Source: a virus. From it: DNA of 27,595 nt. The notes beneath the pieces are model-generated. The model saw only the letters and a list, made by a program, of their open reading frames with translations. It ran no database searches and was not told the DNA's origin. Below are positions 1 through 27,595 of this stretch, one piece after another (position 1 is the first letter of the stretch; the number at the start of each line of letters is the position of its first letter). Location: positions 1-27,595 of IMG/VR virus record IMGVR_UViG_3300020439_000056. One strand, given 5' to 3'. The position numbers were made by a program, and so were the translations under genes.

Positions 1-833
1 GCAGCGAGGAAGAAATGCAGACTTCTAGAATTGTTAAAAGATGCATACTGGAAGATCAGACGACCGAAGTAACCGTGGGCAGCGACGATGTTGTAGGTCT
101 CTTCTTCTTGACCAAACTTGTAACCATAGTTCTGAGACTCAGTTTCGGTAGTTTCACGAACAAGAGAAGAAGTAACCAGACTTCCGTGCATAGCAGAGAA
201 AAGAGATCCACCGAATACCCCAGCAACACCGAGCATATGGAACGGGTGCATAAGGATATTGTGTTCTGCTTGGAATACAAGCATATAGTTGAAAGTACCA
301 GAGATACCAAGAGGCATACCATCAGAGAAAGAACCTTGACCGAAAGGATAGACGAGGAACACGGCGCTAGCAGCAGCAACAGGGGCGCTGTAAGCAACAC
401 AGATCCAAGGACGCATACCGAGACGATAGGAAAGTTCCCATTCACGACCCATGTAACAGAAGACACCAATCAGGAAGTGGAACACAACGAGTTGGTAAGG
501 ACCACCGTTGTACAACCACTCATCCAGAGTTGCTGCTTCCCAGATGGGGTAGAAGTGAAGACCGATAGCATTAGAAGAAGGGACAACTGCACCAGAGATG
601 ATGTTGTTGCCATACATCAGAGAACCAGAGACGGGTTCACGGATGCCGTCGATGTCCACAGGAGGAGCAGCGACGAATGCAGTAATGAAACAAATTGTAG
701 CAGCGAGAAGTGTTGGGATCATCAGTACACCGAACCAACCGACATACAGACGGTTGTTGGTGGATGTCACCCACTCGCAGAAGTTTTCCCAATTAGACGG
801 GGTATATGTTTGTTGAAGCGTTGAATTTGCCAT
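1..833 (-). CDS. psbA: Photosystem II D1 protein, 3' end cut by window edge
   Basis: Encodes the D1 reaction-centre subunit of photosystem II, an integral thylakoid membrane protein. Phage copies replace the fast-turnover host D1 during infection. The first 277 codons are visible, starting at ATG 833 ([15 protein letters not shown]), and the frame runs off the window at base 1. Recognisable stretches include [13 protein letters not shown], the Tyr161 region ([14 protein letters not shown], with the Asp170 equivalent) and [14 protein letters not shown] with the Glu189, His190 and His198 equivalents. The position matching residue 130 of the standard numbering is Glu ([12 protein letters not shown]), as in the high-light D1:2 form. 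No intron is present in the visible part. There is no clear Shine-Dalgarno before the ATG. It is the last visible gene of the photosynthesis cassette and has its own sigma-70-type promoter about 150 bases upstream. Confidence 0.99.
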
Positions 834-852
834 TTGAAAAAGGGTAAGTAAG

Positions 853-905
853 GTCACTAGGGAGGTGACGATATGAAGTATTCCTGCAACACCCTCCATT
901 GCAGG
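853..905 (-). promoter_or_regulatory. Two stem-loops in the psbA leader
   Basis: On the transcribed (minus) strand, a 7-bp stem (CCTGCAA/TTGCAGG, 905-883) encloses a 9-base loop containing GGAGGG. A second stem (GTCAC/GTGAC, 869-853) encloses a loop containing CTCCC. The loops can pair with each other over 4-5 bases, which would make a kissing or pseudoknot structure. The elements lie between the predicted transcript start (about 977) and the psbA ATG (833). A role in stability or translation of psbA mRNA is inference. Confidence 0.45.
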
Positions 906-983
906 TATTAGAGACTGTTATTTAATGACGCTGTTTAGTCTCGGTAAGGCGTCTAAAATGTGAACTTTCGTAAACACCATAAG

Positions 984-1012
984 AATATATAGGCTTTAAC
1001 CAACTTTGTCAA
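984..1012 (-). promoter_or_regulatory. Sigma-70-type promoter for psbA
   Basis: A perfect -35 box TTGACA (1012-1007), a 17-base spacer and a -10 box TATATT (989-984) predict a start near 977 and a leader of about 145 bases before psbA. The -35 box lies inside the last codons of the preceding gene. The match is close to the bacterial consensus, so host RNA polymerase should be able to use it. Confidence 0.8.
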
Positions 1013-1280
1013 CCCCTTTCATGGGGGTCAGTTCTGATTCTGGACTCGTCAGACCCTGCTCATAGCAGTAAGAGTCGTAAGCGTCCTTCACCTGGTCGAA
1101 GATGCCAGGTTCAAACTGTGTGTACCGTTCCATAAGACCTGTGCAAGCACCTGATGAGGTGTAGTAGTGGCAGAAATCATACGCTCTGCGATCAATAGGA
1201 ACTTTGTGATGTACAAGGGCACCCAAACAAAAGCGCCTCTCTTCGAGACGCTCTGGGTGGTATCTCCAATCTTCATTCAT
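996..1280 (-). CDS. Hypothetical protein, 94 aa
   Basis: I do not recognise the family. The product is soluble-looking, rich in Tyr, Arg and Glu, with four Cys (in LEERRFCLGALVHH, DFCHYYTSSGACTG and SYCYEQG) and several His, but no spaced zinc motif is obvious. ATG 1280 was chosen over an in-frame GTG at 1292 because the TGA stop of the upstream small ORF overlaps this ATG (ATGA), which suggests coupling. An AGGTG lies nine bases upstream. The 3' end carries the psbA promoter. It sits between the hli genes and psbA, so expression with the photosynthesis cassette is likely, but no function can be assigned. Confidence 0.75.
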   Translation of the reverse strand: MNEDWRYHPERLEERRFCLGALVHHKVPIDRRAYDFCHYYTSSGACTGLMERYTQFEPGIFDQVKDAYDSYCYEQGLTSPESELTPMKGVDKVG

Positions 1281-1426
1281 AGTGGAACACACCTAAATTG
1301 TTGATCTTGTTTCATACAGGAACAGAGATGGAGGTAGAAGTTTGCTTTGTGCTTAGAGAGATTTGTGTAGTGTTTCAAATTGATCCACCTACCCTTATAG
1401 AAGCACTCCAACCTATACCTATCCAT
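1277..1426 (-). CDS. Small hypothetical protein, 49 aa
   Basis: A short basic ORF starting MDRYRLECFYKGRW and ending QQFRCVPL. It has four Cys and many Lys/Arg/Tyr/His, and no membrane helix. Support comes from context. It fills the gap between two other genes, its TGA overlaps the ATG of the 94-aa gene (ATGA), and a GAAGAG purine run precedes the start, although very close to it. Function unknown. It could be chance, since 49 codons is short, but the stop/start coupling argues for a real gene. Confidence 0.5.
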   Translation of the reverse strand: MDRYRLECFYKGRWINLKHYTNLSKHKANFYLHLCSCMKQDQQFRCVPL

Positions 1427-1447
1427 CTCTTCTGCGGCGAATCGTTT

Positions 1448-1534
1448 TTATTTAGACTCGTCTCCTGATTGTGTTAACATTGCTGCACCCGCAAATGTTG
1501 TTAGACAAATTGCTACTGTGGCAAGTAACCACAT
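1448..1534 (-). CDS. 28-aa membrane microprotein next to hli
   Basis: A tiny ORF whose ATG (1534-1532) shares its A with the TAA stop of the upstream hli gene (TAATG), so it could be translated by re-initiation. It starts MWLLATVAICLTTFAGAA, a single hydrophobic helix of about 18 residues, and ends in a short polar tail (TQSGDESK). This is the layout of small photosystem or cytochrome b6f subunits and of single-helix proteins, but I cannot match it to a named one. Existence rests on the coupling and on the clean hydrophobic-plus-tail composition. Confidence 0.5.
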   Translation of the reverse strand: MWLLATVAICLTTFAGAAMLTQSGDESK

Positions 1535-1644
1535 TACCAGACACCAGGAAGGATCTGTCCAGTTGTGATGTAGGTGCCGACTGCGATAATGAAACCGAGC
1601 ATAGCAACTCTACCGTTCAAAAGTTCTGCTTTTTCGTTAAACAT
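1534..1644 (-). CDS. hli: High-light-inducible protein, very short (36 aa)
   Basis: A single-helix chlorophyll-binding-like protein of the thylakoid membrane, thought to protect photosystem II and bind free pigment under stress. The family signature ELLNGRVAMLGF (residues 7-18) is present, followed by a hydrophobic helix ending PGVW. At 36 residues it is close to the minimum for an Hli. An AGGAG eight bases before the ATG (1657-1653) supports the start and overlaps the TAG stop of the preceding hli gene, so the two are almost certainly co-translated. Confidence 0.9.
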   Translation of the reverse strand: MFNEKAELLNGRVAMLGFIIAVGTYITTGQILPGVW

Positions 1645-1655
1645 AATAGTAACTC

Positions 1656-1859
1656 CTAAAAAATACCAAAGAAAAATTTACCAGTGATGGCGTATGAGAG
1701 GAAACCAGAGATGACTCCCATCATTGCCCAGCGTCCGTTGTAAATCTCAGCATATTGCTGAGGGGAATTAAGACCCTTGCGATTGTAGTCTTCGACTACC
1801 ATCTGAGGTTCTTTGGCGAAGATGTTAGTTTGTCCGTACTCGTTCGTGGTGACGGTCAT
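1656..1859 (-). CDS. hli: High-light-inducible protein (67 aa)
   Basis: Second Hli-type protein. The first 40 residues are polar (MTVTTNEYGQTNIFAKEP), then comes the pigment-binding helix with the signature AEIYNGRWAMMGV and a hydrophobic stretch ending GKFFFGIF. ATG 1859 is preferred over a longer reading from 1913 because the latter would place the sigma-70 promoter at 1913-1884 inside the coding region. With this start the leader is only about 18 bases. First gene of the hli-psbA cassette. The role is photoprotection at the thylakoid, by family knowledge. Confidence 0.93.
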   Translation of the reverse strand: MTVTTNEYGQTNIFAKEPQMVVEDYNRKGLNSPQQYAEIYNGRWAMMGVISGFLSYAITGKFFFGIF

Positions 1860-1883
1860 AGTGTTATGTAAAGAACTGTTACT

Positions 1884-1913
1884 ATTATATAGCAAATCTT
1901 TACATTCTGTCAA
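1884..1913 (-). promoter_or_regulatory. Consensus sigma-70 promoter for the hli-psbA cassette
   Basis: TTGACA (1913-1908), an 18-base spacer and TATAAT (1889-1884). An overlapping TATATA gives a 16-base spacer alternative. Both boxes match the bacterial consensus exactly. The TGA stop of the upstream gene (1912-1910) lies inside the -35 box. Predicted start near 1877. Confidence 0.85.
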
Positions 1914-2209
1914 CTAAACGTGATGACATCCTGACCACCAGACGTGAGATCTACGGAACCCGCTGCGACAGCGCCGTTCTCATAGAATTCCAAACCAAGG
2001 GGTGCATTCCCGACAGTAGCAGTGCCGAAATCTTGTTGGAGTTGAATACCATCGAGCGGATTATCAGCAGGGATGCTGTCGGTGATAGAACGGAGACCTT
2101 GATAGTGCCTCCAAACCTCACCTAGTGTAGTCTGGTCCATGTTGGAGTCAAGTGCTGTCTTGAAAGCGGCACAAACAGCATCGGTAGCAGCAGTAAATTC
2201 TTTTTTCAT
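1910..2209 (-). CDS. Hypothetical protein, 99 aa
   Basis: Unrecognised. It starts MKKEFTAATDAVCAAF and has an N-terminal helical half (about residues 1-40) and a Gly/Asp/Thr-rich second half (GNAPLGLEFYENGAVAAGS) that looks like beta structure. No signal peptide or membrane helix. Its ATG overlaps the TGA of the preceding gene (ATGA). Its own TGA is embedded in the -35 box of the hli promoter. Confidence 0.75.
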   Translation of the reverse strand: MKKEFTAATDAVCAAFKTALDSNMDQTTLGEVWRHYQGLRSITDSIPADNPLDGIQLQQDFGTATVGNAPLGLEFYENGAVAAGSVDLTSGGQDVITFS

Positions 2210-2409
2210 GAGATAGTTTCGTAGCGTGAATCTTTCAATAGACGATGAACCTCTTGGAGGTTCTCTGCGTTGGACTCGTATACACTATCACAGTATGGGA
2301 TGTCAAACTGATACTGTGCATACATCAGGAGGTCATCAAGCACTTGTAGTTGCTGTTCAGTGAAGACCTCTTTCAATTCGGGTTTCCAATCTGAAACAAA
2401 TACTTTCAT
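2206..2409 (-). CDS. Hypothetical protein, 67 aa
   Basis: Unrecognised acidic, mostly helical protein (MKVFVSDWKPELKEVFTEQQ; later NLQEVHRLLKDSRYE). ATG 2409 overlaps the upstream TGA, and a TTG one codon earlier is not needed. It is coupled to its neighbours on both sides by ATGA overlaps, so the four genes from 2687 to 1910 are probably one translation unit. No motif gives a function. Confidence 0.75.
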   Translation of the reverse strand: MKVFVSDWKPELKEVFTEQQLQVLDDLLMYAQYQFDIPYCDSVYESNAENLQEVHRLLKDSRYETIS

Positions 2410-2687
2410 CAATCAGTATCGCGGGGGTTCTTAACTCGGTCTTTTTGATAGCAGGGTACACCAGCAGGATCTAACCACTTGGTATACTCAAAGTCCTCCA
2501 TAGCAATGTCCAGTTGCATGGCATTGTCACAGAGGTACATGTCTCGATACTTGTTAGTAAGCGAGTCGATCTTCTGAATACGATAGTCAGGCGTGCCGTT
2601 GTCTAGGATACCAGACTCGACGTATCGATAGGGGAAACGTTCTAGGAGAACTATGGGTTTCATGTATAGGTGGGATAACCTTGGCAT
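2409..2687 (-). CDS. Hypothetical protein, 92 aa
   Basis: Unrecognised. It begins MPRLSHLYMKPIVLLERFPY. An internal ATG at 2663 (MKPIVLLERF) is an equally plausible start, since neither has a clear Shine-Dalgarno. The C-terminal half is acidic and ends KDRVKNPRDTD. It lies 12 bases after the 2OG-Fe(II) oxygenase gene and overlaps the next gene by ATGA. Confidence 0.7.
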   Translation of the reverse strand: MPRLSHLYMKPIVLLERFPYRYVESGILDNGTPDYRIQKIDSLTNKYRDMYLCDNAMQLDIAMEDFEYTKWLDPAGVPCYQKDRVKNPRDTD

Positions 2688-2699
2688 TAGTATAGCAGG

Positions 2700-3320
2700 T
2701 TAAACGAAATGATACCACCCCGTTGCGATAGTTTTATCTGATGTATCTGATTTGCGACCCTTATGGTGATAGGTCCAGTCCGCTGGCCAGATTACAGTCA
2801 GTCCCTTCTGGGCGGGGATGTATAGGTCCTGATGGAACCACTCAGTGCCACCGTCAGGAACGTCGTTAAGGAAAGTCATCCAAACCATATGTCTATATGT
2901 GTTGGATCGAGAACTAGATTGACGTTCGCAGTGCCACATGTGGTATCCGCCACCAGGTTTATAGTATTGAAGGTTGAAAAATTCTTCCATCTTCCAACCG
3001 TTTGTCTTGGCACACAGGGGGAATTTGTCCACATAATTATTCATAACTCGATTGACTTCCCCCGTGAAGTCCCGAACCCTAGTATCAGTGATTCCAATAA
3101 AGACAGGATTGTCCATAGAATCCTTGATACTAGGGTCAACTAGACCACCTCCGTCATCAGCGATAGTTTCCCCTGGCCACTTCTCAAAAATGGTTTGAGT
3201 ATTGTAAAAATCTAGGATGCCGTCTGTTACTCCTTCGTCTATGAATTCAGTATAAATGAAATCAGTACGGGGAGTTGCAATACGACCATCGTAAAGTATT
3301 GGGTCAGGGTTTAACTTCAT
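2700..3320 (-). CDS. 2OG-Fe(II) oxygenase-like protein, 206 aa
   Basis: Probable 2-oxoglutarate- and Fe(II)-dependent dioxygenase of the prolyl-4-hydroxylase-like group, common in cyanophages; substrate unknown. The core is at about residues 117-206: FNLQYYKPGGGYHMWHCERQ carries the H-x-E metal pair (HCE), followed by MVWMTFLNDVPDGGTEWFHQ, the proximal strand KGLTVIWPADWTYHH with the distal His, and a C-terminal ATGWYHF strand. The second ligand is Glu rather than the usual Asp. The N-terminal 110 residues are less typical. ATG overlaps the upstream TAA (TAATG). Confidence 0.82.
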   Translation of the reverse strand: MKLNPDPILYDGRIATPRTDFIYTEFIDEGVTDGILDFYNTQTIFEKWPGETIADDGGGLVDPSIKDSMDNPVFIGITDTRVRDFTGEVNRVMNNYVDKFPLCAKTNGWKMEEFFNLQYYKPGGGYHMWHCERQSSSRSNTYRHMVWMTFLNDVPDGGTEWFHQDLYIPAQKGLTVIWPADWTYHHKGRKSDTSDKTIATGWYHFV

Positions 3321-3526
3321 TATGCAAGCACGTTATCCGCGATGAGGTGATCAATAAGGTAGGCATAATCTTCTTCAAAGTCTACACCCCAGAATCGAAC
3401 TCCTTTATTTTCATAAAAGCGAAAGACCTGATTGAATAAACCTGGGTACTGATCGAGAGAAACATCTCCGTTAGCAGCGTCCCGAAGAATTTGCAAACTA
3501 GATGCAAACTTAGATTGGATCGTCAT
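3320..3526 (-). CDS. Hypothetical protein, 68 aa
   Basis: Unrecognised, acidic, alpha-helical looking (SSLQILRDAANGDVSLDQYP). A strong GGAGG lies 6 bases before ATG 3526, so this is the first gene translated after the two tRNAs. It is coupled to the downstream oxygenase by a TAATG overlap. Confidence 0.78.
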   Translation of the reverse strand: MTIQSKFASSLQILRDAANGDVSLDQYPGLFNQVFRFYENKGVRFWGVDFEEDYAYLIDHLIADNVLA

Positions 3527-3567
3527 GATCGCCTCCTATTCTACTGTGGTCTCGGACTGATGTCCGA

Positions 3568-3639
3568 TGGGAGATGACGGGATCGAACCGCCGACCCCCT
3601 CGGTGTAAACGAGGTGCTCTACCGCTAAGCTAATCTCCC
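3568..3639 (-). tRNA. tRNA-Val (UAC)
   Basis: A full cloverleaf can be drawn: acceptor GGGAGAT/ATCTCCC with discriminator A, D arm with AGCTTAGCGGTAGAGC, anticodon arm CCTCG-TTTACAC-CGAGG, and T arm GGCGGTTCGATCCCGTC. The anticodon is TAC, reading GUA and other Val codons ending in purine. CCA is not encoded. 72 nt, three bases after tRNA-Arg. Confidence 0.95.
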
Positions 3640-3642
3640 AAA

Positions 3643-3716
3643 CGAGACAGGTAGGACTCGAACCTACGACCGACTGCTTAGAAGGCAGTTGCTCTATTCC
3701 ACTGAGCTACTGTCCC
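3643..3716 (-). tRNA. tRNA-Arg (UCU)
   Basis: Cloverleaf with acceptor GGGACAG/CTGTCTC (one G-U pair), D arm with GTAGCTCAGTGG, anticodon arm ACTGC-CTTCTAA-GCAGT and T arm GTAGGTTCGAGTCCTAC. The anticodon TCT reads AGA/AGG. CCA is not encoded. 74 nt. Phage tRNAs of this kind usually supply codons that are rarer in the host, which is inference here. Confidence 0.95.
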
Positions 3717-3724
3717 GTGAGAAA

Positions 3725-4243
3725 TTAAGACCAGGGGCGACCTTGAATCCAACCTACAAGTGAGAGGCGTTCACCAGACTTGACTGGTGCTACTGCGTGG
3801 TAATCATCTGAGTGAAAGAAAATCATTTGTCCTGCTTTCAATGGAACGGTTTGATTGATTAGTGAGAACTCTCCGCCCTCGTAATCATCGTTTAACAATA
3901 GAGTGAATGAGATCTTACGGATCCTACCACCTTCTCTCTTGTCTTTGTGCCATTCCGATTCATCTTGATGCCAGTCATACTTGTCTCCTTCTTTGTACCT
4001 GGTGAGTTGCAGGGGTTCTAGATAATCGATGTTGAAATCCCATAATGCTGCTTCGTTTACCTTGGTTACCCATTGGCGCACGACTTCATTGAGGTCTGGA
4101 TCATCGACGAAACATACGTCGCATGTTCTGACCCCTTCGATTTCAGTCTGTTCAAAGTTCTTCTGTTGTGCAAGAAATGTAGAGATTGCATTAAACTCCT
4201 CATCATCTAAGTCAACAGTGACATATCTGTCACGATAGTTCAT
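3725..4243 (-). CDS. 2OG-Fe(II) oxygenase (prolyl-4-hydroxylase-like), 172 aa
   Basis: Compact double-stranded beta-helix dioxygenase. The metal site is clear: LTRYKEGDKYDWHQDES holds the H-x-D pair (HQD), MIFFHSDDYHAVAPV holds the distal His, and SGERLSLVGWIQG holds the Arg expected to bind 2-oxoglutarate. RKISFTLLLNDDYEGGEFSL is the typical central strand pair. It resembles the PiuC/P4Hc type seen in many cyanophages. The target is unknown. The gene lies just upstream of the tRNA pair and overlaps the preceding small gene by 14 bases. Confidence 0.92.
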   Translation of the reverse strand: MNYRDRYVTVDLDDEEFNAISTFLAQQKNFEQTEIEGVRTCDVCFVDDPDLNEVVRQWVTKVNEAALWDFNIDYLEPLQLTRYKEGDKYDWHQDESEWHKDKREGGRIRKISFTLLLNDDYEGGEFSLINQTVPLKAGQMIFFHSDDYHAVAPVKSGERLSLVGWIQGRPWS

Positions 4244-4370
4244 AAGTATTTTGGATACGAGTATTCAAGTTAATTGCTTCATGCACATTACCATCTTCTA
4301 CCAGATCATGTAGTTCATCAATCAAGATGTCAAGCATCTCGAAGTCATCATTGTCCAGGAACTGGTCCAT
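4230..4370 (-). CDS. Small acidic hypothetical protein, 46 aa
   Basis: Starts MDQFLDNDDFEMLDILIDEL and is strongly acidic and helical; unrecognised. The frame is open up to a TTG at 4424, but ATG 4370 is preferred because a TTGACG/TATAAT promoter occupies 4424-4395 and predicts a transcript start near 4388, after the TTG. An AGGAGAG lies about 14 bases before the ATG, farther than usual. Overlaps the downstream oxygenase gene by 14 bases. Confidence 0.65.
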   Translation of the reverse strand: MDQFLDNDDFEMLDILIDELHDLVEDGNVHEAINLNTRIQNTYELS

Positions 4371-4394
4371 TGTTGGTTGAAGAACTCTCCTGAT

Positions 4395-4424
4395 ATTATA
4401 TATGCATTGAAGGTCGTTCGTCAA
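4395..4424 (-). promoter_or_regulatory. Sigma-70-type promoter
   Basis: TTGACG (4424-4419), an 18-base spacer and TATAAT (4400-4395). It has the same geometry as the hli promoter, with the TGA stop of the upstream gene again inside the -35 box. It would drive the 46-aa gene, the following oxygenase and perhaps the tRNAs. Confidence 0.65.
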
Positions 4425-5002
4425 GGTCTTGGGTCCACCTTGTGAGGTGTCATCTCCTTGCCCATGATGTTGAATGAGATGATAGTCCTTGGCACGTCAG
4501 TGAAGTTGGGTTCCTGCATGTGTGGCAGGTACGATGGGAAAAATACACAATCTCCCTCCTCTACATCAGGCATGTAGTCCACCACCTCACCATTGATATA
4601 GTTGTGGAAGGGTGCGAAGAATGTAGTTGCCTTATGGATCTTAGGATCATAGTCCACGTACAACACAGCAGTGATACCCACAGGACCATGGTTGTGTACT
4701 CCATGGAACTGACCATTCTTTGTAGTCTGATGCCACATGGCAACGACGTTCCTAATGTCCAGGGGATAGTCCTGCTGCATCTCATCTAGGATGGGTTCCA
4801 GGGCATCCAGGACAGTGTAGTAATACTTTGGCATGGACAATGTGCTGACTAGATCATGATAGTCAGTGTCCATCTCGTGTGTGTTAACACGTCCACCAGT
4901 TATATGTGCTTGGGGACTATGCTCATCACACATGTCCATGAGGATAGGTTTCCAGTAGTCCCAGTTGGGGACCTTAAAAGATTCAATCGGAATTGTGAAC
5001 AT
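4421..5002 (-). CDS. 2OG-Fe(II) oxygenase family 5-like protein, 193 aa
   Basis: Resembles the 2OG-FeII_Oxy_5 type of dioxygenase. NVVAMWHQTTKNGQFHGVHN is the His-rich metal-binding segment (HGVHNHG), ITAVLYVDYDP is the following strand, and GDCVFFPSYLPHMQEPNFTD with PRTIISFNIMG gives the distal His and the Arg that would bind 2-oxoglutarate. ATG 5002 (MFTIPIESF) was chosen; ATG 5023 is an alternative that would overlap the upstream gene by 41 bases. The substrate is unknown; other cyanophage members are equally uncharacterised. Confidence 0.8.
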   Translation of the reverse strand: MFTIPIESFKVPNWDYWKPILMDMCDEHSPQAHITGGRVNTHEMDTDYHDLVSTLSMPKYYYTVLDALEPILDEMQQDYPLDIRNVVAMWHQTTKNGQFHGVHNHGPVGITAVLYVDYDPKIHKATTFFAPFHNYINGEVVDYMPDVEEGDCVFFPSYLPHMQEPNFTDVPRTIISFNIMGKEMTPHKVDPRP

Positions 5003-5321
5003 GTTTAATAAACCATTCTGCATCAACAACGACTAGGGGTTTCTTTCTATTCTTCTTCATGAATAGAATAGGTTCGTGATCTCCTGAGTTTGCCTGTGCT
5101 TGTTCATAAGCATCCCAGACATTTAGTCGTTCTACATTCTTACATTCTACACTAAAAGGAAACTTCCTCCGTGCGTCTCGTGCCATGATTAGATCCTCAC
5201 CGCCAGCACCCATCGATCTGGATTCAATATCCTCAGGATGGATGCCTCGGTGTTCGATCAGCATGTCACGGACCCACTTCTGGAAGTTACGTCCTTTCGC
5301 TTTGGCGCTTTGAGGTTTCAA
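4983..5321 (-). CDS. PD-(D/E)XK-like nuclease, 112 aa, TTG start
   Basis: Small protein with a nuclease-type core: GRNFQKWVRDMLIEHRG near the N-terminus, then GAGGEDLIMARDARRKFPFS leading into VECKN. The acidic residue of GEDLIM and the E-x-K of VECKN match the PD-(D/E)XK arrangement found in Holliday-junction resolvases and VRR-NUC proteins. No upstream ATG is available because the frame closes at 5336-5334. The only start that keeps the N-terminal block is TTG 5321, which overlaps the upstream TGA as TTGA. Likely role in phage DNA processing, by inference. Confidence 0.65.
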   Translation of the reverse strand: MKPQSAKAKGRNFQKWVRDMLIEHRGIHPEDIESRSMGAGGEDLIMARDARRKFPFSVECKNVERLNVWDAYEQAQANSGDHEPILFMKKNRKKPLVVVDAEWFIKHVHNSD

Positions 5322-5479
5322 TCTGCGTACCCATCATCATCGTCATCATATCTATAACCGAAACGATTAGATTCTGTGGGAGGTTTGTACGCATCTACAT
5401 CCTCTTTGATTGCATCTTCAAGACTCTGCGCTAGCAGTTTCAGGTTGTGGGCAATCGCTTTCACTTTTTGATAGTTCAT
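5318..5479 (-). CDS. Small hypothetical protein, 53 aa
   Basis: Starts MNYQKVKAIAHNLKLLAQSL, a likely helix, and ends with an acidic run GYRYDDDDDGYAD. Unrecognised. Supported by the TTGA overlap with the nuclease-like gene and by filling the gap before it. Its first 62 bases overlap the end of the 87-aa gene in another frame. Confidence 0.6.
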   Translation of the reverse strand: MNYQKVKAIAHNLKLLAQSLEDAIKEDVDAYKPPTESNRFGYRYDDDDDGYAD

Positions 5480-5681
5480 TCTGTTTATTAAAACCAAAGG
5501 GTCCTATTTTGTTTTTGATCCTTTCCTTCATTACGGCACCAGTCATTGCTTCCATTACTTTCAGCACGTCTTCTGCCTTAGTCGGTCCAGGTCCAAGACG
5601 TTCTACCACGAAGTTATACTTCGAGAAGAATTCGTCTGCTACAACTTTGTAATCGTCAACTGTAATCGGTTCGTTGCTCAT
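5418..5681 (-). CDS. Hypothetical protein, 87 aa
   Basis: Starts MSNEPITVDDYKVVADEFFS and contains VERLGPGPTKAEDVLKVMEA; largely helical, with a disordered Ser/Glu-rich tail (SKSESDCPQPETASAES). Unrecognised beyond being of a type seen in cyanophages. The ATG overlaps the talC stop (ATGA), so it is translated right after transaldolase. Confidence 0.75.
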   Translation of the reverse strand: MSNEPITVDDYKVVADEFFSKYNFVVERLGPGPTKAEDVLKVMEAMTGAVMKERIKNKIGPFGFNKQNELSKSESDCPQPETASAES

Positions 5682-6367
5682 GCTAAATCAGTAATCTCAA
5701 TTTCATTTTGTTTCATAATGTTCAAGACCTCTGCCCAGTCCTCATTGAACTTAGCAAGACCCTCACGAGTCAATACATGGTCATACATTTTCCAGAATAC
5801 TTTCGGTGGCATGGTGACTACCTTGGCACCATACATGTAGCATCTAGATACGTGATGCACATCTCGCAGACTTGCTGCAAGAATCTTAGTCTCGATACCA
5901 TGCACAGCATAGGTTTGTGCAATGGCACGAATCAATTCTACACCACTGAATGAATTGTCATTACATCTACCAACGAATGGTGAGACATATGTGGCACCTG
6001 CTTTTGCAGCAAGGATTGCCTGAGCAACTGAGAAGATCAATGTTACATTGACAGGGATCTCATCCTCTGCTAGTGCCTTACATGCTTTCAGTCCTTCAAC
6101 TGTACACGGCACCTTGATAGTGATGTTGGGATTGATTTGGATATAATCATCCGCCATTTCTAGCATGTCTTCGCATGTCTCGCCAGAAACCTCAGCAGAT
6201 ACTGAGGAGTCCCACGAAAACATTTCGCAGATCTGCATCAAAACTTCCCTTGGATCTTCACCTGCTTTCAACATGAGAGATGGATTGGTGGTCACACCAT
6301 CAATCAGTCCTGTGTCTACCGCCTTCGAGATTTCAGCGACATCGCTGCTGTCAAGAAAGATTTGCAT
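5678..6367 (-). CDS. talC: Transaldolase
   Basis: Transaldolase of the short TalC/fructose-6-phosphate-aldolase-like class, moving a three-carbon dihydroxyacetone unit in the pentose phosphate pathway. In infected cyanobacteria it helps supply NADPH and ribose for nucleotide synthesis. 229 residues, typical for this class. The Schiff-base lysine is Lys85 in NITIKVPCT. FLDSSDVAEI with the Asp6 region, GVTTNPSLM and AGATYVSPFVGR are the other conserved blocks. GGAGGG stands 7 bases before ATG 6367. A terminator and a possible late promoter lie just upstream. Confidence 0.97.
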   Translation of the reverse strand: MQIFLDSSDVAEISKAVDTGLIDGVTTNPSLMLKAGEDPREVLMQICEMFSWDSSVSAEVSGETCEDMLEMADDYIQINPNITIKVPCTVEGLKACKALAEDEIPVNVTLIFSVAQAILAAKAGATYVSPFVGRCNDNSFSGVELIRAIAQTYAVHGIETKILAASLRDVHHVSRCYMYGAKVVTMPPKVFWKMYDHVLTREGLAKFNEDWAEVLNIMKQNEIEITDLA

Positions 6368-6392
6368 TTGTTTCCCTCCATAGGAACATAAT

Positions 6393-6400
6393 GATTTATA
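6393..6400 (-). promoter_or_regulatory. Possible T4-type late promoter before talC
   Basis: TATAAATC on the minus strand, one base off the T4 late consensus TATAAATA, 25 bases before the talC ATG and directly after a terminator. No -35 box fits a sigma-70 alternative. Similar spacing to the stronger late-type boxes at 16435 and 20036. Confidence 0.45.
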
Positions 6401-6405
6401 TGTAA

Positions 6406-6430
6406 TAGAAAAGGACCCCTCAGGGGTCCT
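6406..6430 (-). terminator. Intrinsic terminator
   Basis: On the minus strand AGGACCCC-TGA-GGGGTCCT (8-bp stem, 3-base loop) is followed by TTTTCT. It ends the small-gene operon 7308-6444. Confidence 0.85.
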
Positions 6431-6443
6431 GTCTATTCGTTTG

Positions 6444-6608
6444 TCAAGCAGTAATTTTCCAACTAGGTATGCCCTTGAAGGGTTTCAAATTAACCCACTT
6501 GGCATACGAAACTCCTCGGTAAGTCAAGAGAGCATATGCTCTGTCTGGATCGTGTTTGTTAGGGTCGTACGTTGGAAGATCATAATCAAAACTGATATTG
6601 ATCTTCAT
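6444..6608 (-). CDS. Small hypothetical protein, 54 aa
   Basis: Starts MKINISFDYDLPTYDPNKHD and ends KPFKGIPSWKITA. Unrecognised; a mixed basic and aromatic protein with no membrane helix. The start lies 6 bases after the preceding stop, with an AAGGGG/GGTGA purine run roughly 8-14 bases upstream of the ATG. Last gene before the terminator. Confidence 0.6.
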   Translation of the reverse strand: MKINISFDYDLPTYDPNKHDPDRAYALLTYRGVSYAKWVNLKPFKGIPSWKITA

Positions 6609-6614
6609 CGCATG

Positions 6615-6704
6615 TCACCCCTTCCTATGAAGTAACACAATCTCACCGTAGAACAAAGAAAGAATTACAACCATGCCAAGACAAATCTCGGTGGTTACTA
6701 ACAT
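6615..6704 (-). CDS. 29-aa membrane microprotein
   Basis: Starts MLVTTEICLGMVVILSLFYG and ends LLHRKG: one hydrophobic helix of about 20 residues with a basic C-terminus. An AAGGAG eight bases before ATG 6704 and a TGATG overlap with the upstream stop both support translation. Function unknown; probably inserted in the host membrane. Confidence 0.6.
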   Translation of the reverse strand: MLVTTEICLGMVVILSLFYGEIVLLHRKG

Positions 6705-6850
6705 CAGACTTTCTCCTTAACGACAGTGCGGTCCACTTTAAGTCCACGATACATCATGTTAAAGCGGTTTACCTGTTGCTGTTCTTGAAGAACCTTTGCT
6801 TTGTACTGCTCTGCGTCATACTTGACGCCGCGATAGGTGATAGTAGTCAT
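6704..6850 (-). CDS. DUF4278-like small protein, 48 aa
   Basis: Contains MTTITYRGVKYDAEQYKAK and a second MMYRGLKVD. The paired YRG elements are reminiscent of the DUF4278 proteins of cyanobacteria and their phages; the role of that family is unknown. GGAG six bases before ATG 6850 supports the start. Coupled to the downstream membrane microprotein. Confidence 0.72.
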   Translation of the reverse strand: MTTITYRGVKYDAEQYKAKVLQEQQQVNRFNMMYRGLKVDRTVVKEKV

Positions 6851-6913
6851 TTTTAACTCCTGAATGAATGGATTTTGCACCTTAACCCTTTCGGGGATCC
6901 GTGTTCCGTTCCT

Positions 6914-7075
6914 TCAATCGTTTGCGTCCCATGGACAGTCAGGCGTTGCTTCATGAACTACTTCAATCAGTTCTGCCTTGACCGCTTCATCCATGTGTTC
7001 ATGTAAATTGATACGATCGATGATATCGATAGCACCAGTACACGATATGTTGGAATAGAGTAGTAACTCAAACAT
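6914..7075 (-). CDS. Small acidic hypothetical protein, 53 aa
   Basis: Starts MFELLLYSNISCTGAIDIID and ends EATPDCPWDAND: two Cys, acidic, helical. Unrecognised function, though the composition and position are those of small genes seen repeatedly in cyanomyoviruses. The ten bases before its ATG (CGTTCATCCC) match those before the next gene upstream (CGTTCATCCA), suggesting a shared translation signal or a duplicated leader. Confidence 0.65.
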   Translation of the reverse strand: MFELLLYSNISCTGAIDIIDRINLHEHMDEAVKAELIEVVHEATPDCPWDAND

Positions 7076-7110
7076 GGGATGAACGCTCCGTTCCGCGATC
7101 TACTTGCGTC

Positions 7111-7308
7111 CTAGATTAACATACCACTACACTCCCCTTCTACTTTCGACTTGAAGTAATTGATAAGACTGTACTTCGATCGTTGATCGAGGTCGTCTCT
7201 CATCATAGTTTCAACTCTTAATTGTAGGAACCTTTCACAAGACATGTGCCACCCATAGGGTGACGGATCATGATGGGCAAGGGTTAATGCCAGCAGTGTG
7301 CTGATCAT
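7111..7308 (-). CDS. Hypothetical protein, 65 aa
   Basis: Starts MISTLLALTLAHHDPSPYGW and continues with SCERFLQLRVETMMRDDLDQ and YSLINYFKSKVEGECSGMLI. The N-terminus is mildly hydrophobic but too short for a clear membrane helix. Unrecognised. First gene of a set of five small ones, preceded by an inverted repeat and an ATAAATA box. Confidence 0.68.
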   Translation of the reverse strand: MISTLLALTLAHHDPSPYGWHMSCERFLQLRVETMMRDDLDQRSKYSLINYFKSKVEGECSGMLI

Positions 7309-7319
7309 TGGATGAACGT

Positions 7320-7341
7320 AATGTCATACTAACATGACATT
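7320..7341 (-). repeat. Inverted repeat (8-bp arms)
   Basis: AATGTCAT-6 bases-ATGACATT, a perfect AT-rich hairpin between an ATAAATA box and the ATG of the 65-aa gene. On the minus strand no U-run follows, so it is not a terminator in that direction. Possible leader structure or protein site. Confidence 0.6.
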
Positions 7342-7343
7342 AT

Positions 7344-7351
7344 TATTTATG
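7344..7351 (-). promoter_or_regulatory. Possible T4-type late promoter
   Basis: CATAAATA on the minus strand, 35 bases before ATG 7308. It would transcribe the five small genes down to the terminator at 6430-6406. One mismatch from TATAAATA. Confidence 0.35.
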
Positions 7352-7380
7352 CAACTCGAATGTATCAAAAAGAACAGTTT

Positions 7381-7557
7381 TTACTTTTTCTTCCCTTTTC
7401 TATAAGGTTTGTAGTTCTTCAACTCCTTCTTCAAACGAGTAAGATAGGTCAAGTGGTCCCTGATACCAGTTTTCGGGTCTTTCAGAGAGCCAATCAACTT
7501 CTCCTCCGTCGTCCGAAGACGACGGCGACCATTGATCTTCCATTTTTTCTTCGACAT
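7381..7557 (-). CDS. Small basic protein, 58 aa
   Basis: Starts MSKKKWKINGRRRLRTTEEK and ends YKPYRKGKKK; very rich in Lys and Arg, suggesting nucleic-acid binding. Unrecognised. Begins 11 bases after the nrdB stop. A competing 68-residue reading in another frame (7606-7400) would have to begin inside nrdB and has a random-looking composition, so the basic frame is preferred. No strong Shine-Dalgarno. Confidence 0.55.
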   Translation of the reverse strand: MSKKKWKINGRRRLRTTEEKLIGSLKDPKTGIRDHLTYLTRLKKELKNYKPYRKGKKK

Positions 7558-7568
7558 GGGGTAACAGA

Positions 7569-8705
7569 TTAAAGCTGAAAACCCGCAAAAGACGTTGAAT
7601 CCACATCCTGTTTAATCCCTCCGACTACATAGGACTCGATCTCAGTTTCCTGAGGTGCGTTCTGTTGACCTTTACTATTTAACCAGTGTTCGGTCCAGGG
7701 TAATGGATTGTTACTTGCGGGGATATCAAACATTGGTTGAATACCAATCGCTTTCATGCGACGGTTAGCAACCCATTCTACATACTGACTCAGAAGTCTT
7801 TCATTCAAACCAATCATGCTGCCCTGAGAGAAGAGGTAGTGTGCCCACTCCTTCTCTTCGGCAACTGCTTCTGCGAACATCGCTTTGACGTTCTCTTTTT
7901 CTTCTTCGTGGATCTCTTGCATGACAGGATCGTCACCATTCTTCCACTTGTACATTATCTTTTGAGTAAGTGCAAGATGTTGACTTTCGTCTCGTGCGAT
8001 AAGAGAGATAATCTTCGCGGATCCTTCCATAAGTTTGAGTTCACCAAACGCAAACGAGCAAGCGAACGACACATAGAATCGGATACCTTCGAGAATGTTG
8101 ACATTAGCAACAGCGAGGTAAAGTTTACGTTTCAGATCTTTGAGTGTCCAGTCAGCAGTGGGTGAATCTTTCCAGTCTTCTCTCCACAGGTTACCCTCAG
8201 CATAAGATCCTGCGGCATCCAGGAACTCATCGTATGCCTTGGTAACAGACTTGGCACGGTTCAAGATCTTGTCATCTTCTAGAACAGTATCCAGTACAGT
8301 GTTGGGGTCAGGGTATACGTTCTTAATGATATGAGTATAGGAACGAGAGTGGATCTGTTCCATAAATTGCCACACACCCATTGCACCTTCGAGTTCTGGG
8401 AGTGAGCAGAAGGGAGAGAATGCCATACCAGGTCCTCTACCCTGTACACTATCTAGCAGAATTTGATACTTCAAGTTAGAAGTGTAGATGTGTTTCTGCT
8501 GCTCGTTAAGAGTCTTATAATCAGCACGGTCTTTTTGTAGGGAGACCTCTTCGGGTCTCCAAAAGTATCCTAGTTGTGTTTGAGTGAGTTTGTCAAAGTC
8601 AGGATACTTGAAGTTGACATACTGCTGCATCCCCAATGGGGCACCGAAGAACATCGGTTGTTTGCTAGCGTTGACCTTCTTGCTGTTGAAGACTGTTACT
8701 CCCAT
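7569..8705 (-). CDS. nrdB: Ribonucleotide reductase class Ia, beta subunit
   Basis: Radical-bearing small subunit that pairs with NrdA to reduce ribonucleoside diphosphates. 378 residues. MEQIHSRSYTHII holds the iron ligands E-x-x-H and the radical Tyr, RDESQHLALTQ the second E-x-x-H, and YFWRPEEVSLQKDRADY is a family hallmark. ATG 8705 (MGVTVFNSKK) is chosen because a GAGG lies six bases before it. An ATG at 8738 gives 11 extra residues without a ribosome site. Overlaps the end of the small upstream gene by 41 bases. Confidence 0.96.
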   Translation of the reverse strand: MGVTVFNSKKVNASKQPMFFGAPLGMQQYVNFKYPDFDKLTQTQLGYFWRPEEVSLQKDRADYKTLNEQQKHIYTSNLKYQILLDSVQGRGPGMAFSPFCSLPELEGAMGVWQFMEQIHSRSYTHIIKNVYPDPNTVLDTVLEDDKILNRAKSVTKAYDEFLDAAGSYAEGNLWREDWKDSPTADWTLKDLKRKLYLAVANVNILEGIRFYVSFACSFAFGELKLMEGSAKIISLIARDESQHLALTQKIMYKWKNGDDPVMQEIHEEEKENVKAMFAEAVAEEKEWAHYLFSQGSMIGLNERLLSQYVEWVANRRMKAIGIQPMFDIPASNNPLPWTEHWLNSKGQQNAPQETEIESYVVGGIKQDVDSTSFAGFQL

Positions 8706-8862
8706 TTTCTGCCTCGTAGGTTCCGTAGTTGCCGACATAATATAGAAACGAATTGATTCTTGGTTTTACTTCTAACGATTCACAACACTCCATGAAGGAC
8801 TCGAAGTCCTCTTGGAGTGCTTTACTTAATTCTATTTGTACAGTTCTAGACGTTGCAAGCAT
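8665..8862 (-). CDS. Small protein between nrdA and nrdB, 65 aa
   Basis: Starts MLATSRTVQIELSKALQEDF and contains SFMECCESLEVKPRINSFLY, then a less structured tail (NSLQQQEGQR) read in the region shared with nrdB. Overlaps nrdA by 17 bases and nrdB by 41. Two adjacent Cys (ECCES) are not a thioredoxin-type CxxC, so I would not call it a glutaredoxin. Role unknown; the position suggests a link to ribonucleotide reduction. Confidence 0.6.
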   Translation of the reverse strand: MLATSRTVQIELSKALQEDFESFMECCESLEVKPRINSFLYYVGNYGTYEAENGSNSLQQQEGQR

Positions 8863-11140
8863 CACACTCTGCCTCATTACCACTCATGATGTCATTGATA
8901 AGATTGTCTAGCATCTCAGTCGAAGAAGTTTCTTCGTCTTTCTTAATGTCGTATGTGTTCTGATAATAAGATGTCTTCCATCCATACTTGTAAGTAGTCA
9001 GAAGATCATTCGCCATAACTGATACAGGGATCTCGTTGTTAGGATAGTTCTCTGGGTTGTAAGACCAGTTGCCACTGATCGCTTGGTCAAAGAACTTCTG
9101 CATAACAGCAACAATCTTAATGTATCCGTCGTTGTTTGGCATGTCCCAAAGCAAGGTATAGTTCGCCCTCAGGGAGTTGTACTGCGGTACGATTTGTTTT
9201 AGGGGACCTTTCTTGCTTTTCTTAATGGACAGGTAGTCGCGAGGTGGTTCGATACCGTTTGTTGCGTTTGACACAACGGAACTGCTCTCCGAAGGCATTT
9301 GTGCGGACAGAGTGCTGTGCCTGAGTCCGTGTTCTTTGATAGAATCCCTAAGAGTATTCCAATCATATTTCAATTCGTTACCAACGATTTCGTCTACCTC
9401 TTTCTTATATGTATCGATCGGAAGAATTCCATCCGAATACTTTGTACCAGCAAATCCAGCACATGCACCACGTTCCTGAGCAAGTGTGTTAGATGCCTTC
9501 AACAGGTAATACTGGAACGCCTCAGTGAGGTCATGAACCAGTTGATGTGCCTCAGTATCAGCATAGTTGACACCATTCTTAGCAAGGAAATGTGCCAGAC
9601 CAATGAAACCAATACCCAGTGAACGGCGTGCCAGTGTACTGCGACGTGCAGCAGCAACAGGGTATTCCTGATAGTCAATCAGTTCTTCAAGACCACGTAC
9701 TGCCAGGTCACAAATGTTTTCCAAGTCATCAATCTTTCTGATCTTGCCGACGTTGACAGCAGACAGAATACAGAGAGCAATCTCACCAGCGTCCTCATCA
9801 ATGTGGTTGATGGGATCAGTAGGCAGGGTGATCTCTTGACACAGGTTAGACATGTTCACCTTGTCTTTGAAAGAGGAGTGCTCGTTACAATGATCAATGT
9901 TCATCAGATAAACACGACCAGTTTCAGCACGCTCCTTCAACAAGTTCAGGATCAGTTCCTGTGCAGGTATGGAACGACTTGGGATGCTGGTGTCTGCTTC
10001 GTACTTGGTGTAAAGATTATCAAAATCGGGAGTGCCAAAAGAATCGTATAGACCAGGCACATCGTGAGGACTGAAAAGAGTGATGGTCTCATTTCTAATA
10101 AAGCGTTCATAGAACAGTTTACTCAGTTGAATAGAGTAGTCAAGTTTGCGAACACGATTGTCCTCAGTTCCCTTATTGTTCTTTAATACTAGGATGTCTT
10201 CGATTTCTTGGTGCCAGATTGGGAAGTGGACAGTCGCGCTTCCGCCTCGTATGCCATTTTGAGTGCAGCATCTGACAGTGCTCTCAAACTTTTTGAGGAA
10301 CGGAATAACACCTGTGTGTTGAACTTCTCCGCCTCTGATTTTACTGTTGATGCCACGGATTCTGCCCGCGTTGATACCGATGCCCGCCCTTTGTGCAACA
10401 TACTTGCCGATAGCCATATCAGAAGTAAAGATGCTATCGAGGGTGTCATCAACATCAACAAGAACACAGCTAGCAAATTGTCGAAGTGGAGTTCGCACCC
10501 CTCCCATGATAGGTGTGGGAATGTTGATGAGGTGCTTTGAGATTGCGTCGTAGTATCGTCTGACGTATTCAAGACGAGTCTCCTCTGGATATTTCTGGAA
10601 GAGAGTTGCAGCAATTAGCATGTACATGAACTGGGGAGTTTCAAATACTTCGCCGCTACTCCGATCCTGTACGAGATATTTATCTGCTACCTGACGAATG
10701 CCAGCATATGTGAACAAATAGTCACGATCATGGTCAATGTATGAGTCCAGGATCGCCCACTCGTCGTCGCTGTATGCCCCTGCAAGGGTCTTGTCGTAGA
10801 CACCGAGCACAATACCCTTGTCTACCTGAGTTTTTAGGGTAGGGTGAGAGTCAGGATGTGCCTTGTACACTGACTTTCTAAGAGAAAACAGCAACAAACG
10901 TGCTGCTACAAATTGATAGTTTGGTGCGTCCAAAGAGATCAAATCATTTGCAGACTTGATAAGGATCTCTTGAATATCTTTTGTTTCGATACCGTCGAAG
11001 AATTGCAGGTTAGCATTCATCTCCACTTGGGATTCACTAACGCCTGCAAGATCACGACAAGCGTGCTCTACCATTTGATGAACCTTTTCCAGGTCCAGGG
11101 GCGTGCTGTGCCCGTTACGCTTGACGACGTTGATGGTCAT
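8846..11140 (-). CDS. nrdA: Ribonucleotide reductase class Ia, alpha subunit
   Basis: Catalytic large subunit, 764 residues. The N-terminal ATP-cone (TINVVKRNGHSTPLDLEKV) is kept, so allosteric control by ATP/dATP may be retained. FASCVLVDVDDT has the first active-site Cys, MSNLCQEITLPTDP the N-x-C-x-E catalytic block, and the C-terminal tail ends ECDACNV with the Cys pair that receives electrons. ATG 11140 overlaps the primase TGA (ATGA); a TTG four codons earlier is unnecessary. Supplies dNDPs for phage DNA synthesis. Confidence 0.98.
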   Translation of the reverse strand: MTINVVKRNGHSTPLDLEKVHQMVEHACRDLAGVSESQVEMNANLQFFDGIETKDIQEILIKSANDLISLDAPNYQFVAARLLLFSLRKSVYKAHPDSHPTLKTQVDKGIVLGVYDKTLAGAYSDDEWAILDSYIDHDRDYLFTYAGIRQVADKYLVQDRSSGEVFETPQFMYMLIAATLFQKYPEETRLEYVRRYYDAISKHLINIPTPIMGGVRTPLRQFASCVLVDVDDTLDSIFTSDMAIGKYVAQRAGIGINAGRIRGINSKIRGGEVQHTGVIPFLKKFESTVRCCTQNGIRGGSATVHFPIWHQEIEDILVLKNNKGTEDNRVRKLDYSIQLSKLFYERFIRNETITLFSPHDVPGLYDSFGTPDFDNLYTKYEADTSIPSRSIPAQELILNLLKERAETGRVYLMNIDHCNEHSSFKDKVNMSNLCQEITLPTDPINHIDEDAGEIALCILSAVNVGKIRKIDDLENICDLAVRGLEELIDYQEYPVAAARRSTLARRSLGIGFIGLAHFLAKNGVNYADTEAHQLVHDLTEAFQYYLLKASNTLAQERGACAGFAGTKYSDGILPIDTYKKEVDEIVGNELKYDWNTLRDSIKEHGLRHSTLSAQMPSESSSVVSNATNGIEPPRDYLSIKKSKKGPLKQIVPQYNSLRANYTLLWDMPNNDGYIKIVAVMQKFFDQAISGNWSYNPENYPNNEIPVSVMANDLLTTYKYGWKTSYYQNTYDIKKDEETSSTEMLDNLINDIMSGNEAECDACNV

Positions 11141-12129
11141 ACTTTTTTCCAATCGGTAAATTTAAGTTGTGCCTCTAATCCAGAGAAAGTATTGCTTTTG
11201 ATTATAGCAGAAGGATCAAGTCCTTGCAATACCATATCATTGATGTCCTTACAGGTTACTGACCTTGGCCAGATAACCACCTTTTCCTTGCTTCTGATGG
11301 CAGCGTCAATCCGCTGCACGATTTGTCTGTTACGCGGTTCATTGTCGAAAACCCAGACCCGATCTCGATAAGGAAGAGTGCTGTGGTCAACATCGCTCCC
11401 ACACATAGCAACAGCATTGGTAATGAAAGAACTGTCGAAGGGTCCTTCTGTGACATAAACGGTTTCCTCAGAGTTTACATTGTCTTGTCCAAATAGTTTG
11501 AGACGATCCTCAAACATCACTGTGATATATCGTAGCGTGCTTGTTGGATCCATAGAGCGACCTTGGATTCCAAACCAAACACCGTCCTCACCAATGAGAG
11601 GGATAATAATTCGAGGTCGGTCATTCTGTAATGAATCAAAGGTTTGTTTCTGTGAGTTTACCCACCGCTTGAACCTATCGACATAGTAAAACCGTCCCAG
11701 TTGTTCTTCTGGGATTTGTCGATTGAGGAGATATTGTTTCGCTGGGTGTTCATTATTTAGATCAGAAATCTTTTTCAGATCTTTGGTTCTGTTAGTAAAC
11801 CGTGGTTTACTATCTGGCAGCACAACCTCTTCCACGGTGCTACCTTTACCAGTGCGACCTTGGCGATACTTTTCTAGTTGATACTCAGAGTATACCTCTG
11901 GTGCAATCTCTTTTAGGAAGTTAGCACAGGTTCTACCGATGCCACAGTTGTGACATTTGTAGACCATACGCTGCTTGATCATAAAGAAATATCCGCGTGC
12001 CTTATTCTTGTGCTTCTGTGAGTCACCACAGTAAGGGCAGCGGAAGTTGTAAAGTCCGTTCTTGACTTTCTTAAATTTGTCCAGGCGGTACGATGCCCTC
12101 TGAATATAGTCTTGATCGACTGTGCTCAT
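11137..12129 (-). CDS. DNA primase, T4 gp61-like
   Basis: Makes RNA primers for lagging-strand synthesis with the gp41-type helicase encoded further upstream. 330 residues. An N-terminal zinc-binding module has CPYCG (Cys31, Cys34) and CHNCG (Cys59, Cys62). A TOPRIM core has TEGPFDSSF (Glu228) and VWVFDNEPRN. T4 name would be gene 61. Its start lies within the 3' end of the preceding coiled-coil gene (59-base overlap). Coupled by ATGA to nrdA, which places primer and dNTP supply together. Confidence 0.93.
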   Translation of the reverse strand: MSTVDQDYIQRASYRLDKFKKVKNGLYNFRCPYCGDSQKHKNKARGYFFMIKQRMVYKCHNCGIGRTCANFLKEIAPEVYSEYQLEKYRQGRTGKGSTVEEVVLPDSKPRFTNRTKDLKKISDLNNEHPAKQYLLNRQIPEEQLGRFYYVDRFKRWVNSQKQTFDSLQNDRPRIIIPLIGEDGVWFGIQGRSMDPTSTLRYITVMFEDRLKLFGQDNVNSEETVYVTEGPFDSSFITNAVAMCGSDVDHSTLPYRDRVWVFDNEPRNRQIVQRIDAAIRSKEKVVIWPRSVTCKDINDMVLQGLDPSAIIKSNTFSGLEAQLKFTDWKKV

Positions 12130-12514
12130 TCATACGAGAGTCCACTGCAACAATGCTACCAGACTCAGTGCGAGAAGTCAACATATCTTTGATCATATCA
12201 GGCGCTTCCATGAGTGTCACTAGGGCAGCAGTACATCCGATGACGATCCAACGGAACCTAGACAGTTGGTTAACCCTTTCTTCTACCTTATCTACCTTCT
12301 GTTCTACACGTTCGACCAATTTCATGATCGCTTCATTAGTTCTTTCGCCCTCATCCAAACGATTCTCATGTCGTTCCAAGATGATTGCAACTCTATTGGA
12401 GTTCTCAGAGATTGTGCCAACAGCACGCTCCAACTTCTCCAACATAGTTTTAGAGAGATCTTCATAGATCTCGAACTTTGCCTCAATAGTATTGAGTTTG
12501 CCTACTCCAAACAT
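12071..12514 (-). CDS. Coiled-coil protein with one membrane helix, 147 aa
   Basis: Residues about 10-85 look like a long amphipathic coiled coil (MLEKLERAVGTISENSNRV; VERVEQKVDKVEERVNQL). A single hydrophobic segment follows (WIVIGCTAALVTLM, about residues 89-102), then a polar tail ending EGIVPPGQI. Such a layout occurs in membrane-anchored phage proteins, but I cannot name this one. ATG 12514 shares its A with the upstream TAA. The last 59 bases overlap the primase start in another frame. Confidence 0.72.
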   Translation of the reverse strand: MFGVGKLNTIEAKFEIYEDLSKTMLEKLERAVGTISENSNRVAIILERHENRLDEGERTNEAIMKLVERVEQKVDKVEERVNQLSRFRWIVIGCTAALVTLMEAPDMIKDMLTSRTESGSIVAVDSRMNEHSRSRLYSEGIVPPGQI

Positions 12515-12891
12515 TACTGCACACTCATTGCCTGTTGTCGTTTATCCCAATAGAACTTAATCACCTGGGCAGGATATAGTCTCTTGACTTTGAATTTCTT
12601 CGCCATCTCAGGTCTATACATCTTACGCAATTCAATCTTGACCTGTGCTTCGGACTTACCGTAGAGGATGAAGTCTTGTGAGTCTTCATACTGCACACGG
12701 AAGGGCAGATAACCGTCAGTTTGTTCTGAGATTTCTTCGGTCTTCAACATATCAGACACGCTCTTCTCAAAGCGACGCTTCTTTACCTTGGCACGAGTAA
12801 GCCTGGTGATACCAGGTGGTTCATGAGACGGAGGGAGGGCAGTCTCAGCACCAGTGCCAACAGAATTAGTAGGAGCGTCTTCGTTAATCAT
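12514..12891 (-). CDS. Hypothetical protein, 125 aa
   Basis: Disordered N-terminus (TNSVGTGAETALPPSHEPPG), then a basic helix (RAKVKKRRFEKSVSDMLK) and a mixed C-terminal domain (FRVQYEDSQDFILYGKSEAQ; RLYPAQVIKFYWDKRQ). Unrecognised. Overlaps its neighbours by ATGA and TAATG, so it belongs to the primase-nrd translation unit. Confidence 0.75.
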   Translation of the reverse strand: MINEDAPTNSVGTGAETALPPSHEPPGITRLTRAKVKKRRFEKSVSDMLKTEEISEQTDGYLPFRVQYEDSQDFILYGKSEAQVKIELRKMYRPEMAKKFKVKRLYPAQVIKFYWDKRQQAMSVQ

Positions 12892-13259
12892 AGCGTATCT
12901 AATACTGCTTTTACATCGTCATCAATAGCTACCGATTGCAATGAACCTGGTTCATCGTCAGAGTATCTATTGAGATAGATGATGAATGTTTTAAGAACGG
13001 ACCAATACTCTCGTTCTAATTTGTACATTAGGAGAGGTAGAGTTCCTTCACCAAATACATTATAGAGAACAATCAAATGATTTAAGATCAAGTTAGTACG
13101 AAGAACCCCCGTCTTGATATACCTTTTTAGTAATCGTTTCAGGTACTTAAACTTCTTCATGTCTTCCATGAAGTCGTCGAGTGTAACCGAGTGAGGGTTC
13201 TCGTAATACTTGATGGCAAACATTAAATGATTCTTCTCATTTAACTCATCAAAGTACAT
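12888..13259 (-). CDS. Hypothetical protein, 123 aa
   Basis: Helical protein with conserved-looking blocks NEKNHLMFAIKYYENPHSVT, FKYLKRLLKRYIKTG and LILNHLIVLYNVFGEGTLPL. The composition is ordered and not low-complexity, with a basic middle. I believe related proteins occur in other T4-like cyanophages, but no function is known to me. Starts 19 bases after the Ig-domain gene with no visible terminator between, so read-through from the late promoter is possible. Confidence 0.8.
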   Translation of the reverse strand: MYFDELNEKNHLMFAIKYYENPHSVTLDDFMEDMKKFKYLKRLLKRYIKTGVLRTNLILNHLIVLYNVFGEGTLPLLMYKLEREYWSVLKTFIIYLNRYSDDEPGSLQSVAIDDDVKAVLDTL

Positions 13260-13278
13260 ATCAAATTGTCAGTTGTTA

Positions 13279-14061
13279 TTAGCTACCGAAAGTCAGAGTA
13301 GCGGCGTCGGATACGACTTCTTCTGCACCCTTAGAGGTGTTGATCTTCACGCGGTACTTGTCACCATCGTTAGCAGCAAGTTGACCAGTCAGTGCGAGAG
13401 ATGCACTGGTTGCGCCAGACACGTTTACATAACGGGTGCCAGCAGCAGTCTTCTTCTGCCACTGATAAGTGATAGTACCAGACTGATCGACAGTTGCAGC
13501 AACAGTGAAGGTTGCAGCACCAGAAGAAGTGGTCTGGTTAGCAGGTTGAGTGCCGATCGTAATCGTTTCAAGCACGTCTGCCACGATGGTGTCATCAGCG
13601 TCGTCACCAGCAGCAGCGGCAGTAGCATGTACGAATGCAATGCACTCTGCCTTGTGGCGGGTGTCACCAGCAGCAGTGGTGTAAGACTCATACAACCACC
13701 AACCAGGACCCCAGATGCCACGAGCCTTGTTAGCAGCAACTGCTTGCTCAGTGTCATCAACAAACACCAAGTCACGAGAGCGAGAGTCGCCACCCTTGAC
13801 TACAAATTCTGCGACTGCCTTAGGAGCAGTTCTGCGAACAGCACCAGACAGAGCAGCGTTAGTGCTGCCAGCATATGCTTTGTGCAGTTCGATAGCGGTG
13901 GTGCTAGTGACCTGTGCTACGACGTAAGCAACGCCACCCAGTTCGAGGATGTCGCCTTGTGCTACTGTATCCGCTGCGTTCTTCGTAACAGTGGCGTCAC
14001 CATTGGTGACCGCGACGTTGTTCGAGAAGGTTGCGGCATCAATTTTTCCGAAAATTGCCAT
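13279..14061 (-). CDS. Virion-type protein with C-terminal Ig-like domain, 260 aa
   Basis: Ala/Thr/Val-rich beta protein. Residues about 1-165 form an unrecognised N-terminal part (MAIFGKIDAATFSNNVAVTN; GIWGPGWWLYESYTT). Residues about 167-260 look like an Ig-like domain (ITIGTQPANQTTSSGAATF; GTITYQWQKK; SLALTGQLAANDGDKYRVKI). Such domains decorate capsids and tails and may help weak surface binding. GGAG is five bases before the ATG. It has its own late promoter, consistent with a structural role, but whether it is capsid or tail cannot be told from sequence. Confidence 0.8.
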   Translation of the reverse strand: MAIFGKIDAATFSNNVAVTNGDATVTKNAADTVAQGDILELGGVAYVVAQVTSTTAIELHKAYAGSTNAALSGAVRRTAPKAVAEFVVKGGDSRSRDLVFVDDTEQAVAANKARGIWGPGWWLYESYTTAAGDTRHKAECIAFVHATAAAAGDDADDTIVADVLETITIGTQPANQTTSSGAATFTVAATVDQSGTITYQWQKKTAAGTRYVNVSGATSASLALTGQLAANDGDKYRVKINTSKGAEEVVSDAATLTFGS

Positions 14062-14094
14062 TGTTCTCCCTACGGATTGTTGTGTTCCTTTTTA

Positions 14095-14102
14095 TATTTA
14101 TA
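14095..14102 (-). promoter_or_regulatory. T4-type late promoter
   Basis: An exact TATAAATA on the minus strand, 33 bases before the ATG of the Ig-domain protein. Its first T is the last base of the preceding terminator U-run. Confidence 0.75.
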
Positions 14103-14125
14103 AAAAAAGGGGACCTTAGTCCCCT
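14102..14125 (-). terminator. Intrinsic terminator
   Basis: On the minus strand AGGGGAC-TAAG-GTCCCCT (7-bp stem, 4-base loop) is followed by seven T. Ends the late block 20044-14132. Confidence 0.88.
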
Positions 14126-14131
14126 ATGAAA

Positions 14132-14329
14132 TCAGTCGCGGGAAGCGATTGCTGCCTTGACCGTTTCTAGAAGTTTGTCATCCATGTCAGTCTTAGTAAG
14201 TTTCACTGCTTTACCAAGAACAACAAGACAGATGTCGATCAGTTTCTCACCAAGTTCAGCGTCGTCGGGAATCTTTGCGACGGCATCCTTGATGATTTTT
14301 GATGCGAGGGGGAGTAGAAATGCAAGCAT
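14132..14329 (-). CDS. Small helical hypothetical protein, 65 aa
   Basis: Starts MLAFLLPLASKIIKDAVAKI and contains LIDICLVVLGKAVKLTKTDM. Two amphipathic or weakly hydrophobic helices and a charged tail. It could associate with membranes, but neither segment is a clear transmembrane helix, so I do not call it a holin. Last gene before the terminator. A TATATAGA at 14360-14353 might be a weak late promoter. Confidence 0.72.
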   Translation of the reverse strand: MLAFLLPLASKIIKDAVAKIPDDAELGEKLIDICLVVLGKAVKLTKTDMDDKLLETVKAAIASRD

Positions 14330-14362
14330 GGTTTGATACTCAAATGGGTCTACTCTATATAG

Positions 14363-14566
14363 TCAATCAGGAGTGAATTTACGATCCTTCATGTAACCCC
14401 ACTGACCTTTATGCAGTGCGCGGACCCCCTTCTGTGTAAGGGTTGACTTCTCTTTCTCCTTCTTTTTAGCAGCGACGATTTCCTTGTAACGTTTACCGTA
14501 CTTCATACGGTTATCACGATCTTCGTGTTCGCGCTTTTGTTTGAGGTGTGCTAGTTCCTCGTTCAT
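14363..14566 (-). CDS. Small basic charged protein, 67 aa
   Basis: Starts MNEELAHLKQKREHEDRDNR and contains EIVAAKKKEKEKSTLTQKGV and ALHKGQWGYMKDRKFTPD. Nearly half of the residues are charged; probably one long helix. Unrecognised. Coupled to the upstream EF-hand-motif gene by ATGA. Confidence 0.7.
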   Translation of the reverse strand: MNEELAHLKQKREHEDRDNRMKYGKRYKEIVAAKKKEKEKSTLTQKGVRALHKGQWGYMKDRKFTPD

Positions 14567-14952
14567 TTTGCTTGGCGTCCTTGACGCTTAGCATCAAAAT
14601 CTTTGGTCATCTGCATCATCTTCTGCTTCATGCGCTCTTTTGCTTTCTCCTTAGCAGCAGAGTCATCAACAGAGGGAGCACATGAACCTTCGGCAACTTC
14701 GGTCTCTTCCTTGCGAACATCTTCGCCAGGTTCGTACCACTTACCATCACCATCGGAATCTTGCCAACGCTTACCTGCCTTGGCTGCTTTGATGTGCTTT
14801 GCTTTCTTCTTGGCGGATTCTCGTAGTGCCTCCACCTCGGATTGAATTTTCTTTCTTAGTGATTCAGACATGAGATCTTCTTTCTTAGGGTTGATGATGA
14901 CGTTACCTTTCTTTTTAGTGGTAGTCACCTCTTTGTTTTGGTCAGGTTTCAT
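14563..14952 (-). CDS. Basic protein with a single EF-hand-like loop, 129 aa
   Basis: Lys/Glu-rich and probably helical. In the middle (about residues 60-78) is GKRWQDSDGDGKWYEPGEDV, whose D-x-D-x-D-G spacing fits a calcium-binding loop as in EF-hands and dockerins. The N-terminus is TKKKGNVIINPKKEDLMSES. A virion or assembly role is suggested only by the late operon it lies in. ATG overlaps the upstream TGA. Confidence 0.7.
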   Translation of the reverse strand: MKPDQNKEVTTTKKKGNVIINPKKEDLMSESLRKKIQSEVEALRESAKKKAKHIKAAKAGKRWQDSDGDGKWYEPGEDVRKEETEVAEGSCAPSVDDSAAKEKAKERMKQKMMQMTKDFDAKRQGRQAK

Positions 14953-16412
14953 TCGTCCATTCCCATTTCTTTACGCCAGGAATAACGCTCTTCGGACATG
15001 CGTCTTGCCAGGTTTCTAGAACCACGGGACACTGCACGGGCAGCACCACCGACAACTCTCTTGATACCAGACTTGATTCTATCACGGAGACGTACACGGG
15101 ATTCACCTGATCCACCGCTGCTAGATCCACCACTGGAACTAGAACGGGTTGAGTCGCCAGAAACAGTAGACGTGGAAGAAGATCCTTTGGATCCTCCACG
15201 ACCACGATCGTAACCTTTCTTGAACTCAGAAGCACCTGCCTTAGCAGCGCGAACAGTAGCACCAGCAGCGTAACCAGCACCCTTTGCCGCTGCCTTACCA
15301 GCAGTCTTCAAACCTTTCTTGACAGCAGACCCAGCAGATTTAAGTGCTGCCTTCATCTTCTCCTTACGGAGGTTAGCACGACCTGCCTTAGCAGCAGGGG
15401 TCTTGCTTGCTGCCTTAGACGCCTTAACAGCAGAGTCATAGTAGTCCTCAGAGAGGAGTTCCATGCCATCGATGATGTCAAGTGCCTCAGTCAGCACGTC
15501 TGCATCGAGTTCTTCCAGTGCCTCAACACAGATGTCATGGAGTTCTTCAAAGGAGAAAGTATCAAACTCTTCGTCCAGGATGATCTCCTCAACGAATGCT
15601 TCAAAGTCTTCCTTCTTCAAATTTGCTTTGCGGTATGCAAGATCTGCTTTGGTGCCTTTGTCCATCTTACCTTGGGACTTGGGCTTAGTCTTGCCACCTT
15701 CGTCAGGTTGGGAACCAGGGTTTGCTGCCTTGACTCTACGACCATGGGTGTATTCAGCACCACTCATCTTAGAGTCGCCAGAGATCATCTTACCACCTTG
15801 GGAGCGATCATCTTTGTACTCAGCAGAAGACTGACCATGCTTACCTTTGTAGCGTTCGTCAATCTGTTCCTCTTCCTTGACACAGTTAGGAACTTCCTTA
15901 CCGCCTTTCTTTTTAGTACCCTTCGCTTTGTATCCATCCCAGCAGGAGGGTTTGTTGGGATCCCTACCGATGTTCTTGCGTGCTTGCTTCAATCCTTCAA
16001 CCATCTGCTGATGCAGATCATCGATGTCAATATGCTCACGTTGCATATTGAGACCAATATCTTCGGGTGCCTTAGCGGTCTTCTCACCTTTCTTGCCGAC
16101 GACCTGGTAACGACCGTCGCTCTTCAATCCAGTGATAACCATTGACTGACCTCCTTGGGAGATCACTCTGCCGATGTTCCTATCGTCTTTGAACCTCTCC
16201 TTATTCTTCTGGATCAGTTCCTTATCGATAGGGAAACCAGCGTAACCCTCTACCACCTCTTCATGGTCTTCAATGATCTGTGTGACCACCTTTACTGCTT
16301 CACTCAGGCGCTCAGTAGAAACGGTATCGCCACCATATACGGCGTCGAGGATCTTTCTTTGCTCGCTCTGCGTGAAACCCATGAGGGCGGCAGATACTTT
16401 AATGTCTAGCAT
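14949..16412 (-). CDS. Long low-complexity late protein, 487 aa
   Basis: Unrecognised. Residues about 1-110 look folded (LDIKVSAALMGFTQSEQRKI; RVISQGGQSMVITGLKSDGR). Around 145-170 is a Cys-containing motif SCWDGYKAKGTKKKGGKEVP. About 265-330 is acidic (EAFVEEIILDEEFDTFSFEE). About 330-420 is Ala/Lys-rich. Then comes a Ser/Gly run (SSTSTVSGDSTRSSSSGGSS), and the C-terminus is a basic helix (RDRIKSGIKRVVGGAARAVS). The product looks like a multi-segment virion or DNA-associated protein. It starts 22 bases after an AATAAATAG late-type promoter. Confidence 0.78.
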   Translation of the reverse strand: MLDIKVSAALMGFTQSEQRKILDAVYGGDTVSTERLSEAVKVVTQIIEDHEEVVEGYAGFPIDKELIQKNKERFKDDRNIGRVISQGGQSMVITGLKSDGRYQVVGKKGEKTAKAPEDIGLNMQREHIDIDDLHQQMVEGLKQARKNIGRDPNKPSCWDGYKAKGTKKKGGKEVPNCVKEEEQIDERYKGKHGQSSAEYKDDRSQGGKMISGDSKMSGAEYTHGRRVKAANPGSQPDEGGKTKPKSQGKMDKGTKADLAYRKANLKKEDFEAFVEEIILDEEFDTFSFEELHDICVEALEELDADVLTEALDIIDGMELLSEDYYDSAVKASKAASKTPAAKAGRANLRKEKMKAALKSAGSAVKKGLKTAGKAAAKGAGYAAGATVRAAKAGASEFKKGYDRGRGGSKGSSSTSTVSGDSTRSSSSGGSSSGGSGESRVRLRDRIKSGIKRVVGGAARAVSRGSRNLARRMSEERYSWRKEMGMDE

Positions 16413-16434
16413 CAGTCTAATTAAAGTGATAGAA

Positions 16435-16443
16435 CTATTTATT
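16435..16443 (-). promoter_or_regulatory. T4-type late promoter inside a stop codon
   Basis: AATAAATAG on the minus strand, 22 bases before ATG 16412. Its last three bases are the TAG stop of the upstream gene. The same nine bases occur at 20036-20044 with nearly the same spacing to an ATG. Confidence 0.65.
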
Positions 16444-17496
16444 CTTGAAATTCTTTCTGAAATCAGAAAACTTCTTAGTTGCTTGTCCAGGCGTCATTGC
16501 CTGCACCGCCATTCTATATTTATCAGTACCAACTTTCCAGTCGTTACCGCTGCCATCATCGGCAGAATAATTTGTCTGATCCTTTGAGGTATCAGCATCT
16601 TCATTCACTTCACTAACGTGTTGCAACCAAGCACGATGCTCGTCGCCCCACTCGTCTTTGAACACAACGTAGTTAGTACCCTTGTGGACAACAGATCCAC
16701 GGATACCAGTGTCATCATGCTCTACGATTGCACCGACCTTGAAGATGTGGTCGAGCATGTAGTAGTCACGGAAGGATTCAAAGTCAAGTTTAGGAGCATA
16801 CTCCCATACAGATTCCTTGACTGCTGCCGCCTTCTCTTTTGCTTTTGTCTTTGCTGGTTTCTTAGGAGGTGTCATGCCATCGAGGACATGCTGCATCATC
16901 TCCTTAGACTTCTTGTACCCACCAGTGCCACCATGGAATGACTCATGGTCTCCTGACTGAGCGTGCTTTCTCATAGCAGAAGCAGACAACTTCTCAATAG
17001 GATCCTCACTGTTAGGATCACGAGCACCAGCACTCTTGATGTTGATACTCTTAAAGTCGTAATGCTTACCGTTATACTTCTGAGTTAGGTTCTCGAATTC
17101 TTTTACTCTGTCATCACCAACCACCATGGTGACATGCTCATGACCTTCGTCATGCAGATCACGAAGGATGTCAAAGATGTTTCTATGTTGTTCCGAGTTC
17201 TGAATAGCATCAGCATGATGCTTGAACATACCACGCATGTGTTGAATCTTCTGCTCAGGGTGTAGAGGATTCTTCTTGTGGTCCTGAGAACGAGATGGGT
17301 AGATGCGATAGTTACCTGAGTCACCAGCATGAGACTTCACGGCATCCAACAACTTACCATGACCAGCATGGGGTGGGTTGAACCTACCGAATGTGATCGC
17401 GACATGCTTGTCTACGACTTCATTCTTCTTTGGTTTTGCTGTCGTCTTCTTAGCAGCAGCTTGTGCTGCTTCGATGATGAACTGACGAAATCTCAT
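16435..17496 (-). CDS. HxGH nucleotidyltransferase with C-terminal SH3/KOW-like domain
   Basis: Nucleotidyltransferase of the NMN adenylyltransferase/cytidylyltransferase fold, transferring a nucleotide to a phosphorylated acceptor that I cannot identify. HVAITFGRFNPPHAGHGKLL holds the H-x-G-H site (residues 43-46), MVVGDDRVKEFENL the middle block, and KLSASAMRKHA (Arg176) replaces the usual ISSTxxR. After a Lys-rich linker, residues about 255-300 (FKVGAIVEHDDTGIRGSVVH) form a small beta domain of SH3/KOW type. 353 residues, well above the bare fold. ATG 17496 overlaps the upstream TGA. It might act in NAD metabolism or RNA/cofactor modification; the late operon also leaves a virion role open. 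Confidence 0.8.
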   Translation of the reverse strand: MRFRQFIIEAAQAAAKKTTAKPKKNEVVDKHVAITFGRFNPPHAGHGKLLDAVKSHAGDSGNYRIYPSRSQDHKKNPLHPEQKIQHMRGMFKHHADAIQNSEQHRNIFDILRDLHDEGHEHVTMVVGDDRVKEFENLTQKYNGKHYDFKSINIKSAGARDPNSEDPIEKLSASAMRKHAQSGDHESFHGGTGGYKKSKEMMQHVLDGMTPPKKPAKTKAKEKAAAVKESVWEYAPKLDFESFRDYYMLDHIFKVGAIVEHDDTGIRGSVVHKGTNYVVFKDEWGDEHRAWLQHVSEVNEDADTSKDQTNYSADDGSGNDWKVGTDKYRMAVQAMTPGQATKKFSDFRKNFKNK

Positions 17497-18689
17497 TTGC
17501 CCCAATCTTTTGCTACGGTGAAGTTTGCACGAGAGAATTCAAGTCGATCAACAAGTTTGACTGCTGTGCCATCCTTGATAGCGACGAATCCTTCTGGACT
17601 CGTGACCTTGTAACCTTTCTCATCTTCTAGAAACGTACCGATACCCTCAATACGTTTGAGTTTATTTATGATCATTTCCTTTGCTGCAATCAGGTTAGTG
17701 AATCCAGACAAAGTAGCGAAAATAGCACTCTGATTACTATTTAGGTATTTGATAGACTCGTCTCTCCTTTTGGTCCAGTCTTTCTTTGCCTTTTCAGTCT
17801 TCTTCTTATCGATTTCTTTGTTGTAACGGTCAGTCACAAACTTCTTATACCCGATTGCCATCTGCTGAGAGGTGCTAGGCATCCTACCAGACTTGATGAC
17901 TTGGTTGAAGTAGATCTTGAACATAGCAGAGTAGTCCATGGTCTTGGTGCCACCACCAATGACGTTCAGGAATGGACGAGAGCGGAGCAGATTCCTTCTA
18001 GCAACACGAAGAGTGTTGTTCAGTTTGATCTTCTCACTAGGAGAAAGGTTTGCCATACCATTAACGTTCTGGAACTCAGCAGAGAATACTGCTACATCAG
18101 AAACACCTTGCATACCAGACACATCAACACCAAAACTACTTGCCATCGAACTGATGGTAGGTCCGTTGTATCGGGTGTGGAATACAATTCCTAACTTGCT
18201 CTTAGCAACCTTGTCACCCATCTCTGTGCCCTTCTCAACACAGTATGTGATGGTGTTAGGACGAAACTTGTAGCACCTCTTGCCACCCATAGTAGTCTCA
18301 GGTGGTGTGTCTGTGTAGAGCAAGTCACCTTGGAGTACACCAGTGATAGGGAGTTTAGACAGGTAATCGTAGGCAGCGATCAACTTAGGATGCACACCAG
18401 TACCTGCATACCACAGGTCAATCTCTTCATGTGAGTAACAGATCTTAGGTTCAGTCTTAGCGAAGACAGACTTGGTTCCAACAAAGAACAAATCAGTCTC
18501 AGGATCAATACCACAGATGATTGCAGGAGCACCGTCCCACTTGACTGTAACCTTGGTGCTGCTACCACCACTACCTGTACTCAGCATATCCCTGAGGGAT
18601 TCCAGGAAGTTGAGGGAGTTCTCAGCACCAGCATATCCTTGATTGAAGATGTCGTCTTCGAGGTGTTCTAGGTGTGTGTTCTTGCTCAT
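17493..18689 (-). CDS. Ligase-type nucleotidyltransferase-like protein, 398 aa
   Basis: Motifs of the covalent nucleotidyltransferase superfamily (DNA/RNA ligases, capping enzymes) can be placed in order. Motif I is VTVKWDGAP with the candidate adenylated Lys50. A motif III-like block is GVLQGDLLY (117-125). A motif IV-like block is SPEGFVAI (Glu366) and a motif V-like block is AVKLVDR (Lys378). Between III and IV is an unusually long stretch of about 240 residues with a basic coiled part (EIDKKKTEKAKKDWTKRRDE). I do not know an experimentally defined function for this family. Coupled by ATGA to the HxGH nucleotidyltransferase gene. Confidence 0.68.
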   Translation of the reverse strand: MSKNTHLEHLEDDIFNQGYAGAENSLNFLESLRDMLSTGSGGSSTKVTVKWDGAPAIICGIDPETDLFFVGTKSVFAKTEPKICYSHEEIDLWYAGTGVHPKLIAAYDYLSKLPITGVLQGDLLYTDTPPETTMGGKRCYKFRPNTITYCVEKGTEMGDKVAKSKLGIVFHTRYNGPTISSMASSFGVDVSGMQGVSDVAVFSAEFQNVNGMANLSPSEKIKLNNTLRVARRNLLRSRPFLNVIGGGTKTMDYSAMFKIYFNQVIKSGRMPSTSQQMAIGYKKFVTDRYNKEIDKKKTEKAKKDWTKRRDESIKYLNSNQSAIFATLSGFTNLIAAKEMIINKLKRIEGIGTFLEDEKGYKVTSPEGFVAIKDGTAVKLVDRLEFSRANFTVAKDWGK

Positions 18690-20014
18690 GGTTGGACTCC
18701 GACTTTATCACGATAAGGGTTGCCGATGGATGACTTCTCTCTTAGGTGATACTCATCATTTGGTTTGAGGTTGTTCTTCAAATGGTTTTCCATGTAAAAG
18801 ACAGGCATCCCTGCGTTGGTGCCGAACTTGTAGTAGGTCACCTCTTGCATCACGAAGTTCTGAATCACGTCGCGGTACACCAGGTCTCCATCATTGGAGA
18901 TCTTGCGAAGTGCGATCTGACATATGAGACTTGCGATACCAACGATGCCACTACGGTGCTTGGGTTCGGTCCAGTGTTCTATGGCATCATTATAGTACAT
19001 CTCTGCCAGTTCCCACCACCACTTGTGTGCCACTTCTACATCTGACTCAGTGGGGTCACCGTTCTTCACCATGGCATCAATGTTGAGGATCACATTCTGT
19101 GGTAGTTTCCTCTTCAACTTACTATCTTCTGCCAGAACTTTCAGTGCCAGGAATGATCCCTGTCTCACACCATTGTCTGCCAGGACTTTGAGAACTTTGT
19201 ACTCAACCTTGTTTTTATATTCTTTCACCCACTTGGTTCTCTTCTTCTTCTCTAAGAGACCAACAATATCTTGTGGTTTGACTACGTTAGTAGTCTTACT
19301 GATCTTCTTGACCGAGAAAGGATACTCTCTGTCCATATCATCATAGATCAGGAAGTCAATCAGTGGTTCATTACCAGCACCAGGTAGAAATACCTGTGCA
19401 TTATTCTTATTTAACTTACCATACCCTAGTTTATCAAGTTCGTTTGCACCACGTTCAAGAACACATAGGGGAGCAGTGATCTCTGAGAAATCTTTCTCTA
19501 CATTGTTTATGATACCAGCGTACTGAGATGCTGCTAAATCAGCATAGGCATCTTTCAACTCTTTCTTTTCTGTTGCACCGTGATGCATACAGAACTCAGT
19601 GAGTTCTCTGAGATATACTTTGATCACCGCTTGCAAGTCATCTCGCTTATCTATTGCTGCGAGAACTTTCTTGTAGTAGGTTTCAAAATTCATCCTCTTA
19701 TCCAGAGGGATATCAAATGCCTGAGGTTTTAATTCAGGCATTTTCATCTTGCCAGTTTGAGATCTCGGTTTACCCAAAGCAGGTGTAGAGATCCAACCTG
19801 TCTTGTCATTCTGATAGATGACTTCGATTCGAGGTTTATATTCTGTTCCTTTAATCGGTTTGACATGGACACCATCTCCCTTAGAGATGGTCGCAACAGA
19901 GTTTCGACCCGTCTCCTGTGAATACACAGGGATGTCTTTCTTTGCTACGATTTCAAATCCTGCAATGTAATGACGTTTGTAATCATTCCATGCATCTTTA
20001 ATAGTCCTTGCCAT
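18686..20014 (-). CDS. Large late protein, possible SH3-like plus nuclease-like domains, 442 aa
   Basis: Unrecognised. Residues about 20-80 (AKKDIPVYSQETGRNSVATI; GWISTPALGKP) look like a beta-barrel of SH3 type. The central part is helical. PLIDFLIYDDMDREYPFSVK (217-236) places an Asp (220) about 14 residues before S-x-K, which weakly resembles the D...(D/E/S)xK core of restriction-type nucleases. The C-terminal third (VEVAHKWWWELAEMYYNDAI) is rich in aromatics. It opens a late operon with the ligase-like and HxGH proteins. The nuclease reading is tentative. Confidence 0.6.
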   Translation of the reverse strand: MARTIKDAWNDYKRHYIAGFEIVAKKDIPVYSQETGRNSVATISKGDGVHVKPIKGTEYKPRIEVIYQNDKTGWISTPALGKPRSQTGKMKMPELKPQAFDIPLDKRMNFETYYKKVLAAIDKRDDLQAVIKVYLRELTEFCMHHGATEKKELKDAYADLAASQYAGIINNVEKDFSEITAPLCVLERGANELDKLGYGKLNKNNAQVFLPGAGNEPLIDFLIYDDMDREYPFSVKKISKTTNVVKPQDIVGLLEKKKRTKWVKEYKNKVEYKVLKVLADNGVRQGSFLALKVLAEDSKLKRKLPQNVILNIDAMVKNGDPTESDVEVAHKWWWELAEMYYNDAIEHWTEPKHRSGIVGIASLICQIALRKISNDGDLVYRDVIQNFVMQEVTYYKFGTNAGMPVFYMENHLKNNLKPNDEYHLREKSSIGNPYRDKVGVQP

Positions 20015-20035
20015 GAATGGACATCAGTTACTTGA

Positions 20036-20044
20036 CTATTTATT
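20036..20044 (-). promoter_or_regulatory. T4-type late promoter inside a stop codon
   Basis: AATAAATAG on the minus strand, 21 bases before ATG 20014, overlapping the TAA stop of the upstream small gene. Identical to the box at 16435-16443. Confidence 0.65.
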
Positions 20045-20318
20045 AACAGTCATGTACTGGTGCTTGGGACGGAGCAAAAGGTTCCCTACTTCTATTCTTA
20101 ATAACAATGAATGCATCCTTGTTATATTTGCGAGTACCCTTAACAGGTGCCCACTTAGTTCCAGCACCATCAATCTCATAGACTGAGGTGCCACCAACCT
20201 GCACAACAACATCGTCATAACAATCCCATCCAAGTTCTGCGATGGTATCTTTGATGTTATCGTGCAGTGCCTTCATCAAGGCAGATGATTTGCGTTGTGA
20301 AATTAGTTCGTCGCTCAT
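20043..20318 (-). CDS. Hypothetical protein, 91 aa
   Basis: Starts MSDELISQRKSSALMKALHD. The second half (YDDVVVQVGGTSVYEIDGAG; KDAFIVIKNRSREPF) looks like a small beta fold. Unrecognised. ATG 20318 is chosen over an ATG at 20396, because the A of 20318 is shared with the TAA stop of the upstream membrane protein gene (TAATG), and the longer form would overlap that gene by 79 bases. Confidence 0.7.
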   Translation of the reverse strand: MSDELISQRKSSALMKALHDNIKDTIAELGWDCYDDVVVQVGGTSVYEIDGAGTKWAPVKGTRKYNKDAFIVIKNRSREPFAPSQAPVHDC

Positions 20319-20521
20319 TACGTCTTCGTCTGGGTCAAGTTTTCCGTGCATTGATTGTCGTTCCAATGAATAATTACGCCTGAAATAATAAAACAATTAG
20401 TAATGAGATAAGAAAGGAGTATAGCAGAGCGTATGATAGCCACTGCATCCGCCTCTCTGTCAGTAGATCCTTGTTTTTCACCGAGTGCCTTTGCCCATAG
20501 TCTCCATATCTTAGATATCAC
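20318..20521 (-). CDS. Small membrane protein, 67 aa, GTG start
   Basis: Amphipathic N-terminus (IWRLWAKALGEKQGSTDREA), one transmembrane helix at about residues 33-51 (ILLSYLITNCFIISGVII) and a polar tail ending ENLTQTKT. No ATG is available in frame. GTG 20521 overlaps the mazG end by 11 bases, and another GTG at 20545 would add eight residues. The amphipathic-plus-helix pattern and coupling on both sides support it. I believe similar small proteins occur in other cyanomyoviruses; function unknown. Confidence 0.65.
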   Translation of the reverse strand: MISKIWRLWAKALGEKQGSTDREADAVAIIRSAILLSYLITNCFIISGVIIHWNDNQCTENLTQTKT

Positions 20522-21170
20522 CAGGGGCACGGTTCTCAGAGTCACTTACATTAAAGGCACCACCAGTATAGCGTTTTGCCAGTTTAAGTGTATTGATATA
20601 GATGACATCATCGAGACGGATCTCCAATGCCATTGCTGCCTGTGCAGCATACCACAGCACATCACCAAGTTCTTTGGTAAGGTGCTCTTTGTTCTCTTCA
20701 TTCCAGGGTTTACCTTGGAACTTCATCTTCTTGACAATCTCCATGAACTCACCAGACTCAGCAGCGAGACCAGAAGCAGCAGTGTCAAGACGAGAGATGT
20801 TACATCCAAGTTCTTGCAGATCATTCAGGCGTTTGATGTACGCTTCATGATCTTTGGAGAAGTCAGAACAAGTGTTGTCAGCAAATTCCAGATACTTATC
20901 AAGATCAACAGCAAACTTTTCGTTGTCTTCCTTGATCTTTTGTTTCTCTTTGACCTGCTCAGCAGAACGCCAGGCATTGAAACCTTTCTGGTTGATGAAC
21001 TCTTCGGGAGTCTTTGGAGTTTCATCTTCAATGTTCTGTGCATTCTCGGACATGTTGTCCTTCAAGTCCTGCATCTTGTTCATTACTTCCTCTGCTGCAC
21101 TTGCTGCTCTGTCAGCGGAGTTGTAATCGACGTTCACATTATCAGCGCCGTTAGGTGGTTGGGTACTCAT
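20511..21170 (-). CDS. mazG: MazG-like nucleotide pyrophosphohydrolase
   Basis: All-alpha NTP pyrophosphohydrolase that would bind Mg2+ and hydrolyse nucleotides to the monophosphate. Cyanophage MazG proteins have been linked to (p)ppGpp or dNTP turnover. The catalytic acidic motifs are AAESGEFMEIV (Glu138, Glu141, Glu144) and KELGDVLWYAA (Glu167, Asp170), in the C-terminal half. The N-terminal 120 residues are an acidic, coiled, Lys/Glu-rich extension not needed for the MazG core. ATG overlaps the helicase TGA. Confidence 0.9.
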   Translation of the reverse strand: MSTQPPNGADNVNVDYNSADRAASAAEEVMNKMQDLKDNMSENAQNIEDETPKTPEEFINQKGFNAWRSAEQVKEKQKIKEDNEKFAVDLDKYLEFADNTCSDFSKDHEAYIKRLNDLQELGCNISRLDTAASGLAAESGEFMEIVKKMKFQGKPWNEENKEHLTKELGDVLWYAAQAAMALEIRLDDVIYINTLKLAKRYTGGAFNVSDSENRAPGDI

Positions 21171-22549
21171 ACTTTGAAAGAGTCGAATTTGTGTGTTGAT
21201 TTTACTTCAAGGATTTCATCCTTGATGTCTTGACCTGAGTCTACCAGGTCGTCCTGTGCGGATTGATCACAATCATACAATCTCATCTTGGATCTGTCAA
21301 TGCCCACGATGAATCGTTTGTTCATGGTTGGATCATTATATCTATTCTTCAACTGCTTGACCATAATCTGACCCATCTGTTCCAGATCTTCTGTACTGAT
21401 GAGAGCAAACATCAAGTCAGCAGTTGCAGGTAGACCGAAGGACTCACTGGTGTCAGTGATGTCCACGTCACTACTACCATAACCAGAACGAGTTGTCTGT
21501 GTGGCAGTGACGATAGGTACATTGCATTCTACTGCAAGACCACGAAGTTCTTCTGCGATTGCTTTGACGAATGTGTAAGAGTTCACGATCGTACCCTTGT
21601 AACGTGCTGATGCACAGATGTTTAGGTAGTCAATGAACACAATGTCAGGAGAGAAACCACGTTTCATACTCAGTTCATTGAGCAGAGACTTGAAGTGGTT
21701 GACGTGAGCAGAAGCAGTAGGGTATTCCTTGATAACAAGGCGACCCTGCGTCTTCTTTTGTAGTTTATCTACTTTGTTTCTGAACTGTTGCTTTGAGAAG
21801 AGGGGGTCAGAGAGTTGCTTGACTGGTACGTCGAGGAGGTTTGCGTCAATTCGCTCAGCAATTTTCTCCTCTGCCATTTCAAGTGTAATGTAGAGTACGT
21901 TGCGCCCCTGTAAGAGGCAGGCACTAGCCATATGGCACATGAATAGAGACTTCCCGACGCCCGTGCCAGCAAGGGCGACATTGAGAGTCTTGCTAGGTAG
22001 ACCACCTTTCGTAATCTTGTTGAAATAGTCAAGGTCGAACGGGATCTTGTCTTCTTGTTTGTGGTAGAAGTCGTAGCGGTCATCTGCGTCTAGTAAGTAA
22101 TCGTGTCCAACGGTATCGTCAAAACATGTGCCAAGTGCCTCCGACATAATATGTGGAATAGCATCTTTGGTTCGTGCTTTATCTTGCCCGTCAGCAATCT
22201 TGATGGAATCCATCAGGGCAAGGTATATAGCACGTTCCTTACACCACTTCTCTGTGGTGTCCATCAACCATTCATCATTGTAATGTTGATTGTCAATCCT
22301 CTCGTCAAGAAACTTCTCAATCTCATTGATGAGTTCAGCACTTAAATCCCGTCGCTTCTCAACCTCAATCTTCAATGCCAGTGGTTCTGGCATAGTATTG
22401 TACTGAGTGACGTAATTATTTACTTCACCGAAGAGAGTTCTAAGTTCAGACTGTTCAAAGTATTCTTCCTTGATAAAGGGAAGAACACTCTTACAATAGT
22501 TCTCATCAAGTATCAGTTTGCTAAGAGCAATCTCTTCAATCTTTTGCAT
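21167..22549 (-). CDS. Replicative DNA helicase, T4 gp41-like
   Basis: DnaB-family hexameric helicase that unwinds the fork 5'-3' and works with the gp61-type primase. 460 residues. Walker A is AGTGVGKS (194-201). Walker B is in SPDIVFIDYLNI. TATQTTRSGYG and GIDRSKMR are further RecA-fold blocks near the DNA-binding loops and arginine finger. The N-terminal 150 residues form the helical collar. T4 name gene 41. ATG shares its A with the TAA of the oxygenase upstream. Confidence 0.96.
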   Translation of the reverse strand: MQKIEEIALSKLILDENYCKSVLPFIKEEYFEQSELRTLFGEVNNYVTQYNTMPEPLALKIEVEKRRDLSAELINEIEKFLDERIDNQHYNDEWLMDTTEKWCKERAIYLALMDSIKIADGQDKARTKDAIPHIMSEALGTCFDDTVGHDYLLDADDRYDFYHKQEDKIPFDLDYFNKITKGGLPSKTLNVALAGTGVGKSLFMCHMASACLLQGRNVLYITLEMAEEKIAERIDANLLDVPVKQLSDPLFSKQQFRNKVDKLQKKTQGRLVIKEYPTASAHVNHFKSLLNELSMKRGFSPDIVFIDYLNICASARYKGTIVNSYTFVKAIAEELRGLAVECNVPIVTATQTTRSGYGSSDVDITDTSESFGLPATADLMFALISTEDLEQMGQIMVKQLKNRYNDPTMNKRFIVGIDRSKMRLYDCDQSAQDDLVDSGQDIKDEILEVKSTHKFDSFKV

Positions 22550-23109
22550 TAGACGTAGTGTAAATAGGTGCCGATAATGTATTTGTCATTGCTGACAGGG
22601 GCAAGACCAGCGTGCGGGAACATCCACATAGGTGGGAACATTAGCACACGACCTTGTACAGGTTTTACTTTGGTGTGTGAGAACTCTGTCTCTCCACCCT
22701 TCTCTACATCGTTTAAGTAATAGAACATTGCGAGAAAACGACGGGCACTGCTGTGGTCACCTACGTCGGCGTGCCACTCGAACCTATCATTCTCCCCAAC
22801 TTTGTAGCGTTTGAGGCGTAGTTGTTCCAATGCATTTTCCATTGGCCATTGATCTACACACCCAACATCCTCCATGTATTGATTGGTATATTTTCTGATA
22901 GACAGGATCATCTCATTATGAATCTTGGTCCATGGACCATTCATAGGAGGGACCTCTGCCTCACCAGTAACGTTGAACTGGTCGAACTGAGGACGACCAT
23001 CACGATTCCAACGTTCCCACTTAATCTTGGAGGACTGGTCAATGATAGCACGACATGTATTTACGTCAAGTGCATTATCATAGACCCTAACATATTTTTC
23101 AAGATCCAT
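22549..23109 (-). CDS. 2OG-Fe(II) oxygenase (prolyl-4-hydroxylase-like), 186 aa
   Basis: Dioxygenase with a complete metal site: [20 protein letters not shown] gives H-x-D (HAD), the strand [20 protein letters not shown] follows, and [20 protein letters not shown] gives the distal His. The end is [11 protein letters not shown], with Lys rather than Arg at the expected 2-oxoglutarate position. ATG 23109 ([11 protein letters not shown]) is used; it overlaps uvsX by 11 bases. Set between recombinase and helicase genes, so it is expressed with the replication module; target unknown. Confidence 0.9.
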
Positions 23110-24109
23110 AAGAGAACTCTGCCTCCGCTGCTTTGTCAAGTTGATTCATGATTTCGGGGGTGAAGTATTTCTCGGGATCAGCGAGAATAGACTTAGGAAA
23201 AAGATTAGATCCACCAATCTTGTAGCGATTCCCGACCCGCTCGAAGACTCCGTGGCGCTCACCCAGTTCCAGTAGTCCGTAATACTTGTCAAGTCCACGA
23301 CTGTCGTAAAATAATCGAGTCTCAATTTTGGAATTCTCCTTAGTGAAACGAGACTTCTTCGCCTCGCATTTGATGATGTTGCCCACCACCTTCTTGTCTG
23401 AGTCCTTCTCCTTGCTCTTGGATAGGTACACAATAGTCGATGCAGAGTATTTTAGTCCACTACCACCGCCCATTTCTTTCATTGGCACATAGGCACCAAC
23501 GACATCATAGGTGTGATTAGTGACCAGCAGAGGCACGTTAGCAGCACCCAGTTTCAGGGTGAGCACACGGAAGATTGCCTTCACAACCTGAGCACGAGTC
23601 ATGTCACGAGTCTCTTTACCCTCAGCAGAGTCCTGAACCTCCTTGGTGGTGGACAGCATACCCAGAGAGTCCAACACAAACATCATAGGTTTGCGTTCCT
23701 TCTGGTTCATATAGTTTTCCAGGATCTTCAATGCCTGAGTCCTGAACTCCTGCACTGTGGTGACAGGAACAATAACCATACGATCAGATGGAATACCACG
23801 ACTCTCGATCATGTCACGAGAGATAGCAGATTCAGATTCAAAATAAATGCATCCAGCCTCAGGATCAGTAGTAAGGAAATTACGAACCACACTGAGAGCA
23901 AAGAAAGTCTTGCCCGTGCTGCTCTCTCCTGCCAGGGCAGTAATCTTATTGGAAGGAAGACCTCCGTAAATCGAACCACTAACCAGGGCATTAAACAGGT
24001 AAGACCCAGTATCAATGAAAGATGTAACGTCGCCAGCAGCAACGCCTTCACTAACGAAACCAGCATACTCATTGCCGATCTCCTTTACTACATCATTTAA
24101 GAAACTCAT
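23099..24109 (-). CDS. uvsX: UvsX recombinase
   Basis: RecA/RAD51-type recombinase of T4-like phages; coats single-stranded DNA and drives strand exchange for repair and recombination-dependent replication. 336 residues. Walker A is GESSTGKT (61-68), Walker B is in [11 protein letters not shown], and [20 protein letters not shown] with [12 protein letters not shown] is the L2/DNA-binding region. ATG 24109 overlaps the polymerase TGA (ATGA); a longer open frame to 24151 would intrude into the polymerase gene and is rejected. Confidence 0.97.
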
Positions 24110-26595
24110 GCGAATAGAAACTCCAAGGTGTTTTGTTTTTCTGGTGTCCAACCAATAGCATCAAGGACAACCTTGACGGGACTAAGAAATGATTTCTCGA
24201 ATTGCATATCCCAATCAATACTACCATGCAAGTCAAGTTCTTTGGGTAGTGTTTGGAAGAAAGAGATTACGTTCTCTCCGATACGATTAGGCATCTTCAA
24301 GTGAACGAACTTGATCTTCTCACCCTCCTGAATCAGAGGATATTTGTGAGACAACTTCTTCTTCTTGACATAATAATTATACATCAAAGAACCACGGACG
24401 TGCATGGGACAACCCTTGGCATAGATGTCGCGTGGTGAGGAGAACTTACCGAGGTTATTACAGGAACGAGGGAAGGCAACCTCCTCAACAGGGAGACTCT
24501 CAAACTCTTTCCTGAACTTTGAGATGTACGTCTGCACATCTTCCTCGGTGCCATTCATAATAATTTTAAGTGCATCCCTAATCGCCTGACGACAGGGTGC
24601 AGGTGTAGAAGACTTGACTGCTTCGATACCCATGATTTTAAGTTTGGGTTTCTCATAGCGGACACCCTCGCTGTCCCAGACGTTGAGGATGTATCGCTTC
24701 TTAGCAGTCCACACACCACGGTCAGCAATGTTCTCACGCTTCATGAACATCTTCTGTTCATAAGCATTGACATACGTTGCTAGTTCCTGGTACGCCTTGT
24801 CGATGAACGGTTCGATTTTGGTCTTGCAAGCAGCGTCGAGGAAGTTAACAATCCTCTCCTTAGGAACGTTTTGTACATCAAATACTGAATTGACAAGTAG
24901 ATCAAGACAGATATAGATGCTGTCAGTATCACTGGCAATAACATAGTCTTTGTCCTCTGTTTTGAGCAGTTTATTTAGATACTCGTTTACTTTATTTTCA
25001 ATCCAACGGATCGAGACTTGACCTGAGAGAGTAATCGCCTCAGCATTTGCCAGATTGAAGTATCGAAAGTATTGGTTGCCGATGGCACCATAGGCACTGT
25101 TGAGTTGGATCTTTCGTGCCATCTGGATATTGTTGTACCTTGCAATATCCTTTTGTAACTGAACGGTCGGGGCGCTTTCATTCTGCCGCTTAGCAGTAAG
25201 CATCTTTCCCTTATAGATCTTACGGTCATCATAGATTCTTTGCATCATTTCAGGCAGGAAACCGTGGATGTCCTTACGATACTGAGCACCGTTAGCACAC
25301 ACAGCATACTCACCGTCAATCTCTGCCTCCTGTTCCAACAACTTGTCAACACTTACAGCACCATGACGCCTCTCAACGAGAGTCTCAGGTGAGATATTGT
25401 ATTGCATGATCAGGTGAGGGTACAGAGAGTTAAGGTCAAACGACACAACCCAATCATACCCACCTGGTTCAGGCACTTTCACATAGGCACCAGCATACTG
25501 TTCATCTTTCTTGGTAGAAACCTTAGGGGGAACCACGATGTTCTTCTTTTGAAGATCGTTATAGATCATGGTGTCCCACATACGAACCTGTGAATACACA
25601 TCACTGAGGTTCACCTTGGCGTCATAAGAAAGAGTGAGTGCCAACTCGATCAGTTTCATCTTGTCTTCCAAACGGTCAACAAGTTCTACGTCAACGATGT
25701 TGTACTCAACAAACTTCTGCCAGTCTTTTGTATAGAACTCTTTGAAGTTCTCGTACTCACTGTGGTCAACTTTCTTTTGACCCAGTTCGACATTTGCAAT
25801 ATGATCTAGACGATAAGATTCCTGTGCAGAGTATGTAAACTTCTTGTACAGGTCCAGATAATCCAGGATCGCTACACCACTAATATCGTATTGCAGGTGC
25901 TTGCGATTGTGGATTTCAATCTCACGTTCTAGTACACGGTTCCAGGGAGACATGGACTTCTTCCACTTCTCCCCGAGAACACGTTCCAAGCGGCGGCACA
26001 GATACGGGATGTCATACAGATTGCAGTTCCATCCAGTAATAATATCAGGAGTGTTCTCGGTCCACCATTGGTGGAAGTCAGATAGCATCTCTTGTTCTTT
26101 CCAGAACACCCGATATTCAGTGCCATCAGGAGTAAATTCACGAGTTCCCCAGGTGATTACTTTTTTGGTGATGAGATTCTTGATGGTGATGCAGAGCATC
26201 TCCTCTTGGCACGCCTCTACTGAGGGGAAACCATTGTCACAACCGACCTCAATATCGATCGTATAGATCGTCATGAGATCCATATCAAAACGAATCTCGT
26301 CTTTGAATTTGTCAGCGATGAACTGGTATACGAATCGATCGTAACCATGCACTTCCATACCCTCTACGTTCTCATACTGCTGCATGAAATCGCGTGCTGC
26401 CCTAGCGCCGTCGAAACGTTTCGGGTGAGCATTACGACCGTCGAGTGTCTTGTACTTAGATGCCTTGGACTGATCCCTAGGCACAAAGAAAAGAGTAGGA
26501 CGGATCTTCTCACGATACTGAACAGGTGAACCGTTCTCGTATCCACGATAAAGGATGTCATCGCCGAGAAGAAGTACGTCCGTATAGAAATTCAT
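24106..26595 (-). CDS. DNA polymerase, family B, T4 gp43-like
   Basis: Replicative polymerase with 3'-5' proofreading, 829 residues. Exonuclease motifs: TIDIEVG (Asp114, Glu116), [12 protein letters not shown] (about 189-200) and YNIVDVELV (about 298-306). Polymerase motifs: [13 protein letters not shown] (Asp387), [10 protein letters not shown] (495-503) and C ASDTDSIY (Asp556, Asp558). All catalytic residues are present and the frame is uninterrupted. T4 name gene 43. ATG 26595 overlaps the upstream TGA (ATGA). Confidence 0.98.
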
Positions 26596-26783
26596 CAACT
26601 AACCAACCGCTTGTACGCATCTGCCACTGAGGCAGACGGGTCTAGTATAGTCAAAGTCAGGTCAGAAGTCAAGAACAAATCTCGCTGATCTGTGTGTAGG
26701 GGGTAAGGGGACAGAGTTCCATCAGGTGCGATCGAGTGACAGTTCTCAATCAGCAATGACGGTTCCTCGTCCAGTTCCGTCAT
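26595..26783 (-). CDS. Small hypothetical protein, 62 aa
   Basis: Acidic protein starting MTELDEEPSLLIENCHSIAP and ending DPSASVADAYKRLVS. Unrecognised. ATG 26783 has a GGAAAG next to it; an earlier ATG at 26837 would add 18 residues and increase overlap with the previous gene from 38 to 92 bases. Coupled by ATGA to the polymerase gene, so it probably affects or accompanies polymerase synthesis. Confidence 0.62.
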   Translation of the reverse strand: MTELDEEPSLLIENCHSIAPDGTLSPYPLHTDQRDLFLTSDLTLTILDPSASVADAYKRLVS

Positions 26784-27156
26784 CTTTCCGATCAAGTATA
26801 GTGACGGTTCCGTCTTCAAAATTAGGATCTTTACCATGATTCAATAGTTGGTTGTACTTTTCGACAAGGGAATTCATCGGTTTGTAGATGAATTGCACCG
26901 AAGGGAGTGGCACGAAGATATGTTCTTCTGCCGAGAAAGGAACCCACACAGTGAACTCTACTTCAAGACTATCAAAGTCAACAGGAGCAGCATGTTCATC
27001 TGCTTCAAACAAAACCTCAGGTGGTTGTTGAATAGAAATAGTGTAGGGTTGAGTCAATCGGTATGCAAAAGCAGGACCATCTTCTTCCTTTCTGACTTCC
27101 TTTACGTCAGCGATTACGTCCTCGCCGTTTAGCATTCTTACGACTCTTGCGGTCAT
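26746..27156 (-). CDS. Hypothetical beta-rich protein, possibly Sm-like, 136 aa
   Basis: The N-terminus MTARVVRMLNGEDVIADVKE followed by short strands (YRLTQPYTISIQ; LEVEFTVWVPFS; IFVPLPSVQFIY) looks like a small Sm-type barrel. The tail is acidic and disordered. The assignment is weak and family-level only. ATG 27156 is used although it lies 50 bases inside the end of the preceding gene; ATG 27135 is an alternative. Next to the polymerase genes, so an RNA or DNA accessory role is possible. Confidence 0.65.
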   Translation of the reverse strand: MTARVVRMLNGEDVIADVKEVRKEEDGPAFAYRLTQPYTISIQQPPEVLFEADEHAAPVDFDSLEVEFTVWVPFSAEEHIFVPLPSVQFIYKPMNSLVEKYNQLLNHGKDPNFEDGTVTILDRKDDGTGRGTVIAD

Positions 27157-27349
27157 ACTCTTTCTCCATAAGGTGATCAAATGTATATCGTACCATATCA
27201 GTAAAGGCACGTCTAGCGGAGATGTTCTTCTCCTCACTCAGGATGTGAACGTACTGCATGAAATCATCCATCTGATCAGTAGGTACATCCACTGTTAGCG
27301 TTTCACTTTTTTCTGTGTACGCTGGACACAGATTTACATACATGTTCAT
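27107..27349 (-). CDS. Small protein with basic tail, 80 aa
   Basis: First gene after the terminator. GGAGG lies four bases before ATG 27349 (ten before an in-frame ATG at 27343). Starts MNMYVNLCPAYTEKSETLTV, has a helical middle (DDFMQYVHILSEEKNISARR) and a strongly basic end (DRKSRKNAKRRGRNR). The basic tail suggests nucleic-acid contact. The helical middle is reminiscent of short DNA-binding regulators, but I cannot name it. Confidence 0.7.
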   Translation of the reverse strand: MNMYVNLCPAYTEKSETLTVDVPTDQMDDFMQYVHILSEEKNISARRAFTDMVRYTFDHLMEKEYDRKSRKNAKRRGRNR

Positions 27350-27361
27350 AGAACCTCCAAA

Positions 27362-27385
27362 CAAAAAGAGACCCCACGGGTCTCT
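27362..27385 (-). terminator. Intrinsic terminator after pstS
   Basis: On the minus strand AGAGACCC-GTG-GGGTCTCT (8-bp stem) is followed by TTTTTG. It separates pstS from the replication block and ends a few bases before the Shine-Dalgarno of the 80-aa gene. Confidence 0.88.
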
Positions 27386-27409
27386 TCGGTTATACATTAT
27401 ATATGTAAG

Positions 27410-27595
27410 TTATTTAAGAGTCTCAACAGCAGCAAGTGCTTTGACTCTCAACTCCTCAGGAAGAGGCACATAACCAAGACCGTCTGCTTTACCCTGTTGA
27501 GTAGGGGTCAGCATCCAGCGAAGCATGTCCTTCACATCATCATTCTTCTCATACTCAGGATACGCTAGGATCCAAGTAAGGGAGACAATAGGGTA
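27410..27595 (-). CDS. pstS: Phosphate-binding protein PstS, C-terminal 61 residues
   Basis: Periplasmic phosphate-binding component of the Pst ABC transporter; phage copies are thought to raise phosphate uptake in starved hosts. Only the end is in the window, read as YPIVSLTWILAYPEYEKNDD, then MLRWMLTPTQQGKADGLGYV and a C-terminus ending AAVETLK. The YPI-x8-Y block and the ...GYVPLPEEL... end are typical of PstS. The 5' part lies beyond base 27595. Confidence 0.9.
   Translation of the reverse strand, partial: YPIVSLTWILAYPEYEKNDDVKDMLRWMLTPTQQGKADGLGYVPLPEELRVKALAAVETLK

Follow-up and report, generated by a model that had tools for sequence, protein, structure and literature searches.

Phage psbA and hli genes are standard examples of the viral takeover of photosynthesis, and the question raised by this locus is whether the very small open reading frames (ORFs) threaded between them are real genes and, if so, whether they contribute to the same process. 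The window, meaning the whole stretch of DNA analysed here, is a virus record of 27,595 bases that carries psbA, hli and a PhotoRC-II RNA of cyanophage kind. An initial annotation, made from the letters alone, had described a 36-aa Hli and ORFs of 28, 49 and 94 aa between hli and psbA, had likened the 28-aa product in layout to the small photosystem subunits, and had proposed that such tiny, easily missed genes may encode extra photosynthesis-related phage proteins.

Gene order between hli and psbA

All four ORFs are present on the minus strand, and their lengths and TAATG and ATGA junctions are exactly as first described. In order of transcription, the region consists of a sigma-70 promoter, hli1, hli2, the 28-, 49- and 94-aa ORFs, a second promoter-like site, the PhotoRC-II RNA and psbA, all on the minus strand. 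The sigma-70 promoter upstream of hli1 (1884..1913; TTGACA, 18 nt, TATAAT) matches the consensus at 12 of 12 positions and, judging by sequence, is likely the start of a transcript that runs from hli1 through hli2 and the 28- and 49-aa ORFs to the 94-aa ORF; promoter-like sites of any quality number 4 on both strands of 780-2300, against a mean of 2.7 in shuffled sequences. The first gene, hli1 (1656..1859), encodes a 67-aa high-light-inducible protein (phrog_178, E 9.1e-31), and hli2 (1534..1644) encodes a short Hli of 36 aa (phrog_178, E 9.6e-18) for which tblastn, at E up to 1, matched 520 phage records. The 28-aa ORF (1448..1534) lies directly downstream, its ATG sharing one A with the hli2 stop (TAATG). 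The core of a T4-like late promoter, TAAATA, overlaps the 28-aa stop at 1449..1454, about 28 nt upstream of the start of the 49-aa ORF (1277..1426); with 18 such motifs in the window against 10.2 expected, this site is weak by itself. The 94-aa ORF (996..1280) starts on the stop of the 49-aa ORF (ATGA) and extends beyond the left edge of the interval 1277-1644 considered in the initial annotation.

The second promoter-like site (984..1012; TTGACA, 17 nt, TATATT), located upstream of the PhotoRC-II RNA and psbA, scores 11 of 12, a quality that shuffled sequence yields too. The PhotoRC-II RNA, a psbA leader element (870..963; Rfam RF01717), scores 58.3 bits against a gathering score of 39, and psbA (1..833), recognised from its D1 translation, is truncated by the window edge, its best match being 93-99% identical in 7 records. 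The PhotoRC-II, hli and psbA of the window are ordinary. A PhotoRC-II RNA is carried by 13 of the 19 related loci scanned, and two adjacent tRNA genes lie elsewhere in the window (3568-3716, minus strand).

Conservation of the 28-aa gene

A length of 28 aa is nothing special in itself, as the window holds about 47 ATG ORFs of 24-31 aa; the case for a gene is built instead on conservation and selection. Tblastn with the 28-aa peptide, run with a permissive E limit of 10, hit 50 phage records, a number that counts RefSeq duplicates; at least 80% of the peptide was covered in 47. A second query also hit 50 records and added 4, for a total of 54. At the matched site, 42 of the first 50 records carry no annotation, 2 carry only an overlapping hli, and at most 6 carry a hypothetical protein that is possibly this ORF. 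Phage annotation loses conserved coding sequence below 30-40 residues.

The set of loci that we call family A comprises 11 isolate records, the window (duplicated as L013) and 74 loci from IMG/VR, which include some of the same isolates. These 87 loci encode 54 distinct peptides of 24-31 aa, with all frames open and with 86 ATG starts and one GTG. The initial annotation had suggested looking for frameshifts or lost start codons in relatives, and this partial check brought up nothing against the gene among the copies found, in searches that themselves favour intact copies and with 7 of 25 records lacking it.

Selection on the peptide is visible in several measures. All 1431 pairs of family A give a pS of 0.671 against a pN of 0.253, the 12 isolates and the window alone give 0.654 and 0.245, and dN/dS is 0.19 for the 266 pairs less than 30% different, indicating purifying selection, and 0.26 (132 pairs) after dropping the columns of the scan pattern; because the pairs share ancestry, these are descriptive values rather than independent tests. 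Differences at codon positions 1, 2 and 3 stand at 0.31, 0.18 and 0.57, and, of 51 ungapped rows, none has a stop in frame 0, whereas the other two frames are interrupted in 51 and 29 rows. The IMG/VR scan pattern fixed F14, A17, A18, T21 and Q22, and the invariance of these residues in scan hits comes partly from that selection; all five are also invariant in a 12-sequence alignment (A1) of 11 tblastn hits and the window.

A profile scan of 25 whole records found exactly one family A copy in 18 and none in S-SZBM1, Syn9, S-PM2, S-SM2, P-SSM2, P-SSM4 and P-TIM40, so such phages either manage without the gene or have a form too diverged to be recognised. The profile scan also located an unannotated copy in S-RSM4 (9608-9685), which starts on the hli_01 stop. 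That the 28-aa ORF is a real coding gene, and one easily missed, as was first supposed, is near certain from these comparisons.

Peptide features and comparison with known families

Across the 54 distinct family A peptides, residues 2-20 have a mean hydrophobicity of 2.19 (lowest 1.93), a charged residue falls within this stretch in only one peptide, and 49 have an acidic tail. For a 30-aa relative, AlphaFold predicts a single helix at residues 2-21, with a mean pLDDT of 95 for residues 1-10, 93 for 11-20 and 68 for 21-30, and the single helix contains a conserved GA....T core. The features that define family A and the related family C described below are all present, namely the M1 start, the hydrophobic helix, the GA core at 16-17, T21 and a short tail. 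The best reading of the 28-aa product is thus a putative single-pass membrane microprotein.

Cyanobacteria have a number of low-molecular-mass photosystem subunits, including PsbT, PsbM, PsbI, PetN and the like. The likeness drawn to these proteins holds for layout: there is one hydrophobic helix in fewer than 40 residues, as seen in the model of the 30-aa relative and in the hydrophobicity values, and the gene lies beside photosynthesis genes in some phages. It does not extend to sequence, where Pfam, NCBIfam and PDB offer no relation, and identity as a recognised small photosystem or cytochrome b6f subunit was rejected because no curated family or solved chain matches. Pfam gave nothing for the window peptide, a single hit at E 0.67 in 1 of 12 members, and none for 14 family C members. 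NCBIfam yielded no relative of the microprotein, the best PDB chains (E 0.14 for family A, 0.44 for family C) are unrelated proteins, and PHROGs returned nothing convincing, the best E being 0.03 in 2 of 12 family A members.

Kinship to Hli was also considered and rejected. Both would be tiny single-helix membrane proteins, encoded as operon neighbours in the same phage cassette, but the microprotein lacks the Hli motif, ExxNGRxAMxG; the 28-aa peptide has no phrog_178 match, and hhalign against an Hli alignment gives a probability of 0.1%.

Related microprotein families

Two further families, B and C, were reached by following the DNA downstream of family A. Family C includes 84 loci, some repeated, with 41 distinct peptides of mostly 24-25 aa, 83 ATG starts and one TTG, and a dN/dS of 0.29. 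Among the 30 records searched, it was found in 7 metagenomic records and in P-SSM2, and no record among the 22 scanned for both families has a clear match to both A and C; a part match to family C in S-TIM5 (E 0.04) was taken as chance. A gapless alignment of 23 columns, beginning at residue 1, joins families A and C (hhalign 72%, E 3e-5), a link that, like the link between phages and cells described below, rests on very short hydrophobic sequences. The P-SSM2 protein PSSM2_286 (AAX44663.1, cluster T4-GC 281) is a 24-aa type C relative that likewise starts on a stop codon, that of psbA; it differs in having a basic tail, TPTK, instead of an acidic one, and is annotated only as hypothetical.

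Family B has a 27-aa consensus (alignment A3), MNFTTTTLLIGSAxSLFSWSVLSPMLP, and comprises 74 loci, some repeated, with 28 distinct peptides (one with a changed C-terminus), ATG starts throughout and a dN/dS of 0.26. Family A occurs in the same locus in 25 of the 74, and psbA or hli also in 25; neither is found in 49, most of which have flanks of at most 2 kb. Examples are L027:4153-4233 and L005:2646-2726; family B adjoins A or C in many loci, with a TATAAT-like sequence upstream, and the copy of S-IOM18 (L003:2643-2732), which has a diverged C-terminus, looks frameshifted. A comparison of family A with family B revealed no relation. Searching phages directly by tblastn with family B or with one diverged family A peptide found nothing, whereas profiles find both; the low-complexity filter is possibly the cause of this failure.

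Relatives in cyanobacteria

Cellular relatives were sought in 400 genomes from the family of a Cyanobium genome (G027), which we take to be the Cyanobiaceae. The C profile detects, at E ~1e-5, a 23-aa peptide, MEILAVIAIV(G/S)AAFGGAAA(M/L)TK(N/K), in 5 of these genomes, so that the microprotein is not universal in this phototrophic host lineage. A profile made from the 5 cellular peptides recovers the same 5 genomes, and hhalign gives 97% against C and 92% against A. At E 0.01, the family A profile misses the 23-aa peptide in the 400 genomes. Its hit at E 0.007 in one genome, inside a 517-aa frame, was taken as chance, and a sixth genome with the C profile (E 0.0019, a part match in a 292-aa frame) was set aside before the count. 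A pattern-limited scan of cellular contigs found none. A cyanobacterial genome that has the 23-aa relative (G144) also contains, at L330, a 27-aa ATG ORF with C-like layout (C profile E 0.009), which was not counted.

As a yardstick, the B profile was run against the same 400 genomes and gave 19 with E <= 0.01, of which 17 are part matches (E 0.002-0.008) in frames of 49-86 aa and were taken as noise; the other 2 genomes have a full-length family B relative, a 27-aa ATG ORF (E 7e-5 and 1e-4). Thus, for such profiles an E near 0.003 means little and an E near 1e-5 is suggestive, not proof. In 100,000 letter shuffles, a generous null that any helix-then-polar layout beats, the count was 0 when the cellular peptide was compared with either A or C, and 3, 10 and 192 when three C peptides were compared with A.

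The neighbourhood was tested in one of the five cellular genomes. There, 4 of 10 ORFs near the 23-aa relative have Pfam matches (MliC, which is the next gene, YkuD, MIF and sigma-70 region 2) and 6 have none, and no photosynthesis gene was recognised among the 10. Unlike the low-molecular-mass photosystem subunits, the microprotein is patchy in phages and rare in cells (5 of 400 genomes), which argues that it is not a core subunit. On these comparisons, the best reading is of a superfamily that would unite family A (24-31 aa), family C (mostly 24-25 aa) and the 23-aa cellular version in cyanophages and a few cyanobacteria. The microprotein family is unnamed in Pfam, PHROGs, NCBIfam and PDB; single members are already known as hypothetical proteins (S-TIM5, P-SSM2). 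Our literature search found no description of the microprotein gene and no ribosome profiling of cyanophages.

Gene placement and promoters

Placement was counted over 59 family A loci distinct by peptide plus 12 nt upstream. The start overlaps an hli stop in 16 of them, involving a short hli in 10 (9 at -1 nt, 1 at -4 nt) and a long hli in 6 (all at -1 nt); in the other 43, the 12 nt upstream contain neither an hli nor a psbA stop. S-TIM5 AEZ65613.1, also of family A, has the identical 1-nt overlap with an hli stop, differing from the window in that its partner is the long hli rather than the short one and the stop is TGA (TGATG). Of the 54 distinct family C loci, 11 place the start -1 to +2 nt from a psbA stop (4 of them at -1), 1 overlaps an hli, and 42 have no such stop in the 12 nt before the gene. 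All told, the start falls directly at the end of a phage photosynthesis gene in about a quarter of the distinct cases.

A link of the 28-aa protein to photosynthesis is likely because the family starts on the stops of two kinds of hli and, as type C, on or within 2 nt of the psbA stop; inheritance of a single gene order would hardly account for junctions with both hli types and with psbA. Co-occurrence in the same genome, by contrast, says little, since these phages have psbA and hli in their core gene set (PMC3037559). Of 25 family A records searched for psbA, 7 have it, among them both complete genomes (S-TIM5 and S-RIM44) and a 91.8-kb record; the other records are fragments. No hli was detected near family A in 10 loci (L033, L035, L036, L043-L046, L080-L082), and in 9 of these neither hli nor psbA was found in the record (fragments up to 38 kb); the tenth is in the 91.8-kb record, which bears psbA, a D2-like gene and hli elsewhere.

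By letters alone, 20 of the 54 distinct family A peptides start at TAATG or TGATG, and 3 of these 20 also have NTAAATA. Among the remaining 34, NTAAATA occurs at -23 to -33 in 25, compared with 5.5% of random 70-nt windows from the same loci. This motif is a looser form of NATAAATA, which PMC2984593 gives as the late promoter of cyanomyoviruses. The window copy has no NTAAATA in the 70 nt upstream, and instead has the early-type promoter before hli1.

Downstream of A, C and B genes (for example, L006 from 2579 and L036 from 3461), TAAATA is followed by approximately TGAATATCGTCG(T/C/G)CGC and then by a terminator-like hairpin and a T run. This conserved element could produce a short transcript late in infection, perhaps a small RNA.

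Possible roles of the microprotein

We infer translational coupling, a thylakoid location, binding to D1 or Hli and a role in repair from the placement of the gene alone. In this phage, termination-reinitiation on the hli2 stop would yield the 28-aa protein from the hli operon, and coupled translation would allow it to reach the membrane together with Hli. In relatives, the same coupling would follow the second hli type or psbA, or else a dedicated late promoter would drive the gene. The helix would associate with new D1 or Hli in the thylakoid, an association that would help to keep photosystem II working during infection. We judge the chances to be about even that the microprotein is made with D1 or Hli and acts as a small helix aiding photosystem II repair or Hli function, as an assembly or repair helper and not as a permanent photosystem subunit. 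If so, a mostly unannotated microprotein on psbA and hli stops would be a missing part of the photosynthesis takeover and would open a new route to the study of D1 repair and Hli function. It is tempting to speculate further, as a tentative reading that we hold somewhat below even, that cyanophages and a few cyanobacteria share a superfamily of 23-31 aa single-helix proteins, translated together with D1 or Hli and serving as a dedicated partner of these that keeps photosystem II running in infected cells, a phage photosynthesis gene missed as too short, and that family B belongs to the same set.

The main rival, which we consider unlikely, is a general late-infection membrane microprotein, acting for instance in lysis timing as a holin-like or anti-holin helix, in membrane stress or in superinfection, and found near hli and psbA since genes gather there. 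The T4-like late promoters before 25 of the 34 copies without a TAATG or TGATG start fit this idea, as do the copies away from hli, one of which (L081) has an Hsp20-like ORF on one side and, two ORFs away on the other, a DNA-polymerase-like ORF (both named by eye). It would also fit the vicinity of psbA being a hot spot of Synechococcus-phage-specific genes, as stated in PMC3037559. However, the window copy sits in an operon with a perfect early-type promoter, nucleotide-exact junctions with two hli types and psbA exceed what hot-spot clustering would give, and a cellular version exists.

Rather less probable still is a protector or regulator, in which the helix would bind D1, Hli or FtsH, the membrane protease responsible for D1 removal, and slow that removal. 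Small helices are known to tune proteases of the FtsH type; such a precedent, the junctions with D1 or Hli genes and the single helix with its conserved GA....T core are all consistent with the idea. It is very improbable that the ORF is mainly a translated leader or coupling device, with a late promoter and terminator at its end and the peptide a by-product. In favour of this reading, 21 of the 54 distinct family A genes have TAAATA across their own stop, and 18 of the 54 distinct loci carry an ATCGTCG element in the 60 nt that follow the stop, often together with a terminator-like hairpin. Against it, selection acts at the amino-acid level, and the peptide is conserved in the 36 of 54 that lack ATCGTCG in that interval.

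The 49- and 94-aa ORFs

The two remaining ORFs are cyanophage genes that encode conserved proteins of unknown function. The 49-aa family has 12 distinct sequences, including that of the window, and a dN/dS of 0.21 (54 pairs less than 50% different, with synonymous sites near saturation); the 94-aa family has 13, again including the window's, and a dN/dS of 0.30 (29 pairs less than 50% different). The junction of the two, TGAATGAAGATTGG, is common to S-WAM1 (L008), L079 and L252. No curated family backs a photosynthesis role for either ORF, nothing being found beyond weak PHROG matches, of unknown function, of the 94-aa ORF to phrog_707, 36106 and 4136 (E 0.002-0.007). Thus, of the extra photosynthesis-related proteins first proposed, the 28-aa product retains a likely link through its stop junctions, whereas the 49- and 94-aa ORFs, conserved as they are, are tied to photosynthesis by position only. 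In S-WAM1, the relative of the 94-aa ORF is a single frame from 2773 (2773-3063), of which the record annotates 2905-3063 in this frame and 2777-2923 in another; from the sequence, the annotated start looks wrong.
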